Below are positions 1 through 64,000 of a DNA stretch of 64,000 nt, piece by piece. A model generated the notes under the pieces. The model did no database searches. It saw only the letters and a program-made list of their open reading frames with translations, and had not been told where the DNA came from. The first letter of the stretch is position 1. Each line of letters begins with the position of its first letter. The stretch covers positions 34,742,613 to 34,806,612 of the forward strand of contig OX439038.1 of assembly GCA_949317995.1 (NCBI GenBank). Reading direction: 5' to 3'. Made by a program: the position numbers and the translations under genes. Source of the stretch: Acholoe squamosa. Its lineage: Eukaryota; Annelida; Polychaeta; Phyllodocida; Polynoidae.

Positions 1-725
1 AGATAATAACCTCTCTCAAAATGCATTTTGTGGCTGATAATTACACGTGGTAAATTGTCGTGCACACATTTTGCAGCCTTCACTATGAAGAGACAGACCT
101 TCAGTTTGTTTACTCCAAAGAGACGGCACGTGTATCAACCATCTTTTTTAGGTCGAACTCATTTCTCTAAATATTGTAAATATGTGAAGCGATATATATA
201 TAAGAGATAGATATGGATGTTTTTATATGGTAATGGAATGTCGTGAAAATTGTGTAGGTACAACTGTATACGAGGTAGAATCTGTCTAGTGGAAGTATCA
301 CTTTTTATCTTATCCCGTTAGTTATCAGATGATGATATGACAACATTATATCTCAGATTATTCTTCTTTAGGTTATTGAATTTATAATAATCATGTCTGG
401 ATTTTGCCGACAGTAAGACTCAGTAAATTATGATATGGATGCCAGAGTTTGTAATCAAGTTTTTCTTAGATATGGAATCTGCTTATACCTCTATATCTAG
501 CATCCCATCCTACAGAGAGGAGGATTAAGTAATGTTTATCATTGTAGACAGGATATATAGAGGCTACACCATTAATAGCTTTCATGTGGGTACTTTAAGC
601 CGCTGATAAGGTGCTCTAGGCATACAGGTAGCCGGCCTTTATCAGACCTACTACCTAACCATGATATGATACTGTCCTAGATTCCCTCTCAATCTCATTG
701 TATGTATGGGTTCACCTGGAACGTG
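1..725. other. No gene recognised
   Basis: AT-rich unique-looking sequence on the left edge of the window. The longest reading frames are short and lack recognisable domains or splice context. I see no repeat structure. Confidence 0.5.
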
Positions 726-730
726 TTGTA

Positions 731-3700
731 GAACCCCCAGCAGTACATAGAGGGTGGGTAGGGGAGGTATGGCAGTTCCAGCAGTACATACAGGGTGTTA
801 GGGGTTGTATGGCAGTTCCAGCAGTACATACAGGGTGTTAGGGGTTGTATGGTGGTTCTAGCAGTACATACAGGGTGTTAGGGGTTGTATGGTGGTTCCA
901 GCAGTACATACAGGGTGTTAGGGATTGTATGGCAGTTCCAGCAGTACATAGAGGGTGGGTAGGGGAGGTATGGCGGTCCTAGCAGTACATAGAGGGTGTT
1001 AGGGGTTGTATGGCGGTCCTAGCAGTACATAGAGGGTGTTAGGTGTGGTATGGTGGTTCCAGCAGTACATACAGGGTGTTAGGGGTTGTATGGCGGTTCC
1101 AGCAGTACATACAGGGTGTTAGGGGTTGTATGGCGGTTCCAGCAGTACATACAGGGCGTTAGGGGTTGTATGGCGGTTCCAGCAGTACATACAGGGTGTT
1201 AGGGGTTGTGTGGCAGTTCCAGCAGTACATACAGGGTGTTAGGGACTGTATGGCGGTTCCAGCAGTACATACAGGGTGTTAGGGGTTGTATGGCGGTTCC
1301 AGCACTACATACAGGGTGTTAGGGGTTGTATGGCGGTTCCAGCAGTACATACAGGGTGTTAGGGGTTGTATGGCGGTTCTAGCAGTACATACAGGGTGTT
1401 AGGGGTTGTATGGTGGTTCTAGCAGTACATACAGGGTGTTAGGGGTTGTATGGTGGTTCCAGCAGTACATACAGGGTGTTAGGGATTGTATGGCAGTTCC
1501 AGCAGTACATAGAGGGTAGGTAGGGGAGGTATGGCGGTCCTAGCAGTACATAGAGGGTGTTAGGGGTTGTATGGCGGTCCTAGCAGTACATAGAGGGTGT
1601 TAGGTGTGGTATGGTGGTTCCAGCAGTACATACAGGGTGTTAGGGGTTGTATGGCGGTTCCAGCAGTACATACAGGGTGTTAGGGGTTGTATGGCGGTTC
1701 CAGCAGTACATACAGGGCGTTAGGGGTTGTATGGCGGTTCCAGCAGTACATACAGGGTGTTAGGGGTTGTGTGGCAGTTCCAGCAGTACATACAGGGTGT
1801 TAGGGACTGTATGGCGGTTCCAGCAGTACATACAGGGTGTTAGGGGTTGTATGGCGGTTCCAGCACTACATACAGGGTGTTAGGGGTTGTATGGCGGTTC
1901 CAGCAGTACATACAGGGTGTTAGGGGTTGTATGGCGGTTCTAGCAGTACATACAGGGTGTTAGGGGTTGTATGGTGGTTCTAGCAGTACATACAGGGTGT
2001 TAGGGGTTGTATGGCGGTTCCAGCAGTACATACAGGGTGTTAGGGGTTGTATGGTGGTTCCAGCAGTACATACAGGGTGTTAGGGGAGGTATGGCAGTTC
2101 CAGCAGTACATACAGGGTGTTAGGGGAGGTATGGCGGTTCCAGCAGTACATACAGGGTGTTAGGTGTGGTATGGTGGTTCCAGCAGTACATACAGGGTGT
2201 TAGGGGTTGTGTGGCGGTTCCAGCAGTACATACAGGGTGTTAGGGGTTGTATGGCGGTTCCAGCACTACATACAGGGTGTTAGGGGTTGTATGGCGGTTC
2301 CAGCAGTATATACAGGGTGTTAGGGGTTGTATGGCGGTTCCAGCAGTACATACAGGGTGTTAGGGGTTGTGTGGCGGTTCCAGCAGTACATACAGGGTGT
2401 TAGGGGTTGTATGGCGGTTCCAGCAGTACATACAGGGTGGGTAGGGGAGGTATGGCAGTTCCAGCAGTACATACAGGGTGTTAGGGGTTGTATGGCGGTT
2501 CCAGCAGTACATACAGGGTGGGTAGGGGAGGTATGGCAGTTCCAGCAGTACATAGAGGGTGGGTAGGGGAGGTATGGCGGTCCTAGCAGTACATAGAGGG
2601 TGATAGGGGAAGTATGGCGGTTCCAGCAGTACATAGAGGGTGTTAGGTGTGGTATGGTGGTTCCAGCAGTACATACATGGTGTTAGGGGTTGTATGGCGG
2701 TTCCAGCACTACATACAGGGTGTTAGGGGTTGTATGGCGGTTCCAGCAGTACATACATGGTGTTAGGGGTTGTATGGCGGTCCCAGCAGTACATAGAGGG
2801 TGGTTGGGGAGGTATGGTGGTTCCAGCAGTACATACAGGGTGTTAGGGGTTGTATGGCGGTCCCAGCAGTACATAGAGGGTGGTTGGGGAGGTATGGCGG
2901 TTCCAGCAGTACATACAGGGTGTTAGGGGTTGTATGGCGGTTCCAGCAGTACATACATGGTGTTAGGGGTTGTATGGCGGTTCCAGCAGTACATACATGG
3001 TGTTAGGGGTTGTATGGCGGTCCCAGCAGTACATACAGGGTGTTAGGGACTGTATGGCGGTTCCAGCAGTACATACAGGGTGTTAGGGGTTGTATGGCGG
3101 TTCCAGCAGTACATACAGGGTGTTAGGGACTATGGCGGTTCCAGCAGTACATACAGGGTGTTAGGGGTTGTGTGGCAGTTCCAGCAGTACAAACAGGGTG
3201 TTAGGGATTGTATGGCAGTTCCAGCAGTACATACAGGGTGTTAGGGGTTGTATGGCGGTTCCAGCAGTACATACAGGGTGTTAGGGACTGTATGGCGGTC
3301 CCAGCAGTACATACAGGGTGTTAGGGGTTGTATGGCGGTTCCAGCAGTACATACAGGGTGTTAGGGATTGTATGGCAGTTCCAGCAGTACATACAGGGTG
3401 TTAGGGGTTGTATGGCGGTCCCAGCAGTACATAGAGGGTGGTTGGGGAGGTATGGCGGTTCCAGCAGTACATACAGGGTGTTAGGGGTTGTATGGCGGTC
3501 CCAGCAGTACATAGAGGGTGGTTGGGGAGGTATGGCGGTTCCAGCAGTACATACAGGGTGTTAGGGGTTGTATGGCGGTCTCAGCAGTACATAGAGGGTG
3601 GTTGGGGAGGTATGGCGGTTCCAGCAGTACATACAGGGTGTTAGGGGTTGTATGGCGGTCCCAGCAGTACATAGAGGGTGGTTGGGGAGGTATGGCGGTT

Positions 3701-3945
3701 CCAGCAGTACATACAGGGTGTTAGGGGTTGTATGGCGGTCCCAGCAGTACATAGAGGGTGGTTGGGGAGGTATGGCGGTTCCAGCAGTACATACAGGGTG
3801 TTAGGGACTGTATGGCAGTTCTAGCAGTACATACAGGGTGTTAGGGGTTGTATGGCGGTTCCAGCAGTACATACAGGGTGTTAGGGGTTGTATGGCAGTT
3901 CCAGCAGTACATACAGGATGGGTAGAGGCTGTATGGCGGTCCTGG
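731..3945. repeat. Minisatellite, 40-bp unit, about 80 copies
   Basis: A head-to-tail array whose unit reads cagcagtacatacagggtg followed by ttaggggttgtatggcggtt, with variants such as tagagggtgggtaggggagg and ggtcctagcag. The unit is 40 bp, so three units (120 bp) are a whole number of codons and spurious frames run on both strands. Runs of GGG/GGGG with short spacers recur on the + strand, giving G-quadruplex potential. A higher-order structure is visible: the variant block near 918-1478 recurs at 1479-2039, an offset of 561 bp. Several units at 3400-3800 also form an 80-bp dimer pattern. No sign that it encodes protein. Confidence 0.95.
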
Positions 3946-3959
3946 CAATGCATACAGGT

Positions 3960-4799
3960 TAGCAGGGGCTGTATGCCAGTCCCACCTGTCCCTGGGCCAT
4001 TCGTGCAAATATAGCACGCGTCAAATCTTATTTATTTGGAAACTATATTTATAACCATTCTTATCTGATTTTGCTGGTATCCATAATGAGCCTTTGGAGA
4101 TATAAATTTATGATTTAATGTTTATAAGGATTTCCCAGTTATGGAACCTGTGGACGAAGGTCGTATAACCAGCTAGTAGGATTAATTATCAACCTATGAT
4201 TCCAGGCATTCACTGCGAAATTCCTCCTAGGGTGCAACTGGTACCCATCTAATAACTGTTATCTGTGATACCTCGTTGGTAACCAGCTGAGGTAATAACT
4301 GTGCACACTGCCCCTCTCACTACATTGGCATAGCAGAAACTTCCCATTTAGCCTTAACCAATAGCGGCCTTCAAACTTTATGAAGTATCGCATGTAAATC
4401 ATTAATGAAATAAATAAAAGTGCAAGACGCATCTTATACGCGAATCTGAGCCTACTGCACCTTATATTATCAGCTTTAAGAATCAGGATCAGGATACTTT
4501 TAATATAGTACAGTTCTAAACCTTTAAAATTCAAACCCTAAGTGCACCTTATACAATTTCCATCACTTCAGGGTGCATCTTATACACGGGATACATATAC
4601 AAAGGCGATTATTGTACATAGAGTAATGCCATGCACCTACTCCGGTCTGCATACCAATAGGGATGTTGGGCTGATTGAAAAATAGTAATGATAAAAAAGA
4701 AAATAACATTCAGTGCTTTTCTATACAGATCTATGTGCACAGAATGAGGATGTAAATAACATTCCACTAACAGGAGAATTCAATCACTCAGGTTGTGAA
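3960..4799. other. No gene; MITE-like fragments
   Basis: No coding region recognised. Short motifs of the type gcatcttatacac and gcaccttata recur at 4430-4590 and resemble the ends of the hairpin MITE at 33538-33755. This suggests old fragments of a similar family. Confidence 0.35.
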
Positions 4800-7110
4800 G
4801 AAGACAAATAGGCCAAGTTGTTTCAACACATTTTTGAGAGTGAAAGCAAGAAGTTTAGATACTATAGGATGGGACACTGGGAGTATAGTCTATGGGTAGA
4901 GTGTGACAGGCCACTCCCCTCTACTCCCCATGAAACTAGGTGCCCTTGTGTCTTCATTATTGATTTCTATAGAGGATTAGGTGGTTTATGGAGCTGTGGT
5001 ATTCCTTTATCAGGGTGATACTAAAGGGGAAGAAGGAACCACCTAGACCAGAAAATCGTGCTGAATCCATATTTTGTGATTATGATTCTCAGAAATTGAC
5101 TTAAAGTACCCAAAAATGAGGTTTAATGAGGAAAATATTTTAAAGATGTACTAAAAATGATATTCAAAATGATAAGAAGTCTTTACAGACACAACATGTA
5201 AACCAGAGTTAGTACCTCAAGGGACATATCCAAATGTCTGCCTATCTCCCAATCTGACAAGTATTCTATCTGTGCATTACTCTGCCTATCTCACATACTG
5301 CCTGTCCCTTAGTCTACCTATCACTCATACTGCCTATCTCTTGAATCCAAAGCATCTTGAATTAAGTAAATCTCCCAAAAGGCCTAAATACTAAAGCTTA
5401 CTTCTCACTTTACCTAATCCTCTCTGGTCCTAGTCTCCCATAGTTTACCTATCCTTAATCTGCCTATCATTCATTTTACCTATCCCTCATGGTGACTATT
5501 CCTCAGACTATTATGTTTAAACTGTATTGTTCATCCCTTTATTTAGGCCCTAATGGTTAAAAGTACATTGCTTATCATATCGACTATCTTGATCCTACCT
5601 ATCCTTAACGATGCCTATCCTAAAGCCTACCTATCCTTCATTACACCTATCCTTCAACTCTGCATATCCCTCATATCACTTGCACATCTGTCCCTAGCAC
5701 CCATGTTTTCTTTTTTTTACATTTGTTCATCTTACAAGATACTCTCTGTGCCAATCCCTTTGAATGCCTATCCCTCATGCTCTCCATATGGCTTTCTCGC
5801 CATCTCAGCTCAGTCAGTCTAACCCACTCTCTCTATACATATCTCAGTTTGTGTTCAATTTCTTCCACCTGTCTCCAAGTCTATGCCTTGTGAAATATAC
5901 CTATCCCCCATTATGCCTATCCTCCATTAATATCATTATATAGGTAAACTGAAAGATATGCAGTATGAATGATAGGTAGATGTATGAATAAGGTGCACTG
6001 TAAGCAGTATGTTAGGTGATAGGTTGACTAAGAAATAGTCATCTTAATGAAGGTTGGTTGTGACATAGGTAGGTTAAGAGAGTTGAGATGGGTAAGAGAG
6101 CTATATAGAGAGCATGGGGATAGGTAAGGATGGGTAGCAAGGGGGATAGGTAGTACGAGCAATTAGCAATTTGAGAAATAGGCATAGAGTACCTTGTAAG
6201 ATGATCAAACGTAAAAAAAAAAGAAACAAAAAGGGTACTAGGGACAGATATGCAAGTCAGATATGAGGGATGTGCAGAGTTGGGGGATAGGCACAATGAG
6301 AGATAGGTAGGCTTCATGATGGGCATTATTAGGGATAGGTAAAATTGAAATAGTAGACATGATAATGAATGTACTGTTAACCAATAAAGGCTGATATGGC
6401 AGAAAAAAACAGTGCAGATTAGGCATGATGGTCTGAGGGAGAGTCACCATGAGGGATAGGTAAAATGAATGATAGGCAGATTGAGGATAGGTAGACTAAA
6501 GGAAAGAAGGAACAAATAAGATAAGGTAAGGTGGGGGGGGGTAAGCATTACAAGTTAAGCCTTTTAAGAGATAACCAGACTTAACTGTAGATGTTTTGGA
6601 TTGAAGAGATAGGCAGGATGAGTGATAGGTACACAATTGATATACTGTATGTGGGATAGGCTGAATAATGCACAGGCACAGTACTTGTCTGACTGAGAAA
6701 TATGCAGACATTTGGGTATGTGGATTGAGGTATTAAAATTTGATTTATATGTTCTATATTTAAAGATTTCCAATCAGTTTTAATATCATTTTTGTACATT
6801 TTCAAAATATTTCCCTTATCAAACCTCAATATTTGGTACTTTTAGTCAAATTCTGAGAATAAAGACCATCATTTTTGAATTTAGCAGGATTTTCTGGTTT
6901 AGATGGTCCCTTCATTTCATTTGGTATCCCTTTCATGAATACAAGATAGCTCCATAAACCCCCTTATCCTACAAAGGGCCCAATACTGAACACACAATGT
7001 CACCTAGTTTCATGGGGGGGTAGAGGGGGGTTGGCCTTCACTATATGACTGTATGGAGTAACCTATCCTATACTGTACAATCCTTGGTGAAAGGGCAGGA
7101 GATATCTTGT
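4800..7110. repeat. Long imperfect inverted repeat (about 1.1-kb arms)
   Basis: The left arm, about 4800-5940, matches the reverse complement of the right arm, about 5945-7110, along nearly its whole length with indels and substitutions. Landmarks pair in order: catgaaactaggtg (4930) with 7000-7013, tttatggagct (4986) with 6952-6962, accagaaaat (5048) with 6891-6900, and cattcattttacctatccct (5469) with 6456-6475. Both arms carry a pyrimidine-rich degenerate pattern built on cctatccc, seen as gggatagg on the right. The arms have diverged, so the event is old. No transposase seen; the mechanism, foldback element or inverted duplication, is unknown. Confidence 0.85.
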
Positions 7111-7411
7111 ATGACATGTCTATACGAGTCTAGACAAGGGTTCTTAGCAGTGTTGGAATAGGCAGTGGGGGGTTTCCCTTGTTTGCCCTATGGCAAAGTA
7201 GTTATGTTGACAGGGCTATATATACACATATATGGGACACCAACCGCCCTCTCCTATATTCGGTAACAGAGGTCTGTCGGGGTCCAGTCAGACTAGCGCC
7301 CAAATCACTCCATACCATTTCAGTCACATTCATCCATAATCCACTTGAAAGTGCTGAGAAAATTTAGTCTCCATATGGGCTGACTTTAAAACTGATGTCA
7401 TTAAGACTCAC

Positions 7412-7466
7412 CTGTACTGAGTATTAGTAGCAGGAGGATGGCAGGCGGCCCCCTGACAGGGTCCAT
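7412..7466 (-). CDS. First coding exon (signal peptide) of a secreted or membrane protein
   Basis: On the minus strand a start codon in excellent context (gccgccaccATGG) opens a frame of 18 codons plus one base that ends at a consensus donor CAG/gtgagt (7412/7411). The peptide begins MDPVRGPPAILLLLILST: a short N-region and then a hydrophobic core rich in Leu and Ile, which is the usual shape of a cleavable signal peptide. Reading past the donor gives a stop within three codons, supporting splicing there. Later exons must lie at lower coordinates and were not found in 1-7411, so they may be beyond the left edge. It is divergent from the RBIS-like gene about 600 bp away. Family unknown. Confidence 0.6.
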
Positions 7467-7469
7467 GGT

Positions 7470-8051
7470 GGCGGCTGTTTGGTGGCTGGATAGAGGTAGA
7501 GATAGGTAGAGCACCTGGATCCCGTCCTCCTGTAGGCCACTACTACACCAGCAGCACACGACCCACCTTACCCCACCTGTACACACCACCTCCACCTCCA
7601 CCACCACCAGCCCACTTGTCACACCTCACCTATTCACCTGGGGCAGCAATGGGATGGGGAGGAAAGGGGTATATGAAAGGGATTTCACATCACAAATCAC
7701 AAATAATTTACAAAGCGAATCACTATTTTTTTTTCTTGGTCTTCCCTTTTAGGCCCTTCCTCCTCCTCTCTTAATTTTGCGCATGTTGAATGTATAGCCG
7801 CATACCCTGGTGATACGTTGCTAAACCAATACTTCCCGCCATCTGCCCCGAGATGTTCACATACCATAGGTTGACAGATACATGGTTCTCTATGATTGTC
7901 TTCCTTCAGGTTTGGAATAGAGATACTTTAAATGATATCGATTAAATCAATTCTACTAATATATTGTTCTGTGCTTTTATGGTAGTGTAAGTATGTGTTT
8001 GGAATGGAACAGGTTGGTAATTCTTCCATTCAATTTCTTTTTTTTTCTCAG
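7470..8051. promoter_or_regulatory. Probable shared divergent promoter and RBIS 5' UTR intron
   Basis: This interval separates the start codons of the minus-strand secreted-protein exon and the plus-strand RBIS-like gene. It holds a CCAAT motif (about 7825) and a ttcccgccatctgcc stretch (about 7831-7845) that combines E2F-like and YY1-like cores, both common in TATA-less promoters. A polypyrimidine tract ending in ttctcag at 8051 is a strong splice acceptor just 15 bases before the RBIS start codon, so an upstream non-coding exon is likely. Transcription starts are inferred, not seen. Confidence 0.4.
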
Positions 8052-8066
8052 AAATTACCGTCAATA

Positions 8067-8213
8067 ATGGGGAAAAATAAGCAGAAGGCAAAGGGACAGC
8101 CACGGCATGAAAGACCCAAAGCTAAGAAGGACAAGTCTGTCTTCAAAGTGGCTGGATCAAGGGTGGCAAAGTCAAAGAACAGGGCCAAACCAATTACATC
8201 TACTTTGAAAAAG
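8067..8213 (+). CDS. RBIS: RBIS-like ribosome biogenesis factor, coding exon 1 (of 3)
   Basis: Exon 1 encodes 49 residues starting MGKNKQKAKG and ends at donor AAG/gtaacag (8213/8214). Joined in phase 0 to exons 2 and 3 it gives a 114-residue basic protein. The family is recognised from the Lys-rich start, the VFKVAGSR..KSKNRAKPITSTLKK block matching the FHIAS..KAKNKAKPVTTNLKK block of vertebrate RBIS/C8orf59 (about 100 residues), the helical middle and the acidic, hydrophobic C-terminus. RBIS is a small nucleolar protein needed for large-subunit (60S) ribosome biogenesis. The start is the first ATG after a strong acceptor at 8051. No frame damage is visible, so it should be functional. Confidence 0.85.
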
Positions 8214-8400
8214 GTAACAGTCTTACTAAATCTATTCATCAATTTCATGACGTATCTGGTGATGAAGTCTTGTTCATGTATGTACAATAAAGTAGGATGC
8301 TCATCTGTCTGGTTGTGTAAAGTAGATCCAATTTCAAGTAATGTTACAATAACTTACAACAACAATGCCTCTCTGCATAACTCATTCTCAATAATTACAG

Positions 8401-8520
8401 CTGGAGACGAAGGCCCAAACAGACGCCAGGACGCAGAAAGTCAACGCTGCCTTTGATGCTGACGTCAGAGCTAAGTTACTGGAATCACAGAAGGTGGCAG
8501 CACAAAATAAAGTCCCTGTG
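8401..8520 (+). CDS. RBIS: RBIS-like ribosome biogenesis factor, coding exon 2
   Basis: Exactly 40 codons between an acceptor (ataattacag, ending 8400) and a donor GTG/gtaagg (8520/8521). It continues exon 1 in phase 0 as LETKAQTDARTQKVNAAFDA and further, a charged amphipathic stretch corresponding to the conserved helix of the family. Intron 1 is only 187 bp. Four bases into the next intron a MITE remnant begins, so donor positions +5 and +6 belong to the transposon. Confidence 0.85.
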
Positions 8521-8524
8521 GTAA

Positions 8525-8640
8525 GGGAGTGATCATTTTTTAACAACGGGGGGGGGGGGGAGGGCTGGTGGGTTTGAGGGGGGGGGTCAGAATTTTTTCA
8601 ACCCCTTGAACGGGGGGGTCAGAATTTTTTCCTTCGCATG
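8525..8640 (+). mobile_element. Truncated Harbinger-like MITE at the RBIS intron 2 donor
   Basis: The sequence gggagtgatcattttttaac followed by a long G run and gggtttgaggggg matches the left end of the complete MITE at 42786-43013, which starts gggagtggtcattatttatc. The three bases before it (TAA, 8522-8524) fit a TWA target. No right terminal repeat is present here, so the copy is truncated. Two long G runs lie inside. Confidence 0.6.
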
Positions 8641-9933
8641 AAGGAAACCACCAATCAGGGATTGTCAGGGATATACTGAAAAAAAAGCTTTGTTGGTAGT
8701 CTGGGAATGGTGGCAGTTTGGCTGCCATCTTTGTCCCTAATCTGTGTAATTTAGAGGACACGTAAAAAGTAGTCTGGAATTCTGAATAAAGGCTTAAGAC
8801 CAATTCAATTGGCTGTAATGAGGATAGATAGAAGACAAATATTATGCTATTACACGGCACTTTCTGATTTATTTCTTAGTAGCTCGTGTCAAGGTCACTG
8901 TGCTAAGCACCATATAGCTTACTAGGGTAAGCTACTACCGGGCTATTAAATCCCCTAGTGCGCAACTTCTTGTGACCTCAAGTTGAAAATAAAATCAAAA
9001 TCCTTAGCAAGAAGGAGGTGAATACAGGTGCAACAGGTTTGGAACTGCATCTGGACCAACTGTAAAATGCATCTCCATGAAGGGCCTCACAGAGGTACCC
9101 TTTACCTTGCTGACCCATATGCAATTACAACCTTTTTGTACAGAGACGACAAAATGTACCAGGGTTCATATATGTTTTCACAAGTTCTCAGATTAAACAC
9201 AGATCTCAGAACATCACAGAGATTTACTACTTATATGTACGTGTATAGTGAACAGTAGGCCTTAAGCCCAGCCTGAAATCAATGCCAGGGCCATCAGTCA
9301 ATATGCAGCGGTGCCACTTTGCGCCTGTTGAGGAATCCCTGACCCTCAGAGTATATCAGGCCAAAGTGACATCTTAAAGTCACGTTTAATATCGCCAAAA
9401 TGCATCTGGTTGAATAGAGAAAGTTATCAATTTACCTATGCACATTACAGTATACATGTATATCATCATGCTATTTTGACGTTCTAAACTCATTGACCGG
9501 TATCTTTAAGCCCATGTCCCTTACTTTGTGAGATCTCCTTGTTAGCTGGGAGTCTGTGGCTCCCAGCTATAGTACAGCGTTCCAGAACAGGGGGAAACCG
9601 TTCTCCATTTGTCGACCAAAAACGGATACAATGGCTAATCTACTGAAATCATCAGTGCATGACCTAGACCGCTTAGGCCTTGCTAAGGTCCTTTCAGTTA
9701 TTCATTTTTTTTCTGTCCCTGCATAGGTATAGTTATTTAGACATCGCCTCAGACTAAATGGCCAATAAGAAAACAGATTTATATAAGACCTATGCAAGTC
9801 TATGTTTGTCACAGGTCGTTCTGGGCCACCTGGTCGTCTTGGGGCCGCCTGATAGCTTTTCTTGTTGATTTCATGAAGCTGAGAAAGCCTTCCATTAAGC
9901 CCACTTATTAGAAGGCCAGGTACCTAAACCCTC
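8641..9933. other. Intron 2 of RBIS, unclassified sequence
   Basis: No exon recognised. A small perfect hairpin (agctgggag..ctcccagct) is at 9543-9567. A 76-codon frame at 9028-9258 has no recognisable domain and no splice context. Confidence 0.4.
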
Positions 9934-10589
9934 ACTGAGCCCTAACCACCCTACACAGTTTAGTACCTATACAGCGCCAATAGACCCCTCTGAAGCCGTT
10001 CTACTGAGCCCTAACCACCCCACACAGTTTAGTACCTGTACAACGCCAATAGACCCTCTGAAGCCGTTCTACTGAGCCCTAACCACCCCACACAGTTTAG
10101 TACCTGTACAACGCCAATAGACCCCTCTGAAGCCGTTCTACTGAGCCCTAACCACCCCACACAGTTTAGTACCTGTACAATGCCAATAGACCCCTCTGAA
10201 GCCGTTCTACTGAGCCCTTACCATCCCACACAGTTTAGTACCTGTACAACGCCAATAGACCCCTCTGTAGCCGTTCTACTGAGCCCTAACCACCCCAAAC
10301 AGTTTAGTACCTGTACAACGCCAATAGACCCCTCTGAAGCCGTTCTACTGAGCCCTAACCACCCCACACAGTTTAGTACCTGTACAACGCTAATAGACCC
10401 CTCAGAAGCCGTTCTACTGAGCCCTAACCACCCCACACAGTTTAGTACCTGTACAATGCTAATAGACCCCTCAGAAGCCGTTCTACTGAGCCCTAACCAC
10501 CCCAAACAGTTTAGTACCTGTACAACGCTAATAGACCCCTCAGAAGCCGTTCTACTGAGCCCTAACCACCCCAAACAGTTTAGTACCTA
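9934..10589. repeat. Minisatellite, 69-bp unit, about 9.5 copies
   Basis: Tandem copies of a unit containing ctgagccctaaccacccca, cagtttagtacctgtacaa and tagacccctctgaagccg. The period is 69 bp (68 in one early unit) and divisible by three, so one frame on each strand stays open through the array. Successive units carry shared variants (acgccaat to acgctaat, cacaca to caaaca), which indicates growth by unequal exchange or slippage. It lies in intron 2 of RBIS. Confidence 0.95.
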
Positions 10590-11150
10590 AAATAGACTAA
10601 AAGTATCGATAACTTTGTTCCCATTGTGCAGATTTGAAAATAAAGACCGCCATGACGTTCGCCAGCTCGAGCTACCCTTTATCTATAGGTCACACTATGG
10701 GAAACTCCTATTATTAAGGGAGATACGATTTATTTTGTAAAACTGCCAGTTCTTGGACCTCTCTGCCAGTGCCTGGACTGGCGTCTGCCCCCGCATCCCA
10801 AAAAAGCCTATATTTCAATCCATTCCTTCCTCAAACATGCCCTTTTTCGCCGGTGACACTTAAAACAGATAGGTTTAGGCTGGAGATAGGGCGCAGGCAG
10901 ACCAGCTCAGGCCGAAAAGGCCGCTATTTAAAAAATTTATTTCCCTTATACTTTTCCGAAACAAATTTTTTTAGGGGGACATGTTCTTTAGGGGGACAAA
11001 ACACCCCAGATTGATACCAAACATTCCATATCCATGCATATTATTTGCATAATTAGCATAATTATCCAGTATCTTCATACTTTTCCATATATATAGATGT
11101 GTGTCATTGCTCCCTTATAGAATTCATATGCTTGCAAGTATAAATTACTG
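10590..11150 (+). mobile_element. Unclassified repeat element, head copy 1
   Basis: A roughly 560-bp block beginning near ataactttgttcccattgtg, with gcagatttgaaaataaagac, ggtcacactatgggaaactc, actgccagttcttgg and a low-complexity end containing gcatattatttgcataatta. The same block recurs at 12027-12590 and 25026-25580, with a partial copy at 26670-26950. Each full copy is followed by the same 40-42-bp tandem array, so head and array travel together. I see no transposase and no clear terminal inverted repeat. Helitron-derived elements with internal tandem repeats are one possible parallel, but this is not proven. Confidence 0.7.
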
Positions 11151-12026
11151 ACACCTATTTGGGGTTTTGACAAAAATTTGTCCCAGTCCAAAATTTTATT
11201 TCGCTTAATTTCATAACAACACTTAGTCTACATATGTCAGTAACTACTCACAATTTGTCAGATATCAGTCAAAATATGTCAGTAATTAGTTAATGTCAGT
11301 AATTATTCACTATTTGTCAGCAACTAGTCAATACATGTCAGTATTTACTCAGAATTCACCAGCAATTATTCAATATATATTAGTAATTACTCACTATTTG
11401 TGAGCAAATAGTCAATATATATCAGTATTTACTCACACTTTTTCAGCATTTAGTCAATATACGTCAGTACTTAGTCACTCTATATCAGCAATTATCAATG
11501 CATGTCAGTATTTACTCACAATCTGTCAACAAATAGTCAATATATAACAGAGAAATAGCCATTGATTCAATTGTGCATCCTGCCTTGACTGGTATTTGTC
11601 AAGATATGTCAGTATCTATGAACTATTTGTCAGCAATTAGTAAATATATGTTAGTAATTATTCACTATCTGTCAGCAATTAGTCAATACATGATAGTAGT
11701 TACTTACATTTTATCAGCATTTAGTCAATATATGTTAGTAATTGCTCACTATTTATCAGCAATTAGTCTATATGTTCGTAATTGCTCACTATTTATCAGC
11801 AATTAGTCTATATGTTAGTAATTGCTCACTATTTATCAGCAATTAGTCTATATGTTAGTAATTGCTCACTATTTATCAGCAATTAGTCTATATGTTAGTA
11901 ATTGTAAGTTAATATATATCAGTATTTACTCACACTTTGTCAGCAATTAGTCAATATAAGTCAGTACTTAGTCACTCTATATCAGCAATTATCAATGCAT
12001 GTCAGTATTTACTCACAATCTGTCAG
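11151..12026 (+). repeat. 40-42-bp tandem array (tail of element copy 1)
   Basis: Degenerate tandem repeat with two half-units of about 21 bp: tcagtaattactcacaattt and tcagcaattagtcaatatat. At 11720-11900 four almost perfect 40-bp units occur in a row, so local amplification is recent. AT-rich, with no coding potential. Confidence 0.9.
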
Positions 12027-12590
12027 CTAAAATTGCTAAAATTATTGATAACTTTGTTCCCATTGTGCAGATTTGAAAATAAATATCGCCATGATGATCG
12101 CCAGCTCGAAATACCCTTAAATCATAGGTCACACTATGGGAAACTCCTATATGAGGTTTTTGACTACCCCCTGCACCCCCTTTTGCCAGTCCTGCACTGG
12201 CATGTAGCCCCCTCAAAAAACCCTTTTTCAACCTCTTCCTGCCTTAAACATAGCCCTTTTTTCGCCAGTTGAGCGCAAAACAGGTATCTTTTGGCAGAAG
12301 GTAGTGCGCGTCCACACCACGGTAAGGGCACAGGTGGACTGGCTGGGCCGAAAAGGCACCTAGTCAAAAAATTTATTTCGCTTATTCTTTTCCGAAACCG
12401 ATTTTTTTAGGGGGGGCATGTTCTTTAGGGGGACGAAACACCCCAGATTGATACCAAACATTCCATGTCTGTGCATATTATTTGCATAATTAGCATAATT
12501 ATCCAGTATCTTCATACTTTTCCATATATATAGATGTGTGTCATTGCTCCCTTATAGAATTCATATGCTTGCAAGTATAAATTACTGACA
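12027..12590 (+). mobile_element. Unclassified repeat element, head copy 2
   Basis: Second copy of the block at 10590-11150. Its first 400 bp are diverged from copy 1 (for example aatatcgccatgatgatcgc instead of aagaccgccatgacgttcgc), but from about 12437 onward it is nearly identical to copy 1, and identity continues into the following array. The switch from diverged to near-identical points to a recent duplication or gene conversion of the distal part only. Confidence 0.7.
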
Positions 12591-13930
12591 CCTATTTGGG
12601 GTTTTGACAAAAATTTGTCCCAGTCCAAAATTTTATTTCGCTTAATTTCATAACAACACTTAGTCTACATATGTCAGTAACTACTCACAATTTGTCAGAT
12701 ATCAGTCAAAATATGTCAGTAATTAGTTAATGTCAGTAATTATTCACTATTTGTCAGCAATTAGTCAATACATGTCAGTATTTACTCAGAATTCACCAGC
12801 AATTATTCAATATATATTAGTAATTACTCACTATTTGTGAGCAAATAGTCAATATATATCAGTATTTACTCACACTTTTTCAGCATTTAGTCAATATACG
12901 TCAGTACTTAGTCACTCTATATCAGCAATTATCAATGCATGTCAGTATTTACTCACAATCTGTCAACAAATAGTCAATATATAACAGAGAAATAGCCATT
13001 GATTCAATTGTGCATCCTGCCTTGACTGGTATTTGTCAAGATATGTCAGTATCTATGAACTATTTGTCAGCAATTAGTAAATATATGTTAGTAATTATTC
13101 ACTATCTGTCAGCAATTAGTCAATACATGATAGTAGTTACTTACATTTTATCAGCATTTAGTCAATATATGTTAGTAATTGCTCACTATTTATCAGCAAT
13201 TAGTCTATATGTTCGTAATTGCTCACTATTTATCAGCAATTAGTCTATATGTTAGTAATTGCTCACTATTTATCAGCAATTAGTCTATATGTTAGTAATT
13301 GCTCACTATTTATCAGCAATTAGTCTATATGTTAGTAATTGTAAGTTAATATATATCAGTATTTACTCACACTTTGTCAGCAATTAGTCAATATAAGTCA
13401 GTACTTAGTCACTCTATATCAGCAATTATCAATGCATGTCAGTATTTACTCACAATCTGTCAGCAAATAGTCTATATATAACAGAGAAAAAGCCATTGAT
13501 TCCTCTTCCTGTACATCCTGCCTTGACTGGTATTTGTCAAAATATGTCAGTATCTATGGACTATTTGTCAGCAATAAGTTAATATATGCTAGTAACTATT
13601 CACTATTTTTCAGCAATTAGTCAATACATGGTAGTAATTACTTACATTTTATCAGCATTTAGTCAATATATGTTAGTAATTGCTCACTATTGACTAATAT
13701 CTGACAAATTGTGAGTAATTACTGACATATAATGACTAAGTATTGTTTTATAATGACTAAGTACTGGCATATATTGACTGATTGCTGACAAATAGTGAGT
13801 AATTACTTACATATATTGACTAATTGCTGACAAAGTGAGTATTTACTGACATATATTGACTAATTGCTGTTATATGGTGACTAAGTACTAACATGTATTG
13901 ACTAATTGCTGACAAATAGTGAGCAATTAC
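12591..13930 (+). repeat. 40-42-bp tandem array (tail of copy 2) with orientation switch
   Basis: From the head end to about 13458 it repeats the copy 1 array almost base for base at an offset of 1437 bp. Near 13690 the array flips: the following units read as the reverse complement (ctgacaaattgtgagtaatt, gactaattgctgacaaatag). This makes a head-to-head junction with hairpin potential. Confidence 0.85.
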
Positions 13931-13932
13931 TA

Positions 13933-14131
13933 ATCCGATCATAAGTACATAAATCTAGATGATATGACCGAGCAGCTAAATATTACAGCAATGCTGTATT
14001 TCTATATTGAAATATAATATCCGATCATAAGTACATAAATCTAGATGATACGACCGAGCAACTATTACAGCAATGCTGTATTTCTATATCGATATATATT
14101 AAATGATCATAAATACATAAATCTAGATTAA
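13933..14131 (+). repeat. 86-bp tandem repeat, 2.3 copies
   Basis: Two full copies start at 13933 and 14019 (atccgatcataagtacataa, then attacagcaatgctgtattt), and a partial third copy starts near 14101. Unrelated in sequence to the neighbouring 40-bp arrays. Confidence 0.85.
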
Positions 14132-14750
14132 AGAGTCATGATAATGATCCTTGAGTCATGATAATGAGTATAGAGTCATGGGCATCCTCGTTGTGTATCA
14201 CTGCCAAATTATTATTTTCTTAAGATCGTTGATACCCTCACATTTTTCATTTTATAACTTTAATATATTATTGAGAGAGACGCGGAGAGACGGATATCTG
14301 CTTATAGTACATTCTTCATACCTTTTTGTTTCTCTTTAGCGCTCCCCCATGATTTAACCTATGTGTGTTGTATACAGCGCTGTAGAGAGGTATATGCTGT
14401 ATCTTATTTGTCTTTTGATTAATATTCCTGCCTCTGTTGGGATGGAATTATGCCTTGCTATTAGATCATCAATAAGGAAAGTACATTAGAATTGTGGACT
14501 AATGGGCACCCTGATCAGGTTACGACCAGCCCATGGCAACATGGTGGGCAACTAGCAACGTTATGAAGCCATATTGAATTAGCCATAGAAGCCATAGTAG
14601 GCAAAAAAAAAAGAGAGAGAGAGAAAAAAAAAATGTTTGTTTCAGGTAATCCGGCCCTACCTAGCCAAACAGGGCCGACCCTTATTTTGGCTTTATTTTT
14701 GAAGAAGTTATAAGGTTTTGGGCAAGTTTTCAGCCAGTTTGGCCATCCCT
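14132..14750. other. RBIS intron 2, no gene
   Basis: AT-rich intronic sequence with purine-rich low-complexity runs at 14600-14630. A tttcaggtaat motif (14640) is inverted as attacctgaaa-like sequence near 15239. This suggests an outer, older foldback around the MITE that follows. Confidence 0.4.
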
Positions 14751-15184
14751 GAGTCCCATAGCTTAGAAATCTAAACTCTCATCTCTGTGGCTGACGTGAG
14801 AGTTTAGAAAACTGGATGTTTACTAGTGGGTGAAGAACTCTCTAGGGAGGAGGGATTTAAACTTAGTTTCAAGTCTATTTATACCTCCACCAGATTCCCG
14901 CTCAGCTGGGAAGGTGGCATAATGACAAGAGATGTGTGCAGTTAATATACTCTAAAATTTTATTGTAAGCCATCCGATTTCCTAAATGGGCGAGTTTGTA
15001 GTCAACAAATCAGCCTATTCAGGGAACTTGAAAGTTTTAAGAAATTCCAAGTATTAGTCGCCGAAAATGTGCGTTCTTGGGCCATGTACGCAGGGGGCTC
15101 ACCCACTAGGAAACTAGAGATTCTCTTAGAAACTCCCACGGCGGTACAGAGATGAGAGTTTAGATTTCTAAGCTATGAGTCCCG
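14751..15184. mobile_element. Foldback MITE with roughly 95-bp terminal inverted repeats
   Basis: The left end (14751-14845: cccatagcttagaaatctaa, ctctcatctctgt, later actagtgggtga) is the reverse complement of the right end (15090-15182: tcacccactag, acagagatgagag, ttagatttctaagctatg). No reading frame of note inside, hence non-autonomous. Superfamily not assigned. Confidence 0.75.
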
Positions 15185-16944
15185 ATGACTCGTCACCATG
15201 TCATTGTAGCAAATCCTACCTAATTTTTTTTTCAGTGCGTTACCTGAAACACACAACGAATTCTTTTTTGCCTTTGATATGTAAAATAATGCATGAGGGA
15301 AATTATGGCTTTTTGTGCCGAAATAACCTCTAGGCACCGATCAGGTTACCCTCTATTATTTGATTACAAGAGCAAAGTTCTCCTTTTGTTTTTCTATAGG
15401 ATTCAGGCGGGGTGCATTTTCTGCCTATGAAATAATTCTCTCCATTCATTCCTGGATTATTAAGGTGTAGCTGGTACCGATCGTAATAGCTTTTTATATC
15501 AGTACGTATATCCCAGCAACAGATCAAGCAATGGCTATGCCCTTTTGACAACGTAGTTGATGCTGTAATAAATTATGTGATTGAGTTCACAGTGGCATAT
15601 ATCAATATTTACTATGTGGCGATAGAGTAAGTCGATGTTAGGGAGAGACTATGGAGTTCTTAGAATTCTTTTTTTTTGTTGTGCTTTGTTGCTGAATAAG
15701 GCACACCTTTTGTTTTCTTCTCTTTACTCACAAGTATGAATTAAATTGAGCAGAGGAAGAAAGTGAAATGCGGTAGATTCCTATGGCTGTAATTGGAATG
15801 TTATAAGTTTCCTTATACATACTCCAATGTGTGCAAATACACCTATGAACTTACATATGCAGGGTGGTTCAGGAAAAATGTCGAGACTTTTATAGACGTT
15901 TTTTTTATATTGCCCATTCTTATACTAAGTGTTACCATAATATTTCTCTGATGGGATTACTTCAGGATTACATCCATTCTTCTGATACCCCAGGTTCCTG
16001 AGCCTGTTAGTACATTTGGCCTTCTATTGGCTGTATTTACTCTGACATTATGCAGCAGGGGTAAGCTGTATTCCAGTAGTCTATTTTCTCTCACAATATG
16101 TATCCTTGTTAACGTCTAGAGAGCTTTAGCCTTACCCCGTAGGCACACCGTTCTGGGAATTCCCTATTTGTGTTAACTAGGTAAATTTACACAGGCTATA
16201 AGCCTTTTTACTGGGTGGGCAGACTTGGCCCAATTTGCAACAACTTTGAAGCAATTACTGATGAATGGCATTCGCACATGGTGGGCCTCCAGTCTAGCTA
16301 GCAGAGGCGTTGTTCTCCTATGGCTTCCACCAGAGAGAGTAGATCAAGTCCCCGAAACTCCTCTGCTTGCAAACAGTGTGATCAGCCAAATTAAGAATGC
16401 TGAGGCATTTAATGGGAAGTGCGGGAGTACCTGGTATAACTGAATTCTACCATATTTGATCGTTGTATTTGTAGAACGTTGGGCACAACTAAGAGCCATT
16501 TAAAAAATATTCAGGGGTGCCGGAACAGGGAAGGGGGGTGGCACCCCAAATCCCAGGCCAGTGGCCTGAGTGGGGCCAGACGAGGTTTGCTCTATGTTTG
16601 CTCATAAATTGACCTAAAAATTGTCTAAATTTCCATAATTACCCGGGGGGGGGTGGCCCTAGAACCCTCTTAAAGTGTCCAAAATTTTCATTTGTTCTTA
16701 GAATTGTCAACGGGGCCTGCCTGACACTCTTTGAGCCCCTCAAAGACACTTTGCTTTCGACACCCCTGTAATATTTCTGGTATGGATGTGCAGTGATCAC
16801 AGTCTAAATATTGTTGTGTTAGAATTATGGTGACACGTGAGGTAATTTTGGCTTTATGGTGAAAGAAAGTTGGACATTTTTTTTTTGTAGATGTAGATTA
16901 TTACATCAGGTCCTCCTAGAATTCTTGATTCCATAATTAGACAA
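15185..16944. other. RBIS intron 2, no gene recognised
   Basis: Long T runs and homopolymer-rich patches (for example a G run near 16650) but no exon-like segment. A 72-codon frame at 16225-16443 lacks any known motif. Confidence 0.4.
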
Positions 16945-17143
16945 AACCAGGCCCGTTGGGTATATAGGCAAATGTCCATGACCATGGAATATTTTTGCAT
17001 CGTATTCACTGAGGTGAGGCTGTCCGTATTCAATGATACCTTATAGGCAGAGTTGAATGCGGACAGGCCTCACTCAGGTGAATGCGATGCAAAAATGTTC
17101 CATGGGAGTGGACATTTGGATTTATGTCATGGCCTACGGGGTT
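16945..17143. mobile_element. Hairpin (foldback) MITE, about 200 bp
   Basis: Left arm aaatgtccatg, atttttgcatcgtattcac, gaggctgtccgtattcaa pairs with right arm ttgaatgcggacaggcctc, gtgaatgcgatgcaaaaat, tggacattt around a short loop at about 17030-17050. Weaker pairing extends outwards (aggcccgttggg with ggcctacggggtt). A transcript would fold into one long hairpin. Confidence 0.75.
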
Positions 17144-19365
17144 ATCTAGACTTTAGATAGACAAATCAACTTATTTTATCATACATGAATCACATGATCA
17201 TTAGCCATTGAATATGGACATATTGTATTCAATGTCCCCCCCCCCATTGAATACGGCGGCTCTAGTACTAATCTATAGTAACATTCGTATCAGCCATGGC
17301 ATAAAAGCTGAGTCCACCTGTAGGCTATCCTATGGGCGTCTTGTGCTGTTTCTGCTATTGATGACAGTGCAGGTGGTGCCTCAGCCCCGGGCATTATGGG
17401 GGCTGGTGTAAGTGTTAATGGATTCTGTAACAGGCAGCATGGCGGTAAGTGCATCCACAGGCCGTCCACAGGGCACGCACTCACATGTAATCTACCGTAA
17501 AGTCGGTAACAAGGATTACTGCAGTCTCTGCCAGACATTCCCTGCCGTCATGTGTCACTATCTCTCTGTTATATTAAAGTGCAAGGTACTAGGGGGTCAA
17601 TATCATTCCATTCTTGTTTCTGCTAAAATTAACCCCTCTCTATCGATTGAAATAGTCACCTGAATACCCTTTTATCTATGAGACACTGTAAAGCTTGTAT
17701 AAACGCATAAAGGATTGGAGGAAGCAAAGGAGCAATCCCAGTTACCTACCCTACATTTTTAGAACCCGAAACACATATTTTCTCTGGCCAAATAACTAAT
17801 AGTAAATGTGACAGTTTGGGCAAAATCTTTGGCTTTATGGTGAAAGAAAGGTTGGGCATGTTTTTAGTAGAAGTCAATTCCTTGTCATGCTGGTATGATT
17901 AGGGCAATAACAAATATACCCTTTAGTACAGGTCACACCTGCATTTAGCTGATATTCCAAGAGCCCTCAGGGCGAGTAAATGATATGAAAAGTGTAAAGC
18001 ATGCGGTCACAAGAAGGTTGTAGCGATGGTGATTGTAAGTGTTATAAGATATACCAATAGCCCTGGGGGTATTGATCTGGACACAGTATGGGCAGCATAT
18101 GGTTAGATTGTGATGTAAGATATAGACAGAGCGCAACATGATCATGCAGGGCACGATGGTTACTGATAGCTTTACTCATGTAGCCGGAGTAAGTAATTAA
18201 TGAGTTATAAATGTCTCACGCCAGTTGACAGCTAGGGACATATTCAAGGCGAATGGGTTTAGATGTAGCATTCAACTGCAATGGATCTAACTAATTGATA
18301 AAGGCATGTGAATTGAGTTTTGTGAAAGAGCCCTATGCAGGTTTATGCTTTCATTGCAAAGTCTCACATATATGTAGATAATCCATTGATTGTCTAAACT
18401 AACCATATACTGGTCAGGATGCCCTATATGTTTCCGTTTTTATCTTGTCTTGGTCCTCTTTTTGACCTCAGGAGCTCCTGCACGTTAAATTACACGATTT
18501 TGTTCCATATCTGTTGAGGTTGTTTTATTGATTGTACCGTTGTAACCACTACGGAACCACTAACCTTCTGCACCACAGAGTTCACAGGAACCATGGATAT
18601 GACCTTGGCTATTGAAAAGACGTTAATAACCTTGATACATTCCTAATCTATAATCATAGTTCGACTATACTTTCCCCTCCAATGTTCATGATAACGTCTT
18701 TTGGTGATGGCGTACGTACAGAGCTCCTTTTGATTTAAATGAAAGACAACCCTTTCTTTTTGCAGTCTTTACATTGATTTAAAGATTCTGACAGTTGTAA
18801 GCACATCTGCTATCAAGAGCACAGACAGCAGGCTTCTCGGGTGCATTCTATGATGCTACAAGAGACCAAATGCACCATATGGTGCATGTTAAATCACAGA
18901 GGTTGTGCCAAAATTATATATTTCCTTTAACGTAAAGTGTTCCAACATCATATATACCTTGTGGGATAACTCAGTGGGGCTCTTAAGTGCTATAAATGAT
19001 CGAATAAAATATGCAACCATAGCCTGCATCAGAGAGGCTTGCTGCCTTCCCTTATATTTACAACAGCAGATGTGCCAAATAGCATGTCAGAATATTTTTA
19101 TTCAATAAAAGGCCTACAAAAAGAGGTCATCATGAACATGGGTTGATCTCTTTCTTATAACTGGTCATCCTCATTGAATTCTTTTTAAAGCCATAATTCG
19201 TCCCCAACCCTCTTGTGATCTGATAATAGTATTCATATTAACGTTAACCTTTATACTTCCTGCTTGTTATTGTCTGGCATTGGGCCATTGTGTCCTCTTC
19301 CTTGACATGGTAACATATTCTGCATTTTTGGGACTATTATACATTGTAGTCTTCATTCCTTTCAG
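17144..19365. other. RBIS intron 2, distal part
   Basis: No exon recognised. A diverged SINE tail remnant (atgaccttggctattgaaaa, then acgttaataacc) is at about 18595-18640. A phrase gctttatggtgaaagaaag occurs at 16852 and again at 17831, so a short dispersed repeat is present. A polypyrimidine tract and ttcag at 19365 form the acceptor of RBIS exon 3. Confidence 0.45.
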
Positions 19366-19443
19366 GCAGTGACGCGGACATCAGACGAAGCTCCGATCAC
19401 AGTAGACATGGACGCAGCTGCCAGTGACTTTGCAAAGCTTTGA
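19366..19443 (+). CDS. RBIS: RBIS-like ribosome biogenesis factor, coding exon 3 and stop
   Basis: After acceptor cctttcag, 25 codons and TGA (19441-19443) continue exon 2 in phase 0: AVTRTSDEAPITVDMDAAAS then DFAKL. The end matches the acidic residue, Ala and Leu rich C-terminus of vertebrate RBIS (DEATRLMALL type). Using the alternative cag four bases later would break the frame. The 10.8-kb intron before it is full of repeats while the exons are clean. Confidence 0.85.
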   Translation, partial: AVTRTSDEAPITVDMDAAASDFAKL

Positions 19444-20788
19444 CTTCTCAAGATCCAATTACATTATGTAATAACTGATTCCATTTCATGAAAAATGCAC
19501 TTCATTTAATGCTCATTAGTAATTCTACACACATCATTATTTCAAACAACGTCCCCTCAGAGGAGGATCGTTGCATTCGTTTTCCTCATCAGCATTGCGC
19601 TGTAGGTCTCATATGAAACACACAGCTAAGATTTTGTAAATGTATGATGTATTCAAAACCAAACAACGTCAAATGTCGGGACATTTTTCTCACCTACTTT
19701 CTAATATTATTACTATCAAGTCCCAGTATGCCAAAGTATAAGGCATACCCCAAACTCCGGTCTCACTCCGATATCCGGTCCCATTCCAAACTTCCTTGTT
19801 TATAAAACCGGCCTTTTACAAGTAATAAGTGGCAAATAGGACAACTCTCTTCATTTCCAGAATTATCTTACATCATTTTTTGATGGGTGACATTAATTTG
19901 TGAACTTCCTTATTGTTGTTTTATCTAAAACATGCTGTTTTAGTTGATGAGGTTTTCATCTTGTGTTATGTTTGTGGGGTATACGATTACGTTGCAATAT
20001 ATAATGGTTGTCAATGCGAAAGTAGGTTTTTAATTTAGAATGTATATTTGCTCTGGAAAAGAGGAATCACCCTGTGTTAGCTATACAAAACACATGTCTA
20101 GCATGCAGAGATGCCACTTTTCATGGTTTACCAGGAATTCCTGGTTTTGATTCCAAGATTTCTGTATTATATTATCTTAAATTCCTGTGGAAATGTTTCC
20201 AAATTCCAGTTTTCCTGGTTTTTGTCGGCCAGTGTGTGGCATCTCTAAGCATGTCGTTCTTGAATACTCCATTTTAGAAATGTACAACGATGTTCCTATT
20301 TTAGACACTTATACCATGTAAGTTGTCTATTGACTAGCTAATGCTGTTTATGTTTATGAATTGGTTGGCTTTGTACTTTGTACTTATAAAACGGTGTCTT
20401 TAAATTGACAGAAGATGTATGATTGCTATTGTATTCATTTGACATACAGTATGACTTTAAAATCATCGACCAGTGGATGGATAGTCTGACCTACTGTTTA
20501 CAGCGCCACCCTCTCCTGGAGTGCGTCACTGTCTTAGTGTCAGCCATAGCGTAAATCTGTACGTCTATCATTACGCAAGTGATAGGGCTGAGTTGTTAGG
20601 CTGGTATCCTGCTGCAGAACACAGTCCCATAGTTTTTCATCCTGAAACCTATTAAAAGTCCCAAATATGGTACATACTTGGTCTGAAATTTGTTACCTAT
20701 ATCCATCCCAATGAGCATTTGTTGTCTTCCTAACAGACTATAAGAAAATAACATATTTGCCTACACTGTCAGTGAATGCTCTGGCAAC
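19444..20788. other. RBIS 3' UTR and intergenic sequence
   Basis: The 3' UTR must begin here. I find no AATAAA in the first kilobase. An ATTAAA at about 20654 is one candidate signal. No other gene seen. Confidence 0.35.
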
Positions 20789-20803
20789 CTCCTTGCCGAT
20801 AGA

Positions 20804-20981
20804 TGGGCTTCCCTAGCCCACTTAAATGGGTCTATATCTCCTCTTTCCTATCCCCTCGGATGTGTGTGGTGCACATGTGCACGGGCACCAAAACATTCCT
20901 CTGTGAAATTGCGTAATATAGTTCTTGCCATGAATATGACCTTAGCTGTCGAAATGGCGTTAAACATCTACTACTCACTCA
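20804..20981 (+). mobile_element. SINE with 15-bp target site duplication
   Basis: Starts gggcttccctagcccactt, passes gtgtgtggtgcacatgtgca and ends with cgaaatggcgttaaac plus a (actc)n tail. It is flanked by the duplication ctccttgccgataga at 20789-20803 and 20982-20996. The head has an A-box-like TAGCCCAC..AAGG but no clear B box. Length 178 bp. The same family occurs at 26208, 27062 (minus) and 30466. Confidence 0.85.
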
Positions 20982-20996
20982 CTCCTTGCCGATAGA

Positions 20997-21405
20997 AATA
21001 GGTTTATTTACATCCTGGTTTGGATGTTCAGAGAGGATTTGGGCACTAAACAGCCTAACGAGACTTTTCATATAATCCTTCTCTAGTTATTTGCGAAATA
21101 TTACAACATATTTTTACATAGATTGTCAGCAACTTTAAAATAGTGCAGGAGTGCTGCATCATACCAGCCATGACAGGTGCTTGACACACTTTTAATTCAT
21201 TGGTCAGTTTACACTACCCAGAGGTGCACGGCGTCAGAGGTGCAATCTACGTAATGTGGCTCTGATGTCAGAACGGATAGTCTGACTGAGAAAAGGGGGA
21301 TGAAATGAAAGGAAACATGGTTGGATAAATATTTTGTAAATGGTCGCCAATAAATTACTATTTACTAAGGTACACCTATTTTTTTTTACTCATAACATAT
21401 TTAAT
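20997..21405. other. Intergenic, no gene
   Basis: This is 3' of the minus-strand fucosyltransferase. A minus-strand AATAAA lies at about 21003-21009, inside the sequence after the SINE, and is a possible but distant polyadenylation signal. Nothing else recognised. Confidence 0.35.
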
Positions 21406-21407
21406 AA

Positions 21408-21489
<82 letters not shown>
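21406..21489. repeat. (TA)n microsatellite
   Basis: About 80 bp of almost pure TA repeat, ending eight bases from the fucosyltransferase stop codon. It would therefore form the start of the 3' UTR of that gene. Confidence 0.95.
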
Positions 21490-21492
<3 letters not shown>

Positions 21493-21496
21493 AATG

Positions 21497-22641
21497 TCAG
21501 CTGCGTTTTACTCTAAAAGATATCCCTTTCCAATCTGGTGGATATGTGTCTTTAGGATCAAATTCACTTTCCAATTCACTATTGTGAGCGGGAAAATCAG
21601 CATAATACAGTACACTGCCCCCTGCCAGCCATGCAGCCCACCAACCAAATGTCCCCACTGTCATAATAGTGTGATTGCAGAAGGACAAGATGGCAAGGTC
21701 CTCTATATCATAGTGCTCAGCACTGAAGGCCACTGGGGCTATGGTCTTTGGTACATGCTTAATACTCCATTGCATATCATCTGAACATACTACAAACAAC
21801 AGATTTTGATGCCTAGAGGCAAAGAAGATCATTGCTGTCTCTAAATACTCTGCTGTTGCAACTGTATATCCCTTTTTGACATTATGTTCTTGTAACATAT
21901 CGCCCCTCCTTATGTGGATACCTACAAAGGTAACAGCTCTTGCTGACACATTCCTTAGGCCGTATTTTTCCTCATAAGCCTGCTGGAGGTATCTTCTACC
22001 CAAACTCACAATTTTATCCCTAAAACGGAAGTGATGTTTTATCACATGACTCTGCTTGACAAAGTACTTCCAAGACTGGTAAAATCCTAGCAGTAGAATA
22101 TCCAGGTCATAATTGAGGTTCTCTGTCCTGTCATCATATAAATTAGCACCATCTTCAAGAAACAGAGACCAGCTTCTCGGGCTGGTTGCCTCTGTCATCT
22201 CTGTAGCACCAAGGTGAAAGTAATTCCTGAGGAGCTGGAAACCAGGCCAGAGGGGAATCATATAGTTCCTTTGACTAATCCCCCTCAATGCAGCATAAGT
22301 AAACATATGGTTACCAAGTCCACCCTCATGGCGGACCGTCAGGTAGTGTTTATGCTTGGATTTGTTACTTGGTCTGTATTTTGGGTTCTCTGCCAAATAT
22401 ACTGGTACGGCCGGAAAATCGTCTTCGCCATCTAGGCTGGTAGGCATGGGGGCCTTTGATGAAATGGTGACATTGTTTGGTGATGATGTTATTAGGGTAT
22501 GGACTATACTGCTGGGTAGTTGACTTTGAAGTGAGGTATTCCATAGGATTGTAAACTGAAGGACGCTATAGAGGAGGGTCACAGTCCCCAGCACGGAGAG
22601 AAAGTACAAGGGGCGTCCACGTCCCAGCCTCGACAGCACAC
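21497..22641 (-). CDS. GT11 alpha-1,2-fucosyltransferase, final exon
   Basis: The exon encodes 380 residues and stop. It is a type II Golgi membrane enzyme of CAZy family GT11 that transfers fucose from GDP-fucose to galactose-containing glycans in the secretory pathway. Order: short basic stretch RLGRGRP, transmembrane anchor (LYFLSVLGTVTLLYSVLQF), Ser/Thr-rich stem, then the catalytic domain. The family motifs GGLGNHMFTYAALRG, VGIHIRRGD (GDP-fucose site) and VGTFGWWAAWLAG are all present and in order. Several N-x-S/T sequons fit a luminal domain. The frame stays open to 22846, but an acceptor tttaattgcag ends at 22642, the extension crosses a homopolymer-rich stretch, and no ATG lies between acceptor and anchor. 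A short upstream exon carrying the start is therefore expected; I did not find it. No damage seen. Confidence 0.85.
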
Positions 22642-23270
22642 CTGCAATTAAATGAACCAGCACATTGAAACAATTTTGATAGTAACATTTATTCGAAGAG
22701 ACTGGTGAGATATGTGCTTGAAATCCCCACCCCCCCCCCGGCCCACAAAAAAAAAGGTGAAAGGATTTTCTACTGACATTTTGATGCAAGTGCACACCCC
22801 ATGTTTTATGTCCCGACTCCGTTGTGTAGCTGCCCTTTTTTCCCAAATTCTATACAGAGTGTCAATGTGTTTCCCAATCTTCTAGTGGTGTGTACCATGC
22901 TTTTTAGAACGTATTTTCTCCAGGGGTGAGTGAGTAGAGAGACCTTAATACTCAAAAGTCTACACGGATATCCCAGGATGGGTATACCTTCCCCCAGCTT
23001 TGGTTGACATGGCCTCTCCGTCGCACACTATGCGTCTGTAGTAAGTATGGAATCTAAAAGCCCCCCCCCCCCAAGATGGAAGTGCACGGGCATTATTTCT
23101 ACCTACATCCGGCCCAAAGATTTGATCACCATCGCCATCCTTGGAGGAGAAATTAACTTTTACCTTGGTCATAACGCAGGGCCCTAGCTGAGGGGGGGGC
23201 GGGGACGAAAGTGCCCTGTTGTTACCTTAAAATGCGTTATGGGTCAAAACTGACAGAGAAGTTCTTGGTT
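22642..23270. other. Intron or 5' region of the fucosyltransferase; no exon found
   Basis: Contains C/G homopolymers (22728-22739, 23061-23072, 23194-23205). The upstream coding exon of the fucosyltransferase should be here or further right, but I cannot identify it. Confidence 0.35.
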
Positions 23271-24370
23271 TTGATGTTATTATTGGTTGAATACATGTCC
23301 CACCAATAGGTTCAGATTACTACAATGGAGACGAATTTACTATACTAGAAAATGATATAGCTGACCTGCAAGCAGAATTTGACTTCCTAATCCTATTAAT
23401 TGGTGACTTTAATGCAAGGACTGGCTTGCAGAGGGACTTTGTCGAGCTAGACTCCCATATAGCAGACAATATTGGTATATCTGACACACAAAACGATCTG
23501 TTCTATAATGAAAATGATGTTAGGTCCCTGGGGATCGACCCAGAGAGGTATAGCAATGATAAGCAAGTAGGTAACAGTGGTTACAAATTGATCAATATGT
23601 GCAGAAGTTCCGGTCTGTTGATTGTTAATGGTAGAGTCGGAGAAGACAACTCATTTGGTAAAACAACTTGCAAGGGTGCTAGTGTAGTTGATTAGATGAT
23701 AGCCACCCCTGCCATTTTTAAATACATGTTGAACTTCAAGGTAGATCTGTTTGATAACCTATTGAGTGATGTCCACTGTCCTATCAGTCTAGTTATGCAG
23801 GGTGTTGTCCACACCAAAGAGGTGCCAACTGAATATATAAATAATGCCGAACATGAGGGCCAGGACACAATTTGGGTACATTGGGACAGCAGCAAAGGGT
23901 CTGACTTTGAAAAAGCCTTTCACCCAAGCGCCTTAGAAAACCTAGCAAAGATCATTAGCAGTGTGTCGAAAGTACAACGGATAACCAGGGTATTGACCGT
24001 ATAACTGATGCAATTAATGCAATATTTATAGAAACTGGTAAGTCTACAGGCATGGTAAAATGTAGTCAAAGAAAAGGCAGAGAGTCAGGAAAACTGACAG
24101 CAAATCCTGGTATAATACTGAATGTGAGTTACACGGGAAGGAATTCTTCAAAGCTAAAAATAGGATGAAAAAGAATAACTGCTCAGCCAATGTTGAAAGT
24201 TTTAGATCTAAAAGTACTGCATTTAAGAGATCTATGGTAAAAGCGTACAAAATGTATCACAAGAACCTTCATGAGAAACTGAGACACCTTAGAAGTTCTA
24301 ACCCAAAAGACCATTGGCGTATTCTTAACAGTGCCATACCAAAGAAGACAGAAGTTAAGAAGTTATCATT
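23271..24370 (+). pseudogene. Decayed LINE, endonuclease part (left half of split element)
   Basis: Reading frames at 23310-23695 and 23696-24004 show an apurinic-type endonuclease fragment: a V.VPP..S.YY segment, then LIGDFNARTG (catalytic Asp and Asn), and further on SDVHCPISLV, matching the SDH(x)P end of the domain. Stop codons break it at 23693 and 24002. The frame at 24165-24458 continues into the linker before the reverse transcriptase (NPKDHWRILNSAIPKK). The match ends near 24370, where another element is inserted; the same LINE resumes at about 27733. Non-functional. Confidence 0.75.
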
Positions 24371-25025
24371 GACCACTTTCCGCTGCTTTAGCGGAAGTGG
24401 TCATATTACAACTGCATCGGCCCATAGACTTTGCCTAGAGCTCTACCCTCCACTGTAAATCAATGTACCAATCGCACCCCGGTTCCATACCTCAACTGGT
24501 CTATAGCCCCCTCCCCTCACCCCCTCCCCCCCCATGGGTCGGCGTATTTGATTGGCTGCTATGCCGCTGAGGCAGTCCCCCCCCACACCCACCTCTATGA
24601 GTTCAAGCTGTCATCGGCACACGGTCAGCGTATTGCCCGCCGAGCAAATCTACAGCGACCGGGCCGCCGCGTTGCTGGCTCTATGAGTTCAAGCTGTGTT
24701 GTTATTTGAAAGAAATCTTGCTTTATTGTCGAGAAATTGCAGGAAATTGTTAGATTTGAACAAAGAATGACACCGCGTAATGCGCGGCCCCATTGGTGGT
24801 CCGAGATTGGTGGTCCGAGAACAAGTCTGTATCATTCTTTCATGAATACCCTCAAACATCGCTGTAGGGGCCAAATATGCTGGGGAAAGGCCAAAATGGC
24901 CTGAAGACAGAGAGACATCGTTGGGCGATAATAGGTTTCCGAGAGAAAAACGGTTTTCCAGAGGAGTCCATAGCTGTTTGAATTTTTTTCCTACGATGAT
25001 TTGGTGGAAAGTTATGGCCATTTTT

Positions 25026-25580
25026 GTAATTTAAAACATCAATAACTTTGTTCCCATTGTGCAGATTTGAAAATAAAGACCGCCATAACGTTCGCCAGCT
25101 TGAGCTACCCTTAATCTATAGGTCACACTATGGGAAACTCCTATTATTAAGGGAGTTATGATTTTATTTGTAAAACTGCCAGTTCTTGGCCCTCTCTGCC
25201 AGTGCCTGGACTGGTGTCTGCCCCCGTGTCCCAAAAAACCCTCTATTTCGATTCATTCCTTCCTCAAACCTGCCCTTTTTCACCGCTGACACTTAAAACA
25301 GATAGGTTTTGGCTGGAGGTAGGGCGCAGGTGGACCGGCTCAGGCCGAAAAGGCTGCTAGTTTAAAAAAAATATTTCTTTTCCGAAACAAATTCTTTCGG
25401 GGGGCATGTTCTTTAGGGCGACGAAACACCCCAGATTGATACCAAACATTCCATATCCATGCATATTATTTGCATAATTAGCATAATTATGCAGTATCTT
25501 GGTACTGTTCAATATAATATAGATATGTTCCATTGTTCTCTTATAGAATTCATATGCTTGCAAGTATAAACTACTGACTG
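25026..25580 (+). mobile_element. Unclassified repeat element, head copy 3
   Basis: Same order of landmarks as 10590-11150: tttgttcccattgtgcagat, ggtcacactatgggaaactc, actgccagttcttgg, caccccagattgataccaaa, gcatattatttgcataatta. It is again followed directly by the 40-42-bp tandem array, confirming that head and array form one unit. Confidence 0.75.
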
Positions 25581-26580
25581 CATTTAGTCAATATATGTTA
25601 GTAATTGCTCACTTTTTGTCAGCAATTAGTCAATATATGTTAGTTATTACTCACAATTTGTCAGCAATTAGTCAATATATATAAGTAATTACTCACTATT
25701 TGTCAGCAATTAGTCAATATATGTCAGTATTTACTCACAGTTTGTCAGCAATTAGTCAATATATGTCAGTATTTACTCACATTTTGTCCCCAATAAGTCA
25801 ATATATGTCAGTGCTTTGTCACTATTTGTCGGCAAATAGTTGATACATATTAGTACTTAGTCACTACATATATATCAGCAATTAGTCAATATATGTCAGT
25901 ATTTACTCACTATTTGTCAGCAATCAGCCAAATCAGTCAGTACTTGGTCATTATATAACAGCAATTAGTCCATATGTCAGTATTATTCACTTTTTGTCAG
26001 CAATCAGTCAATATATGCCAGTACTTAGTCATTATATAACAACAATCAGTCCATTTATGTCAGTAATTACTCACAATTTGTCAGATATTAGTCAATATAT
26101 GTCAGTATTTACTCGCATTTTGTCAGCAATAAGTCAATGAATGTCAGTACTTTGTCGCTATTTCTCAGCAATTAGTCAAAATTTGTCAGCAATTAGTCGA
26201 TGTCAGTGGGCTTCCCTAGCTCACTTAAAAGGGTCTATTTCTCCTCGGATGTGTGTGGTGCACATATATGCGCGGGCACTGACACATTCCTCAAAAATTG
26301 TGTAATGTAGTTCTCGCCATGAATATGACCTCAGCTGTCGAAATGGCGATAAACATCTATTACTCACTCACTCTCGATATGTCAGTAATTGCTCATAATT
26401 TGTCAGAAATTAGTCAATATACATCAGTAATTACTCACTCTTTGTCAGAAATTAGTCAATATACATCAGTAATTACTCACTCTTCGTCAGCAATTAGTCA
26501 ATATAATGTCAGTAATTACTCACTATTTGTCAGCAATTAGTCAATACATATAGTAGTTAGTCAATGTATGTCAGTACTTA
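25581..26580 (+). repeat. 40-42-bp tandem array (tail of copy 3)
   Basis: More than 20 degenerate units of the tcagtaattactcacaattt / gtcagcaattagtcaatata type. Interrupted at 26208-26372 by a SINE. Confidence 0.9.
26208..26372 (+). mobile_element. SINE inserted in the tandem array
   Basis: Same family as 20804-20981 (gggcttccctagctcactt, ggatgtgtgtggtgcaca, cgaaatggcgataaac, actc tail). It is flanked by array sequence tcgatgtcagt (26197-26207) and tcgatatgtcagt (26373 on), probably the target duplication. Confidence 0.8.
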
Positions 26581-27495
26581 GATATCATGTAAAGATTCGA
26601 AGCACTTTTTTTTCGGTGGGGGTTCATAATTCGGACTTGTAGACTTATGGTGACTAAGTATTGATATATATGACATCGCTAAAATTGCTAAAATCATCAA
26701 TAACTTTGTTCCCACTGTGCAGATTTGAAAATAAAGACCGCCAAACCTGCCCTTTTTCGCCTTTTTTTTTTTACCAAGCGGGGGCAGACGCCAGTCCAGG
26801 CACTGGCAGAGAGGTCCAGGAACTGGCAGTTTTACCAATAAAATCACAACTCCCTTAATAATAGGAGTTTCCCATAGTGTGACCTATAGATTAAGGGTAG
26901 TTCGAGCTGACGAACGTTTATTTTCAAATCTCCACAATAGGAACAAAGTTATTGATGATTTTAGCAATTTTAGCGATGTCATATATATCAATACTTAGTC
27001 ACCATAAGTCTACAAGTCCGAATTATGAACCCCCACCGAATCTTGACATGATATCTAAGTATTGATTGATTGATTTGTGTTTTACCCCACTTTAGCGGCA
27101 CTAAGTGGCTATCCCGTGCTTCACAGGTTGATAATTTAAAAGAGGAATGTGTCAGTGCCCGTGCATATGTGCACCACACACATCCTGAGGGGATAGGAAA
27201 GAAGTAGAAATAGACCCTTTTAAGTGGGTTAGGGAAGCCCGTGATATCTAAGTACTGACATACATTGACTAACTAATATATGTATTGACTAATTGCTGAT
27301 AAATAGTGAGTAATTACTGACATTATATTGACTAATTTCTGACAAAGAGATAGTAATTACTGATGTATATTGACTAATTTCTGACTAATTATGAGCAATT
27401 ACTGACATATCGTGAGTGAGTAATAGATGTTTATCGCCATTTCGACAGCTGAGGTCATATTTATGGCAAGAACTACATTACATAATTTTTGAGGA
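26289..27495. repeat. Long palindrome, about 0.45-kb arms, with a SINE in one arm
   Basis: The left arm 26289-26742 reads forward: SINE tail, array units, aagattcgaag, cggtgggggttcataattcg, then the element head to aaataaagaccgcc. The right arm, about 26918-27495, is its reverse complement: tttattttcaaatctccac, aattatgaacccccaccg, gatatctaagta, array units, then gccatttcgacagctg. The spacer is single-copy head sequence in minus orientation. The right arm ends inside the duplicated SINE, so the SINE predates the inversion. A second SINE (27062-27241) is in the right arm only and so came later. Confidence 0.85.
27062..27241 (-). mobile_element. SINE, tail variant, with 13-bp target duplication
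   Basis: On the minus strand it starts gggcttccctaacccactt like the other SINEs and shares the gtgtgtggtgcacatatgca region, but it ends differently (gccgctaaagtggggtaaaa then (aatc)n instead of atggcgttaaac with (actc)n). The flanks tgatatctaagta at 27049-27061 and 27242-27254 are a perfect duplication. This is either a second subfamily or a chimera with a different 3' tail. Confidence 0.85.
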
Positions 27496-27732
27496 AGACC
27501 TTGATTCACCAAAAAAAGTTCTTTGGGGTACCACAGTGTACCTTCAAGCAACACCCTTTTTGGTAAAATAACATGCACATCCTCCCTTCATCACACTTTT
27601 AAAGATATTTTATAGCCTATATAACCCACACTCCTACTCAAAACCTACCGCACATAACTCTTTTACCAAACCAAAAGGGTCAATGTGATCTAAACGGCCA
27701 TTTAAACTCCTAAACCCCTCATGAAAGTGGTC

Positions 27733-30387
27733 TTGCAGCTTTGCTGCACCCTCTCGACCCCAAGCATCCTCGTTAGATGACTTTAGGGAGCATTTCGAAG
27801 GTCTCAATAAAGGTAATGAAACAGAAGTCAGGGCTAATGATGGCACATCTGCCACCCCAGTCATACCAGGCACTCTCAGCCATGCCCACTTAACTATCCC
27901 TTTACAGTGGAGGAAGTTGAGAGACAAATTAAAAAGTTGAAGAATGGGAAGGCTGCTGGGGTTGATGCTATTGTCTATGAATTCATCAAAAACAGTCCTA
28001 CTGAGCTGGTCAGTCATATTGTAGACTATTGCAACTTAGTTCTCTCCTCAGGCAAGATACCCTCAGCCTGGAAAATAGGCATTATAGTTCCCCTCTTAAA
28101 ACATAAAATGAGCCCCAAAGATGCAGACAACTACAGGGGTATAACACTTCTTAGCTGCATTGGTATTTACATCTCTTCTAAACCAAAGACTGAGTGTTTA
28201 TCTAGAATCCAATAGCCTCCTTGGGGAAGAGCAAGTGGGGTTTAGGAATGAGTATGCCACATCAGACCACATCTTAACATGAACCTCATAATTGACTACC
28301 TCCTAACCCGAAAGAAGAGATTATACTGTGCATTTATTGATTATATAAAGGCCTTCGATATGGTAGATAGAGCTAACCTATGGAGTAAATTACTGAGTTT
28401 AGGTATATCTGGAAGAGTCTTCAAGGTCATAAAAGCCCTTTATACTGACACTAAGTCCTGTGTTTGATTTAACAATCAAACCTCATCATTATTTAGATGT
28501 GAGATGGGGGTCAGGCAAGGGGATAATCTATCCCCTCTACTATTCTCTTTATACCTAAACGACCTTGAATCTCACCTAAAGAGCAGATGTAATGGATTAT
28601 TAGTGGAAAATAAGACTGAGGATATGGATATTTTTGTTAATCTACTCACTCTACTCTATGCTGATGAACCAATACTTCTCTCAGATTCTGAAACTGATCT
28701 TCAGTGATCACTTGACACTCTTTATAATTATTGCCAGAAATGGAGGCTGAGTGTAAATACAAGCAAAACAAATGTCATGGTTTTCTCCAGAGGTAAGGTA
28801 AGAAAGATACCGGCATGGCACTTTGGTCCAGATATAATCGAGACAGCCTCGGAGTACACTTATCTTGGTGTGACCTTTAATTATAATGGTTCCTTTAACA
28901 AATGTCTATCTAAACAAGTACAGCAGGCGAGGAGAGCGATGTATGGTGTCAAGGTTAGAAAACTACAACTACCTATCGATGTAGAATGTCAGCTGTTCGA
29001 TAGTTGTGTTGTCCCAATTCTGTGATATGGATCAGAGGTTTGGGGGTTTTCCGACATGTCGCAATGCAAAAATATGCTGTGTCTACATAAGAACACATCC
29101 AATAATGTTGCCAGAGGTGAGTTGGGTAGGCACAGCCTACAGTATTATATCACTCAGAGAATGCTTAACTATTGGGCCCGCTTGGTAAATGGGAGAGATT
29201 CAAAAATGAACTATTCTGTCTACAAAATTATGAAAATGTTGTTTGATAAAGGTTTAGTACAGTCCAAATGGCTATCCAAAATTAAGAGTTCACTTAATGA
29301 CTTAGGCCTAACCTACCTTTGGGACAAGAACTGTTTCAACAGAGTGGTTTAAAAATCGGATAGGTGCAACTGGGTCAGACCAGCAGGTACATATATGGCA
29401 CAATTCCTTGGCCAACTCCAGCCTTTGCCGGAGCTACAATATCTTTAAAGGTGACCTCAAACTACAGCCCTATCTGCTGGAACTTCCCAAAAAGTATAGA
29501 ATTGCACTGAGCAGATTTAGAGCAGGAAACTATAAACTTCCAATTACTACTTGTCGTTATAGGGAAATAGAATTTCATGATCGCATCTGCCCCTTGTGCT
29601 CCAGTAACAAAATAGGAGACGAAATACACTATATAAGAGACTGTGGTTTCTTCACAAATGAGCATAGTAAATTAATCAACTCAAATTACCTTGTAGGTGA
29701 TGTGAACATTAGAATCTCAGAGCTATTTAACACTAAACATCTGCAGCAACTAATTAATCTAGCAAAGTTCAAAATTCACGTCTGGCAACCTCAACTGACT
29801 GTAGCCAGGAACTGGTGCTAACTAATAGACAGGCACTAAATATGCAAATCATTTGTATATATATACCAGTACATGTGATATATTGGGCCAAGTATGTCAT
29901 GTAAACAGCCATTAACTTGTTATACCATGCAGTTGTGCTGCATTTAAAACAGGCAAGAGTCTGGTGCTCATCTAGGAAGATGTAAATAACCAGTAGTGTT
30001 TACTTGTATTTACCCCCTAAGTTACTTGGGGGATATTTTTAGAGATAGATACCTGTAACCATAGTTTGTGGAATGCCGTATGGTATCCTACTCCCATATC
30101 TAGTCCTGACTACATGCTTGGTACTAAGCTAAACTTGGTGCTCATTTATGGCCATTGTGAACTGGTTTATTAAGGATATATTGTCATGTCATATTAGTCT
30201 GTATTCAAATCTAGTCTTAAGATAGTCTGGTGCTACCTTAGCTTGTATAGAAACATGCTTTCTGTAGTTATGTGTGACTAGGTTTACTATTCAGTTCATT
30301 ATTATGGAGTTTTGTATCTCAACTATGTATCTCATGTACTCATTGAGGTTTAGAGAATAAAATCATTGTCATTGTCATTGTCATTAC
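27733..30387 (+). pseudogene. Decayed LINE, reverse transcriptase part and 3' end
   Basis: Resumes the element of 23271-24370. Fragments in order: LKNGKAAGVDAIVYEFIK (27940), the RT palm block with FIDYIKAFDMVD (28327), GVRQGDNLSPLLFSLYLNDL (28507), and a YADE where active enzymes have YADD (28657-28668). Thumb motif YTYLGVTFNYNG follows. The C-terminal part has a zinc-knuckle-like CPLCSSNKIGDEIHYIRDC (29590). Stops and frameshifts separate the frames. An AATAAA and an (attgtc)n tail at 30356-30387 mark the 3' end. Clade not assigned. Dead copy. Confidence 0.8.
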
Positions 30388-30514
30388 AGGGTCCTGGAAT
30401 GGCCCCAATGTGCCCTGTTGATTCTAAAGATGCCAGTGTCCCCCTGTCTCTTTCACTGAATAATCGGGCTTCCCTAGCCCACTTAAAAGGGTCTATATAT
30501 ATATATATATATAT

Positions 30515-31479
30515 CAGTCAGGTCGCCAGAAAGCAGTAGATTTTGTGTTTTTGGGTCATTTTGGACTCTTATGGCTCTAGAGAAAGAAGTTGCAAATCAA
30601 TCTTGTTTTACATAGACTCATTTGATAGATAACACTTAGGGCTATCAGAAAGATGTAAATTTGTGGCCATCCATCAAAAACTCTCAGACTTATAGCTTGC
30701 CGAAGTGAGAAAAACAGTCAAATTTGTTCTTTTTTGATTTTTTGTACTTTTTACAAATGTTCTGTATTGAATAAAGAACATCTGGAGTAACCCAAAGTTA
30801 TTTTTTGTATTGTATATGATCATAGGTATCATTTCCATCAGGTTTGAACATGTTACTGAGTGAGGATTCTTCATTGTGTGTCTTTGAAAATGGAAATCTG
30901 TAATTTGTAACGTCCGATACCAAAATCTAAATCAGTTATAAAACATGGAAAAAATTAATCTTCATAATCTTTGTTATTACCCATATGAAGGGCTTTATTA
31001 TCTCCTACTTTGGCGAAAAAATTGTGTGTCCAGCAGCATTTGTCTCCATGTGAGAGCAGCTTATGTGAAATAATTCTGATAAAAGTACCGGACGTTACGT
31101 AACGTCCGGTACTTTTATCATCATGTAGGAGGCAGTCTACTGTACATGCATAACTCAAAATCTGTTCCATTCTGTAATTGAAGTCAATAATAGATGTATT
31201 GGCCTTGTTAATAAATGTGTTTGTTATGCATAATGGGACATTATTATATTACTGAGAGCAACTTCAATTACCTCTATATTTCATTATTTTGGTACTGGAC
31301 GTTACATGACACAAAACAAGCAATAAAAATGGAACCGGATGGGCTAGATCGGTATTTTTTGGTTTTCTGAGTTGAGCGGAAGTCCCTTCACAGTTGTGTT
31401 AAGGTTATATAAAGGAATTAGAAAATTAATTTTAAAGGCCCTTCAAGGGCAGAATCTTACACTTTCTGACGACCTGACC

Positions 31480-31480
<1 letters not shown>
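30515..31480. mobile_element. 966-bp non-autonomous TIR element inserted at TA
   Basis: The left end gtcaggtcgccagaaag is the reverse complement (one mismatch) of the right end ctttctgacgacctgac. It sits in a TA tract of a SINE, which fits Tc1/mariner-type TA targets. Long (TA)n runs flank it (30494-30514, 31483-31528). It holds a perfect 44-bp palindrome at its middle and inverted copies of taacgtccgatacc / ggtactggacgtta at 30908 and 31292. No transposase frame. A second, truncated copy is at 45794-46186. Confidence 0.75.
31077..31120. repeat. Perfect 44-bp palindrome
   Basis: 22-bp arms with no spacer, centred between 31098 and 31099: aaaagtaccggacgttac reads back as gtaacgtccggtactttt. 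Lies inside the TIR element at 30515-31480. Confidence 0.95.

Positions 31481-31482
<2 letters not shown>

Positions 31483-31528
<46 letters not shown>
31483..31528. repeat. (TA)n microsatellite
   Basis: 46-bp TA run at the right junction of the TIR element. A 20-bp run is at the left junction (30494-30514). Confidence 0.95.
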
Positions 31529-31530
<2 letters not shown>

Positions 31531-31688
31531 TCTTCCCTATCCCCTCGGATGTGTGCGGTGCACATATGCGCGGGCACTGATACATTCCTCTGTGAAATTG
31601 TGTAATGTCGTTCTCGCCATGAATATGACCTTAGCTGTCAAAATGGCGTTAAACACCTATTACTCACTCACTCACTCACTAAATAATC

Positions 31689-32587
31689 ACATGTCCCCGA
31701 CAGTGTTAGAAAATGTACTATGTTACTAGTGTCTAAACTGACCTGGCGGGAGTTATTATTGGCAAATGAAATAATCCCAAGTATCTACTGTCGGAGGAAG
31801 GTGGTGCCCACCTGATAACTGTTATCAATGACAACCACCTTTTACCAGATTCAGCAATGTCCATGCCCATTTGACAATCCAATACCTTGGTATAACCCAT
31901 GTCGTTTTTAAGAAGTTGCCACATCATTAACACCATGCTAATTTAGTGACATTAATCAACCAAAAGGTACAATCCAAACCCACTATTGCCTTGAATCCAC
32001 TATTATTCAGCCCTAGTACCAATGACTGAATTATTACCAGTAGTTATCCGTCATCGACCACCGACCTTGTGGGTCGGCTTAGAGAGACAGGTCAGGTAGA
32101 GTGAGCTTATCGTCACTTGAACCAGGTCTCTCGTTGGAGACGGACATCTTAACGAGAGCACACTGGGCTTATCAAGATGCCGGGGCACGGGCACACTGGC
32201 AGGACCAGATGCCGACTCTCCCGACAGGGGGCTGGGGACACCCGGCCATGCGCGCGCCTGAGCAACACATGGGGAACCATGAGCAGCTTGGTTGCCCCCA
32301 GAAGGGGGACGCGACGCGACCTGCCACCAGGTGGCAGCATCTGACATATGTCGTCGGATTCTTAAGACAGATAATGTCACAGTGTCCCAATAAGGACATC
32401 TGGTGACAAGTGAAGGCGACCCCACGCGATGAGGTAAGTAGGTGTCTATTAATCGACATGCCGCGTGGGGGACGCTAACAACGACCTGTCTCATTAGCGT
32501 TCTAATTGGCTGAATCCACTTCACCTCACTACTTAAGTAGCAACAGGTGTCTGTTCTCAACACACTGCTAAGCAGCTTGGAACAGAC
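31689..32587. other. No confident gene; GC-rich block with promoter-like features
   Basis: From about 32090 the sequence becomes GC-rich and non-repetitive compared with its surroundings. It contains a consensus splice donor gaggtaagta (32430-32439) and an acttaagta motif at about 32531, some 55 bases before the start codon of the next entry. It may be a promoter or exon region, but no product can be named. Confidence 0.3.
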
Positions 32588-32776
32588 ATGGAGACTCCTG
32601 ACCTGAGACCAGTATCACTCTCCACACTTCCTAGGGGCGACATTCTGAACGAAGCCATACAACTAGCACAGGTGGAGGGGTGCGCCCCCAGGGATGCCCC
32701 AAGCACCGTCAGGGACCTTTTCTCACCGGGTGATACACATTATGACGATGGTTCTACCCACGATAGGCAGTTGTAA
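32588..32776 (+). CDS. Hypothetical 62-residue reading frame
   Basis: ATG to stop, beginning METPDLRPVSLSTLPRGD and ending GSTHDRQL. It follows the GC-rich block and a TATA-like motif, with the start in fair context (cagacATGG). Composition is balanced and acidic, without membrane segment or known motif. It could be a small protein, a first exon, or chance. I do not recognise a family. Confidence 0.25.
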   Translation: METPDLRPVSLSTLPRGDILNEAIQLAQVEGCAPRDAPSTVRDLFSPGDTHYDDGSTHDRQL

Positions 32777-33780
32777 TGGTGGGGAAGTTTGAAGAAGTCA
32801 TAAAATTACCTAATTCAAAATGACCTGACCTCTATTCTTGTTAATAAATTTGACAATTCAAAAATCCATTGGTAACTTAAGGAGTGCTCATTACTTGTCA
32901 ACAAGGTGGCAGTGGATGTACATGCAGACATTTTTATGGTCCCTTCCCCATCAGACAGGCTGCAATTTTCCCACTCATCCCCTTCTATGGTAATTCACAG
33001 GCTTTTTCACTGAAAAGGCATGATATTTTTTTTACCTCTCCCTTGACTCCACTCAGCAATCTATACGAAAAGTTTTTCCCCCACAGAACATAAGATCCCC
33101 AAGATTACAGCCAGACATTCGGCCCCACAGTCTGGTAATTTCTGCAGGCCCGGTTGGATTTTGACAATGGCCTCGGTCCCACGAGTTTTCATTTGCTTGA
33201 GGTGTCAAAATTACTTTGCCCCCCCTCCCATTTCCCCCCCCCCTCGATAGATAGGCCTAAAAAACACTCCCTTGGAGCTCTTCTCCACCCTGTTCCTAAT
33301 TTTGTTGAGGGCTTACTAGTAACGGTACTCGGGGAGATGTAAAGGGGACCACCACCCCCAGCTGATGTGACTCCATTACTTTGTAAGACCATCAAGTGGA
33401 AGTGTGATTGCAATCGATGGTCTTCTTAGAATTTGTGATACTTTCTGAGATTTTGTATCAGACTATGGAACTAGAGAGTTTTTTTAGGACCTTTTGTGAC
33501 AGGAAATACTTATTTATGATCACTACCATAGTACCTGGTGTATAAGGCACAATGCACTTATTATCATCATCCACTTGGCATAAAAATGGTTTTTTTTTTA
33601 CAATGAAAAAAAAAGAGTTTTTATTGGTTTCCCTATTGGTTACTTGGTTGAAAATTGGTTAAAAAAAATGTTTAAAAACGTTTTTTTGCCAAGTGGGCAG
33701 TCTTATGTTTTAAAGGTGCATCCCTCGCAAATGGTGCATCTGGTGCATAAGGACCCATAAGCTGACATTTTTTTGAACAA
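32777..33780. other. Repeat-derived intergenic sequence
   Basis: At 32879 the sequence ggagtgctcattacttgtca resembles the left end of the Harbinger-like MITE family (see 42786). At 33538-33755 a hairpin MITE has arms ccacttggcataaaaat and tttttttgccaagtgg, with ends tgtataaggcacaatgcac and ggtgcatctggtgcataagg. No coding region seen. Confidence 0.45.
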
Positions 33781-34394
33781 ATTTAAACTTTATTTGGTCT
33801 AGTGGTACAATCATCATGTAAACATAGGCGTGATGTGTATTGTTGTATGTATAAGAATTATAGCTTCTGTATGTATTTGCCTAAGTACATACGTTGATAT
33901 ATTACATGATTACCCATTTTATAAGGTAATTCATCTTGATAATAACACGACCAAACAGTTAATGACCAGATCGTCATTTAAAAAATGTTGTTATGATCTG
34001 ACCATATAAAATATTACCGGTATTCATACAATTATAAGATATAATAACAATAATTTTTGAACAATTTGGGGCACTTATATTCTACTTTAAATATAGAATA
34101 ACATTAATTACCCTCCCTCGTATCATAAATGATTTTTACAGCATGCACATATTCACTCCAATAATAGCTAACATTATGCAGGCTTTTGACAAAGTCGACG
34201 CAGACCATCATACGTAGTCTAAGATAGACCGTTACTATTGTTCCTTGAGGATTAGGTTTAACTCAGTCATTTCTTGGTGCAGTATGCAATATGTACAGTT
34301 CAATAATAAATAACTTAAGCAAGCTTTGACAAGAACCACTTAGGCCATTACAAGTAGTCTGGATACAGTTTGTATAATTATTTTACAATACATT

Positions 34395-37247
34395 TTATAT
34401 ATTAATAGATTCTATCATACATTTCTTTGATAAGGTCTTAAATTTATCTTTGTCCCTAATATTCCTGATATCAGGCTCTAGATTATTCCACGTTTGGGCA
34501 CATAAACATTCAGGAGATTTTGTGTAAGCTGTACAATTAATTTTCATATAATTTAATACAGGAGCATTTGAAAATCTTGTCGTTCTAACAGTAGGTTTAA
34601 TATACTCTTCCTTTGTGGATCTCTTATGAGCTAACATTTTTATATGGTGTAGTCTTCTAGCTTCAAGTTTCGGGCTCTTTGTGTCCCTATGTACAAGATC
34701 TGTTGGGGTTAGTACATGTACATCTAGACAGGTTTTTAAACATTTATTTTGCAATCTTTGCAATACTTGTAACAAATCAGCATTAGATCCATTGTATAAA
34801 ATATCACAGTAGTCAATAATTGGTATTATATGCATTTTGTACATTCTTAATCTTGCTTCAGTCGATAAATATTTTCTTGTTTTATACAAAATTAATGATT
34901 TGAATCGAACACTCTTGATAACATTTCTCACATGCATATTAAAATTCATTTCTTGGTCAAGGGTAACCCCTAAGTATTTGTATGATTGAACATTCATTAA
35001 AGTTTTACCATTGAGGACAATCCTAGGTTTTTGTATTTTTTTCAATTTAATTGCTGAAGCAAAGGTCATTATTTTCGTCTTGGTTTCATTCATAGTAAGT
35101 TTGTTGGCTGAAGACCAGAGAGAGAAGGAATTAAGTGCAATGGTCAGCTGATTTGTTAAGGCGTCTAAGTTTTTTCCGGATACATACAGTACAGAGTCGT
35201 CTGCATATAGCAAGGTTTTATGTACATCATTATCAGAAATGCAGTCATTAATATACAATAAAAAGAACAAAGGACCCAATATTGAGCCCTGTGGTACGCC
35301 ACATGTTAGATTTGCTTTATCTGAACGTATATGGTTGGCTATAGCACATTGCTGTCTCCTTGATAAATAATTCTCAATTAAGGTTAAATTTCTATTTCTG
35401 ACTCCGTATTGTTCTAATTTCTTTAATAATATTAAGTGATTTACCGAATCAAATGCTTTTTTTATATCAATAAAGGCAGCCATTGTTATATTACCTTCAT
35501 TTCTATTTTTTAATACATCGTCAACTAATACTGAGATGGAGTCTAGTGTAGATTTACCTTTCTGATATCCACCTTGATTTTTCGATAAAATATCATACCT
35601 TTCTAAATGGTCACTTAGTTTGTTATGTATAAGTCTTTCTAGGATCTTTCCCGGTACCGGTAGAACACTTATCGGTCTAAGGTTAGATACATTGGATGGG
35701 TCCCCTCCTTTGGGGAGAGGAGTAACCGTAGCAATTTTCCAACTATCAGGGATTTGGCCTGTGTTCGTAATCAAATTAATGATTTTTATAAATTTTTGAG
35801 GGAACTTTAACATAGTTTTTTTGAATATATCTGTAGATAAATAGTCAATAGCAGATGACTTGGATATATCTATGTCAGATAAGCATTTCATAATTTCATC
35901 ATCTGTAAAGACCATCTCTGGCATATCCACCTCACATCTCGTGCCCTTAAAATTAAAAATGGTTTGATGTTGTTCCGCCAGCCTAGGACCAATTTCTGTG
36001 AAAAAATTATTTATATAAGTAGAGGTGTCATTAATTGAAATTACTTGGCCATTTTCGTCAGTTAACATAATTGACTTGCTGTTAGATTTATTAGAAGGTA
36101 AAATATCTTTAATAGTGCTCCAAAATTTCTTAGAATCTTTCTTAAATACCTCTGATAGGTTGGAATAATATGTTTCCTTAGCCGATTCAATGTCTCTATT
36201 AACCTGGTTTCGACTCTCTCTAGCTCTGTGCCACGATATGATATCCAAATTTTTCCTGGCTAACTTTAATAAAGCATTTTTGTCGTTGATCTTTTCAAGC
36301 AGCTCATTAGTCATCCATGGGCTAGGTTTGTCTATCACCTTAAAGCTTTTTACCGGGCATTGCAGGTCTAACATTCTTTTTATCATATTTTCTAATATAG
36401 TCCAGCAAACATTTGGGTCATTTGATTCATTAAAATGGTCCCAATTACAATCTTCTAAGTCTAGATAAAATTTTTCTAAGTTAAGTTTATTATATGATCT
36501 TCCAAAAAAAGTTCTAAAATTTTTCTTTGTGTGTATTTGGGTTTTTAGGATATGTACCGGTAGGTGGTCTGATAGGTGTATATTCAATGCACCACTGGAG
36601 GTAATGGAATCACAGTTTGAGAAGATCAAGTCTATACACGTGTTGGTACCTGATGTGGTTGTGACCTCGTTAACCAGTTGTACTAAGTTAAAATGATCAA
36701 AGGTTTCTATAAGTAGTTGTTTGTCTGGGGTATTGTTTAGTACATTTACATTTAAATCCCCTAAAATAAAAATATCATATCTATCCAAATTGTCTATTTG
36801 TAGCAGTAAAGCTCGCATTGTGTTACAAAATTCCATAAGGTTTCCCGCAGGTGGTCTATAGACATTACATACAATACATTTTTTATTTGCACCCTTGGCT
36901 GATAGTAGCCATTGAACTTCTATATTTTCATTAGACCTGTTTAAGGCCTTAAACCTGTCTACTGAACATGATAGACTTTCATCGACATATGCACAGAGTC
37001 CACCTCCTCTATATATACTGATACGATCTTGACGAAAAAGATTATACCTTGGGAAGCTATACAAGTTACTACAATCCATTTCGTTCAACCAGGTCTCAGA
37101 AAATAATATGATATCAATGAAATTATTATCCAGCTCCTCCTTGATTTTTGTAAATTTATTTCTTACACTCCTGGCATTCATATGTATTATTGAGAAACCT
37201 TTCCTGAATTTATTTTTTAAAGACATGCTTGTATCTGGTAAATACAT
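34395..37247 (-). CDS. LINE ORF2: endonuclease and reverse transcriptase
   Basis: 950 residues. Residues about 17-235 are an apurinic/apyrimidinic-type endonuclease with NARS (Asn24), SETWL (Glu51), GDLNVN (Asp164) and SDHLP (Asp227, His228). Residues about 500-760 are the reverse transcriptase, with LRPISVLP, FIDIKKAFDSVNH (Asp594), CGVPQGSILGPLFFLLYIND and LLYADDSVLYVSG (YADD 681-684), followed by thumb motif YKYLGVTLDQEMNF. The C-terminal 190 residues lack a clear zinc knuckle. The protein nicks target DNA and copies the element RNA at the nick. Motif order places it with CR1/L2-like LINEs. The ATG used is the first in frame; downstream starts are possible. Confidence 0.9.
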   Translation of the reverse strand: MYLPDTSMSLKNKFRKGFSIIHMNARSVRNKFTKIKEELDNNFIDIILFSETWLNEMDCSNLYSFPRYNLFRQDRISIYRGGGLCAYVDESLSCSVDRFKALNRSNENIEVQWLLSAKGANKKCIVCNVYRPPAGNLMEFCNTMRALLLQIDNLDRYDIFILGDLNVNVLNNTPDKQLLIETFDHFNLVQLVNEVTTTSGTNTCIDLIFSNCDSITSSGALNIHLSDHLPVHILKTQIHTKKNFRTFFGRSYNKLNLEKFYLDLEDCNWDHFNESNDPNVCWTILENMIKRMLDLQCPVKSFKVIDKPSPWMTNELLEKINDKNALLKLARKNLDIISWHRARESRNQVNRDIESAKETYYSNLSEVFKKDSKKFWSTIKDILPSNKSNSKSIMLTDENGQVISINDTSTYINNFFTEIGPRLAEQHQTIFNFKGTRCEVDMPEMVFTDDEIMKCLSDIDISKSSAIDYLSTDIFKKTMLKFPQKFIKIINLITNTGQIPDSWKIATVTPLPKGGDPSNVSNLRPISVLPVPGKILERLIHNKLSDHLERYDILSKNQGGYQKGKSTLDSISVLVDDVLKNRNEGNITMAAFIDIKKAFDSVNHLILLKKLEQYGVRNRNLTLIENYLSRRQQCAIANHIRSDKANLTCGVPQGSILGPLFFLLYINDCISDNDVHKTLLYADDSVLYVSGKNLDALTNQLTIALNSFSLWSSANKLTMNETKTKIMTFASAIKLKKIQKPRIVLNGKTLMNVQSYKYLGVTLDQEMNFNMHVRNVIKSVRFKSLILYKTRKYLSTEARLRMYKMHIIPIIDYCDILYNGSNADLLQVLQRLQNKCLKTCLDVHVLTPTDLVHRDTKSPKLEARRLHHIKMLAHKRSTKEEYIKPTVRTTRFSNAPVLNYMKINCTAYTKSPECLCAQTWNNLEPDIRNIRDKDKFKTLSKKCMIESINI

Positions 37248-37495
37248 ATAAACTCGACATAGTCAACATGCTGTATAATGTATACATATGTGATCATTCT
37301 ACTAGTGCATGTTACATTAATCCAGGTCATTGTAGACCACGCGTTATAAAAATATACATACCCCCCCCCTCCACAGGCTTACAGCTCTTCTGGCTACCTA
37401 TGGTTAACAATATATGAGTCGGCAGTTAAAAATTCAAGGACTATGGCTTTATATCAATTAGGAACTTAGCTATATAATATACCAGAACATATTTA

Positions 37496-38863
37496 TTAAT
37501 TTTCATCAGGATTTCCATGTACTCTGGTTAGTTGCGCACGGATTTTTTGAAGGATTTGTCCCATCAGGTTCTCCCCCTTAACATTTCCAGACGTACATTG
37601 ATTTGCCTGCCCGAAGTGCATTTTCACCCCCCATATAGGGTTGAAGCTGGCCTCATACAAGTTCTTGTTTCCAGTAGAGATTAGATAGTCCCTCATATAT
37701 GGTATGGCAAATTTCTGCTCATTGATCTCCTGCATGACAGTGGCAGCCATCTTGTTCCAATCTGCAGTAGGTTTGATTTTCCTTGCTTCGTACATAATTT
37801 GTACCGGGTCTTCTAACTTCTTTAGGGATAGTGCTAGGTTGTTCTGACCACAAGCTTGGGCCTTAGACACTTGATAAGCCTGTTCGGAGCTGTTGTATTC
37901 CACTCCTCTGTATGATATTTGGCAATGGAAAAGATTAGACAGTTTATGGTGGTGTGATTTGAACATTAAACCATCTGGTGTTTCGGCTTCATTGGCTTTT
38001 TGCATGTTCAGGTCTTGGTATGGGAGCTGATGAAGTTGACTGTGCTCGAAGGGCTTTTTGTCTATTATAATTTTACGTTGCCTCAGCTGGGTGTTGTAGC
38101 CCTGTCGTTTCGCCAGATAATGCATAGCACGTAAATCATTGAACTCCTTTTGCTCCACTTCTCCAAGTTCATCCCCAATAGATACATGCTTATATAGAAA
38201 CTTGCCCTTTAAATTCTTGAGGAGTCTCATCAGCTTCGGTTTGGTGTATACGTTGTTGAACACAATTTTAATCGGTCGATATGTCTTCTTGTTTACATCA
38301 TGGGCGCCGCCATCTTGGTTTCGTATGACGGGTGTTCCTGCGCGACTACAACTTTGAACACTTTCGATGCCAAAATCCGCGCGCACATCCCTGAACAGTT
38401 GGTTAATCTTTTCTAGTAGATTTTCGTTGTCGGATTCCTCTAGGCCTTTTACCACGACAATTTTCCTCTTAATGTCCTCATCTATCTTCTCAAATCTCTG
38501 TGCATGTTTTAATAGCAGGTCTGTTTGCGCTTGGATATTTTGTGTGTGTGCCGTCATGGCGTCTCCAGTCTCTTTGACAGTGGTGGATACAGAATTTAAT
38601 GTTCCTTCTGTAGAAGTTAGCCTAGTTGTTAATCCGTCCAAAGTAGTGTTAATGGTTGTAGAGGTCTTATTTAAGGAATCAATAGAATCCTTGAACCCAT
38701 CGAGACTAGTTTTCATCTCAAGTTGTAGTTCCTCCACTGTTTTAACTCTCCTGTCAATAGAGTTGACGGCGGCGATGACATCCTTCAAGGTGGCTTCCGG
38801 TGGGAGCATTTCGATCTCTTTTCCTCTCCTTCTAGTTTGAAGTTTGTCTTTAGCATTTGACAT
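37496..38863 (-). CDS. LINE ORF1 protein with coiled coil, RRM-like region and C-terminal NADAR/YbiA-like domain
   Basis: 455 residues. Residues 25-135 are Ser/Thr-rich heptad-like coiled coil (SLDGFKDSIDSLNKTSTT, LDGLTTRLTSTEGTLNSV). Residues 133-275 look like an RRM-type core plus C-terminal domain as in other LINE ORF1 proteins (KRKIVVVKGLEES; YRPIKIVFNN; LLKNLKGKFLYKHVSIG). Residues about 302-445 match the NADAR (YbiA, DUF1768) pattern: HKLSNLFHCQISYRGVEYNS, SSEQAYQVSKAQ (Glu327), Trp369 followed by a KF pair (384-385), LISTGNKNLYEAS, IWGVKM (Trp411) and KGENLMGQILQKIR. Known NADAR proteins include the E. coli YbiA N-glycosidase acting on riboflavin intermediates, and ADP-ribose-linked hydrolases. 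The role in a LINE is not known to me. Frame intact. Confidence 0.85.
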   Translation of the reverse strand: MSNAKDKLQTRRRGKEIEMLPPEATLKDVIAAVNSIDRRVKTVEELQLEMKTSLDGFKDSIDSLNKTSTTINTTLDGLTTRLTSTEGTLNSVSTTVKETGDAMTAHTQNIQAQTDLLLKHAQRFEKIDEDIKRKIVVVKGLEESDNENLLEKINQLFRDVRADFGIESVQSCSRAGTPVIRNQDGGAHDVNKKTYRPIKIVFNNVYTKPKLMRLLKNLKGKFLYKHVSIGDELGEVEQKEFNDLRAMHYLAKRQGYNTQLRQRKIIIDKKPFEHSQLHQLPYQDLNMQKANEAETPDGLMFKSHHHKLSNLFHCQISYRGVEYNSSEQAYQVSKAQACGQNNLALSLKKLEDPVQIMYEARKIKPTADWNKMAATVMQEINEQKFAIPYMRDYLISTGNKNLYEASFNPIWGVKMHFGQANQCTSGNVKGENLMGQILQKIRAQLTRVHGNPDEN

Positions 38864-38985
38864 CCTGTATATATCTGCTTGGAACTTTTATGAAGTAGTA
38901 TGTCAAGTTTGACAACGTTCCTATGTGTATATCCTAGTAAATATGTAGAAATTCTACAGTCCAGTTTTCAACCGCTCAACCTTGC

Positions 38986-38997
38986 GCCGCCATCTTG
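38986..38997 (-). promoter_or_regulatory. YY1-like motif in LINE 5' UTR
   Basis: On the minus strand caagatggcggc matches the AAGATGGCGGC core bound by YY1. It lies about 125 bases before the ORF1 start. A YY1 site near the 5' end positions transcription in mammalian L1; a like role here is inference. Confidence 0.4.
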
Positions 38998-39070
38998 TTC
39001 TCTCTTGTTTGGCATGTTTCTCTGTTCATTTCTTGATTACTGCTAGTTCATCTATTTTACTCTGCATGTC

Positions 39071-42000
39071 TGCAAATTCGCACACCCACTATATGTCCCC
39101 CGGATATGTCCCTTTGATCCATTTCAATTTGTTAAAGGGGCTATACACCTTTCAGGCACTTGGGGGGGGGGGGTCTCTCTGTATGATGTCATGTTAAGGG
39201 GGGGGGGTCTAGTGTTGCATGACAAAACACGACAAGGGGGAGTCAAAAATGGTATAAAAAAAAGCATGACGTCATTTGTACGTAATTGTCTGTAGTCTGC
39301 TGCTTCTACTCTCCTGCTGATTGGTCTATTACAAGGAGCGTCCATACCCCATGAGGTGCCTACAAATTGGGTTTCAGCTCACGCAGCATTTAAGAAAGAA
39401 ACATTGCTGTTATACTCGAGGACTTTCTACTGGTGTTGCAGTTAGCTATGCGTTAGATATCCTAGATTCCATTTATGATTAACATTCATGATTAACATCC
39501 CAGCCCCTCCAAACGGACAAACAAAATCAGATTCCTTTTGAGGGGGACATAGAAATTTCCCTTTTGAAAAAAACGATATGCACGCTGCCATAGTTCAAAG
39601 GTAGGGTGGCGGGGGCCGAAAATGCCTCTGGTACAGATTGGTATGACTAAATTTGGGGAGGGGAGGTATCCCCAGAGGTATATAATGGATAATCCCATAG
39701 TTCATAAGGTGGCAATTGCTTCAAAATTCCCCTACAGGTCTGAATACTTTTATCACGCCCCCAATTAGAAATCCTCAGCCGGCCAATGGCCACTCCACCG
39801 CATTCATGTACGTTGCCAAATTAGCTCAAATTGCTTTGTAGCTATCATAGCACTCATGTACAGTGTACTAACTTAAAACATATACCCACACAGAAAGAGC
39901 ATGAAGTATAGAAACGATGAGGATAAAATGCATTGAAGATAAAATTCCCTAAATTAACGCGTTTGTATTTCATGCATGGAGGCACAATCAATGTATTCTC
40001 TATATAATATAGTATATATTACGGAGCTCCTAAGATCAGACTGGGTATAGATGCACAGGAGCATTGCCACGCAGTGATTATTCTAAACCAATGGCTAAAT
40101 GGGTTGGTCATATTGCTATTTCAAAATTGGGAATTAACAGTATTCTTTGGCAGCCAAACGCCAGCACATTGATTGTGTACATACTTGTATTCATATACTA
40201 CTCACGACAGATCCTCATATGTCCTGCAGCTGTGTACAGCAGACGACTTTCGGCATTTCACTGGTTCATCAGAATAATGTACCAGCAGATATAGCAAGGT
40301 CTACGTCCACACAGTCACCTGTCTCGTCCTAGGACTACAATAGCTACTACCACATTGATATTAATGTCCATTGAATTGTAACCATGCTGTTCTGTGGTAG
40401 AAGACTGAGCGTGGGCTGGCGACTCTCGTCACTCATGCCATAGGTCAAACAAACTGAGAAGACAAATATTGGAGTGGTGGGGTGGGCGCCACGCGGGCAG
40501 GACGCCGTCTGACATAACGGCCCGTCACACCAGCTGCATACTTGTCCCAGCGCATTGATCTGTTCGACTGCTCTGCCATCTAGGTGCCGGCTGCTGCACT
40601 GTTATAATCCTGATAGGGCTAGTCTGATACCGTGGAGTAGGACATACATGTGTATATACAGTGATGAGGGGATGGTAGATGATGGCACCCGAACGCTGTT
40701 GAACGCTAGACTGATTTTTTGGCCTATATCTATGAGTACCAATTGCCCCAAAATCCACCTGTACCTGATACATGCACAGTGCATATCTGTTCCCCCATGG
40801 GATCCCGCACTTTGAATATTTAATAAGGGCAGAGCTGGGATTTTGAAAAGGGGTGTGGGGGTCCAGCCCCAGGGCCGATTGATCAGCCAATCTCGCAAGC
40901 GATATGCTCAAACTAATACGTGAATGGTGCTGTACCTCTTTTAAGGGGGTTTGCCCCTAAAAGAATTGAAATATAGATATCACAATCGGGATCACAATGT
41001 ATATAGTTTAAGGCATTTTGGCATACTATCAGAGGTAAGTCTATAAATATGAGAACAGGAAGTAAAAATCTTATTTGATCACCCAAAGGTGTTTGAGGGA
41101 GGCATGGGGGCTTGTCCCCTAGAAAATTTTAGAAATATGAACATCAAACTCAATAGTTTTAAGCATTTTGGCCTAAACCTGGGGTGGGCAGGGTTTTCAG
41201 AAAGGGGATGCAAATCTTATGTGGTAATGCATCGTTCTTGAGACGGTTTGGGGGATGGTTCAAGAAAAAATATTGAAAATATAGATGTCAAACTCTCTAG
41301 TAATTGAGGGATTCAGGTTGTCTCTTGTGATCTGTCCCGGATATCTCATGGCCTGTTGGTAATAACAGGAGGGAGGTGTTGACTATATAATGTGTGACAT
41401 TTCCACTATCCCCGCCCCCTGTCCCATTCAAAATGTTAGATCGATAAAGCTTGCACCAAGCCTAAGGGTCACCCTATTGGTCTGCCCGTCAAAGGTTGTC
41501 AGGTGTGAGCATTACCATAGGCATATTGTATATTGGAGGGGACTGGAGGATATTAAGGGCAAAAATTCATTTAGAAGCAGGGGGTTCATGGCAACATTTT
41601 TAGAGCCCTTATTGATGACCGATGAAGTAACCCCCCCCCCCCCCCCCGCCCCCATTCAACAAAGGTACATTGCAGTCCATCAAGATGCTCGACCAAAGAA
41701 TCGTCATGGGCCGAACAAATTTGCACAGCTCTCGGGTATGTGGAGCAGAAAAAGAAGTATAGGATCATGAGTCCATTCTAAATCTAATCACCCCCCCCCC
41801 CCCACCTGTATAATCCAGCTCTAAGCGACTGAAAGGGACCACTTAATCATCTGCACGTTATCATACTCGAGATATCGCTCCTATGATAACATTAACTATA
41901 CCTCTATACCATTTATGTTTTCTTAGCACAATACTACATTAGTCCAAGTCTCGGTGGAATTTAGCGGATGTTGTTGGGCGGACGGGGTATTTTACTTTAA

Positions 42001-42398
42001 GCCTTCTCAGAGATTGCCCCATACTTCCACTCAAAGATATTGATGATTGTCCCTTACATTATTACATACGTTTATGAGTGAGACAGCTTACCTGCCATAT
42101 CCATGAACACCCCCTCACTTCATTCATATACATAACCCACCAGCAGGAGATCAATGTAAGCGGCACCTATTTAACTCTCGTGGCCTCATTTTTTCAGAAT
42201 CATGTCTGTTGATGAGGGTAATGAATGTGATATTGTGCCCGTGCTAAAAGTCCACCACGCCGACAGGTGTCCATATCCCCAGCACCACGGTACCGTGCTG
42301 GCAGTGAAAGGTGTTAGTCGTCAGGATAAGTACCGCTCACGGCCAGGCATGACTTTGAACCCTGTCACCTGACAGATTAGATAAACTTTAGTCACTAG

Positions 42399-42400
<2 letters not shown>
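39071..42400. other. No gene; scattered low-complexity repeats
   Basis: Homopolymer G/C runs at 39161-39173, 39199-39208, 41630-41647 and 41790-41803. At 40820-41310 three diverged blocks share phrases like attttgaaaaggggtg and aggcattttggc, so an old tandem repeat of roughly 150-170 bp is likely. No reading frame here has recognisable domains. Confidence 0.45.

Positions 42401-42459
<59 letters not shown>
42401..42459. repeat. (CT)n microsatellite
   Basis: 59 bp of pure CT repeat. Confidence 0.98.
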
Positions 42460-42462
<3 letters not shown>

Positions 42463-42664
42463 GTATCATGGAGTTTAATCGGCTTCTTAATGCCTAATAG
42501 GGTTAGTTTTAGATTGTCTAAGGTTAATTCAGAATATATTTAGGTCTACTCAGATGATAATTCTGTACAGGGATAAACGCTCTATAAAGTGTTTAAATCT
42601 AAAGTTAAACACATGATTCCTAAACTCTTTCAAAATCCTTAACACACTTGCCTGGCTTAAACAC

Positions 42665-43075
42665 ACCTTTGGGACCATCCATAAATTACGTACGCACTAA
42701 GGGGGGTGGGGGGGGGGGGTCAAGCCACATGCGTACAGATGCGTACAGGGGAAGGGGGGGGGGGTCTAGGGGCATTTTGGCATTAGGGAGTGGTCATTAT
42801 TTATCAACAGGTGGGGTGGTGGGTTTTCGGGCGGACGCGTGGAAATTTTTTACGCCCCCCTCGCTGGCTTTTTCTGCTAAAAAGAGGGTGAATTTTTTAG
42901 GCCCCCCTCAAGAGGGGTCAATTTTTTTTTAGCCCCCCCTCGGGAGGGGTCTGAAAATTTTACGCCCCCCCTCAAACTCACCACCCCCCTGTTGATAAAT
43001 AATGACCACTCCCTTAGCATTATGTACGCAGAAAGGTGCTTTGATGCTGAATTTAGGGTATTTTGGACTGAGTTT
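42665..43075. mobile_element. Older MITE-like repeat carrying a nested MITE
   Basis: Begins gggaccatccataaattacg, a typical end of a widespread metazoan MITE type (from memory). Its gcatt..gcattatgtacgcag sequence is interrupted by the complete MITE at 42786-43013. Confidence 0.5.
42786..43013. mobile_element. Harbinger-like MITE, 228 bp, TTA target duplication
   Basis: The left end gggagtggtcattatttatc is the reverse complement of the right end gataaataatgaccactccc; the terminal repeats run for about 40 bp. TTA flanks both ends (42783-42785 and 43014-43016), the 3-bp duplication typical of PIF/Harbinger elements. The centre is made of repeated C/G runs. Related remnants are at 8525 and 32879. 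Confidence 0.8.
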
Positions 43076-43504
43076 TAGGGGCCTGATCTTTATTTGGCAA
43101 GCAACACATCTTAATAAGGGTTTTTTTTTCAGTGCTTCACCTTTAATTGTATATTAAACCTAACAATGTGTAGTTTGATATGAATTATTCCTAAGAGTAA
43201 TGGCATTAAGCCATAGGGGTAGCTACACTGACAGAAAAAAAGAGGATCAGCCTGAGTTTCACCTAGTCTCTTGTGCTGTCTGAGTATCAAGAGAGCCTCT
43301 GCTAGAGGCTCTCCCCTGATATGCCATACTCATGCTGAGCCTGCTTCAATGCCACACATTAGGAAAAAGGATCAGCATGAGTATGGCACAAGGCTCAGGC
43401 ATGGTGCCATACTCAGTCTGAATCTAACTGAATACTCCAGCAAAGCAGGGGTCTAGCCCTTACACTGATGTCTGAGATTATATCATATCCTAGCACCCAC
43501 CACA
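43076..43504. other. No gene; small inverted repeats
   Basis: Short palindromic phrases such as gagcctctgctagaggctc (43293-43311) and the inverted pair gccatactcatgctgagcc / catgagtatggcacaaggct (43324, 43378). No coding signal. Confidence 0.4.
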
Positions 43505-43590
43505 CCATGTGCCTCATTAGCTCAGTTGATATGGCACTGAACTCTGCATCTGAAGGTGGTGAGTTCAAGCCCCATTGATATTTTTGTAAA
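43505..43590 (+). other. tRNA-like sequence 1 (SINE or pseudo-tRNA)
   Basis: An A-box-like ttagctcagttgatatgg and a B-box-like gagttcaagcccc are 35 bases apart with an anticodon-loop-like ctgcatc between. Acceptor arms do not pair, so it is not a functional tRNA. Confidence 0.5.
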
Positions 43591-43964
43591 GTCATTCTCG
43601 GTAAGTCAATCTTATTGCTACAATGTGAGCATGAATATGCATTCATAATGGGGTTGTGAGAAGATTTTTCCCTATTAAGCCCCCCCTCACCCATTCTTGC
43701 ACATACTCAATATCCTTTCTATTATCCTCTAGTCCTTAGAACCATGATATCTAAGAATATAATCTTATCTATTTAGGAATATAATAGGAATTAATCACTA
43801 AAACATTTAGAGTATGATCATATCTTTGCAGTAAATGTAAAAGTAACATATGGTCCCAGGCATATTTCTAATGTTTTGGGGCTTGGAAAAAAGTAGAATA
43901 CCAGATTTCACCACACAGAGGGAGCAGATCATATGAGATTTCAAGTGGAGATCTTTCAGCACAG

Positions 43965-44040
43965 TCAAGATGGTGTAGTGGTAACATGTTTACCTTCATA
44001 TGAGAAGGTCCTGAGTTCAATTCCAGCCCAGGGATGCTCT
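43965..44040 (+). other. tRNA-like sequence 2
   Basis: Contains gatggtgtagtggtaacatg (A-box-like) and gagttcaattcc (B-box-like) with a strong inner stem accttc/gaaggt. The anticodon-loop geometry is off by one and the acceptor arms do not pair, so it is a pseudo-tRNA or SINE head. Confidence 0.5.
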
Positions 44041-44254
44041 TCAAAAGTTGCAAGTTTTCAACCCGAAATATTTTGTTATGCAAACGATTTATTTTCTTGC
44101 TATTTTCTGACTTGGCAGACGTTGAAGATTCTGTCAGTTTTCAAGCAAGCATCTATTTCAATTAGTTACAAAGTTAGGTCTTAGAAAAATGCACTGTAAT
44201 AGATGAGATGTTTCCTATTAAACTGAAAAAAAGAAAAATGTTTCTCAGCATCAC

Positions 44255-44330
44255 CTAGACTTGAACCTGAGACCCCTCACATGCAAAGCGAGAATCCTAA
44301 CGCTGTGCCACCTCTACAACTGGTGAGCCA
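44255..44330 (-). other. tRNA-like sequence 3, Ala(TGC)-like
   Basis: On the minus strand: gaggtggcacagcgttagga (A box) and caggttcaagtctagg (B box). The anticodon arm ctcgc-tttgcat-gtgag is well formed with anticodon tgc. T and acceptor stems are poor. Confidence 0.55.
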
Positions 44331-44544
44331 GGTTACAATAGGCATATAAGTAGGACTGTGCAATACTTACTGAGGACATTGTGGACATTTGTCCTTACTA
44401 TGGGCATTTTTCCTTACTATGGTCACTCCAGTCTGTGTTCCCTATTAGTCTACTGGGCCTCATATGACCAATGACATCTCACTGTAGTAGGTCTATGGTT
44501 GAAATATCATATTGATAGTGCCACTTTCAACACCTGACCCGCTA

Positions 44545-44612
44545 GCACATATAGGAGCACAAAGGAGTCACAATAAGGAGGTACACGGTTCAAATCCCAC
44601 CAAGGAGCAAAA
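44545..44612 (+). other. tRNA-like sequence 4
   Basis: A good B box (cacggttcaaatcccacc) is preceded 35-40 bases upstream by a weak A-box-like gctagcacatataggag. Degenerate. Confidence 0.4.
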
Positions 44613-45352
44613 AGCACAATGAAACCAGGAATGCACAAACTATTCATCGATTAATTAGACTGCCTTAGGAAGTTAAATGTTCGACCATCTAAAAACCTTG
44701 TGTGTATGAAATTATGGGCTTTTGTCAAACGGTGACCTTAATTTCTATATTTCTTTATAATGTTTAACAAACCAATTATGTGTTGGGCTTAATACACCCT
44801 ACAGCTTAGTAGTTCAATAAGGGCTACAAATGCAGGGCTACATAACCATTACAATTTAGACTGTCTGTAAGCCCTACAATGCAGTGCTGATTAGTAACTC
44901 TTTAAGTGGGGTTGTGCCCACTGGGTAGTGTTGCTGGACTCACTCTGAAGATAGAATCCAGTAAAGTGTGATCCTATGTATTGGGATACTCTGGCAGTGC
45001 ATTACACCATAGGTAAGAAAGACTCCTGCAATGGTGGAGCCTGTTCAGGTAGGATCCAGCATTGCCTGACCCTCTTCATAGAGATACTCAGGCAATGTCC
45101 TATTCTCTTCTATTATGTTACTCCAGTTGACCCTGAGCCTGTCTCTAAAGAGACTCCTGCACTGTGAAAGTAGGGCAGTAGAGAGGGTACAGCTAGGCCA
45201 TAAACAATCTAGAGTAGAGTGTCAGGTATTGCTAGAGTATGCCTACACCCTAGGCTCACCCTGAGTTTTAAAATATACTCATTTTGGCGACATTTGCCTG
45301 AGGCTAACATTAGGCTCCCTGTGAGTATCATTATTTTTTCTGTGTATGGTAT
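44613..45352. other. No gene recognised
   Basis: Phrases built on gactcctgcaatg and tgcctgaccctc recur at 44930-45180 in a loose pattern suggesting degraded repeats. Confidence 0.35.
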
Positions 45353-45704
45353 TGTAATGGTTCTATCTTAGACCGACTGTCTACTTATTCGGAAAGGATC
45401 ACGAATACAAGAATGTCCGGTTCAGAAGGCAACAAGATTTATTCAGTATCCTACTATACAGTAAACTAAGGGTATTCCGAGTAGACGTGTTATCATTCGG
45501 ATAGCTCTGATTTGTGACTACCAGGTAAGGCTTCGGAGTCAGGGAGATCTCAGGGAGTTCGTACAGAATCCGGGGGGATTCTGTCTCACTAGCTTCCAAC
45601 CCAACTATTATAATTATAGCCACAGGAGTTGGGTGGCGACCCCTCGTGTTTAAGCCGCCGGGAAGCCTGGAGGACAGTGCTGCCACCATCTGCCAAGCGT
45701 AACA
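45353..45704 (-). mobile_element. LTR-like block (possible solo LTR)
   Basis: On the minus strand it begins tgttacgcttggcagatggt and ends agaaccattaca, i.e. TG..CA borders. A minus-strand AATAAA (rc of 45431-45436) is followed within 20 bases by a T/G-rich stretch, as in R-U5. No second LTR and no matching target duplication were found. Confidence 0.35.
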
Positions 45705-45793
45705 GGCCTCAACCTGAAAGGGATGCTCCGCTCGGAAACTAGTCAACCCTTAAGCCATAGACGCTAATACTAAACCGTGCCCCTAGAGTATAT

Positions 45794-46186
45794 GGGTCAG
45801 GCCGCCAGAAAGCAGTAGATTTTGTGTTTTTTGGGTCATTTTGGACTCTTATGGCTCTGGAGAAAGAAGTTGTGAACCAATCTTGTCTTACATAGTCTCA
45901 TATGATAGAGGACACTTATGGCTACCAGAAAGATGTAAATTTGTGGTCATCCATACTCCATGGATACTCCATGAGGTTTAGACATGTTACTGAGTGAGAA
46001 TTTTTCATCATGTGTCTTTGAAAATGGAAATCTGTCATTTGTAACGTCCAGTACCTAAATCTAAATCAGTTATAAAACATGAAAAAAATGAAGCTTCTAA
46101 ATCTTTGTTATTACCCATATATTATCCCTTACTTGGGTGAAGAAATTGTGTGTCTATCTACATTTGTCTCCATGTGAGAGCAGCTT
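45794..46186 (+). mobile_element. Truncated second copy of the 966-bp TIR element
   Basis: Matches 30515-31070 from gtcaggccgccagaaagcag through ttttggactcttatggctct to catgtgagagcagcttat, with an internal deletion of about 130 bp (near 45960). It ends abruptly at 46186, where the next element begins. The right TIR and the 44-bp palindrome are absent. Confidence 0.7.
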
Positions 46187-46755
46187 ATTCCCGAGGTCAA
46201 ACATATCCCCACCAGAGAACTATCCAACATGACCTCCATACCATAAGGGAGTTCCGGGAAGCCGCTTCCAAATTCGAGAAGTGGGACGATGGCTACTACA
46301 TAGTAGAAGCCGAGATTACCCAGGTCAGGAACTCTTCCCTCATAGAACTGGACCGCTATGCAGCTCTCCATATGATAATCCAACATCGTATGGCAGCAGA
46401 AGATGAAGTTCGACATAGAACAAGAGTTCAGGAGACGGAATTGAAGGCAAGTGCTCCTACGATCCCCGATTTGAGACTAGATGCTAGAGGATCGGATACT
46501 ACTAAATCTGCCTCTAGTAGTACTACCGGAAAGCCTGTGGATCCGGAAAACCCAAGCACCTCGGGTGAGGCTTCTTCCTCTGGACAGGCTGAACCTGAAG
46601 CTAAGGATCCGGACCCGGAAGACTGGCAAGTGTCTAAGAATAGGAGGTCTGCCTCACGTCGGCTTAAGAATCTGCCCGATTCTGTTAAAGCTGAACAGAA
46701 ACCCAGTACATCGGGTGCTAGCAGTTCGGGTCTCCCTCATTTTTTTTTATATTGA
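46187..46755 (+). CDS. Retroelement-like gag-type fragment, uncertain
   Basis: The frame runs from 46150, but its first 12 codons are TIR-element sequence. From 46187 it encodes about 190 residues: a helical, charged N-terminal half (IREFREAASKFEKWDDGYYI, IIQHRMAAEDEV) and a low-complexity Ser/Pro/Glu-rich tail (PSTSGEASSSGQAEPEAKDP). The layout of a charged helical region followed by a disordered STSG-rich tail resembles gag-like proteins, but no family motif (zinc knuckle, capsid core) is visible. The abrupt junction with the TIR element suggests it arrived by insertion. Confidence 0.35.
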
Positions 46756-48412
46756 CGACCAGACTTAGTGTTTGCAGAAGGTAGTTATACCTACCTCCTG
46801 ATGATCATATATGAGTAACACTTAGCTTATTCTATGTGTTCCAGGTTCCTTTATAACCAGAGTTAGTCCTATCAGGATATAGCATATCAAACCTATCGCC
46901 TGATGTATCTGTTTCGGATTGACATTACACTAGATAATAATTCCGAATAGTAGTTGTGCTGTTACGAATGCTGCCTGATGTGGATGTATGTGCCTGTTTC
47001 CTGATATTACCTGTTCTACTTACCGGATGGACCTAACTATTCACCAATATTGCTGTTACTTGTATTATATCTACACTTCCGGATCTATCTTTTGGACTAC
47101 TACTTTGTTACATATACCAAAAAGGACTACTACTGCATATTGACATAAGGATTACCTGTTAACACCATCCGGATTACTTCTAGAGGATTATGGGTAGCTG
47201 CCCTATTCAACTTCCGTGTTTATATATTACTACATATGATATAGGATTCAAAAGACTCTAGCACTTCCATCCCGTGGTTAGCTGACCACAAATTTTTCTT
47301 TCTACACCCCACATCAGATAAGCTTCTACACCACGTACAACGATTCACCTGTATTATATATATGTGCTCATGCAATTATGTTTGACACTATTCTAATGTT
47401 TATATAACTATCATTCATACCTGTATTAACTTAATGTTATACTTATATTACGGGTTCATAAAATAACCAGATCTATCCTTACTTGTGATAATGTTTAATA
47501 CGATCCGATATAAGTTATAATACACCAGATTGTCATATTTGTCTATTTATGACAAATCATTGTATAATAATATTTGTCTGGTGCTGGTGATAGTTATTTA
47601 GATGCATGAGATTGTAATATAAATGTACTTTTTCGAGTGTATAAAATTATACGGTTACATATCAAACAGTTCTATAATAGAACTATAGGTTAACTAAAGG
47701 TATCATTAGATAGTATGGTTACGTTTAAAGTCTTTATCAAGACTAATTCCATATCATGTTTGTTATAATAACGAACTTATTCATGTATTAATATGTGGTT
47801 TATTTAAAAAGTTAAACAGATCCGTTTCATATATCTGTTACTATCCACACTGTCGAATTGTATCGACTTTCCTATTCATTACGCGTAACTATTAGTACTA
47901 TCAAATATGTTAATTATTTCTTATATGATACTTTAAAACTGTGGTTGTTATATCTGGTTATACCTCTATTATTAGTGTAAGACATAATAATGTTATCCCT
48001 ATATAATATAAACTATAATAGTTATAACTCCTGCCTAATGACTGGGGGAGTCGTGTAGAGGTATCATATTGTACCATATATCCAGGTGTTGTCTGGCGTG
48101 GCGGGTGAGTCCAGTCGCTGGGTGTTCCTAAGGTTCCGGATTGGTGGCAGCACCGATCCGGGCCTATGGGACATCTAGCGACAAACACCAGGGTCCCTAT
48201 ATAAAGACCGGGGCTCAGCCGCTACGTCAGAGGCCCTCCAGGCCTCCGAGCTTAAAGGTATTCTTTAAATAAGACTAGCTGCCCTATCATCACTTTCCAG
48301 GTAGCTACCGAGTTATCTTATTAAAACCGTTGCCATACACTCGAATCACTGCCTTGCTTTTTCTTTCCTAATCGTAAGGCCCGAACCACCAAACTGATAA
48401 AACAAACTATTA
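46756..48412. other. AT-rich sequence ending in an LTR-like promoter block
   Basis: 46760-48010 is AT-rich with no gene. At 48100-48410 composition shifts: a TATA box (ctatataaagaccgggg, 48197), GC-rich leader, ttaaataagact possible poly(A) signal (48265), and an end near 48412, where Gypsy pol homology starts. This fits the right part of an LTR, unproven. Confidence 0.35.
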
Positions 48413-48540
48413 CAATAGCTAATTTTACAGATCAGTTGGTGTATATTGATCGTAATGACGTGCTTGCCTATGTACATGAGGTAAATGTACCCCGTTTGGG
48501 AATGCAGTTAGTGAGAAAAATGCTGGAATTAGAAAAGCCC
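48413..48540 (+). pseudogene. Fragment of Gypsy pol (matches 61944-62070)
   Basis: Translates to ANFTDQLVYIDRNDVLAYVH and onward to VRKMLELEK, closely matching the pol segment at 61944-62070 of the larger Gypsy element in this window (ANFTDQFVFIDRNDVLAYVR). Homology starts and stops abruptly; about 40 codons remain. Confidence 0.75.
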
Positions 48541-50639
48541 TACTCACAATATCTGGTGTCCCACAATGTCAGTATTTGGCACACAATTGTCTTCAGATAT
48601 CCTTTACCGCTAGCCATCATGAAGTGATAGATGAACACATGTCAGTTTGGTAGTAAATAGACTTTAGTTGAGCTCTGATTGAGGTACAAGCATGTGCGTC
48701 ATGAACGTGAGATACTGATCCCAGTATGACCGGCCATAGTTAGTCCACCTGCCGCTAGTCGGCATCACAATACTACAACACTTAGGGCCTTGAGTTATAG
48801 GGAATCGTGAAAAGCGACAAATTGATCGCTATTGTTTGAGGAGTTACAATAGTAATCCTGGAAATAATATAAAGACACGAGGTTCCTTCACACTGTCTAT
48901 ACCCCAGTAGCATACAAGGGATGGTTATTGTATAAAGCACAATGGTTGTTATATAAAGCCTAATCCAAAGGCAGGAAACTTGTGAATGCGACATGTCACC
49001 GGGAACAAGCAAAAGATGTATTATAATATGGCTATAAATCCCCAGTCGCATGCTATAATGTCACTATAAGCCCTCAGTCACATAAAGTCCAGAGTGGGTG
49101 CGATGTGTTATAGCCCTATAAGGTACAGGAGGTGGCTGTGGGGGCTGAGTCATTGTTTTGGACTGAAGCCAAGTAGTTCCTGGGGGTCCAGGTGGCCACA
49201 GTAGAGGTGAAGCCCCTATAAGTGGGTGGGTGTGTGTGTGTGTCCTCTGGTATGGCAGTCAATGGCCACAGGGTGTCGGGTGACCAAAGACCAAAACCAC
49301 TGGTGGTCTGGTAGTATAAAAGGCTGGCACTGCAGGAGTAGGGCGCAGACTGTGTACCAAAGGAAGGGATTCACGGTCTGTCCTGGAATCAAAGGGGAAG
49401 AAATTTATATTTGGCAGTTCACAAGCAGAATTCAATTAAGTTTCTGAATAGTATTTACTGGAGCTAGACCACTGTTTGGAGTACGTTCTGGGTCCACAAC
49501 TTGTTCAATTAAGGATCATACTGGTATCCTATTGAGTCCTGACTTCTTTGATGAGGTTTGGACTTGGCCAATTGGAGCTCTCAAACACACCAACTGAGAG
49601 ATCGGCTTATAACATACATAGAGGAGACACACCCATCTGAAGGACTTAGATTTGTTCAGTTTTCATTGGTTCTCACTACACGTTATTGTATTCTCAATGC
49701 TCATTTGAAACATCTCACCATGGAGTTATTGATTTGATTTAAGGTTATGCCATACTGGAGTTCCAAGCCCTCAATGGTTTGTGATTGTGACATTTATTGG
49801 TGATTATTGATTTAACTTGGAGTTATGCCATAAAGGGCTTCAAAAGTTCGTGTCATTTGTGATGACTTGTGGAGATCAATATTTGTGTTCAAGTTATTCA
49901 TGATGACCTGTGGAAATCGATATTTGTAAGAAAGTTAAGCATGGCAAATTGTTATTGAACTTGCGATTGAAAACCAACCTCATCTTTGGACTTGGCCATG
50001 AGGATTGAAACTTGTAAAGATTTGTAATTGAGTGCCTGCGCGCACTTGTACCTACGATGGAGAGTGTTTTCACCCGAGATTGGGTGTATGAAACTATCTA
50101 TGAAATGTGGTGCAATTACTACCTGATGATTTTAGAAATGGACAATGCAGAATTGGAATTGATCATTGAATTGATTTAACTGAAATCCTTCCTGTTTTAA
50201 AGGCGTATGTTTAGGACTTCCAAATTGAAATGTGAATACGTCATTGACCTGAATTGTATTGGACTTGAATTGGCACACGTATTTCGATGCAATAAAAACC
50301 CTTGGAGATGAAGTACCCAATTGTGTTTTCTTTCCATATGGGCATAGGAATTTAAACACAAAGCTCTACCCTTGATGCTAGCCCGAGATTATTCCCCAAG
50401 AATATGGTAATATTGCGAGTGGAGAGGGACAAGTGGAGAAATTCAAGCCGCGAGTGGAGACTGGAGTGAGGTGAAACCTAATTAATGGAATTCCCGAGTT
50501 CGGTTATTGTATTGCTAGCTACCCCATTTGGAATGCGAGTTAAGCCTCCCCTTATAAAGATTCACCCCATTTCAAGGGTGCACTATGCTTTAGGACTAAC
50601 CCCATCTAAATTATTCAGAAAACAAACACAGCTTTCCCT
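48541..50639. other. Probable untranslated or LTR region of the Gypsy element
   Basis: No protein-coding region. An AATAAA at 50290-50295 followed by a T-rich stretch (gtgttttctttcc) resembles an LTR R-U5 region, and a short (gt)n lies at 49225-49242. As the right end of the Gypsy element is outside the window, its LTR cannot be confirmed here. Confidence 0.3.
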
Positions 50640-51071
50640 CCAGTCTCTTCCTCAGAATTATAACAAGGCGGCTCCCCAACAAGCATAATAGAAACCCCAC
50701 CGACCATCACCCCTCCGCCTCCCATAGCCCAGGTGGTGGAGAACAATGCCTGTGTCTTGTTATGAATCAGACACCGTTCCCAGAACCTCAGGGTACTACA
50801 CCTCTGGGGGGGGACGCCTGCAGAGAGTGATATATTTTCAAGTGGCTCTGCCGGTGCCAATGCGAGCGATCAGGATAGCTATAATAAGGAGGAGGAACAA
50901 AACACTATTGAAGACCATCATCAGGAATATATTAATAATGACACCACTAATAGTGTGAGCAATGTTCAAGTTGAGCGAAGTGAGATAAGTAGTAGAGACC
51001 AGGGAAGACCTGAGCAAACTATAGGAGCTATAGTTGCTCCTAGGAGTGAAGGTGTTAATAACAGTACATAT
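50640..51071 (+). pseudogene. Gypsy element, N-terminal gag region, left of nested insertion
   Basis: An open, acidic and Asn/Ser-rich segment (SDIFSSGSAGANASDQDSYN and onward) runs without stop from about 50825 to the LTR border at 51071. A G8 homopolymer at 50806-50813 appears to shift the frame relative to the sequence before it. The same reading frame resumes exactly at 57642 after the nested LTR element, so both pieces are one gene. No conserved domain; probably a disordered region ahead of capsid. Confidence 0.55.
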
Positions 51072-51765
51072 TGTCAATGGACTATTCTGGGTATTATAAC
51101 TATTTTTCATATTTACTAATTTCTTCGCCATATAAAACCTAAGCTCTGCCCATGATCTACACTCAATAATCTCCTGCCTTCCCCAACAGGAACCAGGATC
51201 CATTACTCATCACAAACACACTTCCTCCATGACACTCTGTGACATAAGGTACAAGGATGTAATAACATTCCAACCTTATCTACACACACACAGTCTAACT
51301 GGAGGAAGTGTGACTCACCCGTGGTGCCATATTTGGAATGAGAGGATATTTCACAATCTCCTCTCAATCCTCATTAACATAATCTACCCACAGGTGGCAC
51401 TCTCTCCTTATGACATGTGTCACTATTCTATTGAGCCACATGTACAGAACATTTCACAACACTGTGAGCTGCTCTAGCCCTCAGTATATAAGGTAGCTTG
51501 AGCAGCTCCCAGTCATCTATTCCAAGCTATCTATTCCAAGCATCTTTTCTAAGCTATCATCTCTCCCAACTTACACCTTACACCTATACCTAGAACCTAC
51601 GACAGGTTGAGCTATAGGATCAGAGGCAGAGCTTAGATCTTGGCGAGTGTTATCATTGTTACCACCTTTATGAAACACTCATGTCAGCTATGCAATAAAA
51701 GGATCAACTGAACTTCCCTGGATTCCGTGTACATTCACTTCACCACATGTAACCGTCCGTTGACA
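51072..51765 (+). mobile_element. 5' LTR of nested LTR retrotransposon
   Basis: 694 bp, starting tgtcaatggactattctggg and ending accgtccgttgaca, so the termini are TG..CA within a TGTCAA/TTGACA inverted pair. It has a TATA-like ctcagtatataaggtagc (51480-51497) and an AATAAA at 51692-51697, the expected promoter and poly(A) layout. By eye it is identical to the 3' LTR. Confidence 0.9.
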
Positions 51766-52279
51766 CGATGGTGGATGAACCCTCCAAGAATATCCCACTA
51801 CCAACCTCTCATTAAACATGAGCAATAGTGAGACATCACCTAAGGAGCCAGCTTCAGAACAACGCACCTTTACATCACCTGGGCTAGACGCGCCCAACCA
51901 TTCCACAAGTGATACTACACACCACCTCCAGAGGCAAACTTCATCACCTGATGCCTTCAAAATGACCCAGCTATACCCACCCGACACCCCAAGGAACACC
52001 ACCCCTGGTAGGAGCTATACAGCGCCACGATCTGACGCTTACAGCGACAGCCCCAGGAGCAGCCGCAATGACTAGGATTCAGGGAACGGAACTACAGCAC
52101 CTGTAGTCACCGCCCACCACCCTACAGGACCCGACCACATGACCGCCCACCACTACTCCAGAAGTTAACTCTCAATTGACTCTCACACCTCCAGGACTCT
52201 TGCACTGACAATAAGGAGCACAGCCAGGATACCTCAATTCTGAAGCCTAAAAGCAAGTCTAGTCAATATGGACAGCAAG

Positions 52280-52403
52280 GTAAGGCCATTTTCGTTGATA
52301 CAGAATTGGCTAAGAATGCAGTATCTGTTAACATGGACAACCACTTGTATAGAGCTCTCGTTGATTCTGGCGCCTCCTTGTTTTTACTAACCAGAAATGG
52401 TTG
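52280..52403 (+). pseudogene. Aspartic-protease-like remnant
   Basis: A short frame encodes KAIFVDTELAKNAVSVNMDN and then HLYRALVDSGASLFLL before a stop at about 52404. DSGA after a beta-strand-rich lead is the active-site signature of retropepsins. The rest of the domain (flap, second strand with ILG) is missing. Confidence 0.55.
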
Positions 52404-55207
52404 ATAGAATAGCAAGCACACATTTTGAAATATGTTAGGAACCTTAGACTCACAGTGTTACTGGCTGATAAAACCCCTTTTCCTCCAAAAACATCCTACA
52501 ATGTCTATAGTCAGAGTATAGGCATTGCCCCCCACCGCCCCCCACCCCAGCCCTACACCCCAATCTATTATTCCTAACAAACCCACCCATGGTAACCTTC
52601 TTACCACCCCTTAAAACGGACATTCATAGAACCAATTAGACACTACAGGCATATTTTCTTCGTGTAATAGATGTTCCCTCTCCATTTCCCACATATTATT
52701 TCAATGGAGAGTACTCATTAGAACCACCAAATTCACCTTTTTTCATGTTTTATTTTTCCACAAAATTCCAATTATTCCCTCCAACACATCAAAACCTTAG
52801 TACTACAACTAAGTGGGTGACATTGCCAAAAATTTTATTTAATTTTCTGAAGGCTCAGGCAGCCATAAACTGGATGATCTGGTTGGCACGCCACATAAAT
52901 TACCCACGGTCACAGCGTACGCTCGGTTTGTGTCCCATTAAATTGGGGCATGCATGCGCCGGTTTGTTACAAGCTCAGGGCTCCTCTATACCTTAAAGTA
53001 TTACCAAATGACGGCCTACTGTAGGAGCGCAGTTCTCTAGCATCCTGATCCGTGTTTATACCTCTGTTTACCATTGGTACTGGAATGTTTGGTGAGACAC
53101 TTAATCAAATAATTCAGCACAGTTCCCTGCTGTGTTATCATAACAGGAACAAGTGCACCCCCGCAAGCTGACTAATCTCAGCACCACAACCATCAACCCC
53201 CCCATTATAACTGCAATATTCAGATCACCCAATGATCATCCGCGCCCCCCCTAGGAGGCCCACTAAAATTGCATATCACGAAGTACAAGTGTATGCAAAC
53301 CAACCAATAGCTAGGCCTCGTGCCATATATGGGTGAGACATACCTCATCGGGAGGCATGTATTGAGGAATTAGCCAACCTCATGAAGTGCTTATAAGCCT
53401 CACCCTACCCCCATCTTTCCCACTCCCTAAACAATATACCAAACTTACCAAACCCAGTTACCATATGGAGCAAGTATCCGGAGACCACAGGGCCAAATGC
53501 CGAAGCTGCCATGCAACCAGCCCAGGTAGGTTCTTGTCTTATGTGTCCATTAGTAGCGTCATCAATCGTTCTAGCATGACAATGATGGATTATGCCATCA
53601 TGTTACCCAGATACCCATTACATGCCAATGGTAGTGTGCGCCCAGAGTGCTTTGTAAAATGTGATAGTTGAATTCGCAGTCCAGTTCATGCCTTTCTACG
53701 ACGGCCTGACCACTTTAGATCTTACTTATCAACCTTTTGGCAACACCCCACCCACCCCACCCTCCCCACACACAACCCAACCTACCTCAAATTACCCATT
53801 TATAATACTAATTTTTAAGTCTTAAGGCACCAAAGTCATATGGATTCAACCCAGGGTGGCCCATCCATAGCCTTCCAGGCCCACATGGCAAATAAGAGCA
53901 AGGCCATGGATCTGTTTGGCAAGCTGTTCACTGTTATCAAGCCAAACGCCCCCACCACTGTATTGAACCATCTTAACTCACTAGTCACCAAACCTCTTAC
54001 AAAAGTCAGGGTAAAAATACATCAATTACTAGCCATAGATTAACCTAACAAGCTAGTCTATTTAGAAATTGTGCCTATCAGTGTCCTATTAGAAACACAC
54101 CCCAAACAACAGACCCCCCCAAAATTTTGCATTAGACCTTTCATCTTTCCAACCCAAAATTACCAAAAATTCACTGCGCCCCACACCCCACCCTTCTCCC
54201 TCACACAAAACCAAGCCCCCCCCCCCACTTAACGACCCAAGCCCTATTTTCCCACCCAAAATCAAAATTTGTATGGATCACTATTACAGTAGAGCACATG
54301 TGCACTGGCAGAATCAAAACAAACCGTTTTTGTCAGTATACCCGTAACCATAACAACGGGGGAATCACCCGCTCTATTTATAGAACAGGTGTCCCCACGC
54401 TGTAATATTGAATGCCCGGCGAGTTTTAGCCACCGCATCGTCCCCCGATCCAGGAGAGCATACCAGATAGAAGGCTCGGGCCCAAACGGCGGCAAGCATA
54501 TGGGTCTCTGCTAAACCCCAAGAAGCCCAGTGTCCCAACTATCTATATATGTTTAAACTCAACCTGGCTGAGAGGGCCACATACATAGTCTATGGTAGGT
54601 AAAATTTCAACTCACCATTCCAACATGGCTGATTTCGGTTCATGACGGAGACCACCGTCCTACCTCAGCGACTGCCGGCCACCCCCACGATCATATAACT
54701 TAGGACCGTCCCGAAGTTATACCCAAATGTCAGTAGCGTTTGGAAGATACCATCACACTTATGTGGGGATGGCAGGTAGCCCTCACACATACGCCGCAAA
54801 GACGCTTATGTGGGGATCGCCCCCCCTCCCCCACCCCATCTAGCCTACCATTTCCCCCCACCCCACCATGAACCCCCCAAACACCCAAACCACATCCATA
54901 CACAGCCATCATCACACATAATGAGCTAAAACAACATCATAGCTACAGCTAAGGCTAACTAACACAATAGACCAGCCTACACTAATGTTCATCAGTATTG
55001 GCACCGGCTGCAACGTCTGATCCGCAACTTTCGCGCCATACGCGGCAGCCCGGCGCCATCTTGGTTTCGTTTTAATTACCGAAACTGACAGACGTCACGG
55101 CCGTCACCATGACTACCATCGGTCATGTGACATCCGCACGTGGCATCTCTACCACAACAACAACATTAGCACATGTTCAAACTTTAACTTGCTCAAATCG
55201 AACTTAC

Positions 55208-55449
55208 CTCAGTACCCATTGGGCATCCCGCCCGGAGGGACTATGGTCCACTGAATCTGTGTTATGCTGAAATACAATCAAAAGAGGGATTAGATCAAAA
55301 TGCCCCAAACCTCGACCCTCAAAATTATCATAAATTCAAAAATCACGCCTTTTGTAAATCAAAAATACTTACAATCCACCCGACATAGTAATGGTTATGT
55401 GCAAGATCGTGCCGTTGGGCATGATGAGCTCGACCTCGTACACCTCCAT
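55208..55449 (-). CDS. Small two-exon reading frame, antisense inside the LTR element
   Basis: Minus strand. Exon A 55373-55449 starts at ATG and reads MEVYEVELIMPNGTILHITI and on to a consensus donor GGATT/gtaagt. Exon B 55208-55266 follows a textbook acceptor (gattgtatttcag), continues the frame to a stop (MPNGY end) and has a second consensus donor GAG/gtaagt. The spliced product is 44 residues. A TATAAAAG box lies 37-44 bases upstream of the start. Exon B also stays open in another frame, so the true frame could differ or the RNA could be non-coding. Sits in a C-rich, possibly captured, part of the LTR element. Family unknown. Confidence 0.4.
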
Positions 55450-55485
55450 CTCTAGTTATGTAACATTATGACATCACGCACCCCC

Positions 55486-55493
55486 CTTTTATA
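55486..55493 (-). promoter_or_regulatory. TATA box for the antisense unit
   Basis: tataaaag on the minus strand, 37-44 bases before the start codon of the 55208-55449 unit. Confidence 0.4.
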
Positions 55494-56946
55494 GCAGCCC
55501 GGATCAAAATTTTGGCGACACAGAAAAAGAAACTTTTTCTTTTTCTCGCCCCCCCCATTTTTCGGCCCAAAAATTTAAATTTCCCTCCAATCAGCATCAA
55601 CAGAGTTCTTTTCAGGATATTTGAGACAAGTAGGAGTCGACCTGAGCAGGTCATACCTGTATTAATCACCATAACTTATCTGATTCTCGCCATTATGGTG
55701 CGGCGCCAGCCCGCTACTACCACCTGGTGGAATTTAGATAAACTAACCATAGCGTCCCTGGATACAGGACCTGCGCTAAGCCAAATAAATCAATTGAGCT
55801 CTATACTTAGGTTTTGTACGTTAACAAAATGATATTGATCTCACGTCCTTTTTCTGTATTGACCGTGGCCTGTCTGCAACCCATAACAGACAAACTATAG
55901 GTCGATGAATTGTCTCCTCTTCCTGCTGTTTCCTCAACAGGCCTACCACCAACAGAGCATCGTTTCCTTCAGTGCCAGAGGCCAAACCCAAGGAGAAAGG
56001 ACCAGTACCATCAAGTCCGGAAACAAGCAACACCAAAACAACATGGCAATTTATAACCAGTAGCTCGCCATGGCACTTTTCAGGCCACAAAATGACAATA
56101 TCACCCAAATTAACATTTCAAGAGACACAAATAGACACCTTTTCAAAACCAATTTTTGTATAACCATATTTTAAAGCCAAATTGCTGAGACACAATTGTG
56201 ACGTTAATTTATGATTTTTGATGAATTTTATGAGAGACACACCAAAATACCCTTCTGGCTTGCCTCTCTAGGTGCTATAAAATTCATCACCTTTACCACT
56301 GTTTTTCAAGCTCAACTATGACATGTATTTATGAGTTTTAGTCAAATTAGTTATCCCTAAGCAACAGGTTGCATATATCCCATTTTTGTATATTCTCATG
56401 GAAATTACCATGTTTCTAGTCAACAGCACCACTGTGTACCACCTAGACTTATACCTTATACCCGACTGTGTAGCAGACCCTACACAACTTCGGCTATAAG
56501 CCTTGGTAGTGTGGAGCCAAAAACTCATCAGCCTTGTGTTGATTATTGACCCCACAGTACCAAGAATCACCAAACTTGGTTAATTTCCATCTGGATATAT
56601 TTCATTGCATATTAATGTATAAAAACCAAACATGTTATCAAACCAGGATAATTTTTATTTTCCCACAATAACAAACAGGTACATATATATTTTAAGCATT
56701 TACATATCCCTGCATTTATAACCTGTGTACATAGATTAAGTCACTTGATCCACACAAACTGTATTTCTGTAATTCCATAAAAGAAACCTTTTTTTATACC
56801 ACATAATGTCAACACATCAGGTTTTCACCAAACCCTGTATTTGTATCATACTACCCATAATTGTCAATGGACTTGGCAAAGCCTTATTTTCCTGCTTATT
56901 TTTCTCCCTTTACACTCGTGCAGAGACGAGTAGGAATGTGGGGATT

Positions 56947-57640
56947 TGTCAATGGACTATTCTGGGTATTATAACTATTTTTCATATTTACTAATTTCTT
57001 CGCCATATAAAACCTAAGCTCTGCCCATGATCTACACTCAATAATCTCCTGCCTTCCCCAACAGGAACCAGGATCCATTACTCATCACAAACACACTTCC
57101 TCCATGACACTCTGTGACATAAGGTACAAGGATGTAATAACATTCCAACCTTATCTACACACACACAGTCTAACTGGAGGAAGTGTGACTCACCCGTGGT
57201 GCCATATTTGGAATGAGAGGATATTTCACAATCTCCTCTCAATCCTCATTAACATAATCTACCCACAGGTGGCACTCTCTCCTTATGACATGTGTCACTA
57301 TTCTATTGAGCCACATGTACAGAACATTTCACAACACTGTGAGCTGCTCTAGCCCTCAGTATATAAGGTAGCTTGAGCAGCTCCCAGTCATCTATTCCAA
57401 GCTATCTATTCCAAGCATCTTTTCTAAGCTATCATCTCTCCCAACTTACACCTTACACCTATACCTAGAACCTACGACAGGTTGAGCTATAGGATCAGAG
57501 GCAGAGCTTAGATCTTGGCGAGTGTTATCATTGTTACCACCTTTATGAAACACTCATGTCAGCTATGCAATAAAAGGATCAACTGAACTTCCCTGGATTC
57601 CGTGTACATTCACTTCACCACATGTAACCGTCCGTTGACA
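56947..57640 (+). mobile_element. 3' LTR of nested LTR retrotransposon
   Basis: 694 bp, same length and, by eye, same sequence as 51072-51765. Preceded by a purine-rich stretch (agacgagtaggaatgtgggg) that can serve as polypurine tract. The target duplication ATAT is at 51068-51071 and 57641-57644. Confidence 0.9.
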
Positions 57641-60300
57641 ATATCAGGAAAAGGGCACCTCGGGAAATTGGGGAGCAAAATCAGGCAGACCTGATCAACC
57701 TGTTCGATTGAGCAGCCGATCAAGAGGACCAGCAGATCCTATACAGTTGGGACCCAGAGACACTCAGATAGCAGTAACAGCCTTAGCCTGGAGATCAGGG
57801 GAACTGCCAACTATAAAAGAACCCGCCCTGGAGGATGAAGGTGCTGACTCCCCCTCACGGCGCCGAACGAGTCAAAGGAGTCATCACCCTGATGAGGAGT
57901 TGTTGAAAACTAGGGCTGAAGCACGAAGACAACTCCTCACATCCACCCCGTTATTTACGGAGCGGGGCCAGCGTGAACTGGCGGATTCGACCGGGACTGG
58001 CGGCGCTGCTATCCAGAGGCAGGCCTTGGATTCTAGAGAGAGTAGCAATATTCCCTCTGGAACCTTGGGGACCCACCAAGAGACATCACTGGGAAGGCTT
58101 CATATAGAAACAGAAAGTCAGGTGGCGTCTTGTATTGGTGTTGCTTCTGGAGATTCCAGTAATAGAAAGAAAGACAAGGCTGAGTCGCCCTCAGGCACTC
58201 GGCACCGGAGCCATCGTTTGGGGGAACAACCATCGCGTAAATTAGAACAACTACCAAGTAATTTAGAAGAAATTTTGGCTTCTGACGCAGCTGAAAACAC
58301 CATAGTCTCTCCTGATAATCGGAATAATACCCAGATCACTGCCGAAAATGAAAACTCTCAACATCAAGTAAACCAAGTGATCCCGGCAGGAAGGCAAGGT
58401 GATTCGAGATCAAAAGCTGGAAACCTTGAGGGAAGTTATTTGGAGTCAATTCAAGGAACTACAGGTAGTATTGAGCAGTATCCTGTATCTGATAGTGGTG
58501 AGTCTACTGACTATTTAGATATAGTAAATACCAAGTCAACAGAAGAGAAAAGGGGAGAAAATCAGAATCTCGGCACTCACAATTATACACGATTACCCTC
58601 AGGGATAGGCTCTACTGAAACACCTGTATGGGATTATAGTGATTTGTCAGCGCGGCCTTTGGCGGCCCAGTGGGCACGCACCAGTGTTAAAACGAGACCT
58701 CAGTGGGAACAAGCAGGACGAGTGTTCCCAGAGGCACAATATGAGGATACATCTGGAAAATCAGGATCACCTGGAGAAACCAGGGAACCCTTTTGTAAGC
58801 TTTCGAGTGACACTTCCAGAGAAGAGAATCCCTCTGACACTTTGGATGACCTAATCGTCGTATCTCCCGGGGAGAATTCCCGAGTAGCTCCTAAACCAGT
58901 GACCGCGGCTACCGTGGTCAGTAATGGAGAGCTTTCTGAGGTTTTCGACGACGTGGAGATAGTGTATGGTGGAACCTCTAGTGAATCTCCAGATAGGAGA
59001 GAAGTCCCCATCAGAACAGCGATAGGCAGAAGGTCTCGCGTCGCATCTGAGGGCCATTTGTTTTTGTTCTCTGATACAGGCATCAGTTTAATTGACCTTA
59101 ATTCTACATCTGGAGACACGGTGGGACAGGTGAGTAGTGAGAGTCGAGGTGAGTCATGAGGAGAGTCAGGGACCTGTGCATACCTGGGATCCTCGGAAGA
59201 TAACGGGACTACCTCGCGGCCGAGTCCAGAAATTATTAGCACCGCTTCGGCTGAAACTAGCGGATCAGGAGAGGAAGGAATCTCTGAAACTAACAATGCC
59301 CTCCACCCTAACCCTGTGGGAGGATGTTCTGACGATCATATTACTTTTAATGTCAGCAGCGACACCTGGGCCTCGTTGCATCGAACTGTTGGCGTTATTG
59401 AGGAGATTACTGAACGTTCTAATCGTAGGTAGGAGGAGTTAAGTGGGTTTAGAACCGCATTGCGAGAAGCCACGGAGGCTTTGTTGCAACAAATAAGAGT
59501 ATCACATGCCTTGTATGGACAAGAAGTCAGACGTCAGGGAAGCCTAGTGGGAACCCGTTTCGTCAGCGAGAGAGAGGAAATCGCCTCCTAAACTCAGAGG
59601 AGACGGGAGGAAATTCAGGAGCAACCGCTTCACCTGCGGAGGAGGTAGCACAGAGACAGGAGTCGCTGAGTGTAGGGAAAGCTCCAGCTCAGAATTTGAG
59701 GCTAAAAAGAGCTTATTCAGACTCCACTTTATTCTCTCAGCGCATCCCTATAGGGGCGACCAGAGAAAGGTGCGTGTCGGGTGACGACGCGCGATCCGAG
59801 AGGTGTGAGGAGGTAAATGAGAGGAATATTGAGGCCGCTATTGACGTGATACCAACACGAACTGACGATCGCAGCGAAGTCTCGAACGGATCGCAGACTA
59901 TAGCTAAGGTCTTCAAACCACCAGGTTTGAGCCATATTATTGCTGAGCGAGGAGTGGAGCCAGATCCTGTGACCCCGCAGGACATTAAACCCCCACCCCG
60001 TTATGCGTATGCGGCGGTCGGAGGCACACCTGTGAAACCACAAATTGCCTTAGAAGCACAAATTGCCTTAGACGCTACTACCAGCGTTAGGACCGTTTCC
60101 ATGAATGGTCAGGTGAGCGTACCATATCACTCAGAGGTTTATACCTCCATTAGTGACTTGAGTGGTCAGGATAGTGCGGGTGAAACCTCTGTCAGACCGG
60201 CTTCTGCCTTTTCCCACGGTCGCCAGTTATTGAACTTAGAGTGTCAGCAAACTGCCCCCCAGTGGAACCACCCAGTGAATCTGGCGACCAGCAATTAGCT
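57641..60300 (+). pseudogene. Gypsy element, long N-terminal gag region with stops
   Basis: Continues the frame left at 51071. 57642-59156 is open for about 500 codons: polar, Ser/Glu/Arg-rich, without predicted domain. In-frame stops then occur at 59157-59159, about 59430-59432 and about 59589-59591 with coding-like sequence between, so it decays by point mutation. A shifted frame at 59696-60298 (with a local duplication QIALEAQIALDA) leads up to capsid. An N-terminal extension of this length before capsid is long for Gypsy elements. Confidence 0.6.
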
Positions 60301-60834
60301 GACACTATGGCCTCGGGAGGAATGGCCAAGTTGCCTAACATGAAAATACCCACCTACTCGGGCGGTAACAATGAGAATTATGAGCGATTCTTCGATGAAA
60401 TGAATATTTTGAAGGAAATTAATGGGTGGAACGATCAGGTGTTTTTAAATATTGTGAAATTTCATATAAAGTCAGGAGCTGCGACATGGCTGAAATCCAT
60501 TCCTGAGGGAGAAAAGGATACTCTGGAGAAGGTCAAAACCATTCTGAAAGAAACCTTTGGAGACAAACGGCCCTCGTGGCTTAAACATCGGGATCTCAAT
60601 AATTTGAGGCAGGAAAAGAACGAGGACGTCACTAGCTTTGCCCTAAGAGTCAAAGGCTATATGAAGCCTGGAATGGAAGATGGGGAGTTTATCTCTGTCT
60701 TTGTAAGTGGCTTACACAGGGGAATAGGAAACGAGCTAGCCAAGGCTGAGCTAAAATCTTTCCATGATGCAGTCTCCATGGCAGTGCGTTTAGAGTCGGT
60801 GGAGAAGAAAATCCCCGACAAGAAAGGAGCCTAG
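60241..60834 (+). CDS. Gypsy gag capsid domain (Retrotrans_gag)
   Basis: 197 codons. From residue about 30 the layout is that of Retrotrans_gag: KIPTYSGG, YERFFDEMNI, AATWLKSIP, LKETFGD, DVTSFALRVKGYM and FVSGLHRGIGNELAK. This is the self-assembling shell protein of an LTR retrotransposon. The frame overlaps the preceding one by 58 bases and ends at 60832-60834; the next segment continues after a one-base shift near 60825. The frame is a fragment of the gag pseudogene, not an independent gene. Confidence 0.75.
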   Translation: MSANCPPVEPPSESGDQQLADTMASGGMAKLPNMKIPTYSGGNNENYERFFDEMNILKEINGWNDQVFLNIVKFHIKSGAATWLKSIPEGEKDTLEKVKTILKETFGDKRPSWLKHRDLNNLRQEKNEDVTSFALRVKGYMKPGMEDGEFISVFVSGLHRGIGNELAKAELKSFHDAVSMAVRLESVEKKIPDKKGA

Positions 60835-60837
60835 AGG

Positions 60838-61325
60838 ATGAGGTCGATTCCGAATTCAGTAAAGTACTGGAGAATTATGTCATGCAGGGAGTCCCCGGAA
60901 ATTATAATTCAGGGGGATATGGCATGTCGAGACCCCCATACAACCCTGGACGAGGAGGAAATGGATTTGGTCGAGGAGGAAGGTACGCCAATCAAGGTTA
61001 TTTTAATAACCGTATGCAGGGAAATTCTGGTGGACGAGGAGGTCTGAATGCAGATGAGTATCGAAAGAGGTCCTTGCATCGAGCCGAGGCTTATAAACGA
61101 ACCATGGACCGTCTGCATGGTTTGATGCCCGCCAGTGAGCCAGAATCCAAGGCAGGAGGGCCAACTGGTAACACACCATACTGTATTATACATGACGCCC
61201 AGAGTCACAGTACTGAGGAATGCGCCCTATTGGCGGACTACCATCACAATCTAAATGCCCGAACCGGACCCACGCCGGATTCCAAGGGATCCAACAGTCA
61301 TGCTGGCAATGGTCAGGGAAACTAG
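60838..61325 (+). CDS. Gypsy gag nucleocapsid region
   Basis: The frame that includes 60882-61325 is Gly/Arg/Asn-rich (GGYGMSRPPYNPGRGGNGFG, RGG boxes), then charged helices, then a C-x3-H-x4-H-x5-C cluster (CIIHDAQSHSTEEC) that may bind zinc. RGG and zinc elements bind the RNA genome. It stops at TAG 61323-61325, immediately behind a G GGA AAC slippery heptamer. Confidence 0.7.
61316..61322 (+). promoter_or_regulatory. Probable -1 ribosomal frameshift site (G GGA AAC)
   Basis: The heptamer gggaaac is positioned as X XXY YYZ in the gag frame and is followed at once by the gag stop codon. The protease frame is open in the -1 register across this point, which is the arrangement used for gag-pro readthrough. 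A downstream stem or pseudoknot was not worked out. Confidence 0.55.
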
Positions 61326-61732
61326 TGGGCTGGCCTGCACCTATTATTGAATTGCAATTGATTCAGGGGGACAGGTCGGCTGACCACGATAATAATACAC
61401 AAAGTGCTTACTTTTTGGAAATTATTGTTGAGGGGGAAGAATATCAGGGATTGGTGGACACTGGAGCTTCTGATTGTTTTATAAGTCAGGAACTGAGGAA
61501 TGACCTACCACTCGACGCAATATGGGATGTTATGGACGGAAATCAACAGACAGTGAGAGTGGGAAATAAAAATCAGTGTGCGATACAGGAAACCATTAAG
61601 TTGCACTATAGTCTGGACAGCATAGTGATTTACTATCATTTTCATGTAATGAAAACATTGGCACATCCAATGATTTTAGGTCGCAATATTCTCAAGGACT
61701 TCAAGGAATCAATGCGGATCAGCATAGGGTAA
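61326..61732 (+). CDS. Gypsy retropepsin (aspartic protease)
   Basis: In the -1 frame relative to gag. The core shows an EEYQGLVDTGASDCFISQ active-site strand (DTGA), a VRVGNKNQ flap-like region, and HPMILGRNILKDF, the ILG motif closing retropepsins. It processes the gag-pol polyprotein as a homodimer. All key residues are present. The frame ends at 61730-61732; the next pol frame is shifted by one base near 61712, so the gene is broken after the protease. Confidence 0.75.
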
Positions 61733-61734
61733 GA

Positions 61735-62982
61735 GTGTTTAATGGCACGCCCGTATCCGCTAAACAAGGTTTATGCTTGCGGCCTAGACAAGAGCAGATA
61801 ATTGCTGTTGAACCCTGGGGAAAACTGGAGGTCAATCAGGGGGACACTGTCGCCCTGGAACCGTCTGGGCTTACTATAGTGGCCGTGGAGTATGCCCTTA
61901 ACTATACTGATAAGAATTGGTGGGTAAAAGTAGCCAACTTTACTGATCAATTCGTATTTATTGATCGTAACGACGTGCTAGCTTATGTGCGCGAGGTCAA
62001 CGCGCCGCCTTTGGAATTACAGGAGGTACGACAGGTATTAGACCTGGATCGCTGGACCCTAGGGGATGATACTCCCAGCAGTTCATCAGAAGGAACCGAG
62101 TTGAATGACATCAATGTAGTGCGATCTAAGTCGGAGAATGTCTCGAATATCGGCGTTAGAAGCGAAACTAGTCAGGAAGATAGCACTGGTCGAGTCATTA
62201 AACGGGAGAAGATAATGAACTTAGATCTGGGTGAAACCTGTATGACCCTGGAGGAACAAATGAAATTTAAGGCAATGTTCGCAGAAAACATGCATGCCAT
62301 TGCCTTCAATATGGAAGAGCTGGGTCATTGCACTTGGTCTCCCATGAAAATAAAAGTGAACGAAGAACAGGGAATATGTACCACCCGACCATACCGGTAT
62401 TCACCACTCAAAATGGACATAATCGATGAGCAGATCAAGGTACTGCTCAGAATGGGGATCATTGAACCCAGTGACAGTGCATGGAGGAGCCCTCTGGTGG
62501 TGGTGCAAAAGAAAGATGGTTCAGCAAGATTATGCACGGACTACCGTACACTGAACCTTATGACTGAGGATGAAACTTAACCTGTGCCCACAGCTCGGGA
62601 ATTGTTTCTGTACATAGCTTACAGGAAACCCATTATCTTTTCTGCCATAGACCTACTGAGCAGGTATCACCAGTGTGATTTGCATCCCGATAGTCGCAAG
62701 TACTCAGCTTCACCCTCAGGGGTATGGCAGTGGACTAGAGTGCCTTTTGGCATGAGACAAAGCCCATGGCAATTCACGAAGATAATGTCCATGGCTTTGA
62801 GCGGATTAACCTCACATACCTGCCTAGCTTATTTAGACGATATTGTGGTTTTTGACCCTATAGTGGATGATCACATTGGCAGTGTCGATCAGGTCTTGAA
62901 GGCATTACACCGCGCCGGGCTGACCATTAAACCTTCTAAGTGTGATGGGGTCGATGCGAGATTAAGTTCTTGGGACATGTAG
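61735..62982 (+). pseudogene. Gypsy pol: linker and reverse transcriptase, with a stop
   Basis: Frame 61735-62580 carries a linker with ANFTDQFVFIDRNDVLAYVR and the start of the reverse transcriptase (TTRPYRYSPLKMDIIDEQI, GIIEPSDSAWRSPLVVVQKK, ARLCTDYRTLN). A TAA at 62578-62580 interrupts it; the same frame continues to 62982 with FSAIDLLSRYHQ, PFGMRQSPWQFTKIM and the catalytic LAYLDDIVVF. The motif order is that of Ty3/Gypsy. A one-base shift near 62950 moves the following IKFLGHVVS segment out of frame. Not functional as it stands. Confidence 0.8.
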
Positions 62983-63124
62983 TGAGTCCTGAAGGATTGG
63001 CTACTCAACCCAAGGTAACACGAAAGGTGCAGGAATTTGGGGGACCTCATGATAAGCACACTGTGAGATCCTTTCTGGGACTGTGTAATTATTATCGCAG
63101 TTTCATTAAGGGAAGACAATACAC
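62950..63124 (+). pseudogene. Gypsy RT end, cut by an internal deletion
   Basis: Reads KFLGHVVSPEGLATQPKV and then VRSFLGLCNYYRSFI, the usual junction of reverse transcriptase and RNase H. At about 63110 homology jumps to integrase sequence, so the RNase H domain and the integrase zinc and catalytic (DDE) domains are deleted. Confidence 0.7.
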
Positions 63125-64000
63125 GATGCAATAGGCGTGTATATAGATGAGAATCATGAGAAGTGGCCTGATATGCTACCTCTAGCATTATGGAGAGCCC
63201 GATCTACCATCAGTGTTAGAACTGGATTATCGCCGTATGCATTGTTATTCGGTCGAAACAATGTTGCTTTGGGTTATCCTGAGGACAATGGTTTTGAGGT
63301 AGTAGGTGAAGATCGAGCCTGGTTCCTGAGAACCAAGCACTGCATTGAAATGTTCGATGAAGTGTCCTGGCAAAACACCAAAAAGTATGAAAAGGCCATG
63401 AGAGCACGGTTGGACAAAAATGCCCGACCGGTGCAACTAGAAGAGGGTGATCTGGTATACTATTATGATCCCAGTTGCGCCGAAAACAGCTTGTCCAAAT
63501 TCTCTAATAGGTACAGGGGACCTTATAGAGTTAAGGAGGCTGTAGAAGACAATCGGGTGTGACTGCGGTCATTGAGAACCGGGAGGGCCATTGATCACTT
63601 AGTGAATGTGAATAAGCTGGAGAGAGCTTATCTTAGAGAAGAGCGGGAGATACCCTCGGAAGATGATGGGAAAGGTGGCAGTGATCTCGAAGAAGAGATC
63701 AGCGAACCTGAGGAGGACGCGAGAGAGACTATAATAAACAAGCAAAATCATACGTGTTCCAAGAACGTAGAGCTCCAGGAAATAGAGCAACTGTCTGAGA
63801 TAGAAGAGAACAGTGATGGCAGTTCAGACGAGAATCCCAATATAAGGCTATATGAACATTCCGAACCCAGGGGCGGCGAGATATCTGCTGGCACTCAGGG
63901 TAGTAGGGAGTGTTCACCTAACTCTGCCACGCCTCTGTTATATAAAGGGCCATCTTCACAGACGGGGGTGGTGGAAACCTATGGAGCCAATGCATTGTTG
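63125..64000 (+). pseudogene. Gypsy integrase C-terminal part, runs off the window
   Basis: Frame 63137-63562 has WPDMLPLALWRARSTISVRT, GLSPYALLFGRN (the end of the integrase core) and the C-terminal beta-barrel (VQLEEGDLVYYYDP, FSNRYRGPYRVKEAV). After a TGA at 63560-63562 the frame continues with HLVNVNKLERAY and an acidic tail to the right edge. The 3' LTR must be outside. Confidence 0.7.

Follow-up and report, generated by a model that had tools for sequence, protein, structure and literature searches.

A NADAR domain kept by purifying selection in the ORF1 protein of a young, multi-copy LINE family of the annelid Acholoe squamosa

A stretch of 64,000 nucleotides of the Acholoe squamosa genome (contig OX439038.1, positions 34,742,613 to 34,806,612; hereafter the window) was analysed around an open reading frame that the initial annotation had described as the ORF1 protein of an intact LINE, fused to a NADAR/YbiA-like domain. 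Both ORF1 and ORF2 were found to be open, the latter with a strong match to RVT_1, in agreement with that description, and ORF1 was found to lie on the minus strand, which the annotation had not given. The features of the element, by window position, were the following:

33768..38998, minus strand: whole LINE element, 5231 bp, delimited by the homology limits among genomic copies
38864..38998, minus strand: 5' UTR of about 135 nt, beginning with (A)CAAGATGGCGGC, from the copy alignment
37496..38863, minus strand: ORF1, 455 aa, an open reading frame running from 38863 down to 37496
38474..38788, minus strand: putative long helix/coiled coil of ORF1, residues ~26-130, from the secondary structure of a low-confidence model
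38168..38470, minus strand: RRM-like domain of ORF1, residues ~132-232, from the fold order of the model and a profile match to L1 ORF1p
38009..38167, minus strand: CTD-like region of ORF1, residues ~233-285, placed by position
37529..37951, minus strand: NADAR domain of ORF1, residues 305-445, from Pfam, alignments, model and Foldseek
34395..37247, minus strand: ORF2, 950 aa, from the open frame, RVT_1 and relatives
36528..37199, minus strand: APE-type endonuclease of ORF2, residues ~17-240, from alignment blocks
34959..35711, minus strand: reverse transcriptase of ORF2, residues 513-763 (RVT_1, E 4.3e-36)
33768..34394, minus strand: 3' UTR with AATAAA and a short A-tail

The homology with other copies started between window positions 38993 and 39008 in 38 of 40 cases and ended between 33765 and 33773 in 31 of 40, and the flanks were dissimilar among the 16 copies compared. 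No target-site duplication was found for the window element, and the matches seen in the 16 copies were of 8 bases at most. ORF2 starts 248 nt downstream of ORF1; an ORF2 with endonuclease and reverse transcriptase, common ends and many insertions are all traits of a LINE/non-LTR element. The 5' end of the element (38980-38998, minus strand) opens with CAAGATGGCGGC, which we take to resemble the YY1 site that starts human L1.

The N-terminal part of ORF1, which the initial annotation had regarded as that of an ordinary LINE ORF1, is predicted to be of the L1 type (type II), with a coiled coil followed by one RRM. This assignment leans on the relatives P0001-P0003 (see below), because ORF1 by itself gave no match to an L1 ORF1p structure at E≤1; a profile built from ORF1 and these three relatives matched human L1 ORF1p (2ykp, E 2.1e-5; 2yko, E 3.4e-5), in accordance with the annotation, the 2ykp match stopping at profile position 247. 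The model of the full-length ORF1 had a mean pLDDT of only 46.9. In this low-confidence model the RRM-like region showed the order strand-helix-strand-strand-helix-strand and the CTD-like region a helix and strands, and the comparison of residues 132-241 with ferredoxin-like folds gave middling Z values of about 5-6. Coiled-coil families of Pfam matched ORF1 weakly, below cut-off, and Transposase_22 gave no row at E≤10 with four ORF1 members, in a search whose filters drop most weak matches.

Alignment of 79 ORF2s showed that the endonuclease blocks N, E, YRPP, GD.N and SDH were conserved. The window's own ORF2 gave no Pfam endonuclease match; PF14529 was found in its relatives. The length of 950 residues, the motifs and the presence of PF14529 in relatives suit the Jockey superfamily (CR1/L2-like), of which the window LINE is a candidate member. 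Membership of L1/Tx1 was tried by means of the endonuclease and rejected: in a PDB search the window endonuclease gave no endonuclease structure match at E≤1, while that of L233, another NADAR-bearing LINE of this genome serving as positive control, matched strongly (E 3e-18 to 3e-21), so that by this test the window LINE is not of the published Tx1 kind. The reverse transcriptase matched those of L1 (1.3e-15) and R2 (2.6e-12) in the PDB, as expected of related reverse transcriptases, and these matches do not decide the clade.

Elsewhere in the window, a gag (PF03732, 60241-60834) and an aspartic protease (PF00077, 61220-61732), both within 60241-62580 on the plus strand, look like pieces of a Gypsy-type LTR retrotransposon. 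A reverse-transcriptase-like stretch, 25% identical to ORF2, was seen at 27883-29028 on the plus strand, and an open frame of 449 aa of glycosyltransferase family 11 (PF01531, E 2.9e-41) at 21497-22846 on the minus strand.

The C-terminal NADAR domain, placed by the initial annotation at residues ~302-445, was delimited by Pfam to residues 305-445 with a strong profile match (PF08719, E 1.1e-21; 78.3 bits, above the curated cut-off of 35.1). The predicted structure of residues 290-455, whose underlying alignment took in 49 NADARs encoded on bacterial and viral contigs, reached a pLDDT of 88.9 and a pTM of 0.85. When this model was compared with the PDB by Foldseek, two of 35 rows had E≤0.001, and both were NADAR/YbiA structures, namely the ADP-ribose-bound NADAR of P. 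nicotianae (8bau, E 1e-9, TM 0.84) and E. coli YbiA (2b3w, E 7.8e-7, TM 0.73). The model thus compared well with YbiA, and a YbiA-like fold is predicted for the C-terminal domain of ORF1. In pairwise alignments, the window NADAR was 37-39% identical to its five best bacterial/viral matches and 28-32% identical to the NADARs of P0001-P0003.

Residues E43, K50 and E125 are ligand contacts in the P. nicotianae NADAR (PMC11543638) and, with the chain numbering taken as shifted by two, which is our reading, they align with E327, K334 and E404 of the window ORF1. Among the copies of the family described below, E327 was kept in 47 of 49 and K334, E404 and W369 in all 49, as was W411 in the 48 copies readable there. 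Residue 408, three before the active-site Trp, is Asn in the window ORF1 where NADARs have Asp. Across the family it was His in 26/49 and Asn in 23/49; all eight of the more diverged copies had His, and the other 41 were divided between Asn (23) and His (18). Asp was found before the active-site Trp in 12 of 12 phage/plasmid NADARs compared, and the loop near this position is one residue shorter in the window NADAR. The same position is homologous to D343 of the nematode protein SNA-3, which was mutated together with E251 and W346 as homologues of critical YbiA residues (PMC9303266). The initial annotation's claim that key residues are kept was therefore right for E327, K334, E404 and W411 and wrong for the Asp position. 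Conservation of 90% or more across 87 other NADARs was seen at 31 positions, of which the window NADAR kept 18 and differed at 13; this conservation arises partly by construction, because most of the 87 came from scans with patterns holding M, K and D (three of 176 loci were dropped from the comparison set for stops).

The genome (1.48 Gb, 63 contigs) was searched with ORF1. A first scan of the genome contigs gave 0 confirmed loci. At least 95 ORF1 match rows were obtained (93 candidates scored among 3768 first-look candidates). Four of them, the window's own row included, were 99-100% identical over all 455 residues and had no stop, a fifth was 99% identical with one stop, and the remaining rows went down to 69% identity; residue 400 or beyond was reached by 86 of 95. 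Stretches of 5.5 kb were retrieved for 40 of the 94 remaining rows, eight more diverged rows were added later, and NADAR was present in all 49 copies fetched and aligned. A full ORF1 was found in 29 of 41 copies, a figure favoured by the choice of copies by ORF1. ORF2 was complete in the stretch retrieved for 5/41, and both frames together likewise for 5/41. The window element belongs to a young, multi-copy LINE family, and the at least 95 match rows rule out the one-off fusion, absent from all other copies, that the initial annotation had allowed for.

Selection on the domain was evaluated with 41 copies (the window copy plus 40 of the 94 further rows, which scored high and were mostly full-length), whose codon variants were sorted into private, present in one copy, and shared, present in two or more. 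Private variants of NADAR comprised 51 nonsynonymous and 25 synonymous changes (omega ~0.57) and shared variants 42 and 145 (omega ~0.08), a contrast with a Fisher p of 1.6e-11; repetition with a DNA alignment gave 0.60 and 0.08 (p 9.3e-12). Private and shared omega were 0.69 and 0.11 for the RRM and, in the DNA alignment, 1.17 and 0.08 for the ORF2 reverse transcriptase, 0.52 and 0.05 for the endonuclease and 0.86 and 0.17 for ORF2 residues 771-940, one further ORF2 part having a private omega of 0.84. The last nine residues of ORF1, outside NADAR, were relaxed (private 0.28 and shared 0.50 by codon sorting; 0.37 and 0.46, p 1.0, in the DNA alignment).

A shared omega of 0.08 like that of the reverse transcriptase, together with a private omega of ~0.6, rules out a passenger domain, and therefore the lineages that were still jumping kept NADAR as strictly as they kept the reverse transcriptase. 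Absolute omega values are biased low because the copies were picked as high-scoring by ORF1, a choice that lowers private omega in ORF1; the private/shared contrast and the unselected ORF2 of the same copies, in which private omega was also below 1 in most parts (range 0.52 to 1.17), are partial guards against this bias. Codons carrying multiple changes were excluded, and 27 of the 820 pairs had an undefined dS and stayed unbinned. Purifying selection keeps the NADAR domain, as the initial annotation had supposed it may. Such selection speaks to a need for the domain and not to its role.

NADAR domains were also found in other LINEs of the same genome. PF08719 yielded 3224 first-look candidates there; 150 of these were scored, and all 150 exceeded the cut-off. 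By eye, none of these places overlapped those of the window family, whose NADAR (78.3 bits, from the window) lies below the weakest of the 150 (85.9 bits). By hand count, 18 of the 150 rows had an open frame of 530 aa, four one of 757 aa and five one of 463 aa. Six NADAR stretches were fetched, in a non-random choice guided by score and by the length of the open frame. Four of them represented families with NADAR in ORF1, that is, a sister of the window family (L235), an L1/Tx1-like family (L233) and two of other architecture (L234 and L238). The ORF1 of L235 has 455 aa and is 53% identical to that of the window, and the start of its ORF2 is related to the window ORF2 (65% over 120 aa). In L233, an ORF1 of 529 aa with NADAR at 381-525 is followed by the start of an ORF2 whose endonuclease matched L1 and Tx1 endonuclease structures (best E 3.4e-21). 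This ORF2 start gave no significant match to the window ORF2 in either direction (best E 0.69 and 1.8), and NADAR-bearing ORF1s thus accompany endonucleases of no fewer than two plainly distinct groups.

L234 has an ORF1 of 757 aa with NADAR at 415-555. Behind NADAR (L234:2813-3337), the best PDB match was 4c1b (E 0.049), an esterase encoded by an ORF1, which hints only weakly that the ORF1 of L234 is of the esterase type. The ORF1 of L238 has 828 aa with NADAR at 581-734, and its endonuclease was 29.7% identical to that of the window over 317 aa. Between ORF1 and the endonuclease frame of L238, a frame of 240 aa (L238:3302-4021) was observed; it scored 19.7 bits (E 0.0011) against Pfam NarE, below the cut-off of 27, and gave nothing clear in a PDB search. 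The L233 and L234 kinds were each represented by two further pieces, with identities of 97.7-99.1% over 295-350 aa. L243 matched L238 at 100% identity over 339 aa, and L244 was a further relative of L238 (44%). Inspection by eye showed E/K(or R)/E in all four other sampled LINE families, with Arg in place of Lys in L233; L238 had Phe or another residue at the conserved Trp position, and P0001 had Lys in place of the third-position Glu. The two remaining stretches, L236 and L237, held stand-alone NADAR frames of 222 and 247 aa with the top scores among the 150, and are perhaps candidate host genes.

A search of 5.77 billion proteins with ORF1 gave one relative, P0001 (22% identity over 90%), and a search with the resulting two-row alignment gave three, P0001-P0003, with 12, 31 and 40 member sequences; each of the three resembles an ORF1 in its N-terminal part and ends in a NADAR. 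ORF2 had 622 relatives at E≤0.001, and among the 120 listed the best was 64% identical over 98%, the closest (P0005-P0007) being 61-64% identical. Scans of viral contigs with ORF1, ORF2 and NADAR gave 0 confirmed loci each. In a tree of 91 rows, four LINE NADARs fell on one side of a branch with support 98/28, not starred, and in a tree of 47 rows, which took in 37 of the 87 comparison NADARs, eight LINE NADARs fell in three places; a single clade for the eight was not rejected in the latter (AU p 0.496). By these trees, in which long branches abound, the LINE NADARs may have arisen once or several times. An origin from L236 or L237 was considered and found no support: both grouped with a Kofleriaceae NADAR (83/80), apart from the LINE rows, a weak placement with long branches.

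The initial annotation knew of no NADAR domain described in a LINE. Several Tx1 LINEs of the oyster Crassostrea gigas, from different families, have, however, been reported to carry NADAR-like domains in ORF1 (PMC12477816, 2025), so the occurrence of NADAR in a LINE ORF1 was already known as a kind. Judged by titles, among the open-access articles listed in our searches it was the one to join NADAR and retrotransposons. The oyster elements are, like the window element, invertebrate LINEs with NADAR in ORF1, and L233, with its L1/Tx1-type endonuclease, looks like their kind. By the PDB search above, the window endonuclease is not of the Tx1 type, a comparison made with the oyster elements by description, and the available text of that account holds no selection test, unlike the present analysis. 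The same source reports NADAR in the Pol of an Ectocarpus Gypsy element, likewise a retrotransposon with NADAR in a protein of its own, but an LTR element of a brown alga with a Pol-linked domain and not a LINE ORF1 (PMC12477816). Our searches of the open-access literature, Repbase aside, yielded no published account of NADAR in a LINE outside Tx1, of a selection test on a LINE NADAR or of several NADAR-bearing LINE families in a single genome, and 'NADAR' is absent from the main text of a survey of bivalve LINEs (PMC10294476). On the basis of these searches, all three points are apparently new.

ORF1s of CR1/L2 elements hold PHD, esterase, RRM and CCHC domains, and shuffling of ORF1 has been argued (PMC4120745). 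Their type II forms likewise combine coiled coil, RRM and CTD outside L1, with varying accessory domains, among which the available text does not give NADAR (PMC4120745). Nidovirus polyproteins are another case of NADAR in RNA-based parasites of animals, although there the domain sits in a polyprotein that also holds the polymerase, unlike the nucleic-acid-coating protein of the window element (PMC9503650); our NADAR model matched proteins of yellow head virus and gill-associated virus. Guanine de-ADP-ribosylation has been described for bacterial, phage and oomycete NADARs (PMC11543638, PMC11125620). The DarT1-associated NADAR antitoxin shares with the window domain the active-site E and K and an acidic third position, but this is Asp in the antitoxin, which stands alone, and Glu in the window (PMC11543638). 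What NADARs do physiologically in eukaryotes, animals among them, has been called unclear (PMC11125620).

We favour, with a probability of about 0.45, the reading that a particle-tethered NADAR strips ADP-ribose from LINE nucleic acid. By comparison with L1 ORF1p, the window ORF1p would coat the element RNA, and the NADAR fused to it would therefore ride in the RNA-protein particle of the element. Host ADP-ribosyltransferases, the assumed writers, would set marks that block reverse transcription or integration; NADAR would hydrolyse ADP-ribose from bases of the element RNA, the cDNA or the target DNA (guanine, by analogy with DarT1-NADAR), and removal of the marks would undo the host block. 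The removal of ADP-ribose marks proposed by the initial annotation is in this sense plausible. CARP-1 occurs in a shellfish host. It exemplifies the guanine-type ADP-ribosyltransferases and is named in PMC11543638. ZAP is a PARP-family protein. According to a review, ZAP together with MOV10 blocks L1, and PARP1 and PARP2 act at L1 integration sites (PMC8535693); the two PARPs at these sites may be a second target of NADAR.

NADAR might instead be a binding module and not an enzyme, and would then serve RNA handling in the particle by gripping either an RNA end or a ligand resembling ADP-ribose. The replacement of Asp by His or Asn and the shortened loop would suit this, as would the use of NADAR domains in an RNA complex by nematode SNA-3 (PMC9303266) and the link of NADARs to RNA repair (PMC9503650). 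The retention of E327, K334, E404 and W411 in nearly all copies and of E/K(or R)/E in the other sampled families speaks against it, although ligand binding alone could also keep these residues, and we consider this explanation unlikely. A slightly lower likelihood is given to proteins as the substrate: NADAR would free ORF1p, ORF2p or the targets of PARP at the nick from ADP-ribose, and would thereby counter PARP-family restriction or tune PARP in target-primed reverse transcription. PARP1 binds ORF2 and PARP2 is activated at the L1 gap, but the two PARPs help rather than block L1 (PMC8535693), and removal from proteins would therefore have to be selective; moreover, the NADAR activities described in the sources available concern nucleic-acid guanine adducts and riboflavin intermediates.

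It seems quite improbable that the substrates of NADAR are small metabolites, be they ribotides or ADP-ribose signals in cyclic or linear form, and that their hydrolysis quenches a host signal in the cell while the particle marks are left alone. YbiA does act on riboflavin intermediates (PMC9303266), and phage NADARs have been argued to target soluble ADP-ribose derivatives (PMC9503650), but a cis-acting fusion that coats RNA would be poorly placed for bulk removal. A one-off or passive fusion without function is hardly credible given the at least 95 ORF1 rows, the shared omega of 0.08 and the several other families; relaxation was seen nowhere within NADAR and only in the nine residues behind it.

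Returning to the removal of ADP-ribose from element nucleic acid, a broader and more doubtful proposal can be made: NADAR may have been traded among the ORF1s of unrelated ORF2 lineages in response to host ADP-ribosylation of retrotransposon nucleic acid, an animal mirror of DarT-NADAR in which the LINEs would hold the antidote. If the domain works like its relatives, LINEs encode an eraser of ADP-ribose from nucleic acid, and this, if true, would point to an as yet unknown host defence that writes ADP-ribose marks in animals. The selected, multi-copy family with its intact members is a system in which the role of NADAR can be tested by point mutation.
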